Shown here: positions 1-64,000 of the stretch, in pieces
Layout: every line of letters begins with the position of its first letter
Numbering within the stretch: position 1 is the first letter of the stretch
Origin: Cyanobacterium stanieri LEGE 03274
GTDB lineage: Bacteria; Cyanobacteriota; Cyanobacteriia; Cyanobacteriales; Cyanobacteriaceae
DNA: 64,000 nucleotides
Assembly: GCF_015207825.1 (NCBI RefSeq)
Contig: NZ_JADEWC010000016.1
Location: 1-64,000 of the forward strand
Direction of reading: 5' to 3'
Notes under the pieces: model-generated
What the model was told of the DNA's origin: nothing
Database searches by the model: none
The model's input: only the letters and a program-made list of their open reading frames with translations
Program-made: the position numbers and the translations under genes

Positions 1-421
1 AAGGACGAATACCGACCAGACGAGCAATCTCAAATTGACGTAGCATGAAGCCGATTAAACCGAAAGCTCCGTGTAATGCTACGAAAGACCATAAACCACC
101 GATTTGACACCAGCGAGTAAAATCGCCTTGAGCTTCGGGACCCCATAGGAATAGAATGGAATGACCAAAAGCATCAGCAGGACTAGATACTGCTACGGTC
201 AAGAAGTTCGCACCTTCGAGGTAGGAACTAGCTAAACCATGAGTGTACCAAGAAGTTACGAAGGTAGTGCCTGTTAACCAACCGCCCAAAGCCATATAGG
301 CACAGGGGAAAAGAAGGATTCCAGACCAACCTACGAAAACAAATCTATCTCTTTTGAGCCAGTCGTCGAGGGCTTCAAACCACCCTCTTTGCGCCGGCGC
401 GCGTCCAACTGCAATTGTCAT
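1..421 (-). CDS. psbD: Photosystem II D2 protein, N-terminal part (cut by window edge)
   Basis: D2 is one of the two reaction-centre core subunits of photosystem II. It binds P680 chlorophylls, pheophytin and QA in the thylakoid membrane. The 140 visible residues begin [20 protein letters not shown], the standard D2 start, and continue through the first transmembrane helix ([20 protein letters not shown]) and the region with the [20 protein letters not shown] stretch. The ATG at 421 is preceded by GGAG. The C-terminal two thirds, and any overlapping psbC, lie outside the window. A promoter and a leader hairpin lie upstream. I see no anomaly in the visible part. Confidence 0.98.
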
Positions 422-496
422 AAAGTGATCTCCGAATGTATATAATTTCTAATGTTAAGTGTATTTGTTTTCTGGTTAGAGATTTTATCTCCTCTC

Positions 497-514
497 AGAA
501 AAGTTTACTTTTCT
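497..514 (-). promoter_or_regulatory. Inverted repeat in the psbD leader
   Basis: AGAAAAGT and its complement ACTTTTCT face each other across 2 bp, so the psbD leader RNA could fold into a short hairpin just downstream of the inferred start site. A purine-rich GAGAGGAGAT tract follows it. It could affect RNA stability or bind a regulator; the function is unknown. Confidence 0.4.
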
Positions 515-534
515 TAACGTTTATGTGTATATTC

Positions 535-564
535 ATCATACAGGAAAAACCGAGCCTTTGACAA
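535..564 (-). promoter_or_regulatory. Sigma-70-type promoter of psbD
   Basis: Read on the minus strand, TTGTCA (559-564) and TATGAT (535-540) are separated by 18 bp, a good match to a type-1 cyanobacterial promoter. Transcription would start near 528, giving a leader of roughly 105 nt before the psbD ATG at 421. The start site is inferred, not measured. Confidence 0.6.
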
Positions 565-743
565 GGGTTGTGTTAAGAAATTATAAAAAAATGAGAATTT
601 TTGTAATCAAACGGTAACAATATTTAAGTTTAATTTTGTTTGGGCGCGAAGACAATTTGTAGGGTTATGGATTGGGAATTTGATAATTGAGGGACTCCCT
701 AGGTTAGAATAATCTAAAAATAAGGATTAAATAGTTATTATCT

Positions 744-1016
744 ATGTTTACCATTGATTTACTTGTAAGATACATTCCCATGCCTATATCGGTACAGAAG
801 AAAGAGGAAAGTGATGCTCAAGCTCTTTATCAGGAGATTTTGAGCAAAATTAAAGGTTCTACCCCTGAGGTAATTGAGTTAACCTGTGATAAACAAGAAG
901 ATAAAAAAATTGCTATTTTAAGTGATCAGGTAACGGGGGTAATTATTTCTCAAAAAGATGGTGCTAATACTGGGGCAAAAGTACCTGGATTTTTTGCGGC
1001 GCTACAGGAAAAATAA
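744..1016 (+). CDS. UPF0367 family conserved cyanobacterial protein
   Basis: This 90-residue protein begins MFTIDLLVRYIPMPISVQKK and contains ELTCDKQEDKKIAILSDQVT. That pattern is typical of the small UPF0367 family found across cyanobacteria. It has no signal peptide or membrane helix, so it is probably cytosolic. The family has no assigned function. The ATG at 744 gives the family's usual length. The gene lies 50 bp upstream of an ABC ATPase in the same direction and the two may be co-transcribed. Confidence 0.85.
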   Translation: MFTIDLLVRYIPMPISVQKKEESDAQALYQEILSKIKGSTPEVIELTCDKQEDKKIAILSDQVTGVIISQKDGANTGAKVPGFFAALQEK

Positions 1017-1066
1017 TTGGGGGTGGATGGTGTTAGGTTTTCTGATCACTATTTTTAACATTTATT

Positions 1067-1762
1067 TTGAGTAGTTCTTCTTTTGGTATCCATACGACAC
1101 AGCTTAACTTTGGCTGGAATCCTCAAAGCCCCATCTTAAATGGCTGTGATTTGGCAGTGCCGCAGGGGCAGTTTTGGATGTTGTTGGGGGATAATGGTTG
1201 TGGAAAATCAACTTTACTCAGGTTAATTGGGGGAATTTTATCCCCTGATGAGGGGAGCATTAAAATTGATTCTCCTTTGGGGTTTGTGTTTCAAAATCCA
1301 GATCATCAGTTAGTGATGCCCACGGTGGCGGCGGATATTGCTTTTGGCTTGGTGGAAGAAAAGTTGACTTTACCAGAGGTCAAAATGAGGGTCAAAGAGG
1401 CGTTATTGGCGGTTAATTTGTTAGATTTGGAAAGAAGACCTATTTATGCACTTAGTGGAGGGCAAAAGCAGAGAATTGCCATTGCAGGGGCGATCGCCCG
1501 TCACTGTAAAGTATTATTATTAGATGAACCCACAGCATTACTAGATCCAGATACCCAAATAGAATTAGTGGCTTTGGTGCAAAAAATAGTTAAAGAAAGA
1601 GGTATCACAGCCCTTTGGGTAACCCACCGCCTCGAAGAATTAGCCTACGCCGACGGTTACTTTTTATTAGAGAAAGGCAAAGTAATCAAACAAGGCAAAC
1701 CCCAAGACTTATTTCCACAATTGTCAAGGGAGAATAACATTAAAGATACAATGAAAAGATAA
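1067..1762 (+). CDS. ABC transporter ATP-binding protein, CbiO/ECF-like
   Basis: A stand-alone 231-residue ATPase subunit. It has a Walker A (GDNGCGKST, around residues 41-49), Q-loop (FVFQNPDHQ), signature LSGGQKQR, Walker B with catalytic Glu (LLLDEPTALLD) and switch His (VTHR). The FQNPDHQ and LSGGQKQR pattern resembles CbiO/EcfA and the cyanobacterial/plastid stand-alone ATPases. The substrate cannot be told, and no permease or T-component is adjacent. The start is a TTG at 1067: an in-frame TGA at 1043 limits upstream extension and no ATG precedes the conserved N-terminus. It may form an operon with UPF0367 upstream and the pentapeptide gene 21 bp downstream. Confidence 0.85.
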   Translation: MSSSSFGIHTTQLNFGWNPQSPILNGCDLAVPQGQFWMLLGDNGCGKSTLLRLIGGILSPDEGSIKIDSPLGFVFQNPDHQLVMPTVAADIAFGLVEEKLTLPEVKMRVKEALLAVNLLDLERRPIYALSGGQKQRIAIAGAIARHCKVLLLDEPTALLDPDTQIELVALVQKIVKERGITALWVTHRLEELAYADGYFLLEKGKVIKQGKPQDLFPQLSRENNIKDTMKR

Positions 1763-1783
1763 TGAGTTTATTGTTTAATCAAA

Positions 1784-2260
1784 ATGTTATCCAAATTAAT
1801 AAAATTTAGCCTTTCTTTACTAATAGTATTTATTACTCTGATCAATCCAGCCCAAGCCCTAGATTATACCAAAGCCCATTTAGTAGAATCAGATTTTTCA
1901 GGGCAAGATTTGAGCGGCTCAACTTTTAATAAAACTAACCTGCGTAGTAGTGACTTTACTAATGCTAACCTCTCCAATGTAAGTTTTTTTGGTGCTAACC
2001 TCGATTCAGCCAACTTAGAAGGAGCAAATCTGACTAATGCCGTCTTAGACTCGGCTAGGGTGACAAGGGCGAATTTACATAACGCCGTTTTAGAAGGTGC
2101 TTTTGCCACCAACACCAAATTTGAAAAAGCCAACATCGAAGGGGCTGACTTTACCGACGTGCTTTTGCGTCCTGATGTGGAAGAAATGTTGTGCGAGGTT
2201 GCTTCTGGGACAAATCCTGTGACGGGAAGAAATACCCGTGATACCCTTTATTGTCCTTAG
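1784..2260 (+). CDS. Exported pentapeptide-repeat protein (thylakoid-lumen type)
   Basis: A protein of 158 residues with a signal peptide (hydrophobic residues about 6-22, cleavage likely after AQA). The mature part consists almost wholly of A(N/D)LXX pentapeptide repeats (residues about 30-125), which fold as a right-handed quadrilateral beta-helix. A short C-terminal tail contains two Cys, near the LCEVA motif and at the YCP end, that could form a disulfide. The arrangement resembles the lumenal pentapeptide proteins TL15/TL17 of plants and cyanobacteria. No catalytic motif is present and the function is unknown. It starts 21 bp after the ABC ATPase. Confidence 0.85.
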
Positions 2261-2294
2261 TTTAAAGATGAAATAAATTGGTTAAGGAAAGGTT

Positions 2295-2726
2295 TTAGGT
2301 GTTAGGGGAATAACAATTGTTTAATGTCTTTTGGGCTTGAATTTTTTCAATAATTTGATAGTTAGCATCAGGAAAATCAAAATCAGACAACTGTTCTGGT
2401 TTTACCCAACGAATCTCAGCACATTCGAGGGTTTTAGGCTCTCCTGAGAGAATATGGGCATAGTACACCATGAGAGTCAGGGAAACATGGGGATAGTCAT
2501 GGCGAACATTCATTAAATGTTTTCCTACTCTAATATCAATACCTAATTCTTCTTTAATTTCCCTAACGATACATTCTTGGGCATTTTCTCCATCTTCAAA
2601 TTTGCCCCCCGGAAACTCCCATTTATTAGCCATGGTGCCTTTATTTCTTCTTTTGTCAATGAGAATTAACCCTTCATCATTAACAATTACGGCAGTACCG
2701 ATTCTGAGGTAGGGTAAATTAGACAT
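2295..2726 (-). CDS. mutT: NUDIX hydrolase, MutT-like (probable 8-oxo-dGTP diphosphatase)
   Basis: This 143-residue protein contains a perfect NUDIX box (GX5EX7REUXEEXGU, residues 41-63). It resembles MutT: an N-terminal strand with IGTAVIVNDEGLILIDKR, the WEFPGGKFEDGE segment, and late residues typical of the 8-oxo-dGTPase branch (LTLMVYYAHI, RWVKPEQL). The likely role is removing oxidised dGTP from the nucleotide pool, which fits a photosynthetic cell. NUDIX specificity cannot be read from the motif alone. The ATG at 2726 lies 61 bp from the divergent ftsY start, so the two share a short promoter region. Confidence 0.85.
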   Translation of the reverse strand: MSNLPYLRIGTAVIVNDEGLILIDKRRNKGTMANKWEFPGGKFEDGENAQECIVREIKEELGIDIRVGKHLMNVRHDYPHVSLTLMVYYAHILSGEPKTLECAEIRWVKPEQLSDFDFPDANYQIIEKIQAQKTLNNCYSPNT

Positions 2727-2787
2727 GGGGAGTTACAAATATTAAGATAAAGTAAAAGATAAGTTTAAAATAGCATTTATATTCTAT

Positions 2788-4248
2788 ATGTTTAATTGGT
2801 TTCGTCGCAATAAAGATAATAATCAAGAGCAAGTAAAGCAAGATGTTGCCCCTACCCCTGAGCCTCAAGAAGAAGCGGTGAAAGAGGAGGAGGAAGATTC
2901 GGCTTCTCAGGAGCAATATTTGGAATGGGCAAAGACTGCTTTTGCAAATATTCAAAAACAAAAGACAGGGGGTGAAACTCAAACCGTTACCCCACCTGAG
3001 GATGAGGAAAAGCCGACCTCTAAAGATGAAGAAGTGGTTGAGGAAGTAGGGGAGGAAACTGGCGAACAAGAAGGGATAACTGAATCCTTGGAAAAAAGTT
3101 TAACTGCACCAGAAATAGTTGCTCAGGTGGAGGAGAAGGAGGAAGAAACCTCGGAGGTGGGGGGAAATGTTCCTGCTTGGATGCAAAAATCCGATCGCCT
3201 CGAAACCCTCAAAGAAACCGCCATGGATACTACCGAGGAGGAGTTAGACGAAGATTTCATGTGGTCAGCGCAGGTGTTGGCTTCTCAGGGTAGAAGTGCT
3301 GAAGATGTGAGCATGGAGGAGTTTGAGTGGCTGAAAAAATTAAGGCAGGGCTTAGGCAAAACCCGACGAAATTTAATTAATCAATTAAAATCTGTGGTGG
3401 GGCAAGGCCCCCTTAATGATGATGCGGTGATGGAAATTGAAGCATTGTTGTTGAGTGCGGATGTGGGCATTGAGGCGACGGATTATATTATCAAAACTCT
3501 ACAGGAAAGGTTACGGGAGGAGGCTTTACCCCCCGAAGAGGCGATCGCCTATTTGAAGGAAATTTTACAAACTCTGTTGGATAAACCATTGGAAAATATT
3601 GAGGATAAAGCCTTTGAACCCCAAGAGGGCAAGTTAAATATTTGGTTGTTAACGGGGGTAAATGGGGCAGGAAAAACTACCACTATCGGTAAACTGGCTC
3701 ATCTGGCCAAAAGTTCGGGTTATAGTTGTGTGATTGCGGCTGCAGATACCTTTCGGGCGGCTGCGGTGGAGCAGGTAAAGGTATGGGGGGAAAGGACTGA
3801 TACTCCTGTGATTGCTAATCCTGGCAAAAATACAGATCCTGCGGCGGTGGTATTTGATGGCATTAGCGCGGCGATCGCCCGTAATGCTGATTTATTATTG
3901 GTAGATACTGCTGGAAGACTGCAAAATAAGAAGAATTTAATGGAGGAGTTGGCAAAAATTCGCCGTATCATCGATAAAAAAGCCGTGAATGCCCATGTAG
4001 AATCTTTGGTGGTTTTAGATGCAACCCTCGGACAAAATGGACTGCGTCAAGCTCAGGTGTTCTCTGAGGCGGCAGATTTAACAGGGGTGGTATTAACTAA
4101 GTTAGATGGTACTGCTAAAGGGGGAGTGGCGATCGCTGTTTCCCAACAATTAAATCTCCCTATCCGCTTTATTGGTGCGGGGGAAGGGATAGAAGATTTA
4201 CGCCCTTTTTCTAGTTTTGAATTTGTGGAGGCTTTATTATCTCAATAG
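2788..4248 (+). CDS. ftsY: Signal recognition particle receptor FtsY
   Basis: FtsY is the SRP receptor GTPase that delivers nascent membrane proteins to the translocon. The 486 residues comprise an acidic, Glu-rich A domain (about 1-180), the helical N domain (about 181-280) and the GTPase G domain. Visible motifs are G1 GVNGAGKTT (290-298), DTFRAAAVEQ, DTAGR, and TKLDGTAKGG near the C-terminus with the final GEGIEDLRPF. No membrane helix is present, as expected. The long acidic N-terminal region is highly charged and low in complexity. It is transcribed divergently from mutT. Confidence 0.97.
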   Translation: MFNWFRRNKDNNQEQVKQDVAPTPEPQEEAVKEEEEDSASQEQYLEWAKTAFANIQKQKTGGETQTVTPPEDEEKPTSKDEEVVEEVGEETGEQEGITESLEKSLTAPEIVAQVEEKEEETSEVGGNVPAWMQKSDRLETLKETAMDTTEEELDEDFMWSAQVLASQGRSAEDVSMEEFEWLKKLRQGLGKTRRNLINQLKSVVGQGPLNDDAVMEIEALLLSADVGIEATDYIIKTLQERLREEALPPEEAIAYLKEILQTLLDKPLENIEDKAFEPQEGKLNIWLLTGVNGAGKTTTIGKLAHLAKSSGYSCVIAAADTFRAAAVEQVKVWGERTDTPVIANPGKNTDPAAVVFDGISAAIARNADLLLVDTAGRLQNKKNLMEELAKIRRIIDKKAVNAHVESLVVLDATLGQNGLRQAQVFSEAADLTGVVLTKLDGTAKGGVAIAVSQQLNLPIRFIGAGEGIEDLRPFSSFEFVEALLSQ

Positions 4249-4255
4249 TTTTTTT

Positions 4256-4414
4256 GGCGTTGCTGATTTTAGGTATGATTTCTCGTTGGGAAAGGGAATA
4301 GGGCATCTCGACTTCGCTCGATAACCACGGGGAATAGGGAACAGTTGTAATATTTAGGGGTCTTAGTTTTTTGTGTAATTGAACTATATTTCATACCATA
4401 ACCCGTGCAATGCC
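4256..4414. repeat. MITE-like element, copy A
   Basis: About 159 bp with imperfect terminal inverted repeats of about 23 bp. The left end begins GGCGTTGCTGATTTTAGG. The right end, read in reverse, begins GGCATTGC and also reaches GGTATGA. The interior (GGGAACAGTTGTAATATTTA, then TCTTAGTTTTTTGTGTAATT) matches, inverted, the copy at 52599-52734. A short stretch around 4301-4330 (CATCTCGACTTCGCTCGAT) appears inserted. There is no coding capacity. Confidence 0.65.
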
Positions 4415-4464
4415 GTTTTTTTTGGAGGGTATTAGTTTTGTCCTCATCTTTTTCATGGGTAGTT

Positions 4465-4500
4465 AACTTAAGTTAGGGATAACATTTTTAGCCTTTTAAA
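4465..4500 (-). repeat. Partial copy of the CCTGAGTTCAGGATAA repeat family
   Basis: The AGGGATAACATTTTTAGCC-TTTTAAA stretch matches, in reverse complement, one end of the element at 43352-43465. Related fragments occur at 24437 and 47305. Confidence 0.5.
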
Positions 4501-4536
4501 TGAAGATATAAACAATTGAATCGTTAAATTATTGTC

Positions 4537-4620
4537 ATACCCAATCCGATATGGAAGATATATCATTACTCGCCTTGCAATAAATTACAAGGCTAACAGT
4601 TTATCATTGAATATGAAATA
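4537..4620. repeat. Palindrome-centred dispersed repeat, copy 1
   Basis: The core CCTTGCAATAAATTACAAGG (4573-4592) forms an imperfect hairpin. The flanks (ATACCCAATCCGATAT before, GGCTAACAGTTTATCATTGA after) are shared with copies near 24381, 29225 and 52546. Confidence 0.6.
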
Positions 4621-4706
4621 CTTAAATGTTTACGACAAATAAAACCTCTCAAATAAAATCCCAGCCTAATTAACTTCAATTTAGGTTAAAACCCTTGACC
4701 ATTCCT

Positions 4707-5348
4707 TTAAGAAGTCAGATGATTTTTAAAGGCAAAAGCCACTAATTCGGTGCGATTTTGGGAGTCGGTTTTTTTGAGCAAATTGGCAACGTATTTTTCA
4801 ATGGTTTTGGGGCTAAGATATAGCTGATGGGCGATTTGAACATTGGATAAACCTTCAATAATCAAGGCTAAGACTTCCTTTTCTCGTTGGGTAAGATGAA
4901 GGGTACAAGAAGGAATATGATTATTATTTGTCCTAGGGGGGTTATCATGGTTAAATAATCTTTCGGCTTGGATAATTTGCGATCGCTCCAGGAGATGTTT
5001 AACAATAGCAATTAATTCCATAGGCTCAAAAGGTTTACCCAAATAAACATCACACCCAGCCTCATAACCGTTAATTTTTGACTCCATACTATCTTGCTGA
5101 GTAAGGAAGATTACAGGCAATAAACGAAAAGGGGGGAAATTTCTTAATTCCTGCACCAGCTGATAACCGTCTTTGTGGGGCATTTTGATGTCAGAAATCA
5201 GCAGATGGGGATGACATTCCATGGCTAAAGATAGTGCCTTTTCTCCGTCATTGGCTAAAATAACCGAATAACCTTCTAATTCGAGGCAATCTTTGACTAG
5301 GTTTTGAATGGTTGAGTCATCGTCAGTAACTAGAATTTGTAAAGGCAT
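4707..5348 (-). CDS. Response regulator, NarL/LuxR class, Ycf29/Rre1-like
   Basis: A 213-residue two-component transcription factor. It has an N-terminal receiver domain (residues about 3-120; phosphoacceptor Asp53 in ISDIKMP, acidic pair DDD at 9-11, conserved Lys in GKPFEP) and a C-terminal LuxR helix-turn-helix (about 150-210, LTQREKEVLALIIEGLSNVQIA). Text such as FRLLPVIFLT, GYEAGCDVYLGKPFEP and LLERSQIIQAE is what I recall for the cyanobacterial Rre1 / plastid Ycf29 group, so I propose that relationship with moderate certainty. No kinase gene is adjacent. It probably activates or represses stress genes. Confidence 0.85.
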   Translation of the reverse strand: MPLQILVTDDDSTIQNLVKDCLELEGYSVILANDGEKALSLAMECHPHLLISDIKMPHKDGYQLVQELRNFPPFRLLPVIFLTQQDSMESKINGYEAGCDVYLGKPFEPMELIAIVKHLLERSQIIQAERLFNHDNPPRTNNNHIPSCTLHLTQREKEVLALIIEGLSNVQIAHQLYLSPKTIEKYVANLLKKTDSQNRTELVAFAFKNHLTS

Positions 5349-5453
5349 AGTGGATAATTATCAGAGGTAGCGCAGAAGGTTAGGGAAAATTTTTTCTCGC
5401 AAAGATACAAAGTTACAAGGATGATGGTTTGGGGCTGATATTATGTCTTATTT

Positions 5454-6932
5454 TTAATATACATCATACTGATTTTGAAGGTGAAATAGTTTTTCTTTGG
5501 CATGGTTGGCGTTGTTAGCGAGGTTGGCAAATTCGATAAACCTTTTAATTTCTTTTTTGAGAAGATTTTTTTCGATTTCCCATATCTCCCTGTCTAGGGT
5601 GGGCGGTGTTACTATCATGTCGAAGATGTTAGCTTCTTTTTTGCTAGGATGGGGGCGCAATACTCTACCTCTCCTTTGAATAAATTGACGGGGATTACTG
5701 CTACTGGCGAGGATGACGGCATTTTTAATGATGGGAATATCAATACCTTCGTCGAGGCAACGAATGGCGACGATACCTTGTAATTCTTTTTTTTCTAGTT
5801 GTTTTTTGATAATTTCTCTTTCATGTAAAGGGGTGTTGGCACTGTAGATGTTGACTCTGTAGCCGATTTCTTTTCCTAAGATGCGGGTAACGATTTCTAG
5901 TTGTCTTTCAGTTTTTCCTTGATATTCTATTTTTCCGTCTCCGCAATAAAAAATGGTGTGATGACTATCTATTCTTTCTCTCATTAGTTGTTTGAGGGCT
6001 ATTAATTTATTTTTTGCTGTACCAATTAGGCGGGATCTTCTTACTAGGAGTGCGGTAAGATGACGGTTATGGGGTGAGTTATCCCGAGATAATTCCCAGC
6101 CTATTTTCTTAGTTAATTGAGTATATTTTTGGGTTTCTGATTCTGTTAATTGAACAAAGATTGGATAATAGTTGTAACTGACGAGGGCTTTTTTTTTGAT
6201 GGCATCTGCTAGGGTAAATTCTGGTTGTAATACTTTTCCGAAGTAACTGATTAGGGTATCAGTGCCATCTTCGTCATAATATCTTTCTGGGGTTGCGGAG
6301 AGGGCTAGTCTTAAGCCAATGTTTTTGGGTAAGAGATGTTTTAATTTGGTGCTACCTAGGTTGTGGGCTTCGTCTCCGATAATTAAAGTTTTTTCGGGAA
6401 AAAAGGGTAATTGACTTTGAAAATTTTCGCTTATAAATGTAGAATTTGTGGTAATAATTGTCAAAAATTGACTATTAAGATTATTAATGTTATAAAGGTT
6501 TGTGGATAGTTGATTATGCCAATTATGGACGTTATTAAAGGCAAGAAAAGGATTGAGATTAAATTTTTCTGCTTCTTTTGCCCATTGTAAAACTAGATGG
6601 CGAAATGGACAAATAACTAATAAAACTTGTAACCCAATTTGTTGATAAAGTTCGTTGGTAATTCCTAATGCTGTGATGGTTTTGCCACTGCCTGTGGCCA
6701 TTTTTAATGTTCCTCTACCTCTATTTCTTAACCAGTTTGTTATGGCTTGTTTTTGATAGTCTCTGAGGTTTAAATTATCGGGAATTTTGGGAATGCCTGT
6801 ATTTTTTGTTTTGGTTTGGTAAAGGTAAGATTTTTCTGCTAACTGATATTTATTTCGCTGTTGATAATTGTTTGCTAATTTTTGCCAATTTATATGTTTT
6901 AAGGGTTGATTGGCTAAGCCTGAAAGGTTCAT
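5454..6932 (-). CDS. Superfamily 2 DNA/RNA helicase of the restriction-type (ResIII/XPB-like) group
   Basis: This 492-residue protein has two RecA-like domains. Visible motifs are Q-region LRDYQKQAI, Walker A ATGSGKT (79-85), DEAH (187-190), SAT (212-214), and a late QFIQRRGRVLR motif VI with arginine fingers. The GTLKMATGSGKT and QRRGRVLR signatures are those of ResIII/XPB-like translocases used in restriction, defence and repair. It carries no nuclease domain and no methylase neighbour, so a restriction role is not shown. Residues 1-50 are Gln/Asn-rich and unassigned. It sits at the left end of a minus-strand block of DNA-related enzymes. No candidate partner subunit is recognisable. Confidence 0.8.
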   Translation of the reverse strand: MNLSGLANQPLKHINWQKLANNYQQRNKYQLAEKSYLYQTKTKNTGIPKIPDNLNLRDYQKQAITNWLRNRGRGTLKMATGSGKTITALGITNELYQQIGLQVLLVICPFRHLVLQWAKEAEKFNLNPFLAFNNVHNWHNQLSTNLYNINNLNSQFLTIITTNSTFISENFQSQLPFFPEKTLIIGDEAHNLGSTKLKHLLPKNIGLRLALSATPERYYDEDGTDTLISYFGKVLQPEFTLADAIKKKALVSYNYYPIFVQLTESETQKYTQLTKKIGWELSRDNSPHNRHLTALLVRRSRLIGTAKNKLIALKQLMRERIDSHHTIFYCGDGKIEYQGKTERQLEIVTRILGKEIGYRVNIYSANTPLHEREIIKKQLEKKELQGIVAIRCLDEGIDIPIIKNAVILASSSNPRQFIQRRGRVLRPHPSKKEANIFDMIVTPPTLDREIWEIEKNLLKKEIKRFIEFANLANNANHAKEKLFHLQNQYDVY

Positions 6933-7031
6933 TTTTTTTAATTATCTTGGCTAATTTTTAATAAGTTGACATAAAATCTTGTTTTAAGGATATGGTCATT
7001 GGTCTGGGGAATGGGCAACGGAAAATATTTT

Positions 7032-7811
7032 TTAAAAGCCAAAAAATCTGAATACAAATGGTAATACTCCACTAACGGCTTGAACAAAACCGGGGCTACC
7101 TTGATTGCTACCGAGGGGGTCCATGGGATTTTCGATTTTAGCTTGGCTAAGTTCAATAAATTGGTTGGCAAGGGTTAAGCCTTCTTCGTTGTTTTGTTTG
7201 GTGAATATTGCTTGTGCTTTGGTAAAGTCTTCTAGGGCGATGTTCATGCGATCGTAGCGAGCTCTGATAATGCCTCTGGCAAGGTAGGCAGATGCCATGT
7301 CTGGATCGAGTTCAATGGCTGTATTGTAGTATCTGAGGGCTTCGGGGTAGTCTCCTTTTCGATCTTCGGCTAGGGCCCAGGCAAAAAATTGTTCTGCGGA
7401 AAAGGCGTTGTTAGATATGCCGATGATGCCGTCTATTTGGGCGTTACTGAGATCTGTTTGTTCAAAGTTAGCTCCGTTTACCCTTGCATTTCTGAGGTCG
7501 GTTTGGTTTAAGATAGCTCCTGTAAGGTTTACTCCTGCGAGGTTTGCTCCGTGGAGGGATGCCCCTGTAAGGTTAGCATAGCTTAAGTCTGCACCCATGA
7601 GGTTGGCACGGCTAAGGTTCGCCCCAATGAGGTTTGCACCGACTAGGTTTGCTCCTGAAAGGTTTGCCATGACTAGGCCGACTTGACTTAAATCACATTC
7701 TTGACATTGTTTTGTGCGTAATAGTTGGTTGAGATGGGCGATGTTTTCTGCTTTGGCGCTTAGGGGTAGGATGGATAGGGTTAGGGTGAGTAGGGTAAGA
7801 TATTTTTTCAT
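7032..7811 (-). CDS. Exported pentapeptide-repeat protein with TPR
   Basis: A 259-residue protein with a Sec signal peptide (hydrophobic residues about 4-19, cleavage near AKA-E). It has a CQECDLS start to the repeat region and about 18 A(N/D)LXX pentapeptides (about 40-130). A tetratricopeptide unit follows (about 140-205: FFAWALAEDRKGDYPEALRY, then YNTAIELDPDMASAYLARG). The C-terminus is hydrophobic and aromatic (PFVFRFFGF), so it may touch a membrane. The pentapeptide-plus-TPR combination is common in cyanobacteria and suggests a scaffold in the lumen or periplasm. The function is unknown. Confidence 0.8.
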   Translation of the reverse strand: MKKYLTLLTLTLSILPLSAKAENIAHLNQLLRTKQCQECDLSQVGLVMANLSGANLVGANLIGANLSRANLMGADLSYANLTGASLHGANLAGVNLTGAILNQTDLRNARVNGANFEQTDLSNAQIDGIIGISNNAFSAEQFFAWALAEDRKGDYPEALRYYNTAIELDPDMASAYLARGIIRARYDRMNIALEDFTKAQAIFTKQNNEEGLTLANQFIELSQAKIENPMDPLGSNQGSPGFVQAVSGVLPFVFRFFGF

Positions 7812-7950
7812 GGCTGAGGTTGGTTGATTGATTGTTTAAGGGGCGCTGGATATTTGTTACGTTAGTTGTTTGGGGCTTATGGAAAATTATATCAAGTCTG
7901 AATGGGTAAAGATAAGATTTCATTGGAGAGGATGTGGGCAAAGGTTTAAA

Positions 7951-7980
7951 CAATTAACAATTGACAATGAACAATGAATA
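7951..7980. repeat. Heptamer-type (CAATTGA/CAATGAA) short repeats
   Basis: A run of degenerate 7-bp units of the cyanobacterial short-tandem-repeat type (ACAATTGACAATGAACAATG). The same family recurs near 14851, 17080, 30786, 47346 and 48991. Confidence 0.6.
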
Positions 7981-8100
7981 GTCAAATTATTATTATCCTC
8001 ATCACCCCACCTCCTTAATACCTGAAACCTTTACGGACGTAACATGTTACGTCCCTCCCATACTGAAAAATCCCGAACGGAGGTTAAAGTATAAAATAGA

Positions 8101-11100
8101 TTATGGTTTATTTTGTTTTAGTTGATTTGCTTCTTGGGTGTAGTTTCCTTTTTCGTAGTATTTGATGGCGGTTTCGATGTCGTCCATTTTTAGACAGGCT
8201 TGGGCGGCTTTTCGCCAGTTGTTTAAGAATGTCCATAGTTGTGCGGCTTCTTCCCATTTTCCTTGATGTTCGCATACTTGGGCTAGTTTTTCCCAGTTGG
8301 ATAGTTTTCGCCAACATTCTTCGGCGTTTTCCCAGTCTTGAATTTTTTCGTAGTAGGTGACGGCGGTTTCTAGGTTATCGGCTTTTACCCAGGCATCGGC
8401 GGCTTGTTTCCATTTTTGTTGATATTCGCAGACTCGGGCTAGTTGTTCCCATTTCCATGATTTACGCCAACATTTTTCGGCGTTTTCCCAGTCTTTTAGT
8501 TTTTCGTAACAGAGGGCCGCTTTTTCGGGGTTATCGTTTTGGAGATGGGCATCGGCGGCTTGTTGCCATTTTTGTTGATGTTCGCATACTTCGGCTACTT
8601 TTTCGTGGTTGTTGGCTTGAAGCCAATATTTTTCAGCTCTTTCCCAGTCTTCACATTTTTCGTAGCAGAGGGCTGCTTGTTCTATTTGGTTTGATTTTAG
8701 CCAATCGTGGGCGGCCATTACCCATGTGCCTTGTTGTTTGATGGCGGTTTCTATTTTGCTTTCGTTATTGAGGATACGCCAACATTCTTCGGCTTCGCGC
8801 CAGTGGTTGCCCATTTCAAATACGAGGGCTGCTTTTTGTATTTCTCCTGTTTTTTCCCATGCTTTTCCTGCTTTTTTCCATTGGGCTAATTCTTGCCAAA
8901 TTTCGGCGGCTTGTGACCATTTTTCTTGTTTTTCGAGGGTAAGGGCGATCGCACTTTGTTCGTCTAAGTGACGCCAACAGATTTCCGCTTCTGCCCAAAA
9001 GTTACCTTGCTCATAACAAAGGGCTGCTTTTTCCATTTCGTCAATGGTTTGCCATGCTTTCCCTGCTTTATACCATTCCCCTAAATTTTCCCAGCTTTCG
9101 GCGGCTTCATCCCATTTTTGTTGTTTTTCGGTGCAAATAATGCTTTGACTCCAATTATTGGCTTTTAACCATGATTCTTTGGCTTTTTCCCAATTTTCTA
9201 GTCTTTCATAACATAGGGCTTGTAGTTCGTAGGGGCTTGTTTTTGCCCACATGGAGGCTGCCTCTTGCCATTTTTTTTGTTGTTGAAGGGCGATCGCCAC
9301 ATAGCCCCAATACTCCAATTTTCGCCACAAATCCTCCGCCAAAACCCATTCATTGGCATTTTGATAACAAAAACCAGCCCGTTGTAAATCCCCTTGTTTT
9401 TGCCAAACTTCGGCTGCTAATACCCATTCTTGCTGAGATTCATAGGATAGGGCTAAATTTTCCCATTTACCCAATTCTAGCCAACATTTTTGAGCCTCTG
9501 ACCATTTTTGAGCCTTTTGCCAACAGTCGGCCGCCCGTTGAATATCTCCTTGTTTTTGCCAACAATTTCCTGCTTTTTCCCACTGCTCTAGTTTTTCCCA
9601 AATTAAAGCAACTTTATCTAACTTTTCTAGTCTTGTCCACATTTTGACAGCGGATTGAAATTGTCCTTTTTCTTGATAATATTTATCCGCTAAATCATAA
9701 TAATATTGAGCTTGAGATGAAAGATTTTTTTCTTGACATTTATCCCCTGCTAATTCCCAATCATCATTGGCTTCAAAACAACGTAATTTCCCAGCAAAAT
9801 CATTGGCTTTATCATAACAAAAATTAGCTAAATCAAAATCTTTTTTCTCCTCAAAATATAACCCCCTTTGACTCCAACTCTCAGGCTTCGTAGTCGCCCA
9901 TTTAGCCTCCCATAACTTATTATCAACTTCATTCCAACAACGAATCGCTTCATCAAAAATAAATAATTTATTCCAAATATCTCCAGCCCTACCCCAATTT
10001 CCTTTCACTTCCTCGAGTAAAGCCTCAATTTTAGCTGCTCCCAAAATATCATTGGCTTGAAAATAAATTTGACTACAAATTTTATAGGCTTTATAGGAGC
10101 AAAATTGTAAATATTCTTCGATAATATTATTAATTATTGGTTCATCATCTTCCGTAAAAAAAGGCTTTAGCTCTGTGGGATAGCCCAACTCAATTAAATT
10201 AGTTAAATGATGATTATTCCATAAAATAACATCATTTTTATCATAGAAATAGACTTTTTCTTTAGCAGATCTTAGGGCGATAAATAAATCTTGATAAAAT
10301 TGCTCGTCCTCTAATAATTCTTGAGCAGACATGGAGATTTTATTTTCAAAGAAATTCCATATTAATATCCCATCAAATTGTAAGTTATTAATTTCATTAA
10401 CCATTAAAATTCTTTCACTGTCTTGGGGAAATAAGCCTGTTAAATATTCCTTATCTATGTTATTTTTAACTATTATGGCATTAGCTCCCGAAAATCGATT
10501 TCCTTGAGCAAATATTTCATCTTCTCTGCCATACACTACTAAGGGTTTAGAATTACTTTTTAACCAAGATTCATTGGTCTGAAAAATAATATCTTCTTGA
10601 TTTTGATGATTAATTACTAATTCAACAATGAAGTTAATAAGATTAGTAATTTTATCACTGGTACAAAAATTATAATTAATATATTGAGGTTCAAGGGCTG
10701 GACGAATTGTTTTCCACTGAGGGGATTTTAAGTATTCTTCAATGGCAATTTTTTTCACTCTACCCCAATTAAAACTACCTCTTATTAAGGATGAATTATC
10801 TTCTCCAATGATAAATAATTGAGGAATATATTCTTGTTTATTTTCTATTTTTAAAAGAGTGAATACAAGTTGTATTTCAATTTCGCTCAATTCCTGTACA
10901 TCATCAAGATAAATTGAGTCATATTCTCCTAAATAATTGTCAGGTAATTTTTTTAAAATATATTGTACTAAATCTATTTTATCCCAATAGTTATTATTTT
11001 CTAACCATTGTTGATAGTTATTGGCATATTTATATATATAATTAAAGTTACTATTAGAAGGGAATAAACTTTGGTTTTTTAATGCTAAATAGTCGTTATA

Positions 11101-12018
11101 GCTAATTAATCCTTGACTATTTTTTAAGGATTTACTAGCACCCTTAATTAATTGTTGAATTTCTCTCCATAGTAAATCAATATCTATGGATTCTATGGTT
11201 TGTTCTTTACAAAAGTATTCTTTAAATTTATATTCTGTTATTTGTCTTTGGGCTAAAAATTGATTTTTACTTTTAAATTCTTTTTCTGCTACAAATGTTT
11301 TGAGAAATGAATGGTAATCTTTAATTTGTAAATTTTTTAAGGAGTGTTTATTAAATAGTTTAACTAGGTTATTAAGTTTTTTTTCTTCCTTGGGAGTATT
11401 GGTAAAAAATGCTGTTTTATATTCGGGATTACTTTGATGTTTATTATTTTGCGTTAGGGCATGATATAGGGATAAGGTGCTTTTTCCTGTGCCTTTATTG
11501 CCTGAAAGGATGATGGGAAGATTTTTATTGGTTTGGAGGAAGTCTTTTTGTTGTTTGGATAGGGCGACGGGAATATACTTGAGGGGATTAATATTTAGGT
11601 TATGTAAATAAAAGTCGTTGGCTTCTTGGGTTGTATTGGTGATTAATAGGTTATTAATTGTGAAATTAAAATCTATTTTATTGATTATATTTTCTTCTAT
11701 ATGTTGATTTTTTTCTTTGATAAAATCAATTATTTTATGATGATAGGGATAGTTATCTAATTCAAGGTTTTCCTGTGATGCAAAGCCTATTAATTTTATT
11801 GTTTTGTGGGAAGGTAGGGATAAGCCAATAATGTAATTATTTTGATTTAAATTTATTTTAATGATTGTTTTCTGCTCATGGATAATAGGGGAAAAACTCT
11901 TTTCTTCTGTGATATTTGTTGTAATAGTTTCTCTAATTTTGCTCAATAAATAATAATTTTCTTGAGCATTTAATCTATTTAGTTGATTCCAAAAGGAAAA
12001 AGAGAAAGTTATATCCAT
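8101..12018 (-). CDS. Giant UvrD/SF1-like helicase with C-terminal Trp-rich helical-repeat array
   Basis: A 1305-residue protein in three parts. Residues 1-105 resemble, weakly, a RelE/ParE-like fold of the kind often seen before UvrD domains. Residues about 150-620 form an SF1 helicase core: Q motif LSKQQKDFL, Walker A GNKGTGKST (173-181), Walker B YLDDVQE (370-376), a motif-III-like GEDNSSLIRGSFNWGRV, and motif VI LRSAKEKVYFY with Arg583. Residues about 650-1300 are TPR-like repeats with a period of 52 residues near the end (pattern VCExQxKW.AA...W..A......YEK..DWE.AE.CW). The array is unusually Trp/Cys/Glu-rich and resembles vesicle-coat or IFT-type solenoids. The kinase gene lies 129 bp upstream. 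Function unknown; DNA repair, defence or complex assembly are all possible. Confidence 0.75.
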   Translation of the reverse strand: MDITFSFSFWNQLNRLNAQENYYLLSKIRETITTNITEEKSFSPIIHEQKTIIKINLNQNNYIIGLSLPSHKTIKLIGFASQENLELDNYPYHHKIIDFIKEKNQHIEENIINKIDFNFTINNLLITNTTQEANDFYLHNLNINPLKYIPVALSKQQKDFLQTNKNLPIILSGNKGTGKSTLSLYHALTQNNKHQSNPEYKTAFFTNTPKEEKKLNNLVKLFNKHSLKNLQIKDYHSFLKTFVAEKEFKSKNQFLAQRQITEYKFKEYFCKEQTIESIDIDLLWREIQQLIKGASKSLKNSQGLISYNDYLALKNQSLFPSNSNFNYIYKYANNYQQWLENNNYWDKIDLVQYILKKLPDNYLGEYDSIYLDDVQELSEIEIQLVFTLLKIENKQEYIPQLFIIGEDNSSLIRGSFNWGRVKKIAIEEYLKSPQWKTIRPALEPQYINYNFCTSDKITNLINFIVELVINHQNQEDIIFQTNESWLKSNSKPLVVYGREDEIFAQGNRFSGANAIIVKNNIDKEYLTGLFPQDSERILMVNEINNLQFDGILIWNFFENKISMSAQELLEDEQFYQDLFIALRSAKEKVYFYDKNDVILWNNHHLTNLIELGYPTELKPFFTEDDEPIINNIIEEYLQFCSYKAYKICSQIYFQANDILGAAKIEALLEEVKGNWGRAGDIWNKLFIFDEAIRCWNEVDNKLWEAKWATTKPESWSQRGLYFEEKKDFDLANFCYDKANDFAGKLRCFEANDDWELAGDKCQEKNLSSQAQYYYDLADKYYQEKGQFQSAVKMWTRLEKLDKVALIWEKLEQWEKAGNCWQKQGDIQRAADCWQKAQKWSEAQKCWLELGKWENLALSYESQQEWVLAAEVWQKQGDLQRAGFCYQNANEWVLAEDLWRKLEYWGYVAIALQQQKKWQEAASMWAKTSPYELQALCYERLENWEKAKESWLKANNWSQSIICTEKQQKWDEAAESWENLGEWYKAGKAWQTIDEMEKAALCYEQGNFWAEAEICWRHLDEQSAIALTLEKQEKWSQAAEIWQELAQWKKAGKAWEKTGEIQKAALVFEMGNHWREAEECWRILNNESKIETAIKQQGTWVMAAHDWLKSNQIEQAALCYEKCEDWERAEKYWLQANNHEKVAEVCEHQQKWQQAADAHLQNDNPEKAALCYEKLKDWENAEKCWRKSWKWEQLARVCEYQQKWKQAADAWVKADNLETAVTYYEKIQDWENAEECWRKLSNWEKLAQVCEHQGKWEEAAQLWTFLNNWRKAAQACLKMDDIETAIKYYEKGNYTQEANQLKQNKP
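8107..10071 (-). repeat. Degenerate tandem repeat encoding the solenoid (156-bp period)
   Basis: The coding DNA for residues about 650-1300 of the large UvrD-like protein is a degenerate tandem array. In the best-preserved C-terminal units the period is 156 bp (52 codons), with recurring minus-strand text for DWENAE(K/E)CWRK and (V/Y)CE(H/Y)QQKW. Divergence between units argues for old duplication rather than a recent expansion. Confidence 0.65.
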
Positions 12019-12147
12019 GGCAAAAGTACCTATTACATTACTTGGTATAATATTAAGTTTAAAGGATTTACTCTCAAAATATTTGTTAATTCTTTTATGG
12101 ATTGCTTTATTTGTGTCTATTCTCTCTAGTTTTTCAAATATTTGATA

Positions 12148-13776
12148 CTATGATTTTGGTTTTGTAACCCTTAAAAATTGAGATGAGGAAATTTGGGGTA
12201 CTCCATTTATATTGGTTATAGTATAGTTTCTTTGTTCTTTTTGGGTTTTGCCGTCTGGATAATAATAGGTGTTGTAACCCACAAGGGTTATGGATTGGGG
12301 AGATTGAGATGTGATGGTTATATCTTCCACTGTCACTCTATCAAATTGCTCAAAAAAACTTTGGCTAAATTGACTTTGCATGGATGGGGAGTAAAGGGCG
12401 ATCGCACTTTCAAACTGCCTTGATGACAAATAGGAGTATAATGATTGTACAGTCTGTATCGCTTCTTGTTCAGATAGTACAGGAGTATTATCAATAGGAG
12501 GATTTTCTTCTACGGGAGGAGTCGGGTTATTTTCTTCGGGGGGAGTTTCTTCTACAGGAGGGGGATTATTATCGGGAGGAGATTCGATTTCCCCTATATT
12601 TTCTTCTTCAGGAATTTCCTGCCTAATAGGATTAGAATTTATCGGCGGGGTTTCTTCCTCCACAGGATTGATGTTGATATTTTCCTCATTTTCCCTATCA
12701 ATAGACGAAGTTTCTTCCTCCTCCGTCTCCTTGACAATTACTTGACTATCCTGCCTTGGTTGTGCCACAAAAAAACCTGCAATCAAAGCCAGAAAAATAA
12801 CTACAGCCCCCAAAATTCCCATCAAAAAAGCAGAAGAATTAGACTCCTCCTCATAACTAGCTACAGGAGTTATCACCTCCGTTTTTAAATCTGTATTTTG
12901 AGGGGAGGATAAGCGAGTTGTTTCCACCATAGGAGTCACAAGGGGAGGAGAAACCATTAACATTCCTCCCATAATCGCCGACAAATCCTGATACATTTCC
13001 TCCGCACTATTGTATCGGCTAGGAATATCCATTTTAGTAGCCTTTTCCAAAATTTCCTTAAATCGAGGCTCTAAATTTGGCACAAAATCTTGCCACTGTA
13101 ATTCCCCTGTTATAGTATCTGAAGGAAACTCCATGGGTGATTTACCCGTCAAGCAATAAATCATCGTCAAGCCAAGGGCAAATAAATCCGAGCTAAAAAC
13201 CGTACGCCCCATACTTTGCTCAGGTGCCATAAAGCCTCTCGTACCAACGATTACAGAGCTTAAAACTGAACCGTCTTCGGTGGTAAAACTACCCATTTTT
13301 TCTTTAACTGCCCCAAAATCGATTAAGACGGGCAAATTATCTTTTTCCCTAATAATAATATTGTCGGGTTTTATATCTCGATGGATAATATTTTCACTGT
13401 GTATATATTTTAATACTTCCAAAAAAGAAAGCAGAATTTCCTTACATTTATCAGCAGAAATAATTCCTAATTTATGAAGACTTTTTCCTTCAATATATTC
13501 TTGTACTAAATAGTATCTATCTTGATGATGAAAATAGGCATGAAGGGTAGGAATCTGTTTGCAATTTTCCCCTAATTCTTCAAGGGTAGAGGCTTCTTTT
13601 AAAAATAGTTTCTCAATAAATTCTGAGCGACTTTTATCATGGATTTGTTTTAAGGATTTGACAACCACCCTTTTTTGAGTAGGGCTATGTAAATCTTTGG
13701 CGAGATAGGTTTCTCCAAATCCTCCTGTGCCTAAATGTTTAATTATTTCGTATCTATTTAATAGTATATTATCCAT
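12148..13776 (-). CDS. Membrane-anchored Hanks-type Ser/Thr protein kinase
   Basis: A 542-residue transmembrane kinase. The kinase domain (about 9-270) has glycine loop GTGGFGETYLA, Lys40 (VVVKSLK), HRDIKPDN (Asp134, Asn139), DFG (153-155) and APEQ, so all catalytic residues are present. A single membrane helix (about 315-338) is followed by a Glu/Pro-rich linker (about 345-430, repeated EENxPPPVEE). The outer C-terminal domain (about 435-540: QTVQSLYSYLSSRQFESAIA) looks NTF2/SnoaL-like. The outer domain may sense a ligand or cell-wall state. It is in the same direction as the giant UvrD-like gene downstream (129-bp gap), which could be a substrate or partner; that is inference. Confidence 0.92.
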   Translation of the reverse strand: MDNILLNRYEIIKHLGTGGFGETYLAKDLHSPTQKRVVVKSLKQIHDKSRSEFIEKLFLKEASTLEELGENCKQIPTLHAYFHHQDRYYLVQEYIEGKSLHKLGIISADKCKEILLSFLEVLKYIHSENIIHRDIKPDNIIIREKDNLPVLIDFGAVKEKMGSFTTEDGSVLSSVIVGTRGFMAPEQSMGRTVFSSDLFALGLTMIYCLTGKSPMEFPSDTITGELQWQDFVPNLEPRFKEILEKATKMDIPSRYNSAEEMYQDLSAIMGGMLMVSPPLVTPMVETTRLSSPQNTDLKTEVITPVASYEEESNSSAFLMGILGAVVIFLALIAGFFVAQPRQDSQVIVKETEEEETSSIDRENEENININPVEEETPPINSNPIRQEIPEEENIGEIESPPDNNPPPVEETPPEENNPTPPVEENPPIDNTPVLSEQEAIQTVQSLYSYLSSRQFESAIALYSPSMQSQFSQSFFEQFDRVTVEDITITSQSPQSITLVGYNTYYYPDGKTQKEQRNYTITNINGVPQISSSQFLRVTKPKS

Positions 13777-13807
13777 CTAAAAAAAATATCTATAATTTAT
13801 TCTTATT

Positions 13808-13857
13808 GGCTCGTAGTAAGGGCTTCAGCCCTAAAATATTTATTATTAAAGGTGTCT
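13808..13857. repeat. Left 50-bp inverted repeat of the Uma2 unit
   Basis: It begins GGCTCGTAGTAAGGGCTTCA and contains an inner AGGGCTtcAGCCCT palindrome. The reverse complement of 14703-14752 matches it at 46 of 50 positions by eye. Confidence 0.8.
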
Positions 13858-13938
13858 AATCAGTGGTTAAATAAGATTATTTTTAGCTCCTAAATGCCTA
13901 TGGTTATTTTGTGTGATAAAATTAATAACTATTAATGA

Positions 13939-14580
13939 TTACAGACTATTTTTGAAAGAATTTCTAAAACCTCTTAAAACCGCAGTTTCTCCATCAATTA
14001 AACTTTGTTCAATTAACTCTGGAATTACACTTAAATTGAGAAATGGAAACGCTAAACTTTTATCTACCTCCTGATAATTGTTGATGTCTTTTTTAAGAAT
14101 AAAAACGGTTAATTTTTCTCCATCATAACGCCAGATTTCTGGCACACCTAAGTTAGCATAAATAGGTAATTTATGTAATGAACCACTAGTTATATCTATT
14201 TCTAATACTAAATCAGGAGGCGGATCGTTTGTCAGATCAATTTGTTGTTTATTTCTAACTTTAGGCTCATTCTGTAAATAATAACAAGAATCAGGCTCTA
14301 CCGCTTGTTGAAATTGGTTCGATTTAAGGGTTAATGAGCCAAACTTCTTCAAATTTAATCCTAATTCATCGGCTATTACAAAAATTAAACTTTCAATAAA
14401 ACGATTATTATTTTCATGTACACCTAAAGGGCTCATAATCTCTAAAACGTTATCATAGTAAGTTAAACGTTGATTTCTTTTATTACCTAATTCATTGAGA
14501 AGGCGATTAAAAGTCGTCCAACTAACGGAGTTTAACCTAACAATATTTTCTCCTCTGGGTTTACTTATAACTGCTGTCAT
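13939..14580 (-). CDS. Uma2 family (DUF820) restriction-endonuclease-fold protein
   Basis: 213 residues. The family has a PD-(D/E)XK-type nuclease fold and is massively expanded in cyanobacteria. The visible core is EPDSCYYLQNEPK, then PPDLVLEIDITSGS (the D...E-I-D catalytic strand), GVPEIWRYDGEKLTVFIL, all typical. The N-terminal region (TFNRLLNELGNKRNQRLTYYDNVLEIMSP) is also family-like. Biological targets are unknown. The gene is bounded by 50-bp inverted repeats, which suggests transfer as a unit. The active-site residues appear intact. Confidence 0.88.
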   Translation of the reverse strand: MTAVISKPRGENIVRLNSVSWTTFNRLLNELGNKRNQRLTYYDNVLEIMSPLGVHENNNRFIESLIFVIADELGLNLKKFGSLTLKSNQFQQAVEPDSCYYLQNEPKVRNKQQIDLTNDPPPDLVLEIDITSGSLHKLPIYANLGVPEIWRYDGEKLTVFILKKDINNYQEVDKSLAFPFLNLSVIPELIEQSLIDGETAVLRGFRNSFKNSL

Positions 14581-14702
14581 TGCTTTTTTTCCTGAGTTTA
14601 AAAGATCCTATTTAAAATAAAATAATTAACCTAATCGTAAACTTTTTGGTTGTGGAATAATATCCCCAAATTCTTTGTTCAAAACCTATTTTTTTTAATA
14701 AT

Positions 14703-14752
14703 AGACATCTCCAATAATAACTATTTTAGGGCTGAAGCCCTTACTACGAGCC
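14703..14752. repeat. Right 50-bp inverted repeat of the Uma2 unit
   Basis: It ends ...AGCCCTTACTACGAGCC and is the inverted partner of 13808-13857, with four mismatches. Confidence 0.8.
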
Positions 14753-14846
14753 AGTAAAAAATAATATACTCTCTTAACCTGATTCTATTTCATATAGTTG
14801 AGTTTCGTTTCCTCAACCCAACCTACTTTGAAAAATACATTGAAAT

Positions 14847-16988
14847 TTAATTGTCCATTGTCCATTGTTCATTGTCAATTCTCTTAAACCATGCTCGAAC
14901 TAATTTTATTTCATCATAGGTATATTCATCAGGTAAACGCTCTTTAATCTCCTTTAACTTTTTATTACCTATTATTTTAAGAGTATTGAGAATAACTTTT
15001 TGTTTCTCTGCTTTCACGAGATTATCAATGGTAACAGGTTGATTTAATTCGATCAATTCGCTGAGGTGAGATACGATACTACTGACGGATAATCCTCTTT
15101 CTTTGGCAATGTCGGCAATATTTAACCCCTGTTGATATAGTCGTAGGGTTTTCATTTGGGTATTGTTGGGCAGTTGGAAAGGCAGTTGTTTTTGTTGGAT
15201 AAATGTTCTAATTTCGGAGATAAATATATCTCCATATTTGTTTAGTTTATAGTCGTTTACCCCCGAAAGTTGGGCAAATTTGGCTTTGGTGTCGGGTTGC
15301 ATTTGCGCCATGATGGTAAGGGTTGCATCATTGAAAATGACATAGGGGGCGATGTTTTCTAAGTCGGCTAATTTTTTGCGTAACATCTTCAGTTTATTAA
15401 GTAGTATTTCTACTTCTAGGGCTTGAGAATTATTATCTCGGGTAACTTTTTTGACGGTTTTTCCTTTGACGGCGATATAAACTTTTTTTTCTCCTTTGAG
15501 GATTTTTTTACTTTGATCGTTTATTTTAAGAATATTAAATCCATCGTTGGTTTGTCTGACTAAATTTTGATAAACAAGGGAAGTGGCTAGGTTTTTCCAT
15601 TCATCGGTGGTATGATCTTTTCCTATGCCATAGGTGGATAATAAATGATGTCCATATTCGTAGATTTTTTTATCCCTTGAACCTCTTAAAACATCGATTA
15701 TATGTTTAATTCCAAACCGTTGATTAGTGCGATAAACACAGGATAAGAATTTTTGTGCTTCGATGGTCCAATCCTCTATGGGTTTAGGGTTTAGACAATT
15801 ATCACAGTTACCACAATCGCCCTTAAATTTTTCACCAAAATAACTTAGTTGGGGGATACGACGACAATAATTTGTGTCGGCATATTCGATGACTTTTGCT
15901 AGTTGGGCATAGGCAATTTTTTGTTCTTGGGGATTGGTTTTTTGTCTGATGAAATAATGGATTTTTTGTTTATCTCCACGGCTATATAGGAGAATACAGT
16001 TAGCTTTTTCTCCGTCTCTACCTGCCCTCCCTGACTCTTGATAATAGCTTTCTATGTTGCGGGGTAAGTCGTAATGTACCACTAAACGGACATCGGGTTT
16101 GTTGATGCCCATGCCAAAGGCGACGGTAGCTACCATGATGCGTACATCGTCTCGGATAAAACTGGTTTGATAGTGCGATCGCACTTTATCACTCAATCCA
16201 GCGTGGTAAGGGAGGGCAGAAACCCCATCTTTAACAAGTCTTTGGGCAATTTCTTCGGTGCTTTTGCGACTGATACAATAAACTATACCAGAACCTTGAT
16301 GGGAACGGATAATATGGAGCAGTTGATTATAGGCACGTCTTTCTTTTTCCTGTACTTCATAGTAAAGGTTTTGACGGTTGAAACTAAAACGATGAATTTG
16401 AGGATTTCTGAGGTTTAACTGTTGAATAATATCCCGTTGCACCCTAACTGTGGCGGTAGCGGTGAGGGCAGTAATTGGCACTTGGGGAAATTGTTGGCGT
16501 AAATATCTCATCTGGCGATATTCTTGGCGAAAATCATGGCCCCATTCCGAGATACAATGGGCTTCATCGATGGCAAAGGCGGCAATGCCGATTTTTTGGG
16601 CGAGGGTTACTAAAAAGGGTTGAAATGTATCGCTAACCAGTCTTTCGGGGGCGAGGTAAAGGAGTTTTATTTTCCCTGCTAAAATATCCCGTTGACGGAT
16701 TTTGGTTTGTTCGTAATTAAGGGTACTATTGAGATAGGTTGCCCCGATACCGTTATCCTGTAGGGCCATAACTTGATCTTGCATCAGGGATATGAGGGGG
16801 GATATAACGATGGTTATACCTTGCTTCAAGAGCGCAGGAAGCTGAAAACAGAGCGATTTTCCACCCCCCGTGGGCATGATAACTAAAAGGTCTTTATGGG
16901 CGATCGCATCTTGGACTATTTTTTCTTGCCCTGGGCGAAAACTGTCATAACCGAAGTATTTTTTTAGAGACTCTGTGAGTGAAGACAT
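14847..16988 (-). CDS. recQ: ATP-dependent DNA helicase RecQ
   Basis: A 3'-5' DNA helicase of recombination repair, 713 residues. It has Walker A PTGGGKS (39-45), DEAH (141-144), QESGRAGRDG motif VI, the zinc-binding Cys cluster (NYCRRIP...CGNCDNC, about 370-400), an RQC/winged-helix region, an HRDC domain (about 530-600) and a C-terminal HTH_40-type segment (GLNIADIAKERGLSVSSIVS). The last residues after AWFKRI (DNEQWTMDN) are encoded by the heptamer repeat at 14851-14880, so the repeat has supplied a new C-terminus and the stop codon. The ATG at 16988 matches the family start. It lies divergent from holB. Confidence 0.95.
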   Translation of the reverse strand: MSSLTESLKKYFGYDSFRPGQEKIVQDAIAHKDLLVIMPTGGGKSLCFQLPALLKQGITIVISPLISLMQDQVMALQDNGIGATYLNSTLNYEQTKIRQRDILAGKIKLLYLAPERLVSDTFQPFLVTLAQKIGIAAFAIDEAHCISEWGHDFRQEYRQMRYLRQQFPQVPITALTATATVRVQRDIIQQLNLRNPQIHRFSFNRQNLYYEVQEKERRAYNQLLHIIRSHQGSGIVYCISRKSTEEIAQRLVKDGVSALPYHAGLSDKVRSHYQTSFIRDDVRIMVATVAFGMGINKPDVRLVVHYDLPRNIESYYQESGRAGRDGEKANCILLYSRGDKQKIHYFIRQKTNPQEQKIAYAQLAKVIEYADTNYCRRIPQLSYFGEKFKGDCGNCDNCLNPKPIEDWTIEAQKFLSCVYRTNQRFGIKHIIDVLRGSRDKKIYEYGHHLLSTYGIGKDHTTDEWKNLATSLVYQNLVRQTNDGFNILKINDQSKKILKGEKKVYIAVKGKTVKKVTRDNNSQALEVEILLNKLKMLRKKLADLENIAPYVIFNDATLTIMAQMQPDTKAKFAQLSGVNDYKLNKYGDIFISEIRTFIQQKQLPFQLPNNTQMKTLRLYQQGLNIADIAKERGLSVSSIVSHLSELIELNQPVTIDNLVKAEKQKVILNTLKIIGNKKLKEIKERLPDEYTYDEIKLVRAWFKRIDNEQWTMDN
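14851..14880. repeat. Heptamer-type repeats inside the recQ 3' end
   Basis: Tandem TTGTCCA / TTGTTCA units overlap the last codons of recQ and encode its terminal residues. Confidence 0.65.
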
Positions 16989-17079
16989 TTCAGTGGGCAG
17001 TGGGTAGTGGGCAGGGGGGAATTTTATTCCGTCAAAAAGTAGGTTATTATTTGATATTGACCGAAATTTATTTACCTAT

Positions 17080-17110
17080 CATTGTCAATTGTCCATTGTC
17101 CATTGTCAAT
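17080..17110. repeat. Heptamer-type repeats upstream of holB
   Basis: Tandem TTGTCAA/TTGTCCA units lie just before the holB start. Translated in frame they give a spurious N-terminal extension (SIVHCQF). Confidence 0.65.
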
Positions 17111-17115
17111 TTTTT

Positions 17116-18054
17116 ATGAAGCCTCTTGCGAAATTAATTGGACAACCCTTAGCTGTAGAATTGTTAGAAAGGGCGATCGCCATTAACCGCATTGCCCCCG
17201 CTTACTTGTTTGTAGGGGCGAAGGGGGTGGGAAAGGCCTATGGGGCGAGATGTTTTGCGGAAATGTTGATGATTCGCCCGGAGGATGATTATGGTGTGAT
17301 GGTGCAAAAAATACAGGCAGGAAATCATCCCGATTTTCTTTGGGTAGAGCCTACATACACTGATAAAGGTGAACTGATTACCGTCTCAGAAGCTCAGGAA
17401 CAGGGTTTAAAGCGAAAAAATGCTCCCCAAATCAGAATTGAGCAAATCAGGGCAGTCAGTCAGTTTTTGGCTCGTCCACCCCTGAAAGCGCCTCGCTCGG
17501 TGGTAGTAATTGATGATGCGGAGTTGATGGCGGAGTCGGCGGGGAATGCTTTGTTAAAAACTCTGGAGGAACCAGGGAGGGCTACTATTATTTTAATTGC
17601 CTCTAGTGTGGATGCGATTCTTTCTACCCTTGTGTCTCGTTGTCAGATAATTCCTTTTTCTCGTTTGACGGAAGATGATGTTGCCTATGTATTACAGCGA
17701 CAAAATGCAGGGGATGTGTTGCAATATCCTCAGTTAATTAAGTTGGCACAGGGTTCTCCAGGTAAGGCTATGGGCGATCGCACTAAGTTGTTAGAAATAC
17801 CATCAGATTTACTTTCTAGGTTATCTCAACTACCCCTAAGGGCGATCGAGGGATTCCACCTGGCTAAGGAAATTAGTGAGGGTTTGGAATTGGAAACCCA
17901 ATTATGGTTAGCGGATTATTTACAGTCTGTGTATTGGGATAAACAAAGGAATATGGAAATCATTGAGAGTCTCGAAAGGGTTAAAGGTGCGCTGAAAAAC
18001 TATGTCCAACCCCGCCTCGTTTGGGATTGCTTTTATCTACATTCTATTACTTAG
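17116..18054 (+). CDS. holB: DNA polymerase III delta-prime subunit
   Basis: A clamp-loader subunit of the replicase, 312 residues from the ATG at 17116 (MKPLAKLIGQPLAVELLERA). The frame stays open upstream to 17089, but those nine codons are heptamer repeat, so I reject the longer start. An AAA+ domain is visible: a modified P-loop (VGAKGVGKAYGA, with Ala where Ser/Thr normally follows the Lys), NALLKTLEEPG, and sensor SRCQIIPFSRL. A degenerate P-loop is normal for delta-prime, which does not hydrolyse ATP. It is divergent from recQ with a short spacer. Confidence 0.92.
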   Translation: MKPLAKLIGQPLAVELLERAIAINRIAPAYLFVGAKGVGKAYGARCFAEMLMIRPEDDYGVMVQKIQAGNHPDFLWVEPTYTDKGELITVSEAQEQGLKRKNAPQIRIEQIRAVSQFLARPPLKAPRSVVVIDDAELMAESAGNALLKTLEEPGRATIILIASSVDAILSTLVSRCQIIPFSRLTEDDVAYVLQRQNAGDVLQYPQLIKLAQGSPGKAMGDRTKLLEIPSDLLSRLSQLPLRAIEGFHLAKEISEGLELETQLWLADYLQSVYWDKQRNMEIIESLERVKGALKNYVQPRLVWDCFYLHSIT

Positions 18055-18498
18055 ATAGTACCTAAATAGTTTTCTCTCAAATTTCTTTCAATACTTATCA
18101 ATTAACAACCAATGACCTTCGTTAAATTCATTACACGGTGAGGGTGCGAGGATAGAATCTATTTGTAACGAATTTTCTGAACTTGGTATTACATCTTAGG
18201 TAACCATGAACTACTTTTTCAGTGCACTCTAATTCACAATTAAAATTGTCAAAATTATCATAAATCATGTTTAAAACTAAGATTTTAAAACTCATAAAAT
18301 AAAACTTATTACCTCTGATTTTCTCTTATTTTTCTCAAAAAAAAAGATTTTTTAGACATTTTTCGTAAAATATTAAGTACAATTACTATATTTTATCAAA
18401 AATTAATAATAATTACTGACAAAAAAAAATAAAATTACTTAGTTATATACAGACAAAAAAGATATAATCAAAAGTATATCCCTCAAAAAATATCAATT
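18055..18498. other. AT-rich intergenic region before the acyltransferase gene
   Basis: 444 bp, very A/T-rich toward the right end (long A and T tracts at 18340-18490). A fragment AATTCATTACACGGTGAGG near 18130 resembles half of the palindrome-centred repeat family. No ORF or RNA gene is recognisable. TATAAT-like hexamers near 18465 could serve the downstream gene, but I cannot single one out. Confidence 0.5.
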
Positions 18499-19260
18499 AT
18501 GGATAATACAAGTTTAGGAGAACACTTTTTTGAATACTTCAATATATTCGTCGCAAACACTCAAGAATTAAAAGAACAAGTCTTCAGAATTAGGTATCAA
18601 GTATATTGTCAAGAATTAGGTTACGAACCTTTAGAAAACTTTCCTGATTCAATGGAAAGAGATGCCTACGATAACAGGTCAATTCATTGTATTTTGCAAC
18701 ATAAATCTACGGGAATTTATGCAGGGTGTGTGCGTCTAGTTTTATCAAATACCAGCGATATAAATGATCGTTTTCCCTTTGAAAGTGTCTGTCCAAATCA
18801 TAGTCTTGATTTTAGAAAAATACCTAGAACAAAAATAGGAGAAGTATCACGATTAGCAGTTATTTCCCGTTTCCGAAAAAGAGCAGGGGAACAAAATACT
18901 CCCGATGGTTTAATCGTTTTTAACAACAGAAATAAAGAAGAAATTAGAGAACAGAGAAGGCGTTCATCTGTCATTGCCTTAGGGCTTTATTTAGCGGCCA
19001 CTGGTTTAGTTATTGATTTAAGCCTTAGTCATGGTGTAACCCTAATGGAACCGAGATTAGCCCGACATTTACGTATGAGTGGTTTAATAGCTCATCCCAT
19101 TGGTAGTCTTGTGGATTTCCACGGCAAAAGAGGCCCCTATATCATGGATAAAGACGAAATTGTTAGCGCTTTTGGCTCTAACGTAGAGGTATATCATCTT
19201 TACCAAAAAATACTTAATACCTTAAAAAAGGGCTTTTCTTATCATTCTTGTATTGCTTAA
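18499..19260 (+). CDS. PEP-CTERM/exosortase-associated acyltransferase (N-acyl amino acid synthase-like)
   Basis: 253 residues of the GNAT/autoinducer-synthase-like fold. The family signatures are VFRIRYQVYCQELGYEP near the N-terminus, a Glu-rich EVSRLAVISRFRKR strand in the middle, and an EPRLARHLRMSG C-terminal segment. This is the acyltransferase family that marks exosortase/PEP-CTERM genomes and includes long-chain N-acyl amino acid synthases, which join a fatty acyl-ACP to an amino acid such as tyrosine. The acyl acceptor here is unknown. Neighbours fit: a VAO-type flavoenzyme follows (406-bp gap) and a PEP-CTERM protein lies 2 kb on. No exosortase is in the window. Confidence 0.85.
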   Translation: MDNTSLGEHFFEYFNIFVANTQELKEQVFRIRYQVYCQELGYEPLENFPDSMERDAYDNRSIHCILQHKSTGIYAGCVRLVLSNTSDINDRFPFESVCPNHSLDFRKIPRTKIGEVSRLAVISRFRKRAGEQNTPDGLIVFNNRNKEEIREQRRRSSVIALGLYLAATGLVIDLSLSHGVTLMEPRLARHLRMSGLIAHPIGSLVDFHGKRGPYIMDKDEIVSAFGSNVEVYHLYQKILNTLKKGFSYHSCIA

Positions 19261-19667
19261 TTGTTTATGACTTATTTTCTAATCAAAGTAATACTATATT
19301 CACTATCATTTGTTAGTTTAATTTAGGATTTTTATTTTATCAATGAATAATTGTCTATAGAAAACTTAGTAAATATTATAGATATAAATTATCGTAATAA
19401 TTTCTATTACTTAATTGACTAACAACAAAAGTAAAAAGTTATCAAATATAGCTTAATATACAGACATTTTTTTAAAATAATAATAATTACAAAAAAGGTA
19501 CTTTAATAGAAAGATAATGAATAGTTTTGGCAAACATTGAATTAAATTGATAAAAATAAAGTTAGTAGTAATAAGTTTAAGTTGTACAAATAACTAAATA
19601 TCTATAAAAATAAAAAACATAAAATAATTTAAAATATAATTATGTTCCACTACCCCAAACAAATATT
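19261..19667. other. Very AT-rich intergenic region
   Basis: 407 bp of mostly A/T with no ORF, tRNA or repeat that I can define. TATAAT-like hexamers near 19636 could serve the downstream flavoenzyme gene. The composition is unlike the coding regions around it. Confidence 0.5.
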
Positions 19668-21263
19668 ATGGATATTGAACAAGCCGTTCATTTTTGGAGA
19701 GATATATTAACCCCAGAAAATGTCATTACTCAACAATCAATACTAGAAGAAAAAGCAACTGCCACATATTTAACTGATAAAAAAATTTCTACCGTATTAC
19801 GTCCTAGAAATGCTCAAGAAATACAAAAATGTTTACAAATAGCAAATAAATACAAAATTCCTATTTATCCTGTTAGCACAGGCAAAAACTGGGGCTATGG
19901 ATCAAAAGTACCTACGGAGAATAATTGTGCCTTAATGGAATTGACAAAGATGAGTAAAATCATTGATTTCAACGAAGAATTGGGTTACGTTACCATTGAA
20001 CCAGGGGTTACTCAAAAACAACTCTATGAGTTTTTACAAGAGAAAAAATCGAATCTTTGGCTAGACTGTAATGCTTCCTCTGTAGAAAGTAGCCTGATTG
20101 GTAATACCATGGAGCGGGGATTTGGGCATACTCCCTATGGTGATCATTTTGCCCATGTTTGCGGTTTAGAAGCCGTTTTACCCACAGGGGAAATCATCCA
20201 CACAGGATTTGGCAAATTCGGTAATGCTACTGCGGCGCCTGTTTATCGTTGGGGATTAGGCCCGTACTTAGATGGACTTTTTACCCAGTCTAACCTAGGT
20301 ATTGTTACGCAGATGACTTTTTGGTTAATGCCAGCACCTGAACACTTTGAAGCATTTTTCTTTAGTGTCCAAAGGGATGATCAACTAGCTGATTTAATAG
20401 ATGCTTTACGCCCTCTCCGATTAGATGGCACCATAAAAAGTGCGGTACATATCGGTAATAGTTATAAGGTATTATGTGCCTTGCGGCAATATCCTTGGGA
20501 GGAATCCAAGGGAGTTACACCATTACCCGATGAGGTGTTAAATCAGTTTGCTAAGGATTGGGATTTTGGAGCATGGAATGGTTCAGGAGGTATTTATGGA
20601 ACAAAAAAACAAGTTGCAGAGGCAAAAAGATTAATTAATAATGCCCTCAAAGGAAAAGTTCGCCGAATCCAGTTTTTGGATGATCGCACCATAAAACTTG
20701 CCGATGGTATTGCTAAACCTTTTCAAAAGATAACAGGTTCTCATTTGCCAGAATTACTAGACCTAATGCACCCCGTTTATGGATTAATGAAAGGTGTACC
20801 TACTAGCACCCAGTTAGCTAGTACCTATTGGCGCAAAAAAACGCCTATTCCCCAAAATCCTGACCCTGATCGAGATGGTTGCGGTTTAATCTGGTGCGCC
20901 CCTGTCGCACCCTTGTTGGGAAGCCATGGGGCAAAAATTAACCAGATTGTCCGAGAAACCTTACTCAAATTTGGGTTTGAGCCTCAACAGTCTATCACCC
21001 TATTAACGGAAAGGGTACTTGATTGCGTCATTACCATTGGCTATGATCGAGATATACAAGGAGAAGATCAACGAGCTTTGGAATGTTATGAAGAGTTGAT
21101 GGATAAACTAACCACCAATGGTTATTACCCCTATCGTTTAGGTATCCATTCCATGAAAACCATGAATAAAGGAGAAGATAGTTATAATCAACTACTCAAA
21201 CAACTAAAAAGTACCCTCGACCCGAACAACATTCTCTCACCAGGGCGTTATTCCCCAGAATAG
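19668..21263 (+). CDS. FAD-linked oxidase, 4-cresol dehydrogenase / vanillyl-alcohol oxidase type
   Basis: 531 residues. It has an N-terminal PCMH-type FAD-binding domain (about 35-220: YPVSTGKNWGYGSKVP; then GYVTIEPGVTQKQLYEFL and GLEAVLPTGEIIHTG). The C-terminal cresol-dehydrogenase-type domain contains GLIWCAPVAPLLGS, the ALECYEELMDKLTTNGYYPYR region and the ending LDPNNILSPGRY. Known members oxidise para-substituted phenols at the benzylic carbon and are often covalent flavoproteins. The substrate here is unknown. Because the upstream gene resembles N-acyl-tyrosine-type synthases, an acylated phenolic substrate is plausible; that is inference. No signal peptide, so cytosolic. Confidence 0.85.
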   Translation: MDIEQAVHFWRDILTPENVITQQSILEEKATATYLTDKKISTVLRPRNAQEIQKCLQIANKYKIPIYPVSTGKNWGYGSKVPTENNCALMELTKMSKIIDFNEELGYVTIEPGVTQKQLYEFLQEKKSNLWLDCNASSVESSLIGNTMERGFGHTPYGDHFAHVCGLEAVLPTGEIIHTGFGKFGNATAAPVYRWGLGPYLDGLFTQSNLGIVTQMTFWLMPAPEHFEAFFFSVQRDDQLADLIDALRPLRLDGTIKSAVHIGNSYKVLCALRQYPWEESKGVTPLPDEVLNQFAKDWDFGAWNGSGGIYGTKKQVAEAKRLINNALKGKVRRIQFLDDRTIKLADGIAKPFQKITGSHLPELLDLMHPVYGLMKGVPTSTQLASTYWRKKTPIPQNPDPDRDGCGLIWCAPVAPLLGSHGAKINQIVRETLLKFGFEPQQSITLLTERVLDCVITIGYDRDIQGEDQRALECYEELMDKLTTNGYYPYRLGIHSMKTMNKGEDSYNQLLKQLKSTLDPNNILSPGRYSPE

Positions 21264-21274
21264 GTGACAGTTTT

Positions 21275-21295
21275 ACCCTCCCTCATCAGGAGGGT
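21275..21295 (+). terminator. Rho-independent terminator after the flavoenzyme gene
   Basis: A 7-bp stem (ACCCTCC / GGAGGGT) with a 7-nt loop is followed by TGTTT. It sits between the convergent flavoenzyme and PEP-CTERM genes and matches plus-strand termination. Confidence 0.75.
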
Positions 21296-21308
21296 TGTTT
21301 AATGTGAA

Positions 21309-22121
21309 TTAGTTTAATGCTTTTGCTTTTTTCTTTTTTAATACGGTCATTGAACCGAGGAAACCGAAAGCTATTAAGCCACCAATGGCCGAAGGTTCAG
21401 GGGTCGTCACTTGTCTTCCGATCTGCCATACACCCGTATAACTCGCCGAACCAGATGATGGAAGAAATGTATCGGGATTTGCTTCTAACTGAGCAATACT
21501 AACATTTTGCAAAGCCGCTTCAACATTTGGGGTAAATCTACCAGTAGCTTTAAAAATATCCCCAGTTATGTTGTCGGTAAAAATCCCTGACACATCAAAA
21601 GCTATTTGATTGAGAGTGGAGCTAGGATCAGCAATATCACCATTTAATAAAAGTACCCTCTGAATACTGTCTAACTGAATACCAAAATTCAATAATCCTC
21701 CAGCCCCAGTATTGTTAAATGTCATGAAGTTAGCAACCGAGTTGTTAGGATTAGCATTATTTACGATAGGGCCTGCTTGAGTGATTGTTGTACAAACTAT
21801 GGCTGGACAGTCCGCCGCTCTTAAGTCAAGAATAGAACCGTTACCGCCTGTTCCAATACCATCTATACCATTTGCAAAGTCTGTACCGTTAGTTGGTGTA
21901 TCTGAAGTAATCCTGAAACCCCCTGCAACGTTTGGAGTATTAGCTGTAGTTACCGGAGGACCAGTAAAATCAAATTGAGCTCCCGTGAAGTATAAGTTTC
22001 CTGTGAAATTAAATTGATCTCCAGTAATAATAGCTGCATCAGCCATTGTAGTGTGCGCGAAGATTCCAGTAAATGCCAAAGAACCTACAGCTAAATATTT
22101 TCCTAGTGTGTTACCAACCAT
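21309..22121 (-). CDS. PEP-CTERM sorting-signal protein (exported, unknown function)
   Basis: 270 residues. It has an N-terminal signal peptide (hydrophobic about 9-24, Ala-rich cleavage region ADAA) and a secreted beta-type body rich in Gly, Thr, Asn and Phe (repeats such as FNFTGNLYFTG and AQFDFTG). The C-terminus is a classical PEP-CTERM tripartite signal: TPEPSAIGG, a hydrophobic helix, and a KKKK tail. Such proteins are processed by an exosortase and delivered to the surface or matrix. The body matches no domain I know. A strong RBS (AAGGAG, 9 nt before ATG) supports the start. It faces the flavoenzyme gene across a terminator. Confidence 0.88.
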   Translation of the reverse strand: MVGNTLGKYLAVGSLAFTGIFAHTTMADAAIITGDQFNFTGNLYFTGAQFDFTGPPVTTANTPNVAGGFRITSDTPTNGTDFANGIDGIGTGGNGSILDLRAADCPAIVCTTITQAGPIVNNANPNNSVANFMTFNNTGAGGLLNFGIQLDSIQRVLLLNGDIADPSSTLNQIAFDVSGIFTDNITGDIFKATGRFTPNVEAALQNVSIAQLEANPDTFLPSSGSASYTGVWQIGRQVTTPEPSAIGGLIAFGFLGSMTVLKKKKAKALN

Positions 22122-22860
22122 CTTGTTTATCTCCTTGTATATGTATGAAAAAATCTATAATGCCTTTTCTTGACTTCTTATTCTTAAGTAAATAACTATT
22201 AGTCACTACTTACTTAATTGATTGTTTGTACGTAAGTATATCTAGGTATAAATTTAACAATTAGACAAAAAAATGTCAACTCCCTTGTATGAAGGTAAGA
22301 TAAAGTTAGTTTTTTTCTATGAAGATAAGATAAATAATATTAAAAACGACAAACCAACTACTTAATAATCAGTAATAATCTCTGTTATTTTTATGGTCTT
22401 GCTTAAGTATGATAATCAAAGACAAATTAGGTAAAATAGATTGTTTAAACGTTAATATAGTTAAAATATACTGTGAAAGCAATGGAAAAACTATTTAATT
22501 AATTTTGCTCCTATTTACTCTGATTTTCTTGATTTAAAACTAATTTTTATTTACCAACGAGAGTGTAACGGATTGTTTATTATTGGTTCTTTTTGTGATT
22601 CTTAAAGTAACAAATCTGAGAATCTTAATTCTTTCTTAAGTATATTTCCTTAGCTTAAATATATTATTTCTGGTTTATTCTAGGGTGCGCTGGTATGAGC
22701 TTTAGTTTCTTTCTTTTTTAAGGTTATGAGTAATAAATAATCGTATATCATGAATTATTGTGGGTTACCAATTAATTAAGCATCCGTAAGTAATGGGATT
22801 GAGGATGATTGGTAAATAGTAGGTGTAACAAAAATTGATCAAAATAGTAAGTGTGAAATA
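22122..22860. other. Long AT-rich intergenic region with repeated TTAAGTA motifs
   Basis: 739 bp between the divergent PEP-CTERM and devC genes, with no credible ORF. TTAAGTA on one strand or the other occurs at 22193-22200, 22211-22217, 22360-22366, 22402-22409 and 22635-22642; three of these are the longer CTTAAGTA. A near-duplicate of about 17 bp (TATGAAGGTAAGATAAA, then CTATGAAGATAAGATAAA) is at 22289 and 22319. These could be binding sites for a regulator of either gene. Confidence 0.45.
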
Positions 22861-24009
22861 GTGAAAACTCCTTTAGCGTGGTTACAACTAAGCCATGAAA
22901 GAATGCGATTGTTGATTGCCTTAGCGGGTATTGGCTTTGCTGATATACTCATGTTTATGCAATTAGGTTTTCGAGGGGCTTTATTAGATAGTGCTACCCT
23001 TATCCATGAAAAAATAGAAGCTGATTTGGTGTTGATTAGCCCTCAGTCTGAGGCTATACATTTAATGAAGCCTTTTTCCCGTCGGGGTTTATATCAAACA
23101 TTGCACTTAGAAGAAGTGGAATTCGTTGCGCCGATTTATATTAGTTTGGGTGATTGGAAAAACCCTGAAACTGGCCAAGTGAGAACAATTATGGCTATGG
23201 GTTTTAATCCTTCCCATTCTATTTTGGACTTACCTTTGGTTAATAAAAATTTGGATGAAATTAAGTTATCGGATACTTTTTTATTTGATGTGGCTTCTCG
23301 CCCTGAGTTTGGCAGGGTTGAAAGTTTATATGAGAGTCAAGGTGAGGTAAAAACGGAGATTAATAATCGAAATATTAAGGTAAATGGTTTATTTTCCCTT
23401 GGTCCTTCTTTCGCGGTGGATGGTACAGTAATTACCAGTGATACAAATATTTTACGAACTTTCCCCGAGCGTAGTAGTGGTAATATTGAGGTTGGGTTAG
23501 TTAAGCTCAAGGATAATGTAGATCCTTTAATGGTTAAGGATAGGTTAAATTCTTTTTTGGGTGCTGATGTGCGGGTACTTACCCATCAAGAGTTTATCGA
23601 TTTTGAGCAAGGTTATTGGTCTAATAGTACGCCCATCGGTTTTATTTTTTTGTTGGGGGCTGGTATGGGTTTTGTGGTGGGTACGGTGATAGTATATCAA
23701 ATATTATATGCTGATGTTTCGGATCATTTACCTGAGTATGCTACCCTCAAGGCGATGGGATATGGGGATAATTATTTTTTGGTGTTGGTATTTCAGGAGG
23801 CGATTATTCTAGCTATTTTGGGTTTTATTCCTGGTTTCTTGATTTCTTCTGGTTTATATGGTTTAACGAAGACTGCTACGGCTTTACCTTTAGCTATGAA
23901 GGTTTCTCGGGTTGTGATGGTTTTACTCTTAACTATTATTATGTGTTTTATTTCAGGGGCGATCGCCGTTAGAAAATTAAAAGATGCTGATCCTGCTGAT
24001 ATATTTTAA
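22861..24009 (+). CDS. devC: DevC-type ABC exporter permease (orphan)
   Basis: 382 residues, with a GTG start at 22861 (KTPLAWLQLSHERMRLLIALAG, a family-typical N-terminus). One membrane helix is near the N-terminus (about 17-37), then a large periplasmic domain (about 45-260), then three C-terminal helices (about 262-282, 308-332, 345-370). This is the MacB/FtsX-like topology. DevC works with DevA (ATPase) and DevB (membrane fusion protein) to export glycolipids or other compounds in cyanobacteria. Neither devA nor devB is adjacent, so it is an orphan here or pairs with distant subunits. Proximity to the acyltransferase/flavoenzyme genes raises the idea of lipid-like cargo; that is inference. 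Confidence 0.9.
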   Translation: MKTPLAWLQLSHERMRLLIALAGIGFADILMFMQLGFRGALLDSATLIHEKIEADLVLISPQSEAIHLMKPFSRRGLYQTLHLEEVEFVAPIYISLGDWKNPETGQVRTIMAMGFNPSHSILDLPLVNKNLDEIKLSDTFLFDVASRPEFGRVESLYESQGEVKTEINNRNIKVNGLFSLGPSFAVDGTVITSDTNILRTFPERSSGNIEVGLVKLKDNVDPLMVKDRLNSFLGADVRVLTHQEFIDFEQGYWSNSTPIGFIFLLGAGMGFVVGTVIVYQILYADVSDHLPEYATLKAMGYGDNYFLVLVFQEAIILAILGFIPGFLISSGLYGLTKTATALPLAMKVSRVVMVLLLTIIMCFISGAIAVRKLKDADPADIF

Positions 24010-24099
24010 TCATAATAAGGATGTAAAGGGTGTCTAAGTGCGATCAAACATAGTCTACTACTTTGCGATCGCCTTTAATTTTGCACAAAAGCAAAATAA

Positions 24100-24122
24100 G
24101 AACCAACTCGCTGAGCTAGTTC
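24100..24122 (-). terminator. Terminator of tRNA-Glu (also read from devC)
   Basis: Ten paired bases (GAACTAGCTC with GAGTTGGTTC, two G-U pairs) close a 3-nt loop, followed on the minus strand by TTATTTTG. On the plus strand the same hairpin is followed by a long T run, so it can also end devC transcripts. Confidence 0.7.
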
Positions 24123-24136
24123 CCATTTTTTTTATA

Positions 24137-24209
24137 TACCCCCAAGGGAATTCGAATCCCTGTCGCCTCCGTGAAAGGGAGGTGTCCTAGGCCTCTAGAC
24201 GATGGGGGC
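24137..24209 (-). tRNA. trnE: tRNA-Glu (anticodon UUC)
   Basis: A 73-nt cloverleaf on the minus strand: acceptor GCCCCCA paired with TGGGGGT, TTC anticodon in a CTCCC/GGGAG-type stem, TTCGAAT T-loop and discriminator A. CCA is not encoded. In cyanobacteria this tRNA also supplies glutamate for tetrapyrrole synthesis. Confidence 0.97.
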
Positions 24210-24349
24210 TTAGGCTTTGTGGTTAACTTGTGGTTTGTGTTCCTTCGTTTAACGCACATATATTAATATAACGAATCCATATTCTAGTGTCAAGGAAATG
24301 GGGTATTTTTTTTAAACTTTTTTTATAGATTCCTTGAAAGCCTTGTAAA

Positions 24350-24432
24350 TATTGGGTATGAGATAAAAATAGATCACTCCCCTTGCAATGAATTACAAGG
24401 CTAATAGTTTGTCGTTCAATAAATTGAACTAA
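24350..24432. repeat. Palindrome-centred dispersed repeat, copy 2
   Basis: Core CCTTGCAATGAATTACAAGG at 24381-24400, with the shared downstream flank GGCTAATAGTTT and TTCAATAAATTGAACTA. Confidence 0.65.
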
Positions 24433-24436
24433 GATA

Positions 24437-24474
24437 ACCTAGGTTCGGGATAAGATTTATAGTCTTGTAAACAG
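24437..24474 (-). repeat. Partial copy of the CCTGAGTTCAGGATAA family
   Basis: ACCTAGGTTCGGGATAAGAT followed by TTATAGTCTTGTAAA resembles the ends at 43430-43465 (inverted), 4465 and 47305. Confidence 0.4.
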
Positions 24475-24563
24475 TTAACAATGACAATTAATAAACTCTA
24501 ACCTGTCACCTGAAACCTGACCCTAATAGGCATATGATCGAGCAAACTTGATATTAAAAAAAG

Positions 24564-24640
24564 GGCGTTGGTGAATTAAGCTATGATTTTTAGTTTAGTT
24601 TGGCAATAGGGAATAGAGTTGTGAAATTCTATATTCTCGA
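24564..24640. repeat. Half MITE-like element, copy D
   Basis: It begins GGCGTTGGTGAATTAAGC, the same terminal repeat as the right end of the 52599-52734 copy. It continues with AGTTTAGTTTGGCAATAGGG, which matches in inverse the right part of the copy at 34579. The other terminus is missing. Confidence 0.5.
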
Positions 24641-24664
24641 ATTTAGAATAAAGGTTGGTTTTGA

Positions 24665-26476
24665 TCAAATAGGGTGGAAGTAGTCGTAAATATTTTGAGC
24701 CAAATTAGGCCCGATACCATCCACCCCTTGAATTTGCTTTACACTGGCTTCCCTGATGTAATCCACCGAGTGAAAATGGGCTAAGAGACGTTTTTGGCGT
24801 TCAAAGCCTAAGCCCTGGATTTGGTCAAGTTGCGATCGCCTCGAAGCCTTTAATCGTTGTTGTCGGTGGAAGGTAACAGCGAAACGGTGAGCTTCATCCC
24901 TTAACCTCCTCAATAATTGTACCCCTGCTTGTTCGGCATCCGTAGGCAAAGGTTGGGATTGTTTGGGTAAAAATATCTCCTCCCTTTTTTTCGCTAAACT
25001 AATTACTTTCAGCTTACCTGTTAAATTTAACTCCTCTAACACCTCCCACACCGCCGAGAGTTGCCCTTTTCCGCCATCAATCATAATTAAGTCAGGATGG
25101 GGGTCATTGCCCGAAAAACGCCGTCTAATCACTTCCTGTAACGATAAAAAGTCGTCGGAATGTCCAATGGTGATGGTGGGGTTTTTAATTTTGTAGTGGC
25201 GATAATATTGTTTGGCAGGTTGTCCATCGATAAATACCACCCTAGAAGCCACGGCATTGGAACCCTGAAGGTGGGATATATCATACCCTTCGATATGCTT
25301 AGGAAGGTGTTTTAAACCGAGAATTTGGGCTAAATCCTCCATAGCTTCGAGGTTTACGAGGACGGATTTTTGGGTTTTTTCCAATTCAATGTGGGCATTT
25401 TTTTTCACCATGGCGATTAATTCCGCCTTAATTTGTCTTTGGGGGTTAATGATGGTGATTTTTTTGCCTGTTTTTTCTCCTAACCATTTCATCAATATTT
25501 CCGCATCCTCGAGGGGATGTTGTACCAAAATTTCGGAGGGAATTTCTAAGGGTTCAATTTGTTGATAATGTTGTTCTAATACCCTTTGTAAGATTTCCCC
25601 CGCCTCGGTTTCCTTACCACTATCGGTGTAAAAGCCCAATCTACCCACCAAACGCCCTGCCCTAATTTGAAATAGTTGAATGCAAGTATGTTGTTCATCT
25701 TGGGCAAGGGCGATCGCATCCTGGGATATGGTATCGTCAGGCAAGGCTACCTTTTGGGTGGCAAATAATTGCTCTAAACTGTGGATTTGATCTCGATATT
25801 TTGCCGCCTTTTCAAAGTCAAGATTTTCCGCCGCCTTTTCCATTTGTTGCCGTAACTGATTGATTAGTTCATTTGTCCTCCCTTGAAAAATAAGAGCAAT
25901 TTTTTGGATGGTTTGTTGATATTGTTGAGGCGAAATGAGGTTTTGACATACCCCAGGGCATTTTCCCATATCATAATTTAAGCAGGGTCTATCTTTATGT
26001 AACGGCTTGGGGCGCTGTCTGAGGGCAAAATTATTTTTAATTAAGTCGAGGGTATGCCGTAATCCCCTTGTATCAGTATAGGGCCCATAGTAGCGATCGC
26101 CCTTACTTTTTACCCTTCTTTTACGGGTGATAAAAATGCGAGGATATTTTTCAGACCAAGTAATACACACATAAGGATACTTCTTATCATCTTTGAGCAA
26201 CACATTAAAATGGGGTTGATGTTGCTTGATTAAATTCGCTTCTAATGCCAGGGCTTCGGCTTCGGTGTCGGTGACAATAAAATCAATATCCCGTATCTGA
26301 GATACCATCAAGGCAATACGGTTACTATGTCTCTGGGAGGGGGCAAAATAGGATGATACCCTTTTGCGTAAATTTTTTGCCTTACCTATATATAATATCT
26401 CCCCGGTGCGATCGCGCATAAAATAAACCCCCGCATCGGAGGGCAAATCCTTTAATTTCGGCAACTGATAATTCAC
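24665..26476 (-). CDS. uvrC: Excinuclease ABC subunit C
   Basis: Makes the dual incisions in nucleotide excision repair with UvrA and UvrB. The 603 residues are close to the usual 610. It has an N-terminal GIY-YIG nuclease (about 14-90: [20 protein letters not shown]), a Cys-containing linker ([13 protein letters not shown]), a UVR coiled UvrB-binding motif (about 205-240), an RNase H-like C-terminal nuclease ([30 protein letters not shown]) and paired helix-hairpin-helix motifs at the end ([20 protein letters not shown]). Start ATG at 26476. A PPOX gene is transcribed divergently 63 bp away. Confidence 0.97.
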
Positions 26477-26539
26477 GATGGTTTTAATTACTCAAAAAAA
26501 TAATGAATAATGGATAATGATTGATCTAAACTTAAACCT

Positions 26540-27118
26540 ATGACTAATATAGCACCGTGGCGATCGCCCCTAGCCAAAGCCTTACATCTAAATCGAGCCA
26601 AACCCCATAGCCGTTATTTTCAAATAGCAACCATCAACCCAGAAGGATTTCCCCACAATCGTACCGTCGTTTTTCGTGGTTTTTATGCAGATACCAACAA
26701 CCTACAAATTATCACCGACATTAGAAGCGAAAAATATCAACATCTACAAAAACAACCTCAAAGCGAGATTTGTTGGTATTTTACCAAAACCAGAGAACAA
26801 TTTAGAATCCAAGGTTTGATCGATATTATCACCTACCAAGAAAACAATAAAAATATGAGCCATGCCCGTCAACAAGCATGGGAAAAATTGAGCGATAACG
26901 CCAAAATACAATTTACATGGCCAACCCCAGGAGAAAAAGTTATTAAAGAATACCACACCGCAACAGATAGCCTTGAACAACCCCTTGATACCTTTTGTTT
27001 ATTAATATTAAAACCTCAAAAAGTTGACCATCTTCAACTCAAGGGTAACCCCCAAAATAGATACCGATACCACCTAGATGAAAAAAATAACTGGGTAATC
27101 ACTGCCATTAATCCGTAA
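26540..27118 (+). CDS. PPOX-class FMN-dependent enzyme, alr4036 family
   Basis: 192 residues of the pyridoxamine-phosphate-oxidase-like split-barrel flavin-binding family. It begins APWRSPLAKALHLNRAKPHSR, contains RTVVFRGF and SEICWYFTKTREQFRIQG, and ends with a beta strand (NRYRYHLDEKNNWVITAINP). This matches the cyanobacterial alr4036-type subgroup rather than authentic PdxH, which has a different C-terminal signature. The substrate is unknown; FMN binding is expected. It lies alone between uvrC (divergent) and a sensor kinase. Confidence 0.8.
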   Translation: MTNIAPWRSPLAKALHLNRAKPHSRYFQIATINPEGFPHNRTVVFRGFYADTNNLQIITDIRSEKYQHLQKQPQSEICWYFTKTREQFRIQGLIDIITYQENNKNMSHARQQAWEKLSDNAKIQFTWPTPGEKVIKEYHTATDSLEQPLDTFCLLILKPQKVDHLQLKGNPQNRYRYHLDEKNNWVITAINP

Positions 27119-27278
27119 AGTAACCTCCGTTGGGAATAATAGTTGTCAGTATGGGGGATGAGGAATAGGGGTGATGGGGAGTAGGGGGATAATAGTTGAA
27201 TTATTCATGATTAATTGTCAATTAAAACACTAACAATGTTATCTCGAGCTCAGGTTAAAGTAATAAAAGGAACAAAAG

Positions 27279-28376
27279 ATGAAACAAAAAATGACTTTAG
27301 GCACAAGGCTTTTTCTATCCCATTTAGCAGTGATGGTGGTAGGTTTAAGCACTTTTATTGGTGTGGCGAAAGTGTCCTCTCCCCAATTTTTTGTCCTAAG
27401 ATTAGAACAGTTAGAAAGAAAAGGATTTTTAACCGTAAGGTCTGCTAAAACTTATCTGATTGAAGGCTTTGAGACGGCGTGGAATCGTAGTACCATGTGG
27501 TCATTGGTTTTGGGTGGTTTAACCGCAGGGGGATTAAGTTATTATCTGAGTCGAAGAATTATGAAACCCCTACAGCAAATGAAAGACATTACCCACAATT
27601 TTGCAGCGGGGCATTGGGAGCAAAGAATGCCAGAAAGCGAGATTCCTGAGTTAAATCAATTGAGCGTCAGTTTTAATCGCATGGCTAGTAGTTTGGAGGA
27701 TGTGGAGAGAAGAAGAAGGGATTTAGTGGGAGATTTAACCCATGAGTTACGCACCCCTTTAACGGTGGTGAGAGGTTATTTGGAAGAATTAGCATCGGGG
27801 GATATGGAGGCTTCTCCCCAGTTATATTTGAATATGGTGCGCGAAACAAAACGTTTAGAAAATTTGACTCGGGATTTACAAGAGTTGTCGAAGGCGGAGG
27901 CTGGTTATTTATCTATTGATGTGAAACCGATTAATGTTTTACCTTTGTTGAGGGATTTGATTACTAGATTTCGGGATCAACTTTTGGATGATGGGCCAGT
28001 GTTAAAGTTATCATGTCCTAATAGTTTGCCCTTGGTAATGGCTGATGGCGATCGCACCGAACAAATTTTAGTGAATTTATTGGGAAATGCCATTCGTTAC
28101 ACGGAAATTGGTTCTATTGAAATTTTTACAGAAATAGTTAATAAATTTTTATGGATTGCCATCGAAGATACCGGCACAGGCATTGCCCCGGAAGATTTAC
28201 CCCATGTATTTGAAAGATTTTGGCGAGCCGATCGCTCCCGTAACAGTTATTCTGGGGGCAGTGGTATTGGTTTAGCTATTACCAAAAAATTGGTAGAATT
28301 GCACGGCGGAGCTATCGAGGTAACCAGTCAACTTAACCAAGGCACTACTTTTCGCTTTTGTTTACCCTTGGCTTGA
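27279..28376 (+). CDS. Two-component sensor histidine kinase (HAMP-HisKA-HATPase)
   Basis: 365 residues. Two membrane helices (about 12-33 and 73-90) enclose a short outer loop, followed by a HAMP domain (about 90-145), HisKA with His155 in GDLTHELRTPL, and a HATPase domain with N box (QILVNLLGNAIRYT), G1 (IEDTGTGI) and G2 (GGSGIGLAI). All catalytic motifs are intact. The small outer domain suggests membrane or light-stress sensing rather than binding a large ligand. No response regulator is adjacent. The last 15 bp overlap the end of convergent plsC. The ATG at 27279 gives a proper charged N-terminus before the first helix. Confidence 0.93.
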   Translation: MKQKMTLGTRLFLSHLAVMVVGLSTFIGVAKVSSPQFFVLRLEQLERKGFLTVRSAKTYLIEGFETAWNRSTMWSLVLGGLTAGGLSYYLSRRIMKPLQQMKDITHNFAAGHWEQRMPESEIPELNQLSVSFNRMASSLEDVERRRRDLVGDLTHELRTPLTVVRGYLEELASGDMEASPQLYLNMVRETKRLENLTRDLQELSKAEAGYLSIDVKPINVLPLLRDLITRFRDQLLDDGPVLKLSCPNSLPLVMADGDRTEQILVNLLGNAIRYTEIGSIEIFTEIVNKFLWIAIEDTGTGIAPEDLPHVFERFWRADRSRNSYSGGSGIGLAITKKLVELHGGAIEVTSQLNQGTTFRFCLPLA

Positions 28377-29009
28377 GTGTAATTTATTAATGGCTTCAGC
28401 GTAAGATTGGGTAGCTAATTCTAAGTCTTTTTTCTTGGTGGAAGGGGGAGGGGGCATCACCTCACCAATTTTGATGTTAACGGAGACGGGTTGAGGTAAT
28501 TTTTTTCCCTTAACTAAGATGTTTTCTGTACCACAAAGGCACACGGGCAACACCGAGGCTTGGGATTTGGCGGCAATTAGGGCCGCGCCTAACTTGGGAT
28601 TATTTACTTTACCATCGTCGGTGCGAGTACCTTCGATAAACACACAGGTTGTCCATTCTTGTTCTATTCTAGCTAAGGCTTGACGGATGGCGTTGCGATC
28701 GCCCTCACCCCGATTCACAGGATACGCCCCCAAAAAGGAAATTAATTTACCAAATAAAGGGGAATTAAATAACTCTTGTTTGGCCATAAAAGATACCCGA
28801 CGGGGAATGGCACAAGCTAAAATAGGTGGGTCAAAAACACTGGCATGATTACTCACAATCATCAATTTGCCCTCACGGGGTACACCCTCCACATTTTCTA
28901 CCCTACCTCGAAAATAAAGATGAAAAAACGGGGAAACCACCAAAAACCTTGCTAGATAATAAACTGCTGGATTGGTCTTTTTAATGGATAATTTTGATTC
29001 CTTCGTCAT
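28362..29009 (-). CDS. plsC: 1-acyl-sn-glycerol-3-phosphate acyltransferase (PlsC family)
   Basis: Adds the second fatty acid to lysophosphatidate in membrane lipid synthesis. 215 residues, with the catalytic HX4D motif NHASVFD (His55, Asp60), a substrate-binding FIEGTRTDDGK block and a later VLPVCLCGTENI segment. The N-terminal hydrophobic stretch (about 15-33) should anchor it to the membrane. It is short but complete. Its stop overlaps the end of the convergent sensor-kinase gene by 15 bp. Confidence 0.9.
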   Translation of the reverse strand: MTKESKLSIKKTNPAVYYLARFLVVSPFFHLYFRGRVENVEGVPREGKLMIVSNHASVFDPPILACAIPRRVSFMAKQELFNSPLFGKLISFLGAYPVNRGEGDRNAIRQALARIEQEWTTCVFIEGTRTDDGKVNNPKLGAALIAAKSQASVLPVCLCGTENILVKGKKLPQPVSVNIKIGEVMPPPPSTKKKDLELATQSYAEAINKLHSSQG

Positions 29010-29388
29010 TTTGAATTTCTTTTGTTAAGATACTTTAAGTCAAAAAAAGTAAGATCTCTAAATGCGATCGCCCTTGGTCATTCAAGGATAAACCTTTGAG
29101 CCAAATTAATGTAAATAAGGTGTATAATTGACCACCAATTATTAAGTCTATTCTGATGCACAGAATACTAAATCAGTCAATCAAAATATACCTTAGTTCA
29201 ATAAATTGAACCATAAACCCGTAGCCTTGTAATTCATTGCAAGGGCAGTGATGATATTCGGATTTGGTATAAATATTACGAATAGCTTATGTTCAGAAAT
29301 TCCCCCTGATAATTAATGATCAAACAAAAAAAATAGTTAATTACTTTTAAGACATCAAAACAACACATTTAAGAGTTTCCATTATCAT
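29010..29388. other. Intergenic region plsC / S13 peptidase with a palindrome-family repeat
   Basis: 379 bp between divergent genes. It contains a HIP1 site near 29064 and the inverted third copy of the palindrome-centred repeat (29191-29275). No ORF is credible; A/T-rich sequence before 29389 probably holds the promoter. Confidence 0.55.
29191..29275. repeat. Palindrome-centred dispersed repeat, copy 3 (inverted)
   Basis: Core CCTTGTAATTCATTGCAAGG (29225-29244), in the opposite orientation to the other copies. Flanks TTCAATAAATTGAAC before and ATATTCGGATTTGGTAT after are shared. Confidence 0.65.
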
Positions 29389-30276
29389 ATGATTAAAAAG
29401 CACCAGTTTATAACTTTCCTCTCCATTCTCTCCATGGCCTTTAGTGGAGGGGCGGTTACTGCCCAAGATAACGCTTCTATTTTAGAGTTTAATCCTGCCC
29501 AGAGAAATCAATCTATCCCCATTCCCGTTAACCCCCCAGAAATTAGAAGTATCACCCCCAATATTTGCACCCCAGAATTAAATGCTTCTATCCAACAAAT
29601 TATTGATGCCTATGGTGGAGGTTGGGGAATTTTAGTAGAAAGTTTAGAGACGGGGGAAACCATTTACCATTACAACGCCGATAGGGGTTTTATTCCTGCT
29701 TCTAACACCAAAATTTTAACCACGGCGGCCGCTTTACAAAGAATGGACCCCAATGCTAATTTTAGTGGTAATACTTCTGTACGAGAATGGATTAATGTGG
29801 TTAATCTCAGAAGTAATAATTATTATGCCGATACCCTGTTACGTCGTGTGGGGGGTTCTACCACTGCTAAACAGATTTTAGCTCAAATGGGGGTCAATCC
29901 GAGTACCTTCCATTTTGCCGATGGCTCTGGATTATCCCGTAATAATGTGGCTACCCCAAGGGCGATCGTTCAAACCTTAAGGGTAATGTATAATGACCGT
30001 CATCGGGATGTATTTTTAGCTTCTTTACCCACGGCGGGGGTGAGTGGTACTCTAACTAATCGCATGAGGCAAACCCCTGTACAGGGCATTGTTAGGGCAA
30101 AAACAGGTACTCTACGGGGGGTAAGGGCTTTATCTGGTTATTTGGATCATAAGGATCATGGTACTTTAATCTTTAGTATTATGGCTAATCATCCTAGTAA
30201 TGTGGGTACTAATTTGGTAGGGGCGATCGATCAAATGTTAATTCGCATTAATATGGCCGGGCCTTGTCGTTCTTAA
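29389..30276 (+). CDS. dacB: Compact S13-family D-Ala-D-Ala carboxypeptidase/endopeptidase (PBP4-like)
   Basis: A penicillin-binding protein that trims peptidoglycan in the periplasm. 295 residues with a signal peptide (about 8-25, ending VTA-Q). The three active-site motifs are clear: SNTK (105-108), SRN (183-185, in GSGLSRNN) and KTG (238-240). GSGLSRNN is diagnostic of family S13. Typical S13 enzymes (about 450-500 residues) have a large insertion between the first two motifs, with about 240 residues separating them in E. coli PBP4. Here the spacing is only 75, so the insert domains are missing. Activity is plausible because the catalytic motifs are intact. Confidence 0.87.
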   Translation: MIKKHQFITFLSILSMAFSGGAVTAQDNASILEFNPAQRNQSIPIPVNPPEIRSITPNICTPELNASIQQIIDAYGGGWGILVESLETGETIYHYNADRGFIPASNTKILTTAAALQRMDPNANFSGNTSVREWINVVNLRSNNYYADTLLRRVGGSTTAKQILAQMGVNPSTFHFADGSGLSRNNVATPRAIVQTLRVMYNDRHRDVFLASLPTAGVSGTLTNRMRQTPVQGIVRAKTGTLRGVRALSGYLDHKDHGTLIFSIMANHPSNVGTNLVGAIDQMLIRINMAGPCRS

Positions 30277-30397
30277 CGAATTTGTAACAAAATTGACATG
30301 GGTATTTAACCATGAAAATATAGTTTATTAGCCCTATCCTTGATGGTTATTAATGGTGGGGAAGGTAATCGATATTTAGAGTTTGGGAGTATGGTCT

Positions 30398-30787
30398 ATG
30401 ATTGTTTATGTTTTATTATACAATTCGGGAACAAGCAATGAAGGTATTCACACATTACAGATAGGCGATCGCGACTGTGTGTTGATGTTTGAATCGGAAG
30501 ATGATGCGGTGCGCTATGCGTTACTTTTGGAGGCTCAAGATTTTCCCATGCCTTCGGCTGAAGCCATTGAAATGGATGAGATTGAGGATTTTTGTGCCAG
30601 TGCGGGGTATGATTACAAGTTTATCTCTGAGGGTATGTTAGAAGTTCCCCCTGAGAATAATGTCGAACATATGGACTGGGATATTAATGGCACTCCTCAA
30701 GCACCGATTACCGAAAATTCTTCCCAAGCCGAAATGTCTGCTTTTGAACTTGAGCGTATTCGCCGTCAATTGGAGGGGTTACTATAA
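30398..30787 (+). CDS. DUF3110 domain protein
   Basis: 129 residues from the ATG at 30398 (MIVYVLLYNSGTSNEGIHTL). The frame opens earlier with a TTG at 30383, but the conserved family start is MIVYVLLYN. The DUF3110 core is visible: VLMFESEDDAVRYALLLEAQDFPMP. The C-terminal 40 residues are acidic and less ordered. There is no signal or membrane segment. It is found mainly in cyanobacteria and plants and has no assigned function. Heptamer-like repeats follow, then murQ. Confidence 0.82.
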   Translation: MIVYVLLYNSGTSNEGIHTLQIGDRDCVLMFESEDDAVRYALLLEAQDFPMPSAEAIEMDEIEDFCASAGYDYKFISEGMLEVPPENNVEHMDWDINGTPQAPITENSSQAEMSAFELERIRRQLEGLL

Positions 30788-30855
30788 TTGATAATTGAGA
30801 ATGGATAATGGATAATGTTGTTTGACTGTTAATAATGGTCAATGAACAATATTGA
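30786..30855. repeat. Heptamer-type repeats between DUF3110 and murQ genes
   Basis: Units such as ATTGATAATTGAGAATGGAT, AATGGATAATG and AATGAACAAT fill most of the spacer. Confidence 0.55.
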
Positions 30856-30873
30856 TAATTTTGGTTTTTAATC

Positions 30874-31791
30874 ATGAATAATGAAGTCACTAGGGGACAT
30901 CTTTTAACCGAGCAGATTAATCCTGCTAGTATGAATCTTGATCAGCTTTCTTGTTTGCAAATCGTTGATGTTTTTAACCAAGAGGATCAAAAAACCGTAG
31001 ATGCGATCGCCCTTGCCCGTCAATCCTTAGCCCAAGCCATCGACATTACCGCCCAATGCCTTAGTCAAGGGGGTCGATTATTTTACATTGGGGCAGGTAC
31101 TAGCGGTCGTTTAGGGGTACTTGATGCGGCGGAATGTCCCCCCACCTTCTGCACCGATCCAACCCTCGTACAAGGCATTCTAGCAGGGGGAGAAGGGGCA
31201 ATGTTCAAAAGTTCCGAAGCCCTAGAAGACTTACCCGAAGATGGCGCAAGGGCGATCGCCCATTACGAAATCAACGAAATAGATGTAGTAGTCGGCATCA
31301 CCGCAGGAGGTACTACCCCTTACGTCCATGGAGCGTTAGAAGAAGCCCGAAAAAGAAAAGCGAAAACCATCTTTATCAGTTGTATTCCCCAAGAGCAACT
31401 AAAAATAGAAGTAGATGTGGACATTCGACTACTCACAGGCCCAGAAGTCTTAGCAGGTTCAACCCGCCTCAAAGCAGGTACAGTCACCAAAATGGCCCTA
31501 AACATCATTTCCACAGGGGTAATGGTCAAACTAGGCAAAGTTTACGGCAACAGAATGATCGATGTATCCGTCACCAACTCTAAACTACTAGATAGAGCCT
31601 TAAGAATTATTACCGACTTAACCGACTTAGAGCGAGAAAAAGCCCAAGAATTATTAACTGCCAGTGGTTCAAAAGTTAAACTAGCCCTACTAATGCACTG
31701 GAAAAACCTTAATAAAAACCAAGCCCAAACCCTCCTCGACAAACATCAAGGTAACCTACGCCAAGCCCTCGATAACACATTCTCAACCTGA
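30874..31791 (+). CDS. murQ: N-acetylmuramic acid 6-phosphate etherase
   Basis: Splits MurNAc-6-phosphate into GlcNAc-6-phosphate and D-lactate during recycling of cell-wall sugars. 305 residues with a SIS fold: YIGAGTSGRLGVLDAAECPP (phosphosugar binding), ILAGGEGAMFKSSEALED (catalytic Glu region) and VVGITAGGTTPYVHGALEEA. The C-terminal helical domain is typical. It follows the S13 peptidase and DUF3110 genes in the same direction, so this end of the window contains two peptidoglycan genes; co-regulation is possible but repeats separate them. Confidence 0.95.
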   Translation: MNNEVTRGHLLTEQINPASMNLDQLSCLQIVDVFNQEDQKTVDAIALARQSLAQAIDITAQCLSQGGRLFYIGAGTSGRLGVLDAAECPPTFCTDPTLVQGILAGGEGAMFKSSEALEDLPEDGARAIAHYEINEIDVVVGITAGGTTPYVHGALEEARKRKAKTIFISCIPQEQLKIEVDVDIRLLTGPEVLAGSTRLKAGTVTKMALNIISTGVMVKLGKVYGNRMIDVSVTNSKLLDRALRIITDLTDLEREKAQELLTASGSKVKLALLMHWKNLNKNQAQTLLDKHQGNLRQALDNTFST

Positions 31792-31987
31792 TACCAAATC
31801 AGATTAGTAAAGTTTACTATTATCCACCGTGTAAGAATTGACAATATAGCCATTTTCATCTCGGTGAGGTACAAAATGAGTGATTTTTAGGCAATAGGCA
31901 ATGGTTAACACCTTTCAAAAATCAAAAATGTTGTCCCAAACTTAAAATTAACCTCATTTTTTGAGAAGGAGTTATCCCACCCTAATA

Positions 31988-32785
31988 TTAAAGAGTTTTT
32001 TCCGATTGCACCATACGATAATAAGAAAACCAACCACTAATAACCATAACCCCCGCAAAGATAACTAAAAACCAAAAATGATTTTCTACATCTTCAAAAC
32101 TACTACCCCCAGCCCACACATTAAGTAAAGCCTCATTCATATGAAAAATGGGGTTAAATTGAGCTACCGTTAATAAACCATCGGGAAACAAAGAAGTAGG
32201 CAAAAAAGCCCCCCCAATAATTAATAATGGTACTCCAAAAGTAGCCACGATCGCATTTACATCCTCTGTGCGTTTGGCCAACTGAGTACCTAAAATAAAA
32301 CCAACCCCCACATAACCAGCAATGCTAAGAAACAGAATCGCAACCCCCAGAAAAAAATCACCCTCAATGGTTTCTCCCCTCACCAAAATCACCCCATAAA
32401 CCAAAACAGTTTGCCCAATACCGATTAAAGCATGAGCCAGAAAAATGCCGATAAAATAAGAAAAACCACTTAATGGAGAGATAAATAATCTTTTTAAGGT
32501 TTTTTGCTCCCTTTCAGATACCACCGTTGCCACACTTCCCCCCAAACAACTAAAAAATAAAGCTGCCCCCACGAGGCTAGGAGGTGCTGCCATTTTCAGG
32601 GCTTCTGATAACTCTAAACTTGCCCTTTCTCCTAAAATATAACCATTAATAAATAAAATAGAAATTGGAAAAATTGACCAAAAAATTAAACTTCTTCTTC
32701 TCTTAATTAATTCCGTTAAAATTCTTTGACTAACTGCTAATGTTTCATCCCAATATTTCATCATAACTAATTTATTTATTATCAA
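31988..32785 (-). CDS. ABC-2 type exporter permease
   Basis: 265 residues with six predicted membrane helices (for example IFWSIFPISILFINGYIL, GAALFFSCLGGSVATVVS and FGVPLLIIGGAFLP). The ABC-2 signature region is SEREQKTLKRLFISPLSGFSYFIG. The start could be any of three Met within nine residues (M1, M8 or M9, MKYWDE); I keep the first. The partner ATPase is not adjacent, so the cargo is unknown. A small membrane protein gene lies 55 bp upstream in the same direction and may belong to the same transcript. Confidence 0.82.
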   Translation of the reverse strand: MIINKLVMMKYWDETLAVSQRILTELIKRRRSLIFWSIFPISILFINGYILGERASLELSEALKMAAPPSLVGAALFFSCLGGSVATVVSEREQKTLKRLFISPLSGFSYFIGIFLAHALIGIGQTVLVYGVILVRGETIEGDFFLGVAILFLSIAGYVGVGFILGTQLAKRTEDVNAIVATFGVPLLIIGGAFLPTSLFPDGLLTVAQFNPIFHMNEALLNVWAGGSSFEDVENHFWFLVIFAGVMVISGWFSYYRMVQSEKTL

Positions 32786-32840
32786 ATCAATGGCTAAACA
32801 ATTATATTTAATAAGGTCACATATTACTATTAATTATTGA

Positions 32841-33218
32841 CTATTCCTCCCTACCTTGGGAATCTTGACGACCTAAAGCATAAACTCCACAGGCGATCGC
32901 CCCTAAAATTCCCATGCTAATATCCCAACTTTTGCCAAAACTTATTTGCACTAAATAATTAGTTAAAATACCAAAAATAAAAAAAGGAATAATACTCATT
33001 AAAGAAGCTAAAAAAGCATTTTGAGACTCTCTACCCTTCCTAGTACGTTCAAATTCTTCCTCAGAAGTATATAAATATTGTTCTGCAAAATTAAACCATC
33101 TTTCTAAACCATTAATAACTTTTTCCCGTAAAGACGCAAAAGCCAAATATAAAGCCAATGACCATAAACAACTACCCGTAATTATAGCCATATCAAAAGA
33201 AAAATAAAAAGGAAACAT
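32841..33218 (-). CDS. Conserved small membrane protein (unknown)
   Basis: 125 residues. Hydrophobic helices near 10-28 and about 68-88 and a shorter one near 97-113 frame a charged middle segment (YTSEEEFERTRKGRESQ). The start may be the internal MAIITGS at residue 10. I do not recognise a family. It is next to an ABC-2 permease on the same strand and may be a cofactor of that transporter, but nothing in the sequence proves this. Confidence 0.6.
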   Translation of the reverse strand: MFPFYFSFDMAIITGSCLWSLALYLAFASLREKVINGLERWFNFAEQYLYTSEEEFERTRKGRESQNAFLASLMSIIPFFIFGILTNYLVQISFGKSWDISMGILGAIACGVYALGRQDSQGREE

Positions 33219-33543
33219 ACTATATACAATTAATTAAGATTTTAATATCATAACGAAAAAAAAGCCGAGAAATGATCATAAAAAATTATCAATCAAAACA
33301 AAATGGAGGTTTAACCGAACCTAAATCAAGATATAATTTTGCTACCTTAGAATTAAGTAAGTAACACTTTCAAAGTAAATCAAAGATCAAGATTAGCGTC
33401 AATTATTGACAACCCCTAATAAAATCTTGATAATAAAAAACATTCAACATTCTTGAAAATAAGTAATACTTACCCCTAAGTTATCATATATATCTTACTA
33501 AAATTAATTTTATTGTTAAGGAAAAAGCAAAAAAAATAGAACT
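33219..33543. other. AT-rich intergenic region before the DnaJ-like gene
   Basis: 325 bp between divergent genes, with no ORF. CTTAGAATTAAGTAAGTAAC near 33348 echoes the TTAAGTA motif seen before devC, and AAGTAATACTTAC near 33460 is a short palindrome. The promoter for the DnaJ-like gene must lie here, but I cannot define it. Confidence 0.4.
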
Positions 33544-34545
33544 ATGGCAAGTACAGATTTTAAAGATTATTATTCAGTTTTAGGAATTAATAAAAGTGCC
33601 ACAGCAGATGAAATTAAGAAGGCTTTTCGTAAATTAGCAGTAAAATATCATCCAGATCGTAACCCTGACAACAAACAAGCAGAAGAAAAATTTAAAGAAA
33701 TTAGTGAGGCTTACGAAGTATTAGGAGACGCAGATAAAAGGAAAAAATATGATCAATTTGGACGGTATTGGCAACAAGCAGGGCAAAAAACCCAATCCCC
33801 TTGGGGTAACAGCAGCGCTGGTGCGGGGGTAAATTTTGACGGCTTCGATTTTAGTCAATACAGTGGATTTGATGACTTTATCGATCAACTATTAGGACGT
33901 TTTTCTAACCCATCCTCCACGGGATATGGTAGCACAGGAAGTAGAACCAACAGCACAGGATTTGGAGATTTTGGCGGTTTTGGGGGGCAACAAACCTCTA
34001 ATAATAGCGCCTATAACATCGAAAAAAATATCAGTCTTACTTTCGCCCAAGCCTTTAAGGGGGTAGAGAGTAAAATTAACCTAGGCACAGAAACTGTCAC
34101 CGTGAGAATTCCCCCCGGGGCAAAATCAGGCACTAAAATTCGTTTACGGGGTAAAGGAAATGTTAATCCTTTAACTCAGCAAAGGGGCGATTTATATTTG
34201 AAAGTTGACTTAAAACCCCATAACTTTTTTTCCTTTGAGGATGATAAATTGGTTTGTGAAATGCCCATTACACCCCCAGAAGCTGTGTTAGGTAATGAAA
34301 TTTCTGTGCCTACCCCCGATGGTAGTGTTAGTGTCAAAATCCCTGCAGGTATTCGTCATGGGCAGTCTTTACGTCTCAAAGGTAAGGGATGGAGTAGCGC
34401 TAAGGGTAGTCGAGGTGATTTGTTAGTGCGCATTGCGATCGCAACTCCTGCTAACATAAGTGATAAAGAGAAAGAATATTATCAAAAAATAGAGGAAATT
34501 AGCACCTACAATCCTCGCCAAAACCTAGATAAAATAAAACTCTAA
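33544..34545 (+). CDS. DnaJ-family co-chaperone without zinc finger (CbpA-like)
   Basis: Stimulates Hsp70 (DnaK) ATPase and hands over clients. 333 residues: J domain (about 8-74) with HPD at 36-38 (YHPDRNPDN), then a Gly/Ser/Phe-rich linker (about 85-160, with FGDFGGFGG), then two substrate-binding C-terminal domains (about 165-320: [19 protein letters not shown] and [20 protein letters not shown]). The Cys-rich zinc repeats of type I DnaJ are absent, making it a type II J-protein. The ATG at 33544 gives a family-like start ([13 protein letters not shown]). Confidence 0.93.
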
Positions 34546-34578
34546 AATCATTGAGCTCACCATAATTATTAAATATAA

Positions 34579-34705
34579 GGCATTGCTGATTTTGAATATG
34601 AAACATTATTAAATTACAGTAAATGTATAGTATTAAAAGTATTATTACTATTGCCCATTCCCTATTGCCAAACTAAACTAAAAATTAAACCGACTAATTA
34701 TTTAT
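34579..34705. repeat. MITE-like element, copy C (right end lost)
   Basis: It starts GGCATTGCTGATTTTGAA, the family terminus, and reads on to ATTCCCTATTGCCAAACTAA. The far terminal inverted repeat is not present. Confidence 0.5.
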
Positions 34706-34737
34706 TCAGATTTTTATGAATTTAAAACCCTTCTATC

Positions 34738-35850
34738 ATGACCACAATATTAGTAATTGATGATGATGTTAGTATCAGAGATAGCATCAGAGAAATTCTA
34801 ACTACCCTCGATTTTCAAGTCATTACAGCCAGTAACGGTAAACAAGGGTTACAGTTAATAAAAAAAAATAGCCTTGATTTAATATTATGTGATGTCTCCA
34901 TGCCCACCATGACAGGGTATGAATTACTAGAAACATTACAAAGCCAAGAAAAGTTTTCCTCTATTCCCTTTATTTTTTTAACAGGTAACTCAGACACCCG
35001 TAATATGCGAAAAGGGATGGAATTAGGTGCGGATGATTATCTATTTAAACCCTTTACCATTGATAGTCTTCTCAAAGCCATTAACACTCGCCTAGAAAAA
35101 ACAGCCCGACTCAAAAAACAATCCTCCACAAGATTAACAGAGTTAAGACACAACATTAGTTTTGCCCTACCCCATGAAATTAATACTCCCCTTAATGGTA
35201 TCAATAGTTCGGCTCAACTGCTCAAAGATTATGCAGATAATTTGAGTCAAGAAGAATTGAAAGAAATTGCTGATTTAATTTTAGAAAGTAGTAAGAGGCT
35301 AACCCATTTAATGCAGAATTTTTTACTGTATGCCGAATTAGAATTAATTAGTCAAGATAATCAAAAAATTGAACACATTAGACAATCAAAAACTTCTCAA
35401 TGTAGTATCTTTAATATTCTAGTTTCCCTAAGCCAAGAAATATCGCAACAATATCACCGTCAATCGGATTTATCCCTGCAAATTGACGATGAGATGGTGG
35501 CAATTGCCGAAAATAATTTAGATAAAATATGTCGTGAATTACTTGATAATGCTTTTAAATATTCCCAGCCTAAGGATATGGTGAGAATTAGTTGTCAAAA
35601 ACAAAATGACAATTGGTTAGAAATTTCTATTTTTAATCAGGGTAAAGGAATGACACAGGAAGAAATTCAACGCATAGGCGCATATATGCAGTTTCAACGA
35701 GCAAAATATGAGCAACAGGGAAGCGGTTTAGGGGTTGCCATTGCCCAAAAAATGTTAGAAATCTATGGCGGTAGTTTAATAATAAATAGTATTTACCAGC
35801 AAGAAACTATGGTTAAGATAATTCTTCCCATTGTTTCAAAGTCGAGTTAG
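34738..35850 (+). CDS. Receiver-histidine kinase hybrid
   Basis: 370 residues in the order receiver then kinase, with no sensor or membrane domain. The receiver (about 3-118) has phosphoacceptor Asp52 (CDVSMPTMTG) and Lys104 in LFKPF. HisKA has His146 (LPHEINTPLNG). HATPase is the N box (ICRELLDNAFKYS) and the G boxes (FNQGKGM; QGSGLGVAI). This layout typifies cyanobacterial soluble relay proteins that take phosphate from one kinase and pass it on. It lies between a MITE copy and lysA and is probably monocistronic. The signal is unknown. Confidence 0.92.
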   Translation: MTTILVIDDDVSIRDSIREILTTLDFQVITASNGKQGLQLIKKNSLDLILCDVSMPTMTGYELLETLQSQEKFSSIPFIFLTGNSDTRNMRKGMELGADDYLFKPFTIDSLLKAINTRLEKTARLKKQSSTRLTELRHNISFALPHEINTPLNGINSSAQLLKDYADNLSQEELKEIADLILESSKRLTHLMQNFLLYAELELISQDNQKIEHIRQSKTSQCSIFNILVSLSQEISQQYHRQSDLSLQIDDEMVAIAENNLDKICRELLDNAFKYSQPKDMVRISCQKQNDNWLEISIFNQGKGMTQEEIQRIGAYMQFQRAKYEQQGSGLGVAIAQKMLEIYGGSLIINSIYQQETMVKIILPIVSKSS

Positions 35851-35997
35851 AATTATATTTACCTTTATCTTTAAACTTAAAATAGTTTTGATGACTCCTG
35901 ATAAAATTAATTATTAGGAAAATGACCGTTCAAAAAGGTGATTTAGTAACAAAATTAAGTCATCTATATTCATTTTTATATATTAGTGAAAATATAA

Positions 35998-37398
35998 ATG
36001 TTAGTTACCGAAAAAAATAGCTCCGAAAAGTTTATTAAAGAATTTGACTCTAGTTTATCTCCAAATCAACAGCTTTTACCCTTAACAGCAAAAATAAACG
36101 ATCAAAATCATTTGGAAATTGGTGGTTGTGATGTGGTTGATTTAGTTAAAAAATTTGGTACTTCTTTGTATATTGTTGATGAGCAAACTTTACGTACTAG
36201 CGCCCGTCAATACCGAGATGCCTTTAGAAAATATTACCCAGGGCAATCCCAAGTTATCTATGCCTCCAAGGCTTGGTGTTGTATGGCGATCGCATCTATC
36301 CTAGCCACCGAAGAAATAGGCTTTGATGTGGTTTCTGGAGGCGAATTATATACTACCACAAAAGCCCTCGAGATGAGCAACTTAGGTCAAGAATATATTC
36401 AAGATAAAATCTACCTCCACGGTAACAATAAATCCATTGCCGAACTAGAATTAGCCATCGATAGTCAATGTAAAATTATGGTAGATAACTGGCTAGAATT
36501 AGAAAACCTCGCCAAATTATCCGCCCAAAAACAAACCCCCGTTTCCATTCTCGTGCGCCTCACCCCCGGCATTGAATGTCATACCCATGAATATATCCGC
36601 ACAGGAAGCATTGACAGTAAATTTGGCTTTGATGCTAACCAACTAGAAGGGGTTTTTACCTTTGCCAAAGAGCAAGAATTTATTAATTGTATTGGCTTAC
36701 ACGCCCACATCGGCTCACAAATTTTTGAACTTCAACCCCACCACGACTTAGCAGGAGTCTTAGCCGACTGGTATAAAAAAGCCCTCGATTATGGTTTACC
36801 CATGGCAGAATTAAATGTTGGCGGTGGCTTAGGTATTCGTTATACTGAATCCGATGATCCCCCCAGCATTGAACAATGGGTAGAGACTGTTTGTAAATCC
36901 GTCGTCAAAGCCTGTCAGGAGCGCGATATACCCCTACCAAAATTGATTTCCGAACCGGGCCGCTCCATGGTCGGTAGTAGTACCGTAACGGCTTATACCG
37001 TGGGGGGAAGAAAGGTAATACCCGATGTAAGAACTTATATTTCAGTAGATGGGGGAATGTCGGATAATCCTCGCCCAATTACTTATCAATCCCTTTATGA
37101 AGTGGTGATTGCTAACAAAATGACAAGCCCAAATACCGAAACCGTAACGGTTGCGGGAAAACATTGCGAATCAGGAGATATTTTAGTAAAAAATGTCGCC
37201 CTTCCTGAGACAAAAGAGGGTGATATTCTGGTAGTATTAGCAACAGGGGCTTATAACTATAGTATGGCTTCTAACTACAACCGTCTAGCACGTCCTGCCG
37301 CTGTTTTAGTTAATGAAGGAGAGGCAAATTTAATTATCCGCCGTGAAACCTATGATGATTTGGTAAAACAAGATTTGTTGCCTAGTCGTTTGGTATAG
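35998..37398 (+). CDS. lysA: Diaminopimelate decarboxylase
   Basis: PLP enzyme that makes L-lysine from meso-diaminopimelate. 466 residues, alanine-racemase-like barrel with PLP Lys91 (VIYASKAWCC), HAHIGSQIF, NVGGGLGIRY, EPGRSMVG, the catalytic CESGD and the GAYNYSMASNYN C-terminal motif. The N-terminal 35 residues vary in the family. It is followed 298 bp later by cdaA in the same direction, a pairing seen in other cyanobacteria. Confidence 0.96.
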   Translation: MLVTEKNSSEKFIKEFDSSLSPNQQLLPLTAKINDQNHLEIGGCDVVDLVKKFGTSLYIVDEQTLRTSARQYRDAFRKYYPGQSQVIYASKAWCCMAIASILATEEIGFDVVSGGELYTTTKALEMSNLGQEYIQDKIYLHGNNKSIAELELAIDSQCKIMVDNWLELENLAKLSAQKQTPVSILVRLTPGIECHTHEYIRTGSIDSKFGFDANQLEGVFTFAKEQEFINCIGLHAHIGSQIFELQPHHDLAGVLADWYKKALDYGLPMAELNVGGGLGIRYTESDDPPSIEQWVETVCKSVVKACQERDIPLPKLISEPGRSMVGSSTVTAYTVGGRKVIPDVRTYISVDGGMSDNPRPITYQSLYEVVIANKMTSPNTETVTVAGKHCESGDILVKNVALPETKEGDILVVLATGAYNYSMASNYNRLARPAAVLVNEGEANLIIRRETYDDLVKQDLLPSRLV

Positions 37399-37696
37399 GG
37401 TTACATTGATTTTATCTTATTGGTTATGGGGCAGGGGGTTTTTACCCCTTGTGGGCAATGGGATATTAAGTCATCATTTATCAATCCATGGGGAAAGGGT
37501 GGTAGTAAAAAATCATGGTGTTTTACCAAGAAAAATATGGCAATCTTACCCCCTTTATCTCCTAAATTTGATGGTAACTATATTTCTCTATAAATAGTTG
37601 TTTCATAATTTTATGGCATCTTGCTAGTTGTTGTTTTAGAATAAATTTGTAGTTATTAGCTTTTAGTAAACAACATATAAAACGGGTTATAATTGA

Positions 37697-38635
37697 ATGT
37701 TTTGGTCGGGTTTTTTTCCTGACAATTTAAAATTTTTTTTGCTATTTTTTCTCGATCTAGGCTTAGTTAGTGTCTTTTTTTATCTAATTATAAGTCTTGT
37801 TAAAGAGCGTCGAGCCCAAAGAATGGTAAGGGGTTTATTGTTTTTAATTCTTATTTATCTAACGTGCGATCGCCTCCTACAACTAACAATAATCAGCTTT
37901 TTTTTAGAACAATTAATCCTAATTTGTTCCCTATCCATGGGGGTAGTATTTCAATCAGATTTTAGACGTTTTTTAGAGCAACTAGGTAAAGGAGAAATCA
38001 AACTATTATGGCAATCCGATAACATCATCCCTAAAGGAGATACCATCATCGATGAAATCGTCGAAGCCGTCAAAGAATTATCCCAAAACCGCACGGGTGC
38101 ATTAATTATCATCGAAACCTTTAACACCGTAGAAGAAAGGGTATTTCTAAGCCCAGGAGTGCAACTAAATGCCGAAATTACCAAAGAATTATTACAAACT
38201 ATCTTCCAAACTAAAACCCTCCTACATGATGGCGCAGTTTTTATCCGAGGTTCAGAAATAGTCTCTGCAAGTGTTATCCTACCCCTATCCGAAAAAAGTG
38301 CCTCCAAAAGATTAGGCACTCGTCATCGTGCCGCTATGGGCATCACTGAATTAGTGGAAAACTGTGTTTGTGTGGTGGTTTCCGAGGAAACAGGCTCAAT
38401 TTCATTGGGGGAAAAGGGGGTTTTAAATCGCCCCCTCACCAGTACAAAATTAAAAGAATTATTAGAAGAAAAATTAAATGTTAATCAAGATGCTGAAGTC
38501 GTCACGGGGGTAACTCGCATCAGTCGTCAATTAGGCTTTAGGAGTTGGAGTTTAATTACAGGTTTATTCAAAAGCAAAAAAGCCTCCGCCAAAGATAATT
38601 ACTACAATCAATTACCTAAACCAAAGGACAAATAG
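37697..38635 (+). CDS. cdaA: Diadenylate cyclase CdaA
   Basis: Makes the second messenger c-di-AMP from two ATP. 312 residues with N-terminal membrane helices (about 10-35, 46-60, 64-84) and a DisA_N cyclase domain (about 85-240). The signature motifs are present: RTGALIII, LLHDGA (178-180) and GTRHRAAMG (RHR 209-211). The tail (about 265-312) is variable and basic. It follows lysA. In Synechocystis and relatives uppS comes next; here cdaA faces a convergent gene instead. C-di-AMP is linked to osmotic balance and night survival in cyanobacteria. Confidence 0.94.
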   Translation: MFWSGFFPDNLKFFLLFFLDLGLVSVFFYLIISLVKERRAQRMVRGLLFLILIYLTCDRLLQLTIISFFLEQLILICSLSMGVVFQSDFRRFLEQLGKGEIKLLWQSDNIIPKGDTIIDEIVEAVKELSQNRTGALIIIETFNTVEERVFLSPGVQLNAEITKELLQTIFQTKTLLHDGAVFIRGSEIVSASVILPLSEKSASKRLGTRHRAAMGITELVENCVCVVVSEETGSISLGEKGVLNRPLTSTKLKELLEEKLNVNQDAEVVTGVTRISRQLGFRSWSLITGLFKSKKASAKDNYYNQLPKPKDK

Positions 38636-38656
38636 TTTCAATGACCCCATCTTAAT

Positions 38657-39130
38657 TTATAATTGACGGGTAATATCCCTTAATCTACTCCTCAAAGCAT
38701 CATTTTGTCTAACTTGTTGGGTAATTTGATTAAATTGATTCATACTTAATCCATTACGTCTAACAATGGCTTCGGAATTTTGACAAAAATCATTCATCAA
38801 ACTACGAGCATTACTAGGTAACTCATTAATAGAATTTTGTTGATGACAAGCTAATTGACTGCTTCTTTCTTCTCCGACAATAGCTTCAATGTTAGCAAAG
38901 GTAGAACGTCTTAACCTCTCAATTTCCACCGCCGCTTGGGCATATCTAGTTAATTCGGCATCGGAAAAGTTTTGAGCAAAGGCTTGATTATTGATGGTGA
39001 TAGCATTAGACTGAAAGTTATATTCTGGGGTTAATCCTGTGACAATTCCTAAGGTACTTAAACCCAAGGTAAGGATAATTTTAGTGCTTGATAATTTAAT
39101 TGTAGATAGATGGTTAACTTGATTAATCAT
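38657..39130 (-). CDS. Exported DUF4168 domain protein
   Basis: The frame opens at 39181, but the start with a proper signal peptide is MINQVNHLS at 39130 (157 residues). The signal helix (ILTLGLSTLGIVTGL) is followed by a mature alpha-helical DUF4168 region: FSDAELTRYAQAAVEIERLR and FNQITQQVRQND. The family is exported and of unknown function, widespread in cyanobacteria and proteobacteria. Two Cys (SQLACHQQ and NDFCQNS) might form a disulfide. It is convergent with cdaA. Confidence 0.82.
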   Translation of the reverse strand: MINQVNHLSTIKLSSTKIILTLGLSTLGIVTGLTPEYNFQSNAITINNQAFAQNFSDAELTRYAQAAVEIERLRRSTFANIEAIVGEERSSQLACHQQNSINELPSNARSLMNDFCQNSEAIVRRNGLSMNQFNQITQQVRQNDALRSRLRDITRQL

Positions 39131-39330
39131 AGTTGATGATATATATAAATAATATTTTGTTGGTAATAGTGAAAATGACAATACAATTTTTTATGGTCTA
39201 ATAACCATAATTTCCATCTCTGATTATTTATTTAAACTGGCGATGGCGATATTAGAGAAGGTAATGCCCCAATTGTTATTTATGATTGATTTGCTTAATT
39301 TTAGTTCCCGATAACCACTGTTTGGGCTGA

Positions 39331-40692
39331 TTATTTTTTGAGGGTTAATAGAGATGTTAGGATTCCGCCCCCCACCGAAGATAAAGCCAAAATAGCTAAT
39401 ACTCCTTGTAATCCTAACCATGTTTCGGCTACCCCTGCCAATGCTAAGGGTAAAGAAAGGGCAATGTTAACCGCATTATTTTGTAAACCAAATACCTTAC
39501 CTCTCATGTCGGGGGGGGTTTCCGCTTGAATGGTGGTTTGCATCGGCACTCCCACGAGGGCTGCAAATCCTCCCACTATGGCTATCATTAACAAGGCGAT
39601 GGCTAGATTACCTGTAGAAAATGATAACCCCATAAGGGCGATCGCCATTCCCATCGAGCCATAAAAACTAAGTTTTCCATGACTGATAAACTTACCCTGT
39701 TGAGTAACAAAAGCCGCCCCCATAGCAATACCAACCCCTGCCGCAGCTAATAAATAACCAAACTCCTCGGCTTCAATACCCGGAATTTTCTCCGCCACAC
39801 TCACCGCCAATACTGCCAAAGCAGCAAAAATAGAAAAAAGAATAATTAATTGGAATAAAGCATTACGCACCCGATGATTTTTTTGTAAATAAATCAAACC
39901 ATCCTTTATATCTTCAAAAACATGATTTTCTTGGGTTTGTCTATCTTGTTCCCTTTCCTTAGTATTCACTACAATGAGAATTAAACCAGCGAGGGTATAT
40001 CCACCCCCTACCAATAATTCCCTTCCATAACTAAAAGAAAAACTATTACCCCAAGCACTTACCAACTCCAATAACGGATTACCAATGGCAAAACCAATAA
40101 TTAACATTACCATCATGGTAGTAGTATAAAGAGAATTAGCCGCTAATAAATTGTTTTTTCTAACAATCAGGGGAATAGAAGATTGTTCGGCCGGGGCAAA
40201 AAATTGCGTTAAAGTAGAAACAAGAAAAGTGATTAATAATAATAACCAAAATTTCCAAGGTAAATTAAACCAACCGCCCCTCAAACCTTCTTGGTCAATA
40301 AAAAAAGGAATGGTAAAAACTAATAATCCTCGACCCAAATTAGAGATCACTAAAACCAGTTTTTTTGACCAACGATCTACATATACTCCAGCCAATGAAC
40401 CAAATAAAATTGCAGGGATAGTAAAGGCAATCATGATCGCTGATACCCAACTGCTAATGGTTTCCCCGTCTCGATGAAAATCATTACTAATAATTGCAAT
40501 CATCAAAACTAGATATATTTTATCTGCTAATTGTGAAAATACCTGACCTAGCCATAATTTTAAAAAATTAAGGTTTTTTAAGACACTAATAAACCCATTT
40601 TTATTGACTAATTGTGCAGAGCCTTCCTCGTCTTTCACTGAGCTTGACTCCTGTTGCTTATCCTTATCTTTTTTCTGCTCAAAAAGTTGCAT
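39331..40692 (-). CDS. Major facilitator superfamily transporter
   Basis: 453 residues with twelve predicted helices after a charged N-terminal tail (about 1-30, Lys/Glu-rich). The loop between helices 2 and 3, GSLAGVYVDRWSKKLVLVIS, is a canonical MFS motif A. Homology is of the EntS/multidrug-efflux branch (for example GFAALVGVPMQTTIQAETPP and MRGKVFGLQNN). The substrate is unknown. It lies alone between a DUF4168 gene and a metallo-beta-lactamase-fold gene. Confidence 0.88.
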   Translation of the reverse strand: MQLFEQKKDKDKQQESSSVKDEEGSAQLVNKNGFISVLKNLNFLKLWLGQVFSQLADKIYLVLMIAIISNDFHRDGETISSWVSAIMIAFTIPAILFGSLAGVYVDRWSKKLVLVISNLGRGLLVFTIPFFIDQEGLRGGWFNLPWKFWLLLLITFLVSTLTQFFAPAEQSSIPLIVRKNNLLAANSLYTTTMMVMLIIGFAIGNPLLELVSAWGNSFSFSYGRELLVGGGYTLAGLILIVVNTKEREQDRQTQENHVFEDIKDGLIYLQKNHRVRNALFQLIILFSIFAALAVLAVSVAEKIPGIEAEEFGYLLAAAGVGIAMGAAFVTQQGKFISHGKLSFYGSMGMAIALMGLSFSTGNLAIALLMIAIVGGFAALVGVPMQTTIQAETPPDMRGKVFGLQNNAVNIALSLPLALAGVAETWLGLQGVLAILALSSVGGGILTSLLTLKK

Positions 40693-41078
40693 TTATTTTC
40701 TAAATATCAATCTATTGAAAAGCACTCTAATTTTATTTTACCCTAATTGTTAAACTAATAGTTAAGTTAAATTATAATTGAAGTTACTTTGACAAAATTT
40801 TATAGCCGATAATTTTCTTGATTTAGATCAGATATATTTATCCAACCATAAATATGGTAAAAATACATAAAAGTAATTCAATATTTTTCTATCTAAAATA
40901 AACCTTGATGATAATAATAACTATACTGCTCAAAGTTTATATCAACTATTTGAGGTTAAGTTTTAAATTAAATAGATTATTAATTATATACTTAAATACT
41001 ATAGGATTAATGGGTATAAAACACCATACTTACAGGGAAATAAATATCCTTGAATATCGACAAAACTAATCCATAGTC
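40693..41078. other. AT-rich intergenic region
   Basis: 386 bp between two genes that both read leftward. No ORF, tRNA, or member of the dispersed repeat families can be recognised. It probably holds the MFS-gene promoter. Confidence 0.4.
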
Positions 41079-41726
41079 CTAAATAGCGACATAACCCCTT
41101 CCCCTTAAATAACCCGTACTAGCCCCCGGACAAACATAGCTTAGAGGTTGCACTTTTTCAAGAATGGTTGTGGCGTTACGTTGTTGCCTACGCCAGTGAA
41201 AAGTTTTTTTCAATTTCAAAGGGGCGACTTTACCATCTTTTGTGGGTAAAAGATGTCTCCCTGAAAATAATACTCCTCCATTACTTTTATAGTATAAACA
41301 GGATGAACCAGGAGAATAGCCAGATGTCCAAATTAACTGACAATAATCTGTTAATGAATATTCATCCTCAAAAGAAATAGCATCAAGGTTTGGTAATAAA
41401 TAAACCTCTTGTTCTTGGGAAATTAACTGACAGCTAAACTCTTGTTTAATTTTAGCAATATGTTTACTAATTCCATCTCGATTGGTAATGAAAAGATATT
41501 TAACCCCCCCTTGTTGTTGTAAAAATTCAACGTTGTGGGGATGCCAAGGGGGAGAATCGATGAGAATATTTCCCGAGGGGTGAGTTATCAAATAGGATGT
41601 GCCTCCCAAAATTTCTCGATTGGGGGGGAAAGCCCAGATATTTTCTAAAATTAATTTAGGAGCTTTGGGGGTTGTTATTTTAGTCGTTTGCTGATCTTTT
41701 TCTGTAGAATTAGGAGTAGGGGTCAT
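41079..41726 (-). CDS. Metallo-beta-lactamase-fold protein lacking metal ligands
   Basis: 215 residues. The fold is recognisable from NIWAFPPNREILGGTSYLIT, the ILIDSPP strand and SGYSPGSSCLYYK. However, the metal motif HxHxDH is replaced by TNRDGISKH (81-89), the PGHS histidine by YSPGS, and the late GD by FSGRHLLP. It therefore should not bind the usual metal pair. It is probably a non-catalytic or altered member of the family; the role is unknown. It reads opposite to the site-2 protease gene that starts 107 bp away. Confidence 0.7.
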   Translation of the reverse strand: MTPTPNSTEKDQQTTKITTPKAPKLILENIWAFPPNREILGGTSYLITHPSGNILIDSPPWHPHNVEFLQQQGGVKYLFITNRDGISKHIAKIKQEFSCQLISQEQEVYLLPNLDAISFEDEYSLTDYCQLIWTSGYSPGSSCLYYKSNGGVLFSGRHLLPTKDGKVAPLKLKKTFHWRRQQRNATTILEKVQPLSYVCPGASTGYLRGRGYVAI

Positions 41727-41833
41727 TTTTATTGGTTAAATAGTCCTCTGGATGTGGTGATTGTCAATGCCATGTAGTATTTATATAGAGGTATCCCAAG
41801 CAATCAGGATAGACTCGTTATTGTAGGTCAAAA

Positions 41834-43351
41834 ATGGAATCAATTGTTCTTTTTCTAATATTAAGTATTTTTATTTACTTTGTCATCGATCGCACCGTAA
41901 CCAAGATAACAAATACTCCCCCTTGGTTGTTATGGTTAGCCTTAATGATTCCTAGTTTTGTATGGTTAATATGGGAATTATTTTTCCCTGAAGGAAGTAA
42001 CCCCCCCGCCCCATTAATTTACATACCGTTAATTATTTCCCCGATTATTTATATTTGGTTAATTCAGAAAGGAAAACCAAAACAAAAAGAAGAAAAAAAG
42101 ATAGACTCAAAACTCCCCCTCAACCCTATGACAAAACCAGATTTACCAGATTTAAATCCTGAGAATATACCCATGGGTTACAAAAAAGATTTACCCCGCC
42201 CCATTAATGCCGAAGAAGAAAAAGCCCTTAAAGATTGTTTTCCTTGGGGGGTGTATTATCTACAAAAAATTGATTATCTCCCCCAAGCCATCGTCTGTGT
42301 AGGAAAATTACGCACCGAACCAGAAAAAGCCTATCCTACAGTAAAAAAGAACTTAGAAAGGGTATTTAATGATCGATTTTTGGTAGTTTTCCAAGAAACC
42401 ATGCAGGGAAAACCCTTTTTTGCCCTAGTGCCTAATCCTTATTCTGAGGAAAATAAAGCTAAACAAGCCCCCGAAAAATTAACTAAACCCCTAACGGCGA
42501 TCGCCCTTTTACTGCTAACCTTAATTACTACCACCATCATCGGCGCCGAAATCAGTGGCGTAAGTGTAGAAGAATTAGAAAGAGACTTTAGTTTAGTATT
42601 ACAAGGATTACCCTACAGCCTTTGTTTACTCGGCATTTTAGGAATTCACGAATTAAGCCATTACCTGTTTGCCGTTTTCCATCGCATCAAAACCACCCTA
42701 CCCTATTTTATCCCCCTCCCTTTCTTCCTCGGTACTTTTGGAGCTTTTATCTCCATTAAATCCCCCATGCCCCACCGCAAAGCCGTATTTGATGTGGCCC
42801 TAGCCGGGCCAGTGGGCGGTTTTTTAGTTACCATTCCTGTATTAGTTTGGGGTCTAATTTTCTCTAGGGTCGTACCCATGGCCGAAAACGCTAGTATGTT
42901 GGACTTTAACGCCCTAGATCCCCGCTTTTCTCTCATTTTTGCCGTAATTAGTAAAATAATTTTTGGCTCTCAATTAGGCGCAGGAGATGCCATAGCTTTA
43001 CATCCCGCCGCCGTGGCAGGATATATCGGTTTAATTATTACCGCCCTTAATTTGATGCCCGTGGGGCAACTAGACGGGGGGCATATCGTCCATGCTATGT
43101 TTGGGCAAGGCAAAGCCGTTGCCATTGGGCAAATTGCCCGTTTATTGGTAATTTTGTTGGCTTTTATTCGTCCTGAATTTCTTTTGTGGGCAATCATTTT
43201 AATTTTTATGCCCATTGCCGATCAACCAGCGCTCAATGATGTGACAGAATTGGATAATACTCGAGATTTTCTGGGTTTGATGTCTTTGTTGTTACTTATT
43301 TTCATTCTTTTTCCCGTGCCTCCTATCATTGCTCAATTGATTAATATTTAA
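41834..43351 (+). CDS. Site-2 protease family membrane zinc metallopeptidase (EGY-like, M50)
   Basis: 505 residues, an intramembrane protease. N-terminal helices (about 1-20, 30-50, 60-78) are followed by a soluble domain with a GKLR motif (157-160, the position of GNLR in EGY proteins). A helical catalytic core has HELSH (272-276) and a second metal motif NLMPVGQLDGGH (about 410). EGY-type proteases act in plastid and cyanobacterial membrane remodelling and transcription-factor release. The residues needed for zinc are all visible. It is divergent from the metallo-beta-lactamase-fold gene, and an ABC exporter gene follows it. Confidence 0.9.
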   Translation: MESIVLFLILSIFIYFVIDRTVTKITNTPPWLLWLALMIPSFVWLIWELFFPEGSNPPAPLIYIPLIISPIIYIWLIQKGKPKQKEEKKIDSKLPLNPMTKPDLPDLNPENIPMGYKKDLPRPINAEEEKALKDCFPWGVYYLQKIDYLPQAIVCVGKLRTEPEKAYPTVKKNLERVFNDRFLVVFQETMQGKPFFALVPNPYSEENKAKQAPEKLTKPLTAIALLLLTLITTTIIGAEISGVSVEELERDFSLVLQGLPYSLCLLGILGIHELSHYLFAVFHRIKTTLPYFIPLPFFLGTFGAFISIKSPMPHRKAVFDVALAGPVGGFLVTIPVLVWGLIFSRVVPMAENASMLDFNALDPRFSLIFAVISKIIFGSQLGAGDAIALHPAAVAGYIGLIITALNLMPVGQLDGGHIVHAMFGQGKAVAIGQIARLLVILLAFIRPEFLLWAIILIFMPIADQPALNDVTELDNTRDFLGLMSLLLLIFILFPVPPIIAQLINI

Positions 43352-43465
43352 CCTGAGTTCAGGATAATAGCTGTTAGTATGTTTAGATTACAGGTTACAG
43401 TAGTAATTGTTAATTGTTCATCGTTTACACTTTTAAAAGGCTAAAAATGTTATCCCGAATTCAGG
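43352..43465. repeat. CCTGAGTTCAGGATAA element, best copy
   Basis: About 114 bp, bounded by CCTGAGTTCAGGATAA (43352-) and its imperfect inverse TTATCCCGAATTCAGG (-43465). It contains heptamer-like units (TAATTGTTAATTGTTCA) in the middle. Related ends occur at 4465, 24437 and 47305. Confidence 0.6.
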
Positions 43466-43590
43466 GTATTTTATGAATAATTGATAATCGCTCATCTCGC
43501 TTACTCCTCACCTCCCCTACTCCCCATTCCCTGTTCCCTAGAATGTTATAGTATATTAATAACTCTTTACATCGTTATCGTTCGTTTATA

Positions 43591-45336
43591 ATGGCAAACC
43601 CCAGACTGAAAATTTTATATTCTTATCTCAAACCCTACAATAAAATGATGTATTGGGGTATATTTGCCCTTTTTGCAGTGAATATAATCGGGGTAGCGAT
43701 TCCTTGGTTAATTCGCAATATTTTTGATGATTTACAAGAAGGCTTTACCTTTGAACAATTGATGGGTTATGTCACCATTTTAATGGTGTTAGCTTGTGTG
43801 ATGTGGGGCATTAGGATGTTGTCGCGCATGATGATATTTGGCATTGGCAGACAGGTAGAATTTGATCTCAAACAGAAAATTTTTGAGCATCTGTTGAAAT
43901 TAGAGCCTTCTTATTTTAGTACCAATACATCGGGAGATTTAATTAACCGTGCCACCAGCGATGTGGATAATATTCGTCGTTTGGTGGGGTTTGCTATTTT
44001 GAGTTTGGTTAATACTGTGTTTGCCTATGGTTTGACTTTACCTGCGATGTTGTTGATTAATGTCAAGTTGACTCTAATGGCGATCGCAGTTTATCCTTTA
44101 ATGTTAATCACGGTACAATTATTTAGCCGTAAACTAGCCCAAGAACAACTCCACGTACAGGAAAGTTTATCAGACATTAGCGAACTAATCCAAGAGGATA
44201 TGAGCGGTATTGCCTTGATAAAAATCTATGCCCAAGAGGAAAATGAAAGAAGGGCTTTTGCGGAAAAAAATCGTAATCTGCTTAAGGCAAATTTAGGGTT
44301 AGCCAGAACTAGAAATATCTTATTTCCCGTCATTCAAGGCATCGCCAGTGTCAGTCTGTTAATTTTACTTTGGTTTGGTACTAGCGACATTAACGCAGGA
44401 TTAATCACCGTCGGTGACTTTATCGCTTTGATTATCTATGTAGAAAGATTAGTATTTCCCACCGCCCTCCTTGGTTTCACCATTACCACCTACCAAAGAG
44501 GGGAAGTAAGCATTGAACGTTTAGAAGCTATTTTGAATGTAGAATCAAAAATCCAAGATGATGCGGATGCGGTTTCCATGGATGCCGAAACCATGAGAGG
44601 AGATATTGAAGCGGTTAATCTTACCTATACTTATCCCGATGCTAATTTTTCAGCTTTAGATAGTCTTAATTTTAAAATTCGTGGCGGGGAAACCATCGCC
44701 ATTGTTGGCTTAATTGGTTCGGGAAAATCTACCCTTGCCAATGCCATTCCCCGTTTATTGGAAATCGACGCGGGGCAATTATTTATCGATGGGGTTGATA
44801 TTACTAAGATTAGTTTAGCCGATTTGCGCAGGGCGATCGCCTATGTACCCCAAGAAAGTTTCCTATTTTCTAGCACTATTCAAGATAATATCTCCTACAG
44901 TAACCCCATGGGAGAAATAACCGAGGTGGAATACGCCGCCAAACAAGCCCAAATTCACCCCGAAATCATCACTTTCCCCAAACAATACCAAACCCTAGTC
45001 GGAGAAAGGGGAATCACTCTTTCAGGGGGGCAAAGGCAAAGAAGTTCATTAGCTAGGGCATTATTTGCCGAGTCCAAAATATTAATCCTTGATGATGCCC
45101 TCTCTAGCGTTGATAATAAAACCGCCACCCAAATCCTCGAAAATTTGAGACAGGAGGAAGGTAAAACTGTTATTTTTATCACCCACCAACTAGCGGCGGT
45201 ACAAAATGCCGATCGCATCTTTGTTATGGATAGGGGTAAAATCGTACAAACAGGAACTCATTTAGAGTTATTTAACCAGAAAGGATTATATCAAACCCTC
45301 TGGCAACAACATCAGCTTAAGGAAATTTTGGCATAA
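43591..45336 (+). CDS. ABC exporter, fused permease and ATPase (MsbA/MdlB-like)
   Basis: 581 residues. Six membrane helices (about 18-40, 55-75, 130-150, 155-175, 245-265, 270-290) are followed by an ABC domain (about 335-575). That domain has Walker A GLIGSGKST, signature LSGGQRQR, and Walker B ILILDDALSSVD with Asp where the catalytic Glu normally sits, then switch His (FITHQLAA). The DD Walker B is typical of one half of heterodimeric exporters, so the partner may be encoded elsewhere. The substrate is unknown (lipid or drug). Confidence 0.88.
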   Translation: MANPRLKILYSYLKPYNKMMYWGIFALFAVNIIGVAIPWLIRNIFDDLQEGFTFEQLMGYVTILMVLACVMWGIRMLSRMMIFGIGRQVEFDLKQKIFEHLLKLEPSYFSTNTSGDLINRATSDVDNIRRLVGFAILSLVNTVFAYGLTLPAMLLINVKLTLMAIAVYPLMLITVQLFSRKLAQEQLHVQESLSDISELIQEDMSGIALIKIYAQEENERRAFAEKNRNLLKANLGLARTRNILFPVIQGIASVSLLILLWFGTSDINAGLITVGDFIALIIYVERLVFPTALLGFTITTYQRGEVSIERLEAILNVESKIQDDADAVSMDAETMRGDIEAVNLTYTYPDANFSALDSLNFKIRGGETIAIVGLIGSGKSTLANAIPRLLEIDAGQLFIDGVDITKISLADLRRAIAYVPQESFLFSSTIQDNISYSNPMGEITEVEYAAKQAQIHPEIITFPKQYQTLVGERGITLSGGQRQRSSLARALFAESKILILDDALSSVDNKTATQILENLRQEEGKTVIFITHQLAAVQNADRIFVMDRGKIVQTGTHLELFNQKGLYQTLWQQHQLKEILA

Positions 45337-45403
45337 CATACTTTTTTAATCAATGGAAAAATTCTGGATACCAAAATAAAAATTATTTAATCCTAAGAAA
45401 AAA

Positions 45404-45476
45404 TGGAGCATAGGGGATTTGAACCCCTCACCTCTGCGGTGCGATCGCAGCACTCTACCAAATGAGCTAATGCCCC
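45404..45476 (-). tRNA. trnA: tRNA-Ala (anticodon CGC) with a HIP1 site in the anticodon arm
   Basis: A 73-nt cloverleaf on the minus strand: acceptor GGGGCAT with ATGCTCC, D-arm TAGCTCATTTGGTAGAG, anticodon stem CTGCG/CGCAG and loop ATCGCAC, giving anticodon CGC for codon GCG. The T-arm is AGGGGTTCAAATCCCCT and the discriminator is A. The octamer GCGATCGC (HIP1) spans the anticodon stem and loop. Confidence 0.95.
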
Positions 45477-45509
45477 AAAATTTGAACATCTAATAGTATA
45501 GATCAAAAA

Positions 45510-46211
45510 TTAATCCCGTGCTAATACTTGATTAACCAAATCTAAATCTAATTCTGCTAAATAATCGACACACCAATCAGCCTTGCGATGGAGTAAATGA
45601 AACGGATAAGTATGGGTAATGCCCACCACTTGCATTTGAGCATTTTTAGCGCCCTCAATTCCTGCGGGGGTATCTTCGATGACTAAACAGTTTTGAGATG
45701 TTATTTGTAATTCAGGATATTTCTGGTTTAATTTTTCGACGGCCAAAAGATAAGCATCGGGATGGGGTTGACGGGCTTTAACATCTTCCCCTGTGACGAT
45801 AACATCAAAATATTGTTTAATCTTGGCTTTATCAAGGATAAATTCCACTTCTTCCCTAGAAGCCCCTGTAACTAAGGCTGTATGAAGACATTTTTCAGGC
45901 ATCTGACGAAGAAAACCGATAACAGCTTCATAGAGGGGAAGTTTGTCCATTCCCTCTATCATAAAACGATAATCTTGGGCTTTTTTAATGGATAGTCTAT
46001 TTAAATAATCTTTACTAACTACACGACCTTTTCTTTCTAGTATATCTTTGATGCAAAATCGATCGCACCTACCAAAACACAAATTATTATAATCTTCCCC
46101 TGAAGGTCTTAAATTTTCACCTATCAATATATCATTAACTAACTGACGATGAATATTTTCATCATTAATGATAACTCCACTAAAATCGAATAAAATTGCC
46201 TTCAAAGTCAT
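45510..46211 (-). CDS. HAD-superfamily hydrolase (beta-phosphoglucomutase-like branch)
   Basis: 233 residues. It has a Rossmann core and cap of the HAD subfamily I with motif I DFSGVI, motif II TALVTGAS, Lys-containing motif III, and motif IV VIEDTPAGIEGAKNA. The nucleophile Asp9 is present, but the second motif-I Asp is replaced by Ser (D-F-S-G instead of DxDG). This may change activity or reflect a related branch (the FDFGGV type). The cap suggests sugar-phosphate or nucleotide substrates, which cannot be determined. It lies 33 bp downstream of tRNA-Ala on the same strand. Confidence 0.8.
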   Translation of the reverse strand: MTLKAILFDFSGVIINDENIHRQLVNDILIGENLRPSGEDYNNLCFGRCDRFCIKDILERKGRVVSKDYLNRLSIKKAQDYRFMIEGMDKLPLYEAVIGFLRQMPEKCLHTALVTGASREEVEFILDKAKIKQYFDVIVTGEDVKARQPHPDAYLLAVEKLNQKYPELQITSQNCLVIEDTPAGIEGAKNAQMQVVGITHTYPFHLLHRKADWCVDYLAELDLDLVNQVLARD

Positions 46212-46370
46212 TTATATAGGTTAATAATAAAAAATTAAAGGGTAAAAAACTCTCTTAATAATTATAACTTGATAATAATATCAGTCATCGGGATAGATGC
46301 TAGAGAATCGATAGGTTATTCTTTCTATTTATAACTAATTTTCCTAATTTGATATACTATTTTTCTTAGT

Positions 46371-47285
46371 TTAAGATTTATATTCTGATACGATTACCCC
46401 TGTTAATAAAATAATTGCCCCTATTAAAACCGTCGTCGGTGGTATTTCTTGAAATAGTAAAAACGCCAAAAAAGTTGAACCCACAGGCTCTAATAAAATA
46501 ACTAATGATACAGTGGTAGGGCTGAGATGACGCAAAGACCAATTAAAGCTGGTATGTCCAATTACTTGAGAAACGATCGCCATTAACACCAAATAGATAT
46601 ACACTGAGGTAGGATAACCTGCATATCCTGTGCCAAAAATGAATGGTAAAGGCAGTAAGCAAAGGGCAGAGGTTAAATAGGCGATCGCCACATATTCCCC
46701 AATTTTCAATCCCCGTTGTTGTGCCTGATTACCCAAAAGAATATAACCACTAGCAAACCAACTGCCCAAAAGGGCAAGAAATGCCCCCAAAAGAGGATTA
46801 TTGCCCCCAATATCCCCACCATTACCACCCAAGGCGATAATTATACTACCCCCAAGGGCAATGGAAATGCCCAACCAATTACGCCACTTTAATTTAATCC
46901 CCCATAACCACCAAGACAACAAACTTACCCAAAGAGGATTTGTCGTCACAATTGTCACCGAAGCCGCCACCGAAGTAAAACTAAGGGAAGTTATCCAAGT
47001 GGCAAAATGGAGGGCAAGACATATTCCCGCTCCCACCGCCATCAAAATAGCACGAAAATCCGCCCTAATATATCGTAAATTACCATAGGTAGGAGTAAAA
47101 ATAATCGCCGTAATCAGTAAACGAGAAGAAGCAATAAAAACACTAAAACCCACATCGCTAAATATCCCCATTTCCTGTTGACAAAGTCTGACAAAAATGG
47201 CTGCCGTTGACACAGCAAAAACCCCTATGGTTAATATGATTCTGACTTGCCAAATATTAGGTATCTTTTTGAGAGTTGAGAACAT
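46371..47285 (-). CDS. EamA/DMT-family membrane transporter
   Basis: 304 residues from the Met at 47285 (MFSTLKKIPNIWQVRIILTI), with ten predicted helices. The internal EamA repeat is clear: VTIVTTNPLWVSLLSWWLWG and LSPTTVSLVILLEPVGSTFL. The open frame continues upstream to 47441, but those codons are repeat and non-coding-like sequence (giving SAGDGECREW...FIVNCQLSII), so I reject the longer start. The substrate is unknown; relatives export amino acids, nucleotides or drugs. Confidence 0.85.
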   Translation of the reverse strand: MFSTLKKIPNIWQVRIILTIGVFAVSTAAIFVRLCQQEMGIFSDVGFSVFIASSRLLITAIIFTPTYGNLRYIRADFRAILMAVGAGICLALHFATWITSLSFTSVAASVTIVTTNPLWVSLLSWWLWGIKLKWRNWLGISIALGGSIIIALGGNGGDIGGNNPLLGAFLALLGSWFASGYILLGNQAQQRGLKIGEYVAIAYLTSALCLLPLPFIFGTGYAGYPTSVYIYLVLMAIVSQVIGHTSFNWSLRHLSPTTVSLVILLEPVGSTFLAFLLFQEIPPTTVLIGAIILLTGVIVSEYKS

Positions 47286-47304
47286 TTCAGCAGAAAAATA
47301 ATTT

Positions 47305-47340
47305 AACTTGAGTTCGGAATAAAATGTATAGTCTTTAAAG
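47305..47340. repeat. Partial copy of the CCTGAGTTCAGGATAA family
   Basis: AACTTGAGTTCGGAATAAAA and a TATAGTCTTTAAAG tail resemble the 24437 fragment. Confidence 0.4.
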
Positions 47341-47345
47341 GCGTG

Positions 47346-47384
47346 AATAATTGACAATTGACAATTGACAATGAATAATTTAAC
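47346..47384. repeat. Heptamer-type repeats (TTGACAA) before the EamA gene
   Basis: Three near-perfect TTGACAA units followed by ATGAATAAT. This lies within the false upstream extension of the EamA reading frame. Confidence 0.7.
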
Positions 47385-47579
47385 TATTTTATCCTGCACT
47401 CCCCATTCCCTGCACTCCCCATCCCCTGCACTCTCCATCACCCCTCATTACCTTAATACCTCCAACCTGCAACCAGTCACCTAAAACCTTTACAGAAGTA
47501 GCATGGTTACAATTATTACCCAAATTGAACTTAATTTAGCTCAGGGATGCTTTTGCAAGTTAACCTTTAGATTATCCCC

Positions 47580-47608
47580 TTGCATAATCTAAAAAAGTTT
47601 GTTATACT
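47580..47608 (+). promoter_or_regulatory. Promoter of tRNA-fMet
   Basis: TTGCAT (47580-47585) and TATACT (47603-47608) are spaced by 17 bp. The -10 ends 14 bp before the mature tRNA start at 47623. This is the best consensus-like promoter in the window. Confidence 0.75.
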
Positions 47609-47622
47609 CGTAAGAGTGATGA

Positions 47623-47696
<74 letters not shown>

Positions 47697-47706
47697 TAGA
47701 AGATGA

Positions 47707-48504
47707 TTAAGGGGCTAGTAAGTTTTTACCTAGCCTCTTTTTCTTATATACTTGGGCAACTTCAGGCATCCATTGCTCAAAGTGATATAGAAATAGGGTT
47801 GCCAAGTCTCGGATTTCCGATTGGGCATCCTTAGGTAATCGAAGGTCGCAAAAATGCAGTAAACTACGAGCATTAAAGGACACAACGAAATGTTGACGGA
47901 TATTTTGGGTTAATATATCCCTAGCATGTTCTGGGGCATAACCATCATTATTTATTTTTTCGGCGTAATATGCGATCGCACTTTTAGTAAAAACAATATC
48001 CTTATTACGGGTATCTTGAGAGTAAAAATATTTATTACCCTCCCGATCAAAATAATGACCAATGGCACGAAAATAAAAGAGGGTTTCAATCTCATGGGCA
48101 ATGGTATCAAAATCAGCGGATTGAGCTTCTAACTGCTCAATTTTGTTTGCTAGGGTTAAGATGCGCTGACTGGTGTAGCGCTGAGACTGACAATCAAAAC
48201 TTACTCCTACCCGATGGGTGCGCGCTTGTACCATCACAGAATGGGGAAAATTAATCACATTAAAAGTAATACTAGGATGTTCAATGATACCCCAGTGCAT
48301 TTTATTAACACAATTGCGGACAATTCTTCTTCCTAATTCCGCCTCAGAATAACTAGCTAATTTTTCGTATTCCTCCGCCACAAAACTTTCGCTATAATCT
48401 TGGTGCATTGCTAAATAACAAAGCAAATTAGGGCGATCGCTTTTACCTAAAACCGTCACCGCAAAACGAGGATCTAATAACTGTAAATTATCGGTCATCT
48501 CCAT
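47707..48504 (-). CDS. thyX: Flavin-dependent thymidylate synthase
   Basis: Makes dTMP from dUMP using FAD and methylene-tetrahydrofolate. 265 residues (263 if the second Met, MTDNLQL at 48498, is used). The family motif (RHRxxSxNxxSxRY type) reads RTHRVGVSFDCQSQRY (95-110). Later MMP-like residues (FVVSFNARSLLHFCDLRL) are typical of cyanobacterial ThyX. The start overlaps the end of a MazG-like pyrophosphohydrolase gene, so the two are co-transcribed; that gene may feed dUMP to ThyX. The 3' end doubles as the tRNA-fMet terminator. Confidence 0.95.
   Translation of the reverse strand: MEMTDNLQLLDPRFAVTVLGKSDRPNLLCYLAMHQDYSESFVAEEYEKLASYSEAELGRRIVRNCVNKMHWGIIEHPSITFNVINFPHSVMVQARTHRVGVSFDCQSQRYTSQRILTLANKIEQLEAQSADFDTIAHEIETLFYFRAIGHYFDREGNKYFYSQDTRNKDIVFTKSAIAYYAEKINNDGYAPEHARDILTQNIRQHFVVSFNARSLLHFCDLRLPKDAQSEIRDLATLFLYHFEQWMPEVAQVYKKKRLGKNLLAP
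47711..47742 (+). terminator. Terminator of tRNA-fMet, embedded in the thyX 3' end
   Basis: GGGGCTAG pairs with CTAGCCTC (one G-U pair) around an 11-nt loop and is followed by TTTTT. The hairpin lies wholly inside the last codons of convergent thyX, which encode KKRLGKNLLAP. Confidence 0.65.
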
Positions 48505-48808
48505 CTCCTTGTAAAGTTTGATTTTCTTTTCTTTTAAGTAGTTTATTAATATTAGCTTCCATTACTTCTTCAGGGTTTAAACCCAATTCATCACATAATC
48601 TTGCCCAATACCATAAAACATCCCCTAATTCTTTGGTCAATTTTTCTTGGGCATTTTCCATAGAAAAATCCTTTCTAATATATTTTTTTACCACCCCACT
48701 AACTTCCCCAGCCTCAGAAGCTAAACCCAAAGTTAAATACTCCAAAAAAGTATCAGGAGGATAAATAGCCGTTTGTTTTGTTAACTGTACATACTCTTTA
48801 ATATTCAT
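48488..48808 (-). CDS. MazG-like nucleoside triphosphate pyrophosphohydrolase
   Basis: 106 residues from MNIKEYVQLT at 48808. An open frame continues upstream but is AT-rich and unlike the family. The conserved all-alpha NTP-PPase motifs are present: EAGEVSGVVKKYIRKD (EXXE) and ELGDVLWYW (EXXD), which bind Mg2+. These enzymes hydrolyse (d)NTPs to monophosphates; some act on dCTP/dUTP. The gene overlaps thyX by 17 bp (11 bp with the later thyX start), a coupling that points to pyrimidine deoxynucleotide metabolism. Confidence 0.85.
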   Translation of the reverse strand: MNIKEYVQLTKQTAIYPPDTFLEYLTLGLASEAGEVSGVVKKYIRKDFSMENAQEKLTKELGDVLWYWARLCDELGLNPEEVMEANINKLLKRKENQTLQGDGDDR

Positions 48809-48990
48809 AAAAAAATAAAAACATTCACTAAAAAAATTAACATTAAAAAATAGTCTGAATCTTTTTTGATACAATAAATATAAATTAAATTAAACTCTCA
48901 AAAATGCCATGATAATTTAATCCATATAGTATTTAAAATCAATTTCAACCATGGCAAAGAAAAAGACAACAGACAAGAATTAAGTAGTAT

Positions 48991-49020
48991 CTCATTGTCC
49001 ATTGTCCATTGTCAATTATC
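48991..49020. repeat. Heptamer-type repeats after ftsZ
   Basis: Tandem ATTGTCC units (CATTGTCCATTGTCCATTGT) directly after the ftsZ stop side. Confidence 0.65.
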
Positions 49021-49029
49021 CATAGGTAA

Positions 49030-50283
49030 CTAACGGCGAGGAAAACGACGACGCTGTAAAAACTCAGGAATATCTAACCCTGCAAGGGGGTTACTTTCCG
49101 ATTCAGCATTAACGGGCTTTTCCTCCTCATTTTCTTCACTAGGGGAAGTAAGGGGCAAACTAGGGCTAGGGGGAGAGATAATATTTTGTAAAGAATCATC
49201 TCCACTACTTTCCCCAGAAAATCCTGTGGCAATTACCGTAATGCGAATTTCTCCCTGCATACTCTCGTCTATCACTGCACCAAAAATGATATTAGCATTG
49301 GGATCAACAATATCATAAATAGTTTCGGCCACGGTATTAACTTCATGGAGAGTTAAATCATTGCCCCCAGTGATATTTAAAACAACTCCCTTTGCCCCCT
49401 GAATGGAAGATTCGATAAGGGGAGAAGAAATAGCAGCTACGGCGCTTTCTTTGGCGCGAGATTTCCCCGAACCAATACCAATACCCATAAGGGCTGAACC
49501 TGCATCGGCCATAACGGCTCTCACATCAGCAAAATCAACGTTAACTAAACCAGGGATAGTTATAATATCAGAAATACCTTGTACCCCCTGACGGAGAATA
49601 TCATCGGCAATACGGAAAGATTCTTGTAAAGGGGTGTCGGAAGGGATAACCGATAAAAGTTTGTTGTTGGGAATAACGATTAGGGTATCTACCCGACTTT
49701 GTAAGGCACTAATGCCATCATCGGCTTGGGTGGTGCGTCTTCTACCTTCAAAGGTAAAAGGGCGAGTAACTACCCCCACGGTAAGGCAACCCATTTCCTT
49801 GGCAACCTCGGCAACAATAGGGGCGGCTCCTGTGCCTGTGCCTCCTCCCATTCCTGCGGTAATAAAGACTAAATCAGTATTTTCTAAAGCTTTGGCTATT
49901 TCTTCTCGAGATTCTTCGGCGGCTTTTTGTCCAATGGAAGGGTTACCCCCTGCGCCTAGCCCTCGGGTGAGTTTTTGTCCTATTTGAAGACAGGAGGTGG
50001 CCATGGATTCGGTAAGGGCTTGGGCATCGGTGTTGATTTGCCAAAATTCTACCCCTGAGACGTTGCTTTGAATCATGCGATTGACGGCGTTACAACCTCC
50101 CCCACCTACGCCGATAACTTTTATTTGAGCGACATTACTAGGCATAATTTGACGTGAGTTCATATTACTTTCTGGGGAGGGGTTTTGAGCCTTGGTTTTT
50201 TGATGGGAGTTATTATTCTGATTTTTTTTGATTCCTGATGACTCGATTAAGTATTTAGCAAGGTTAAGATCTGATTCATTCAT
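49030..50283 (-). CDS. ftsZ: Cell division protein FtsZ
   Basis: Tubulin-like GTPase that forms the division ring. 417 residues: an Asn/Gln-rich N-terminal tail (about 1-50), the GTPase core with GGGTGTG (146-152) and NTDAQAL, a C-terminal core with [17 protein letters not shown], a Glu/Ser/Pro-rich linker (about 365-395) and the terminal peptide [12 protein letters not shown], which binds FtsA-like or ZipN-type partners. The N-terminal extension is longer than in E. coli but common in cyanobacteria. trpD lies upstream on the same strand. Confidence 0.97.
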
Positions 50284-50456
50284 TTTTATTTTAGGTTTAT
50301 TTTGCTGTGGTTTAAAAAATAAATACTATTTTTTTAGTACAAATAAAGGCTACATAAATATTTCAATTTGTGAGGACTAATGGCTGTACCAATGCTCACA
50401 AAAATTATAACTTAACCTATAGTATTTATCTTTTTGAATGGTATGGGTAGATAATT

Positions 50457-51491
50457 TTACCTTTGGGCAAAAAAGTTAACTAATTCTTGTAATTTGTCCC
50501 AGGGCGCACCACTTTCAATAATATTCCTTGCTTTTTCAATGGCTGTGGCATAATCCCCTAGGGGTGTAATTTCTCCTATTTGTAGGGCAAGGGAGGCGTT
50601 GAGGATGACTGCATCGGTTTGGGCTTGAGTTCCTTTTCCTTGTAATACTTGAGTTAAAATGTGGGCATTTTCTTGCACATCTCCTCCTTTTAAATGGGTG
50701 AGGGGGGCCGGGGTTAAACCTAATTCTTGGGGATTAATGGTGGTTTTATTTATTTTGCCATGGTCAATGATGGCCATGTCGGTGAGATCTCCGAGTCCTG
50801 CTTCATCTAGTTTTTCTCTGCCGTGAAGGGCGATCGCCCTTTGTACTCCCAAAATGTTCAGGGCTTGTGCCATGGGTTCAATGAATGTGGGTGCATATAC
50901 CCCAATAATTTGCCCTGTGGGCGCCATAGGATTAACTAGAGGGCCTAACAAATTGAATATGGTTCTGATTTTTAATTCTTTACGAATAGGGGCTACAGCC
51001 TTCATGGCAGGATGCCATCCGGGGGCAAAAAGAAAGGTGATACCGACTTCGTCGAGGGCTTGTTTATATTCTGTAATGTCTCCGTTGAGTTTGACGCCAA
51101 GATATTCTAAAACATCGGCAGAACCCACTTTACTAGACGCTGAACGATTACCATGTTTGGCTACCTTGACTCCTGCGGCTGCTGCCACAAAGGCCACGGC
51201 GGTAGAGATATTAAAAGTAGATGAACCATCGCCCCCTGTGCCACAGGTATCAATAACGGGGGTAGAATGATTAAGAAGTTCTGATTGTAATGATTGAGAT
51301 TTTAAGACTTGTGCCATTCCTGCTAACTCTGTTCCTGAAACTCCTTTAGCTTGTAGAGCGGCTAAAATCGCTCCTGAGAGGGCCAGACTAATTTCCTCTT
51401 TTAACCATCCTTCCATGAGATTTGCGGCTTGACTTTGAGTTAAGGATTCTTGGGCGAGAAGTTGTTGTAGTAATGAAGACCAGTCTGTCAT
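50457..51491 (-). CDS. trpD: Anthranilate phosphoribosyltransferase
   Basis: Second step of tryptophan synthesis: attaches phosphoribose to anthranilate. 344 residues with [11 protein letters not shown] (84-94, PRPP binding), [21 protein letters not shown], and [15 protein letters not shown]. The length is normal. It lies upstream of ftsZ on the same strand with a 173-bp gap. The other trp genes are not in the window, as is usual in cyanobacteria. Confidence 0.96.
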
Positions 51492-51573
51492 GTTGGTTGA
51501 TCAGGTAATTGCCATAATGGCTAAATTTTATCACCCACTTTGCATACTATCAACTTTTTATTTTTAACTTTGT

Positions 51574-51583
51574 GAGGAGAGTA
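51574..51583 (+). promoter_or_regulatory. Ribosome-binding site that decides the lipoprotein start
   Basis: GAGGAG (51574-51579) ends four bases before the ATG at 51584. This favours 51584 over the GTG at 51572, which overlaps the Shine-Dalgarno region itself. Confidence 0.6.
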
Positions 51584-52351
51584 ATGACTATGGCGAAAAT
51601 GGTTGAAAATTTGTTTAATAGTTTTAATATGGCTGATTTCTCAGTGAAAAGATTAGCCTTCAAATTGTTGTTTTTATTATCAATGTTCGGGTTTATGTCT
51701 TGTGCTACATCGTCTTCGACACAAGCTCAAATGGATAATCCTTTTTTTGATCAAGGTTTATTCAAAACCTCCCAAGAAGACTTTGAGGGGGCGATGGATG
51801 ATTTACGACGGGCTTCTCACTGGTATTTTAACAATAATGATTTAGAAAATACTTACAAAGCTAGTTTATTAGCTGAATATCTTTACTATCAACAATTTAG
51901 AAGGGATGTATATGTCCGTGGGGAAGATATATATACTCCGTTTTGGAATAAGTTTGGGCGATGTCTTGATTCTAAGTGTCAATATTCTCTTTCTTGGTTG
52001 AATCCTTCCCCCTTGGGAAGTAACTTTGGGGGAATTTTGGTGTTAGAAAAGTTCATTCGATATTTAGAGCGCTCTCCTGGTTCGGCTATCCCGATTAATC
52101 AGGTGACGGATGTGGTGGTTATGCCGGCGTTAGAGCCTGACGAAACTTTATTTGATAATTGTTTGGGGGATCGTAATAATAGTAATAGCCCTATGGATTT
52201 AATTGCCCTTGTTTCTTTAGAAAAGGATATAACGAAGGCTTTTCACACTAATATTAGAAAGCTCTGGCGAGTGGATGGGGATAGTCAAACCATTGAGGAA
52301 TTGAATGTTAATGATTATCCTAATGCTGGTTGTGAGAATTATTTTCCTTGA
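51584..52351 (+). CDS. Putative lipoprotein, unknown function
   Basis: 255 residues from the ATG at 51584. The N-terminus has a hydrophobic helix (LAFKLLFLLSMFGF) ending in MSCA, a lipobox-like site, so a lipid-anchored protein is likely. The mature part begins with an acidic Gln/Asn-rich section and two helices resembling a TPR (FEGAMDDLRRASHWYFNNND). A mixed domain follows, with a Cys pair (GRCLDSKCQ) and late Cys residues (DNCLG, AGCEN). I do not recognise the family. It is divergent from trpD (92-bp gap). Confidence 0.7.
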   Translation: MTMAKMVENLFNSFNMADFSVKRLAFKLLFLLSMFGFMSCATSSSTQAQMDNPFFDQGLFKTSQEDFEGAMDDLRRASHWYFNNNDLENTYKASLLAEYLYYQQFRRDVYVRGEDIYTPFWNKFGRCLDSKCQYSLSWLNPSPLGSNFGGILVLEKFIRYLERSPGSAIPINQVTDVVVMPALEPDETLFDNCLGDRNNSNSPMDLIALVSLEKDITKAFHTNIRKLWRVDGDSQTIEELNVNDYPNAGCENYFP

Positions 52352-52510
52352 TGGTAATATTAGTCATATCAAGTAGCCCCAGCGTGTAATGAATTACACG
52401 GCTAAGGGTAGTTAGTAGAGTGGTTGCGAAATAGGTTTTTTGCCAAATTTCGTCCTTATCTGATAAGGGTTTCAGATAGGCAGATATTTAATTCCCAACA
52501 AGTCTAATGT

Positions 52511-52597
52511 GATACTAAATTAGAAAGAAAATATATCATTACTCGCCTTGCAATGAATTACAAGGCTAATATTTTATCGTTCAATAAATGGAACTAT
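52511..52597. repeat. Palindrome-centred dispersed repeat, copy 4
   Basis: Core CCTTGCAATGAATTACAAGG at 52546-52565, identical to the core of copy 2, with flanks ATATATCATTACTCG before and TTCAATAAATGGAACTA after. Confidence 0.65.
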
Positions 52598-52598
52598 T

Positions 52599-52734
52599 GG
52601 CATTGCTGATTTTGAGTATGAAGCATTATTGAATTACACAAAAAACTGAGACTTCTAAATATTATAACTGTTCCCTATTCCCCGTTCCCTGTTCCCTTCC
52701 TTAACAAGAAATCATACCTTAATTCACCAACGCC
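52599..52734. repeat. MITE-like element, copy B (complete)
   Basis: 136 bp. The left end begins GGCATTGCTGATTTTGAG. The right end, inverted, begins GGCGTTGGTGAATTAAGG; 17 of 23 terminal bases match. The interior is about 90 bp with AATTACACAAAAAACTGAGA and GTTCCCTATTCCCCGTTCCC. There is no coding capacity. Confidence 0.7.
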
Positions 52735-52794
52735 GAACTATTATCAACCTTTCTCGAATAGAGGTTGAGATATTGCTAATTAGTCAATGTGATT

Positions 52795-54042
52795 TTATTG
52801 GATGGCAAAGTCTCGATTAAAGGTGATATTTAAATTAGTTTCAGGGCGAATTACTAATAAATCAACTCTGTTTCTGCCTAGGAATTGGGGAATGAGGGTG
52901 GCTAAAACTCCTGCTCCGGTGCCGATTAGTAGTTCCCCTGTGGTTATGGTGCGATCGCCCGTTACCCCAGAAATAGCAGCCGCGGCGGCAGTACCTAGGG
53001 CGGCATTTTTAACTAAATTACCCACATCAGTGCCACGGGAAACACTTTCGGTTTCAGTAATAATTTGAGAAGAAGCATCAATATTGTACATTCTGCCATT
53101 GGATAACTGTAAAGTTTGGGCAAAAAACTGAGTTCCATTACCGCTCGGACGTAATTCGCCCATTATCTCACTATTACGGGGAATCAGCACTTGTCCACTA
53201 CCATTAACTATATCTTGTCGTACAACGAGGGTAAGAGGTACGGTTTCATTTTGAGTTAAAAGAATTTTTTCTGCCTCATAGGTAACAGGAATTTGTGTTC
53301 CTGCTGTAATACGATTATTGGTGGCAACGGGTGCTTGATTGACAATATAAGGGGAGTTTAGACTAGCTACTTGCCCTTGGGATTGTAGGGCTTGATAGAT
53401 AAAAGCGGCTACTTCGGCACGGGTAGCATTACGGGTGGGGTTGAGTTGTCTGGTATTGGGGTAGTTAACGACAATCTGATTTTCGGTGGCGGCGGCAATG
53501 GGTGATTGAGCAAAGCCAGAAATGGCATTAGCATCATTGAAAAAACTGAGGACATTAGCCGCACTACTCCTCGGGGAATAATTTAAACCATTGGCTAAAG
53601 ATACCAATACCTGTTCACGGGGAATATTTTGCTCAGGGCGAAAAACATTACCAGGGTAACCCGATAAAAAGCCCATTTGATAAGCATTATTAATGGCACC
53701 AGTGGCCCAGTAGTTAGAAGCGACATCGTTAAAGTTAATACTACCCCGAATTCTATCTTTAGGTAAGGCACTTTGTACCATAGCGGCAAATTGCGCTCTT
53801 GTTACGGGAGATTCTGGGCGAAAAGTACCATCGGGAAATCCTGCAATTACTCCCCTTTGTACCAACGCACCGATAAATTCTGATGCCCAATGATTGGGGG
53901 AAAGGTCGTTAAATTGATTGTTTTGAGCCATAACGGGGGCTGGGTTTACCAAGGTTGTAGTCAGGGGTAGTAGGGATGTAGAACCCATGGTAAGGCTTAA
54001 AAGTAGGGCTGAACTTGTTTTGTATAAGTTAAATGGAGACAT
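52795..54042 (-). CDS. SLH-domain outer-membrane/cell-wall protein with VirB10-like C-terminal domain
   Basis: 415 residues with a signal peptide (about 8-38, ending VMA-Q). Three S-layer homology units (about 42-220) are recognisable by FxDLSPNHWAS, YWATGAINNAYQMGFLSGYP, and the TRAEVAAFIYQAL motif; these bind peptidoglycan polymers. The C-terminal region (about 240-415: PLTLVVRQDIVNGSGQVLIP and FAQTLQLSNGRMYNIDA) has a beta-rich pattern like TrbI/VirB10-type proteins. It could anchor a channel or adhesin to the wall. Single SLH proteins without a porin barrel are common in cyanobacteria. Exact function unknown. Confidence 0.8.
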   Translation of the reverse strand: MSPFNLYKTSSALLLSLTMGSTSLLPLTTTLVNPAPVMAQNNQFNDLSPNHWASEFIGALVQRGVIAGFPDGTFRPESPVTRAQFAAMVQSALPKDRIRGSINFNDVASNYWATGAINNAYQMGFLSGYPGNVFRPEQNIPREQVLVSLANGLNYSPRSSAANVLSFFNDANAISGFAQSPIAAATENQIVVNYPNTRQLNPTRNATRAEVAAFIYQALQSQGQVASLNSPYIVNQAPVATNNRITAGTQIPVTYEAEKILLTQNETVPLTLVVRQDIVNGSGQVLIPRNSEIMGELRPSGNGTQFFAQTLQLSNGRMYNIDASSQIITETESVSRGTDVGNLVKNAALGTAAAAAISGVTGDRTITTGELLIGTGAGVLATLIPQFLGRNRVDLLVIRPETNLNITFNRDFAIQ

Positions 54043-54202
54043 TATATTAATAAAAATCTATAATTACTGTTGTGATTATTGACTCTATGGGCGGTGATCA
54101 AGTTCCTGATTTGATGTTTTAATTATGACTATGGGATAAATAATAAGTCTTTTGGTTTCTATAATTTTGGTATGATCAAGGGGAGAAAACGACAATTAAA
54201 AG

Positions 54203-55108
54203 ATGGCATCAAATACCGTGAGTGTAAAACCAGAATGGCTGAGGGTGAAAGCTCCTCAAATACAAAGAGTTGGTAGCGTGAAGGATATTCTCAGGGATTT
54301 AAGTTTAAATACTGTCTGTGAGGAGGCTTCTTGCCCTAATATTGGGGAGTGTTTCAATGCCGGGACGGCTACTTTTTTAATTATGGGGCCTGCTTGTACC
54401 CGTGCTTGTCCTTATTGTGATATTGATTTTGAAAAAACACCGAAGGAGTTGGATTCGACTGAGCCTTTGAGATTGGCTGAAGCGGTTAAACGTCTTAATC
54501 TTAATCATGTGGTGATTACTTCTGTTAATCGTGATGATTTAGCTGATGGGGGTGCTAGTCAATTTGTGGCTTGTATTGAGGAAACTCGCCGTTTATCTCC
54601 CCATACTACTATTGAGGTTTTGATTCCTGATTTGTGTGGTAATTGGGATGCTTTGGGGACTATTTTGAGTGCTAATCCTGAGGTTTTGAATCATAATACG
54701 GAGACTATACCTCGATTATATCGCAAGGTTCGTCCTCAGGGGGATTATGGGCGATCGCTCGAACTTTTGGCCCAGACGAGAAAGTTAAATCCGAGGGTTT
54801 ATACTAAATCGGGTATTATGGTAGGTCTAGGGGAAACCGATGGAGAAGTTAAGCAGGTAATGCAGGATTTACGGGGGGTAGATTGTGATATTTTGACCAT
54901 TGGACAGTATTTACAGCCTTCTTCTCATCATTTACAAGTAAAAGAGTTTGTTACCCCTGCTCAGTTTGATAGTTGGCGTGTTTATGGGGAGGGTATTGGT
55001 TTTTTACAGGTGGTTTCTACTCCCCTCACCCGTAGTTCTTATCATGCGGAGGAGGTACGTAATTTAATGAAATTATATCCCCGTGAAATGGTTACTGTGG
55101 CGCATTAA
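54203..55108 (+). CDS. lipA: Lipoyl synthase
   Basis: Radical SAM enzyme inserting two sulfurs into octanoyl groups on lipoate-dependent proteins. 301 residues with both iron-sulfur motifs: the auxiliary cluster ([13 protein letters not shown]) and the SAM-radical CxxxCxxC (CTRACPYCD). Other family text includes [16 protein letters not shown], then [20 protein letters not shown] and GLGETDGEV. Cyanobacteria often carry two copies; this one is normal in length. It is followed 8 bp later by an LpxB-like gene, so the two are co-transcribed. Confidence 0.96.
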
Positions 55109-55116
55109 AGAGTATT

Positions 55117-56370
55117 ATGACAAACTTTGACATTCTGATTTTATCCAATGGCCCGGGGGAGATTGTTACTTGGGTTATACCGGTGGTGGAAAAGGTTAAA
55201 TCTCTCTTGGGTGAGGGATTTCAGAATGTTCGGGTTTCTTTGATTTTATCTCCTTGCCCCCATAGCACAGGTAATGAAGCTGATGTGGCTCTCGGTTGTG
55301 ATGGCATCCATAGGGTGCAATCGGCGGATCACTTTTGGCGTTTTTTGTTGTGGGGCAAGACGGCGGATAATTGGGCTTGGTGTAAGGATGGTTTGGTTTT
55401 GTTTTTGGGGGGTGATCAGTTTTTTACGGTGGTGGCGGCTAAAAGGTTGGGTTATAGGAGTGTGGTTTATGGGGAGTGGGATGCCCGTTGGCTTCGTCAG
55501 ATTGATCATTTTGCGGTGATGAATTCTGCTCTTAAAGAGAAAATTTCCCCTCGTTTCCATCATAAGGTTACGGTGGTGGGGGATTTAATGGCGGATGTTC
55601 CTGATGTTCCCCTTAATGATTCTGATTCTGATTTTTGTGTTGGTTTGTTACCCGGTTCTAAGGCTAGTAAGCTCACTCAGGGTGTTCCTTTTTTAAGTGC
55701 GATCGCCCATTATATACATCATAAACAACCTGATATAAAGTTTAGTATTCCTGTTGCTCCTACTATTTCTCCAAAAATATTAGCTAGTTATGGTAATAAA
55801 AATAATAACAAATATGTTGAAAATTTTACTGATTTAAGTATTGAATTATCAACTTTAGATAATTTTCAATTTTTACAAATATCTAATGATTTAAACATAA
55901 CATTAATTACCAGTTTTCCCTGTTATGATGATATAAAAAACTTCGATATTTGCTTAACTACCGTGGGGGCTAATACCGCACAATTAGCCTCTTTAAATGT
56001 TCCTATGATTGTTGTAATTCCTACCTATCAATTGGATGCGATGAAGTCTTGGGATGGGATTTTAGGATTATTAATGAATTTACCTTGGTTGGGAAATAAT
56101 TTTGCTAAATTAATTAATTGGCTAATAATTAACTATTCAATGCGTAATAAAAAACTATATGCTTGGCCTAATATCTGGGCAAAAAAAGAAATTGTTCCTG
56201 AATTAATCGGTCATTTAAAAGTTGAGGACATAGGTGATTTAATTTTAGATTACTATTACCATCCTCAAAAGTTACAGGCTATCAGACAAGAATTATCCCT
56301 TGTTTCTAAGGCTAAGGGCGCTCGGCATAAAATAGCTCAAATTATTATTCAATACATTAACCAAAAATAA
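55117..56370 (+). CDS. Lipid-A-disaccharide synthase-related glycosyltransferase
   Basis: 417 residues. It starts FDILILSNGPGEIVTWVIPV and contains KDGLVLFLGGDQFFTVVAAKR, then VVYGEWDARWLRQIDHFAVM, and CLTTVGANTAQLASLNVPMIVV, typical of the cyanobacterial LpxB-related family (GT-B fold). It is not a normal LpxB and the sugar donor and acceptor are unknown; outer-membrane or galactolipid roles are only guesses. It is close behind lipA (8 bp) and probably co-transcribed. No signal peptide, so cytosolic or membrane-associated. Confidence 0.8.
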   Translation: MTNFDILILSNGPGEIVTWVIPVVEKVKSLLGEGFQNVRVSLILSPCPHSTGNEADVALGCDGIHRVQSADHFWRFLLWGKTADNWAWCKDGLVLFLGGDQFFTVVAAKRLGYRSVVYGEWDARWLRQIDHFAVMNSALKEKISPRFHHKVTVVGDLMADVPDVPLNDSDSDFCVGLLPGSKASKLTQGVPFLSAIAHYIHHKQPDIKFSIPVAPTISPKILASYGNKNNNKYVENFTDLSIELSTLDNFQFLQISNDLNITLITSFPCYDDIKNFDICLTTVGANTAQLASLNVPMIVVIPTYQLDAMKSWDGILGLLMNLPWLGNNFAKLINWLIINYSMRNKKLYAWPNIWAKKEIVPELIGHLKVEDIGDLILDYYYHPQKLQAIRQELSLVSKAKGARHKIAQIIIQYINQK

Positions 56371-56580
56371 AATCTATCCCTTTTTCTTTGAAATATTTTT
56401 TTGTTACAAAAGATTAAAGTTAAATTTTGCCATTGACTTTTTGGTTAGATTATGGGATTATTATAGTAGTTATTTTTATAATGTGCCTCTTGTAATTTAA
56501 AAATTAACACTTAGATTCCCATTATATTATAAGCATACCATAAAACCGCTCAATAACTATCAAAAATAAAAAAAATTTGA

Positions 56581-57708
56581 CTACTCCCATAAACGTCTTC
56601 CCTGACTACCCTTAAAACGAGAATCAGCATCCCTTAATAAATTAGGAATAGATAAATTTTGAGGGCATTTAGGCAAACACTCCCCACAGTCAGTACATTT
56701 ACTGCCCTTATTTCCCCAAAACCAATGACCGGCATTTTCAAACATTTGATAACGATAACGAGCAAAATCGACCATATCCAAACCAACCCCTAAATTTCTA
56801 AGACGTAACACTTCTGGGATATTAATATTTTCAGGACAAGGTAAACATTGATAACATTGAGAGCAAATATCTTGACCTAAAGTGTGAGATAGACTTTGTT
56901 CCACCTTATCAAAGGTTTTTATCTCATCTGCCGTAAGGGGATAGTCTTTTTCTGCAACTTGTAAAGGGATTAGTAATTCATCAGGATTTGCCGCCCCAAG
57001 ACTAAGGGTTGTAATGGCAGGATTATCAAGTAAAAATCGATAGTTCAACTCTAGGGGAGTGAAGGGATGACACAAATCTTTCAACTTTTGAGGGGGTTGA
57101 TATAACATCCCTCCTTTATCAGCGGGAGAGATAATAAATATACCTAAGTCTTTCTCTTGGGCTAGATTGATAATGGGATGATTTCTTTGAAAAAAATAAT
57201 AATAATGAAGGTTAACAAAGTCAAATAGCCCTGTTTCGATGGTTTTTTTTATTACCTCTAAATTACCATGGGTTGAAAAACCTAAATATTTGATTTTACC
57301 TTCTTGTTTTGCCTCTAATAAGCTATATATGTAACTATCAGATTCTAATAATTGCTGATAGTGTTTTTCTGTATTAATACCATGAATAGCGAGACAGTCG
57401 ATATAACTGGTTTGTAAGTTATCTAAAGATTTTTGAATGGTAGCTTTATTAATTTTTTGAGATTCTGAAGGTGTTAATTTAGTAGTAATAATAATATTTT
57501 GGCGGTTAACATTAGATGTTTGTAAAAAATTACCAAAATATTCTTCACTTTTGCCATATGCCCTTGCCATTTCAAAATGGTTAATCCCAAGGAAAAGGGC
57601 TTTATTTACCGTATCAAATAATTGATTTTCTGAGTAACAACAGCGCATTAAGCCTAAGGTGAATATAGAAATATTTAAGTTAGTTTTACCAAATCTACGA
57701 TAATTCAT
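56581..57708 (-). CDS. Aldo/keto reductase with C-terminal 2x[4Fe-4S] domain
   Basis: 375 residues. An AKR (TIM) barrel fills about 1-275: YRRFGKTNLNISIFTLG, the catalytic Tyr region FEMARAYGKSEEYFG and IKYLGFSTHGNLEVI. The C-terminal ferredoxin-like part has two Cys clusters (CSQCYQCLPCPENINIP and CTDCGECLPKCPQNLSIP), so electrons may come from or go to ferredoxin-type partners. The fused family is widespread in bacteria; the substrate is unknown. It lies alone between the LpxB-like and MIF genes. Confidence 0.88.
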   Translation of the reverse strand: MNYRRFGKTNLNISIFTLGLMRCCYSENQLFDTVNKALFLGINHFEMARAYGKSEEYFGNFLQTSNVNRQNIIITTKLTPSESQKINKATIQKSLDNLQTSYIDCLAIHGINTEKHYQQLLESDSYIYSLLEAKQEGKIKYLGFSTHGNLEVIKKTIETGLFDFVNLHYYYFFQRNHPIINLAQEKDLGIFIISPADKGGMLYQPPQKLKDLCHPFTPLELNYRFLLDNPAITTLSLGAANPDELLIPLQVAEKDYPLTADEIKTFDKVEQSLSHTLGQDICSQCYQCLPCPENINIPEVLRLRNLGVGLDMVDFARYRYQMFENAGHWFWGNKGSKCTDCGECLPKCPQNLSIPNLLRDADSRFKGSQGRRLWE

Positions 57709-58009
57709 AGTTCCTAGTTAATAAAATAAAGCCATTATCTTTAATAAACTATTAAAATTTAGTAAAAATTATAACAGTGTTAATATTATTTATTGTTATT
57801 GTTGAATAATTCACTTTTCTAGTATTGGAACATAATCGATATAAAACCATCTTTTATTCTCAAAGTCATCCAATCGACGTAGGGGTTTTACTTGTTGTGA
57901 AGTAAGTATATACATATTCTAAATCCCTATGCAATGGAGATTAAATATTATAAATAAATTAAATCACAACAAATTAATTGTTAATAGAAAATAGAACTTA
58001 TTCTATAAC
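57709..58009. other. AT-rich intergenic region with a tiny ORF
   Basis: 301 bp between same-strand genes. The only coding-like item is a 34-codon minus-strand ORF at 57811-57915, listed separately. No repeat or RNA gene is visible. Confidence 0.45.
57811..57915 (-). CDS. Possible 34-residue small protein or gene remnant
   Basis: Minus-strand ORF starting MYILTSQQVKPLRRLDDF and ending WFYIDYVPILEK before a TGA. The residue mix looks protein-like rather than random AT-rich translation, but no clear RBS precedes it and no relative is known to me. It could be the end of a degraded gene. Confidence 0.25.
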   Translation of the reverse strand: MYILTSQQVKPLRRLDDFENKRWFYIDYVPILEK

Positions 58010-58360
58010 TTAAAAAGTAGAACCATTCCAGCCCCACATTGAGCCTTTAGCATCAGCAAATTCAATGTAAATCCGATTTAAATCAACTCCTAATTGTTGA
58101 TTAATTTCATTGCAAAAATCTTGACTCATGGCTTTAGTTTGACTAGAAGACATATTGCCTACACTTTTTATTTCTACATAACAAACAGGCTCAAATGTAC
58201 TGGCAAAAGTCATATTAATATTTTGTTCAAAGGCTGTCATGACATAGGATTCTGGCTTTCCTAAATGTTGAGCCAATTTACTTGATAAAATAGTCAATAA
58301 ATTTTTAATTTGATTTCCTTCGATGCTATTTACTGAAGACTGAACTTTAATTAATGGCAT
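58010..58360 (-). CDS. Macrophage migration inhibitory factor (MIF) family tautomerase
   Basis: 116 residues. It begins MPLIKVQSSV, so Pro2 becomes the catalytic N-terminal proline after Met removal. Family features: YVMTAFEQNINMTF, VEIKSVGNMSSSQ and the C-terminal NRIYIEFADAKGSMWGWNGS, which closely resembles animal MIF. Members catalyse keto-enol tautomerisation of phenylpyruvate-like compounds in vitro. The bacterial role is unknown. It lies alone on the minus strand between an aldo/keto reductase and a helicase-like gene. Confidence 0.93.
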   Translation of the reverse strand: MPLIKVQSSVNSIEGNQIKNLLTILSSKLAQHLGKPESYVMTAFEQNINMTFASTFEPVCYVEIKSVGNMSSSQTKAMSQDFCNEINQQLGVDLNRIYIEFADAKGSMWGWNGSTF

Positions 58361-58454
58361 AACTCTAAATAACTACTTTCATCTTTTATATTGTACCTTG
58401 TAAATGATCGGTAAAATTTGTATTGATGTCTTAGTATCTTTGGGGGAAATTTCA

Positions 58455-60566
58455 TTAATTAAGATTAATAAAATCCGCAGAGGGAGCAAGATAAACTAAA
58501 CTTAAAAGACTACCCATTTGCTCATTACCATTAACATCTAAATCACTGTGACACAAAAATATTTTATCTGTGGCACGGGATAATAAGTCATGGATAACTC
58601 GATCAATTCTTTGTTTTTCTTGACTTTCTTGATATTCTATAGTTGAAGGTTTTTGTTGCCATCCTCGTAGGAAAAGAGAGGAAGCAAATAACTCTGTTGC
58701 CCCTCCTTTACTCCAAAGATTTGAACTTGCATCAAGCCAAAATTGCCAACGATGACTCTGGTTAGAGGTGCGATATTGATAGATGGTAGCGAGGGTAATT
58801 CCTTTGTTTGTTTTGCCCTTAAGTAAAGGATTCATGGGATGGGGGTTAGCGGTAATTGTGCCTTTACGTAGAAGGATGATAAATTCTGTAAGAAATTGGT
58901 GCGGGGGAATATTTTTCTCTAATCGGGATTTAACTAGCCAGAAGTGGTTAGCGGTTTGTTTAAATTCTCTGAGGTTATTGATTTGGATATAAGTGAGGGA
59001 TTGAATGTTGTTGAAGTATTTTTGGTTTATTTTATCGATGACGGCAAGGGGAGATAGTTTTTTTTCTTTGATTTCTTGTTTTATTTGGTTAATCCAATCT
59101 CTGATATGGTTGTAGGCGATGAATGTTTTGTAACTGATGCGCCCTTGGAGGGATGAATGTTTAGGGTTTTCTGATGGTATGTTGTCTATGGGTAATAGAT
59201 GTGGTGATTCTATATCAATATGATAACAGTAATCGGCTAATAGTCCTGCTCTTACTGGGTCAATATCTGGTTGTAAACCCCATGGAGTGATAGAGTGAGG
59301 GGATAAGATGGTTAACATCTCGGCTACCATATCCCTTTCAATTAGTCGCCCATTGCCCCTAAATATCAATCCTAGGAGGGTTAATTGCGATCGCACGAGG
59401 GGGGAGGCGATAAGGGGGCGTTTCTCTTGTAAAGGCTCGATAGGGATATTATTAGCTTGAAAGAAATGAAGAAAATTGAAACGGGCAACTTCATCTAATC
59501 CGGGGGCAATGATGGCTATATCGGCGGGGTTGATATTATTTTGCTGAATGTGATGGAGGATAAAGGTTGTTACTTGGGTAATTAATTCTGCCCTTGCTCT
59601 AGTTTTGATGGAAAAAATATTCTCGTAATTATCTCTATCAATGATATTATCTTCTATTAAGTTTTGGAGGGAAGATTCTAGGTTATTTGCCATGTTTTCT
59701 GCGGGGTTTACTGTTAAGGATTTTTGATGGCAATAGTTAGCAATTGTTTTTAAATAATCTGGATCTGCATTCAATCCTAAGCGTACTTTTCCTTTATTAT
59801 TATAGGTAAAAATACATTTATAATCATGGTGTAAAAAAAACTTAAATAAGTCCCCCATAATAGCTGGAAAATTGTCTAAATCATCGGCAAATATTGCACC
59901 ATATCTATTTAGTAAAGTTTGCTGATATTTTGAGTTAGGTAATAAATAACGCCAATATAGTTCGTAAATAATACCGTAACTTAATAAACCCTTATCTAAA
60001 CACCATTGTCGCCATTGTAGTAAAAGATGGTCAAATTTTTTCCATAAATCTTGATCAATATTATCTACCAAAAAAACTTGACCTTTTTCTAGGCGATTAG
60101 AGATTTCTTGGGGGGGAATTCCAGCCATTCCTGCTAGTTGTAATAAGTCTAATAAACGACGAACAAAAATAGACTCACTCCCAAATAAAGATATTATCTC
60201 GGGGGTAATAGATTCACGCCACAATTGGGAGGCTAATTCTTGCTCTGTTTCGGGGTATAAACGAATGGGAAATAAACTTTTGATGTTCAATTGTTGTGCA
60301 ATAAGGGGAAAAAATAACTCTACTTCATTGATCATAAATCCTGAAGGAGTTTTAATATCTATGGTGCAATTTAGTGTCTCAATTTTACTGAAAATTAATT
60401 CTTGTAAATTAATTCTTTTTTCTCTGTTAAATGATAGTATTAGGGGGGGGTTAATAGGGGGAATATCATTTTGTGTGTTGAGCCATTTTTTTAATTGAGT
60501 AGCTAACGTGGTGGTTTTACCACAACAACTATTTCCTTCTATCCAAAGAGCGTTATTTTGTATCAT
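58455..60566 (-). CDS. UvrD/AddB-like SF1 helicase-related protein
   Basis: 703 residues. Walker A is GNSCCGKTT (11-19), Walker B is AIFADDLDNF (224-233), and a late SRATDKIFLCHSDLD resembles motif VI (Arg). The middle (about 310-440: ETTARAELITQVTTFI-like; IAIIAPGLDEVARFNFLHFF and LIASPLVRSQLTLLGLIF) matches the second RecA domain of UvrD/AddB proteins. No nuclease motif is visible at the C-terminus. Helicase activity cannot be assured because several motifs are weak. It is adjacent to menD, with 16 bp between, and may share its transcript. Confidence 0.7.
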   Translation of the reverse strand: MIQNNALWIEGNSCCGKTTTLATQLKKWLNTQNDIPPINPPLILSFNREKRINLQELIFSKIETLNCTIDIKTPSGFMINEVELFFPLIAQQLNIKSLFPIRLYPETEQELASQLWRESITPEIISLFGSESIFVRRLLDLLQLAGMAGIPPQEISNRLEKGQVFLVDNIDQDLWKKFDHLLLQWRQWCLDKGLLSYGIIYELYWRYLLPNSKYQQTLLNRYGAIFADDLDNFPAIMGDLFKFFLHHDYKCIFTYNNKGKVRLGLNADPDYLKTIANYCHQKSLTVNPAENMANNLESSLQNLIEDNIIDRDNYENIFSIKTRARAELITQVTTFILHHIQQNNINPADIAIIAPGLDEVARFNFLHFFQANNIPIEPLQEKRPLIASPLVRSQLTLLGLIFRGNGRLIERDMVAEMLTILSPHSITPWGLQPDIDPVRAGLLADYCYHIDIESPHLLPIDNIPSENPKHSSLQGRISYKTFIAYNHIRDWINQIKQEIKEKKLSPLAVIDKINQKYFNNIQSLTYIQINNLREFKQTANHFWLVKSRLEKNIPPHQFLTEFIILLRKGTITANPHPMNPLLKGKTNKGITLATIYQYRTSNQSHRWQFWLDASSNLWSKGGATELFASSLFLRGWQQKPSTIEYQESQEKQRIDRVIHDLLSRATDKIFLCHSDLDVNGNEQMGSLLSLVYLAPSADFINLN

Positions 60567-60582
60567 TAATTTTAAAAATATT

Positions 60583-62340
60583 TTAACTTTTACTTAGGTT
60601 AGGTAATTGATTTTTTAACCACCATGAATCATATTTACGGTTAGTTTTGATTTCTAGGAGAGTGATGCCTTGGGATGATAAATTTTTGATATTGTTAATT
60701 AATTCTTGCCAGTTTTCGATGAGTTTATATTTTACATTATAGGTTTGTGTTAAATGTTTAAAATCTATGTTTTGGGGAGTGGCAAAGTATTCTTCAAAGA
60801 TGTTGTTAAATTCGGCTATGGGCAGCATTTCAAAGATACCACCGCCATGGTTGTTAACTAAGATAATGGTTAAACTTCCTGATAGGTGTTGATTTATCAA
60901 AAATCCGTTGGTATCGTGCAGTAGTGCTAAATCACCTGTTAATAATACGGCTTGATGTTTTTCTTGGGCGATGCCTAGGGCGGTGGATAAAGTGCCATCT
61001 ATACCGTTGGCACCACGACTGAAGTAGATTTCCCTTGGGTTTTGGTTTGGTTGCCAAAAGTATTCGGCATATCTGACGGACATACTATTAGCGATAAAGA
61101 TGGGTATATGGGGAGGAAGATTTTTGGATAGTAACCATGATATTTTTCCTTCAAATAATTCTTGATGGTTATCCATTATATGGTCAATTTTATTTTGTAT
61201 TTTTTCGTTAATATTTAACCATTGCTTAAGATATATTTCATTTTTTTTAGTATCTTTATGGGTGGGTTTTTCTTGAATATTTTTTACTAGATTTATTATG
61301 TTAATTCTTAGGTGTTGGGTGTGGCTATGAAGGGCGTCTAAATTATCTAGGGTGGGGGTAATTATGTAAGTTAATGTTTTATTTTCGGTAAGCCATTTTC
61401 TTAATTCTTTACTGGTAGGATATTCCCCTATTAAGATAATTATTTCTGGTTTTAATTTTTCTCTATTTTCTTGATTTCTTAAGATGGTGTCGTAGGTACA
61501 AATTAAGTTACTGTGGGAGGGGTAATGGTTTCTAATGGGGGAGAGGGCTTCTGCTAAGATGGGAAATTTTAATTGTTGGGCTAAAAGGGCGATCGCACTG
61601 GTGTACAATGAAGGATTATCGGGACAATCTACCCCCGCTATGATAATGCCTTTTTGATATTGTTGCCATTGGGAAATAATTTCTTGATAATTACCATCAT
61701 AATTAATTTTCAAAGGGGACATTTTAAAGGTAGATTCAGCTAATATATGATTGATATTTTCAATTTCTTGTTGAGTATAATTAAGTTGTTTGGTGGGTGC
61801 TAAAGGTTCACGAAAAGGAATATTAAAATGAACTATACCCCCTGTGGGATAGATACTTTTTTCCCATCCATGAATTATGTTTTGTCGGAGATAAAAAAGT
61901 CTTTCTAAATCGGTGGATGGTAATGATAATTCTGTTTGCCATTGGGGATAATTACCATATAAATTGACTTGGTTTATGGTTTGCCCTGCATGACATTCTC
62001 TTAGTTCTGGGGGGCGATCGCCTGTTAAAATAATTAAAGGAATATGACTATATTTAGCTTCAATAATGGCAGGAAAAAAATTTGCTCCTGCAGTGCCTGA
62101 TGTACAAACCAAAACTACTGGTTTATGACTACTTTTCGCCATACCAAGGGCAAAAAAACTCCCTGAACGTTCATCTAAAATAGGAATTGTTTTTATGGTA
62201 GGATGTTGAGCAAAGGCAATGGTTAAAGGAGTAGAACGAGAACCAGGACAGATGATAGCATTTTCTAATCCTAATTTAGCAAAAGTATCAACAATTAAAG
62301 AACTCCAAACAGTATTTATATTACGAAAATCTAAGCCCAT
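60583..62340 (-). CDS. menD: SEPHCHC synthase MenD
   Basis: Thiamine-diphosphate enzyme of phylloquinone (vitamin K1, photosystem I A1) synthesis; joins isochorismate and 2-oxoglutarate. 585 residues: N-terminal pyrimidine domain (CPGSRSTPLTIAF and LDERSGSFFALGMAKSSHKP), a linker, and the PP domain with FSRGANGIDGTLSTALGIA, then LLTGDLALLHDTNG and VNNHGGGIFEMLP. The length is normal. The UvrD-like gene lies 16 bp downstream on the same strand. Confidence 0.96.
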   Translation of the reverse strand: MGLDFRNINTVWSSLIVDTFAKLGLENAIICPGSRSTPLTIAFAQHPTIKTIPILDERSGSFFALGMAKSSHKPVVLVCTSGTAGANFFPAIIEAKYSHIPLIILTGDRPPELRECHAGQTINQVNLYGNYPQWQTELSLPSTDLERLFYLRQNIIHGWEKSIYPTGGIVHFNIPFREPLAPTKQLNYTQQEIENINHILAESTFKMSPLKINYDGNYQEIISQWQQYQKGIIIAGVDCPDNPSLYTSAIALLAQQLKFPILAEALSPIRNHYPSHSNLICTYDTILRNQENREKLKPEIIILIGEYPTSKELRKWLTENKTLTYIITPTLDNLDALHSHTQHLRINIINLVKNIQEKPTHKDTKKNEIYLKQWLNINEKIQNKIDHIMDNHQELFEGKISWLLSKNLPPHIPIFIANSMSVRYAEYFWQPNQNPREIYFSRGANGIDGTLSTALGIAQEKHQAVLLTGDLALLHDTNGFLINQHLSGSLTIILVNNHGGGIFEMLPIAEFNNIFEEYFATPQNIDFKHLTQTYNVKYKLIENWQELINNIKNLSSQGITLLEIKTNRKYDSWWLKNQLPNLSKS

Positions 62341-62569
62341 TACTTAAAATAAATTCACGCTATTTCTTAATATTTAATTTTAACATATATTGGTCATCTT
62401 TATTTGTTTTATTATGTATTATTGCTATAAAAAAAGTAGCTTTTTTGTTAGAGTATTCAATTTACATGAATAGTAACTAAAAAAAATCAAAAATTAGAGA
62501 AAGTCAAAATTACCCCCTTAACAAACAAGGAAAAGTATAAACTAAAAAAGATAATTAAAAGATTGTACA

Positions 62570-62863
62570 ATGGAAAGTTACTTACAAGATAATATCCTTT
62601 ACATTAACAAGAAAGATTTACCAGAATATAAAAAAAATGCGTCCATTGTCAGAAACAATTATTTTTGGGCTTTAAAATCCATAAGCGGTTATTCCCCTGT
62701 TTCTGCAGATTGGGAATTTGAAGAAGAAGTCTGGTTTGCCCTTTCAAGAATGTTACTATTCTTCACTAATTCAGGTTACCTTGGCTATAGTGAAACTATT
62801 TTGGAATTTTCTGAAGATACCATTATTCCTGATGTTTTACGGCAAGTATCGAGTAAATTATAA
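62570..62863 (+). CDS. Conserved-looking small protein, unknown
   Basis: 97 residues beginning MESYLQDNILYINKKDLPEY. It is rich in aromatic residues, with an amphipathic C-terminal half (WFALSRMLLFFTNSGYLGYS). No signal peptide, membrane helix or motif that I know. The residue pattern suggests a real protein, but I cannot name a family. It stands alone between menD (divergent) and a methyltransferase gene. Confidence 0.55.
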   Translation: MESYLQDNILYINKKDLPEYKKNASIVRNNYFWALKSISGYSPVSADWEFEEEVWFALSRMLLFFTNSGYLGYSETILEFSEDTIIPDVLRQVSSKL

Positions 62864-63152
62864 GTAATTTGTTTTTGTTACTTATCATAAGTTTGAGTAA
62901 TCCGTTATAAAAATATAATATTGTGGAAATTTCCTCAGTTTATAATGAATTATATGGCTTGATGATTAGAGAAATAGAACTAAAACTTATTTAATAACTG
63001 ATGAAGTAAATTTTATATTAATTACGAATTTAAAATACTAAAGTGGTATAAAAAATATTAATTATTCCATTTTATCAAATCTCAAAACTTTCATAACTTT
63101 TTACTTCAACTATTTTTATAAAACCCAATCTTTAATAATTACTAAATTTATT

Positions 63153-63776
63153 ATGGCAACATTTCTACGCCCTCTAAGCTATAAATACCAGTGGTTATAT
63201 GATGGCATTTCCCGTATAGCAGCTTTGCCCGTGGGAGGAGAGAAAAGATTTCGTCATTTAGCCCTTGAAAATATAACCATAGACAAAGATACAAAAATAT
63301 TGGATTTGTGTTGTGGAAAAGGGCAAACAACTCGATTTTTAGTGCAGTATTCTCAGGGTGTGACAGGATTGGATATATCTCCCCTTGCTTTGCAAGAGGC
63401 GAAAAAAAATGTGCCTCAAGCCGATTATGTGGAAGGTTTAGCCCAACAAATACCTTTTGATAAAAATACTTTTGATATTGTCCATACTAGCGTTGCTTTA
63501 CATGAAATGAATAGGGAGGAGTTGAAGCAAATTTTTGCGGAGATTTATCGTGTATTAAAACCGAAGGGAATTTTTACTTTTATTGATTTACATAAACCCC
63601 ATAATTTATTATTTGTGCCAGGTTTAAGTATTTTTATGTGGCTATTTGAAACTTCCACGGCATGGCAGTTAATTAAAATTGATTTGTCGCAAATGTTAAT
63701 GGATGAAGGTTTTAAAGTGATTTCTAAAAAGTTATATGCTGGAGGTAGTTTACAGGTAATTCAAGTACAAAAATAA
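63153..63776 (+). CDS. Class I SAM-dependent methyltransferase
   Basis: 207 residues with a Rossmann SAM-binding fold: motif I ILDLCCGKGQTT (about 50-61), LDISPLALQEAKK, and DIVHTSVALHEM. The N-terminus (FLRPLSYKYQWLYDGISRIA) is characteristic of a cyanobacterial subgroup, and the C-terminus holds hydrophobic segments. It could be a quinone or lipid methyltransferase; menD lies about 1 kb away on the other strand, but UbiE/MenG signatures are not clear, so I do not name it. It is followed 24 bp later by a CHAD gene. Confidence 0.8.
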   Translation: MATFLRPLSYKYQWLYDGISRIAALPVGGEKRFRHLALENITIDKDTKILDLCCGKGQTTRFLVQYSQGVTGLDISPLALQEAKKNVPQADYVEGLAQQIPFDKNTFDIVHTSVALHEMNREELKQIFAEIYRVLKPKGIFTFIDLHKPHNLLFVPGLSIFMWLFETSTAWQLIKIDLSQMLMDEGFKVISKKLYAGGSLQVIQVQK

Positions 63777-63799
63777 TAATAAAAAGGAGTTTATTTTTT

Positions 63800-64000
63800 A
63801 TGAAAATTAATAACAAAAAACCCTATGTTTTTGCTGATTATGCCTATGGTGCGATCGCCCTTAGCACAAAAAAAATAATTAAAAATGAAAAGGGTGTTTT
63901 ACATAATAAAAATCCTGAATATATCCATCAAATGAGAGTAGGATTAAGAAGATTAAGAAGTGTTTTAATAGGGTTTTATCCTGCTTTAAAATTACCAAAA
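63800..64000 (+). CDS. CHAD-domain protein, N-terminal part (cut by window edge)
   Basis: The 67 visible residues contain the first CHAD helix signature, YIHQMRVGLRRLRSVLIGFY. The domain is helical and rich in conserved His/Arg/Lys and is known to bind polyphosphate or phosphorylated compounds. AAGGAG at 63784-63789 supports the ATG at 63800. Only 24 bp separate it from the methyltransferase gene, so they are likely co-transcribed. The rest is outside the window. Confidence 0.8.
   Translation, partial: MKINNKKPYVFADYAYGAIALSTKKIIKNEKGVLHNKNPEYIHQMRVGLRRLRSVLIGFYPALKLPK

Follow-up and report, generated by a model that had tools for sequence, protein, structure and literature searches.

Do an acyltransferase gene and the neighbouring gene for a phenol-oxidising type of flavoenzyme form a pathway? 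The question is raised by a 64,000-nucleotide stretch of the Cyanobacterium stanieri LEGE 03274 genome (the window), for which the initial annotation had proposed that the two products might make and then oxidise an acylated tyrosine-like molecule. The adjacency of the two genes, often accompanied by a pump, points to a tyrosine-like lipid that is oxidised and exported by a route not yet described.

The locus and its two enzymes

The features of the locus are listed in Table 1. The acyltransferase (253 aa) and the vanillyl-alcohol oxidase (VAO)-type flavoenzyme (531 aa) are encoded by neighbouring open reading frames (ORFs) on the same strand, as initially annotated. The description of the region as AT-rich holds for the intergenic stretches (23.2% GC upstream and 17.4% between the two genes, against a window mean of 37.1%) but not for the acyltransferase (35.6%) and VAO (40.0%) genes, which lie close to the window mean and are therefore not unusually AT-rich; base composition carries no weight in what follows. 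Promoter-like sites number 19, with 21.0 expected from shuffles, and terminator-like sites number three, with 2.6 expected, one of them directly 3′ of the VAO gene.

Table 1. Coordinates of the acyltransferase–VAO locus and its flanks within the window
Feature	Position	Strand	Basis
FeeM-like / TIGR03694 N-acyltransferase, predicted N-acyl amino acid synthase	18499..19260	+	TIGR03694, FeeM profile, AF2 fold
Intergenic gap, 407 bp, 17.4% GC	19261..19667	.	blastn/tblastn and GC count
VAO/PCMH-type FAD enzyme, predicted 4-alkylphenol (N-acyl-tyrosine-type) oxidase	19668..21263	+	PCMH match, aligned triad
PEP-CTERM-type protein gene	21309..22121	-	convergent with flavoenzyme gene; C-terminal pattern
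DevC-type ABC exporter permease, possible export part of cassette	22861..24009	+	TIGR01185, 523.7 bits
DNA polymerase III delta' (holB), left flank	17089..18054	+	cassette edge in G000, G056, G388
uvrC, right flank	24665..26476	-	cassette edge in G000, G056, G388

The acyltransferase scores 239.4 bits against TIGR03694 (PEP-CTERM/exosortase system-associated acyltransferase; curated cut-off 111.95), which bears out its assignment to the exosortase-associated family. It also exceeds the Pfam cut-offs for Acetyltransf_5, Autoind_synth and FeeM (PF21926, 30.3 bits; cut-off 27). In a fold search with an AF2 model of moderate quality (pLDDT 62) the first-ranked solved structure is FeeM (2g0b, Z 12.8), with which AHL synthases and arylalkylamine N-acetyltransferases tie to within 1. 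FeeM, from the fee cluster of soil environmental DNA, is an N-acyl-tyrosine synthase. Having both a FeeM domain and a modelled FeeM-like fold, the protein is predicted to be an N-acyl amino acid synthase of this type, probably one that links fatty acids to amino acids. It contains no substrate-specific motif, and members of TIGR03694 could acylate another amine.

At the position of the 407-bp gap three related genomes (G056, G388 and G131) have a second, tandem acyltransferase that is lacking in the window. A decayed copy within the gap was considered and rejected, there being no significant match by blastn against G056 or by tblastn with three acylB proteins. The loss of a second acyltransferase is therefore indicated by the relatives only.

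The flavoenzyme contains the Pfam domain FAD_binding_4. Its closest solved relative is p-cresol methylhydroxylase (PCMH; 1wve/1dii, E 4e-85), followed by eugenol oxidase and VAO, whereas D-lactate and glycolate oxidases match far more weakly (E 5e-18 or weaker). Y77, Y489 and R490 align with PCMH Y95, Y473 and R474, which we take to be the phenolate-binding residues. The similarity to PCMH and the retained triad place the enzyme, as proposed at the outset, in the 4-alkylphenol-oxidising branch and not with the sugar or lactate oxidases, and it is a predicted VAO/PCMH-type 4-alkylphenol oxidase. The triad is found in 14/14 sequences of the clade linked to the acyltransferase and in 5/5 of the nearest sisters. 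It is also present in 3/7 more distant VAOs (gene context unannotated), and is therefore not specific to the acyltransferase–VAO pairing.

The FAD is covalently attached to His422 in VAO and to Tyr384 in PCMH. All 14 linked-clade sequences have a leucine (Leu407) at what we presume, from a motif located by eye, to be the position of the VAO histidine. Tyr387 is invariant in all 26 sequences aligned and lies near the position expected for PCMH Tyr384, outside the stretch aligned to PCMH. No cytochrome c partner was found among 13 window genes scanned or the annotated genes of the recurrent operons. An AlphaFold model of the flavoenzyme based on a four-sequence alignment (mean pLDDT 44.5) was too poor for a fold search. 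The VAO-type family is associated mainly with catabolism and biocatalysis.

Conservation of the pair and its genomic context

The pairing recurs across genomes, and a lack of conserved linkage, which the initial annotation had named as grounds for refutation, did not occur. Samples of the order (388 genomes), the phylum (386 genomes) and the class were searched. The order sample contains a VAO at least 61% identical to that of the window in 14 genomes, and TIGR03694 above its cut-off in 18, including all 14 (related genomes counted). The two genes are directly adjacent in 11/14, separated by an RND-like ORF alone in 2/14, and unlinked in one (G493). In the phylum sample only 4/386 genomes exceed the TIGR03694 cut-off, and in all four a VAO lies beside the acyltransferase (related genomes again counted). 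Outside the order, a TIGR03694 gene of G804 in the class sample (135.9 bits) is followed after 2 bp by a VAO of 49% identity. Here and in four other genomes (G056, G388, G634 and G623) the borders of the two genes overlap or lie 2–3 bp apart, which suggests a single transcription unit. The window pair is spaced less tightly than in its relatives; its 407-bp separation compares with no more than 144 bp from VAO to nearest acyltransferase in each of the remaining 10 genomes with direct adjacency.

The acyltransferase must also have a VAO-independent function, because 4/18 of the TIGR03694 genomes (G400, G530, G574 and G580) have no VAO of the linked clade, and no VAO accompanies the acyltransferase in the stretches examined. 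Pairwise distances of the two proteins in 13 genomes are correlated (Pearson 0.84, Mantel p 0.0005, Spearman only 0.52), with shared species history included in these values. The window cassette looks horizontally exchanged. A plasmid collection yielded 35 records with relatives at E 1e-40, all of less than 60% identity (best 35%), and there is no acyltransferase match in the 13.6 kb examined of the best of them, a Megaera plasmid.

An unrooted tree was built from 27 VAOs. Those of genomes with the acyltransferase, 15 in all (counting G493), fall on one side of a branch with support of 100/99, recovered in 99% of bootstrap trees; G804 lies on a long branch. The tree leaves out 10 of 36 VAO genomes (G604, G652, G019, G574, G628, G491, G123, G111, G554 and G172), together with G053 and second copies in G510, G623 and G567. 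In G510 the second VAO is highly divergent, and it was omitted because its long branch disturbed the rooting. None of the 12 tree genomes classed as lacking the acyltransferase has a TIGR03694 match at E 1e-20 genome-wide. The family is likewise absent from longer stretches around the VAO in nine of these, and from flanks of ∼1.5 kb in G560, G595 and G542. Elsewhere in the G278 genome there is a weak match (41.8 bits), below the cut-off.

The nearest sister VAOs, which occur without TIGR03694, have aromatic-ring genes among their neighbours in 5/6 genomes, and a phenolic substrate is therefore independently favoured. The neighbours scanned in G097 comprise a DpgA-like type III PKS, a type I PKS and an ICMT-type methyltransferase, and ORFs of the same clusters accompany the sister VAOs of G278, G590 and G604. 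In G450 an aromatic amino acid lyase, an AMP-ligase, a GNAT protein and a MatE–chorismate mutase ORF are found. The sister VAO of G300 has a methyltransferase neighbour; of the two neighbours scanned there, neither is an aromatic-ring gene.

Genes for candidate exporters are frequent close to the pair. HlyD-type and DevC ORFs follow it in six genomes (G594, G602, G600, G634, G623 and G588; HlyD scanned in G594 only, DevC above cut-off in G594, G600 and G588). Five of these operons, all except that of G588, also contain a DevA-like ORF, while G510, G531 and G493 have an RND-like ORF, both ORFs being assigned by clustering and one sequence. The operons of G600 and G588 encode a further protein with a sub-threshold FeeM match. 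The window itself has devC alone, with neither devA nor devB beside it. A DevC is also located near the VAO in G056 (92% identity) and G131 (72%); the genome-wide DevC search did not cover G388. In a FastTree tree of 26 sequences the window DevC falls in a clade apart from the operon DevCs, which group separately with local support of 0.96 (several other nodes are weak), so that orthology of the DevC at 22861 with those of the operons was not supported. The DevC of G387 and G151, family members without the pair, groups away from the VAO-near DevC.

The product of the convergent gene downstream of the VAO ends in a PEP motif, a hydrophobic stretch and a basic tail, recognised by a pattern devised in this analysis, and has no Pfam or NCBIfam match at E 0.01. 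A gene of this type also adjoins the VAO convergently in G056 and G388, lies ∼2.3 kb away and convergent in G131, and occurs within a few kb in some further genomes. An exosortase is encoded elsewhere in the host genome.

Proposed pathway and alternative readings

More probably than not, the pair belongs to a cassette that makes and exports a benzylic-oxidised N-acyl aromatic amino acid, probably N-acyl-tyrosine; its acceptor, product, electron acceptor, export and role are those that we infer. The acyltransferase would take a long acyl chain from acyl-ACP or acyl-CoA and acylate an aromatic amino acid with it at the amino group. This amino acid is most probably tyrosine, giving N-acyl-tyrosine, a para-alkylphenol lipid. 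Its phenolate would be held by Tyr77, Tyr489 and Arg490 of the flavoenzyme, and hydride transfer from the benzylic carbon to the FAD would generate a p-quinone methide. The latter could yield N-acyl-2,3-dehydrotyrosine, a beta-hydroxy compound on addition of water, or an aminovinyl-phenol on loss of CO2. The oxidised product might leave the cell through an ABC exporter of the DevBCA type or through an RND-like pump, and may be tied to the PEP-CTERM/exosortase surface system in some way.

Some relatives of the acyltransferase are reported to make non-phenolic N-acyl amino acids or amines, and there is a small chance that this one does so too, the VAO-type enzyme being shifted to, for example, alcohol or amine oxidation within what would still be one pathway. 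TIGR03694 membership does not fix the acyl acceptor, the protein is also similar to AHL synthases and, to a slight degree, to models of ornithine acyltransferases, and the leucine placed by eye at the FAD-histidine position might fit altered oxidation chemistry. Against this, the phenolate-binding triad is complete throughout the linked clade, and the aromatic-ring genes around most sister VAOs point to a phenol. It is improbable, too, that the acyltransferase serves the PEP-CTERM/exosortase system, in a signal or a surface-protein-linked modification, with the flavoenzyme a mere neighbour acting on a separate phenol. N-acyl amino acid synthases have reportedly been linked to PEP-CTERM systems, and the family name, the exosortase in the genome, the PEP-CTERM-type gene adjoining the VAO in G000, G056 and G388 (and a few kb away in G131 and some others) and the four genomes with the acyltransferase but no linked-clade VAO are all consistent with such a role. 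However, the rarity of TIGR03694 in the phylum sample, with a VAO beside it each time, and the overlapping or almost abutting borders in five genomes argue against it.

Most doubtful is a reversed order, in which a phenol derived from tyrosine, such as tyramine, or some other 4-hydroxyphenyl compound is oxidised by the flavoenzyme before the acyltransferase acylates the product, or in which two acyltransferases add two chains to each head group. The tandem acyltransferases and the additional proteins with sub-threshold FeeM matches in two operons would suit this. Nothing directly contradicts the reversed order, as the succession of acyltransferase and VAO genes neither proves nor excludes an order of reactions.

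A broader form of the N-acyl-tyrosine proposal is put forward tentatively, as a possibility that we would not yet expect to hold. Cyanobacteria may produce and export an undescribed group of lipids, namely N-acyl tyrosines that a VAO-type flavoenzyme has oxidised via a quinone methide in non-homologous replacement of nitroreductase/ThiF chemistry. The cassette (one or two synthases, the oxidase, an ABC or RND-like pump and a PEP-CTERM surface protein) would pass between genomes by exchange at one constant chromosomal position, and its products might act in competition or biofilm signalling.

Relation to known systems

The initial suggestion of a new pathway stands in part. N-acyl tyrosines and their dehydro forms are known natural products according to the accessible parts of PMC12479983 and PMC8762209, and the latter, a review, includes the conversion of N-acyl-tyrosines to aminovinyl-phenols by oxidative decarboxylation. 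Three aspects appear undescribed within the literature searched: an enzyme of VAO type, a cyanobacterium as host and the linkage to an exporter. No match for a cyanobacterial N-acyl tyrosine was found in the openly licensed PMC literature, which because of that restriction is weak evidence of absence. If the proposal is true, cyanobacteria gain a family of lipids based on N-acylated aromatic amino acids that two genes make accessible to study in E. coli, and N-acyl-tyrosine oxidation has a second, unrelated enzyme solution. It would add a biosynthetic role to the VAO-type family, and give a practical starting point for explaining the association of these acyltransferases with the PEP-CTERM/exosortase system.

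For the acyltransferase the comparison is with the fee system, FeeM being the top structural match of its model. The flavoenzyme resembles PCMH, eugenol oxidase and VAO in sequence family, FAD_binding_4 domain and Tyr/Tyr/Arg triad. It differs from them in the leucine at the VAO FAD-histidine position (by eye), in a context of biosynthesis and export, and in having no cytochrome among its annotated neighbours.

As far as the accessible part of PMC12479983 describes them, the nasY clusters for thalassotalic acid, kyonggic acid and stieleriacine, products of Pseudomonadota, Actinomycetota and Planctomycetota, encode ThiF and a nitroreductase. They are like the present locus in clustering an N-acyl amino acid synthase with a flavin-type oxidoreductase, and in that we also count their 2,3-dehydrotyrosine lipids and the presence of several synthase genes within one strain. 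The main text of that paper does not mention oxidase, FAD, cresol or cyanobacteria. The 13 scanned genes of the window (12.1–30.3 kb) and the annotated recurrent operon genes include neither ThiF nor a nitroreductase, so the locus is not a cluster of the TyzACB or nasY type, with a nitroreductase-family oxidase and ThiF beside the acyltransferase. In the OxzAB, TyzACB and TrzAS oxazolone pathways, as given in the accessible part of PMC12856293, a nitroreductase-family (FMN) oxidase is paired or fused with a ThiF cyclase. The logic would be shared, an acyltransferase forming an N-acyl aromatic amino acid that a co-encoded flavin enzyme then desaturates; unlike in those pathways, the flavin enzyme here is of the FAD-dependent VAO/PCMH type in place of the FMN oxidase and ThiF.

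The acyltransferase and flavoenzyme genes

Both open reading frames of the initial annotation are present in the window as described, on a contig of the 3.19-Mb genome G000, and are separated by 407 bp. The first encodes a TIGR03694 acyltransferase (239.4 bits in the profile search, cut-off 111.95), which also lies above the Pfam cut-offs for FeeM and autoinducer synthases. In a fold search with its model (moderate, pLDDT 62) the top solved structure is the N-acyl amino acid synthase FeeM (Z = 12.8), tied with AHL synthases and arylalkylamine N-acetyltransferases, which lie within one Z unit. The second is a VAO/PCMH-type flavoenzyme (hereafter VAO), matching PCMH (E = 4e-85), eugenol oxidase (E ~1e-68) and VAO (E ~1e-59). 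These phenol-oxidizing relatives, of the type originally proposed, are far ahead of lactate and glycolate oxidases (E = 5e-18 or weaker). The genome contains one strong candidate of each type. There is a single TIGR03694 gene in the window, where no remnant of a second acyltransferase was traced. From the measured GC content, the AT-richness ascribed to the region is found in the intergenic stretches, but not in the genes themselves.

Coordinates of features in the window and in DNA stretches outside it (L-numbers)
Feature	Location	Strand	Remarks
1305-aa protein gene	window 8101-12018	-	C-terminal half built from numerous similar short units rich in W; GC content shifts along gene
holB	window 17089-18054	+	
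Acyltransferase	window 18499-19260	+	TIGR03694
VAO	window 19668-21263	+	FAD enzyme
PEP-CTERM-type gene	window 21309-22121	-	
DevC-type gene	window 22861-24009	+	
uvrC	window 24665-26476	-	
holB-uvrC interval	window 17089-26476		holds cassette
Possible second pairing of G510	L083:14094-17852		relative of ~255-aa protein, then VAO (39% identical), then PhyH-type oxygenase
Sister VAO of G450 with neighbours	L090:5008-12584		
35% VAO relative	L165:5989-7599		on Candidatus Megaera polyxenophila plasmid; transposase genes close by

Linkage, exporters and chromosomal site

A VAO relative (E = 1e-40 or better) occurs in 36 of the 388 genomes of the order sample, and TIGR03694 exceeds its cut-off in 18, with a truncated match in G386. 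Fourteen VAOs are 61–100% identical to that of the window, and all 14 genomes fall among the 18; for the remaining 22, TIGR03694 is found at E = 1e-20 in G574 only. The acyltransferase immediately precedes the VAO in 11 of the 14 (G000, G056, G388, G131, G159, G594, G602, G600, G634, G623 and G588). A single RND-like ORF stands between them in G510 and G531, and in G493 they lie on different contigs, with the RND-like ORF still upstream of the VAO. With starts set mechanically at the first start codon, the genes overlap by 20 bp in G056 and 11 bp in G388, and are spaced by 3 bp in G634 and G623. In four of the 18 (G400, G530, G574 and G580) the fetched stretches show the acyltransferase but no VAO of the linked clade (the VAOs of acyltransferase genomes). 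In the phylum sample TIGR03694 exceeds the cut-off in 4 of 386 genomes, and a VAO adjoins in all four. The conserved cyanobacterial adjacency that was to be sought is thus observed in both samples, G493 and the four genomes lacking such a VAO standing against it, and the pairing is more than chance. A VAO search of the class sample (388 genomes, E = 1e-150) gave five matches known before and a new one outside the order, G804. Its VAO is 49% identical, and 2 bp separate it from the TIGR03694 acyltransferase (135.9 bits) upstream.

An unrooted tree combined 26 VAOs from the alignment with that of G804, 27 in all. The 15 from acyltransferase genomes, including unlinked G493 and the long branch of G804, form one side of a branch with support 100/99, present in 99% of bootstrap trees. 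Acyltransferase and VAO distances are correlated over 13 genomes (Pearson 0.84, Mantel p = 0.0005, Spearman 0.52), with shared species history still included.

An HlyD-type ORF (domain scan in G594) and DevC follow the pair in G594, G602, G600, G634, G623 and G588, DevC scoring above cut-off for TIGR01185 in G594, G600 and G588. Five of the six, the exception being G588, also have a DevA-like ATPase ORF; this call, like that of the RND-like ORF near the pair genes of G510, G531 and G493, is based on clustering plus one sequence. The acyltransferase and the phenol-oxidase-type gene form a conserved pair that frequently has an exporter beside it, and the pairing itself is well supported. The window DevC groups in a tree with the VAO-near DevCs of G056 and G131, apart from the operon DevCs, so its place in the cassette is uncertain. 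The operons of G600 and G588 contain an extra protein of ~255 aa with sub-threshold FeeM matches (22.5 and 15.7 bits, cut-off 27); its cluster relatives in G510 and G531 have no Pfam match. The L083 stretch of G510 is possibly a second acyltransferase-like/VAO pairing. G056, G388 and G131 each have two tandem TIGR03694 genes.

The cassette occupies the holB–uvrC interval in G000, G056 and G388 (L072 and L073 outside the window). By its flanking proteins G388 is nearer to the window (holB 95.9%, uvrC 96.2%, recQ 98.6% identity) than is G056 (90.4, 92.6 and 90.9%), yet the cassette of G056 is the closer, both in VAO (90.6% versus 76.9%) and in first acyltransferase (75.1% versus 59.7%). This mismatch suggests that the cassette has been replaced horizontally while its chromosomal place stayed fixed. 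The DevC is common to the window and G056 (92%), and missing there in G388. A convergent PEP-CTERM-type gene adjoins the VAO in these three genomes, and lies ~2.3 kb from it in G131; G000 has an exosortase gene elsewhere in its genome.

A probable phenolic substrate

Residues Y77, Y489 and R490 of the window VAO (positions counted on the alignment) are the counterparts of PCMH Y95, Y473 and R474, which bind the phenolate. The triad is complete in all 14 linked-clade rows and all five nearest sister rows. It is kept in three of seven more distant rows; in the other four, position 77 is Leu or Phe, and one of these has Asp at 489 as well.

The nearest sister VAOs (46–48% identical) come from six genomes in which no TIGR03694 was found at E = 1e-20, and have aromatic-ring genes nearby in five. 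That of G097 neighbours a type III PKS (DpgA-like but under the NCBIfam cut-off, with a Pfam chalcone/stilbene domain above cut-off), type I PKS modules, an FMO and an ICMT-type methyltransferase, and the same clustered genes are found in G278, G590 and G604. The product of this cluster is probably a phenolic lipid. This recurrent cluster lies on stretches L077, L076, L091 and L092, with an MFS and an RND-like ORF also on L077, L091 and L092. In G450 the sister VAO adjoins an aromatic amino acid lyase and an AMP-binding ligase, together with a weak GNAT and an ORF in which MatE is joined to a type I chorismate mutase; the set resembles a pathway of phenylpropanoid type, here in a cyanobacterium. 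In G300 one of the two neighbours scanned is a methyltransferase.

An N-acyl-tyrosine fits acyltransferase and VAO alike, and the pair would most likely provide an oxidized N-acyl-tyrosine-type lipid. The pathway first envisaged, making and then oxidizing an acylated tyrosine-like phenol, is supported in part and comes out stronger: the conserved gene pair stands, and its exact chemistry, with the specific acyl acceptor and product, we infer.

Comparison with known N-acyl tyrosine pathways

N-acyl (dehydro)tyrosines are already known compounds. ThiF and nitroreductase genes accompany the synthase gene in producers of thalassotalic acid, kyonggic acid and stieleriacine (PMC12479983), and the Tyz/Trz/Oxz pathways desaturate an N-acyl amino acid by a flavin-dependent oxidase (PMC12856293). 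A 2022 review (PMC8762209) describes the enzyme making N-acyl-dehydrotyrosine as unknown, and lists aminovinyl-phenols formed by oxidative decarboxylation. In contrast to the ThiF and nitroreductase clusters, a scan of 13 window genes (12.1–30.3 kb) detected neither of these two genes, and there is a VAO enzyme instead. The pathway class itself is therefore known, while the VAO enzyme, the host group and the exporter link appear to be new within the openly licensed PMC literature searched.
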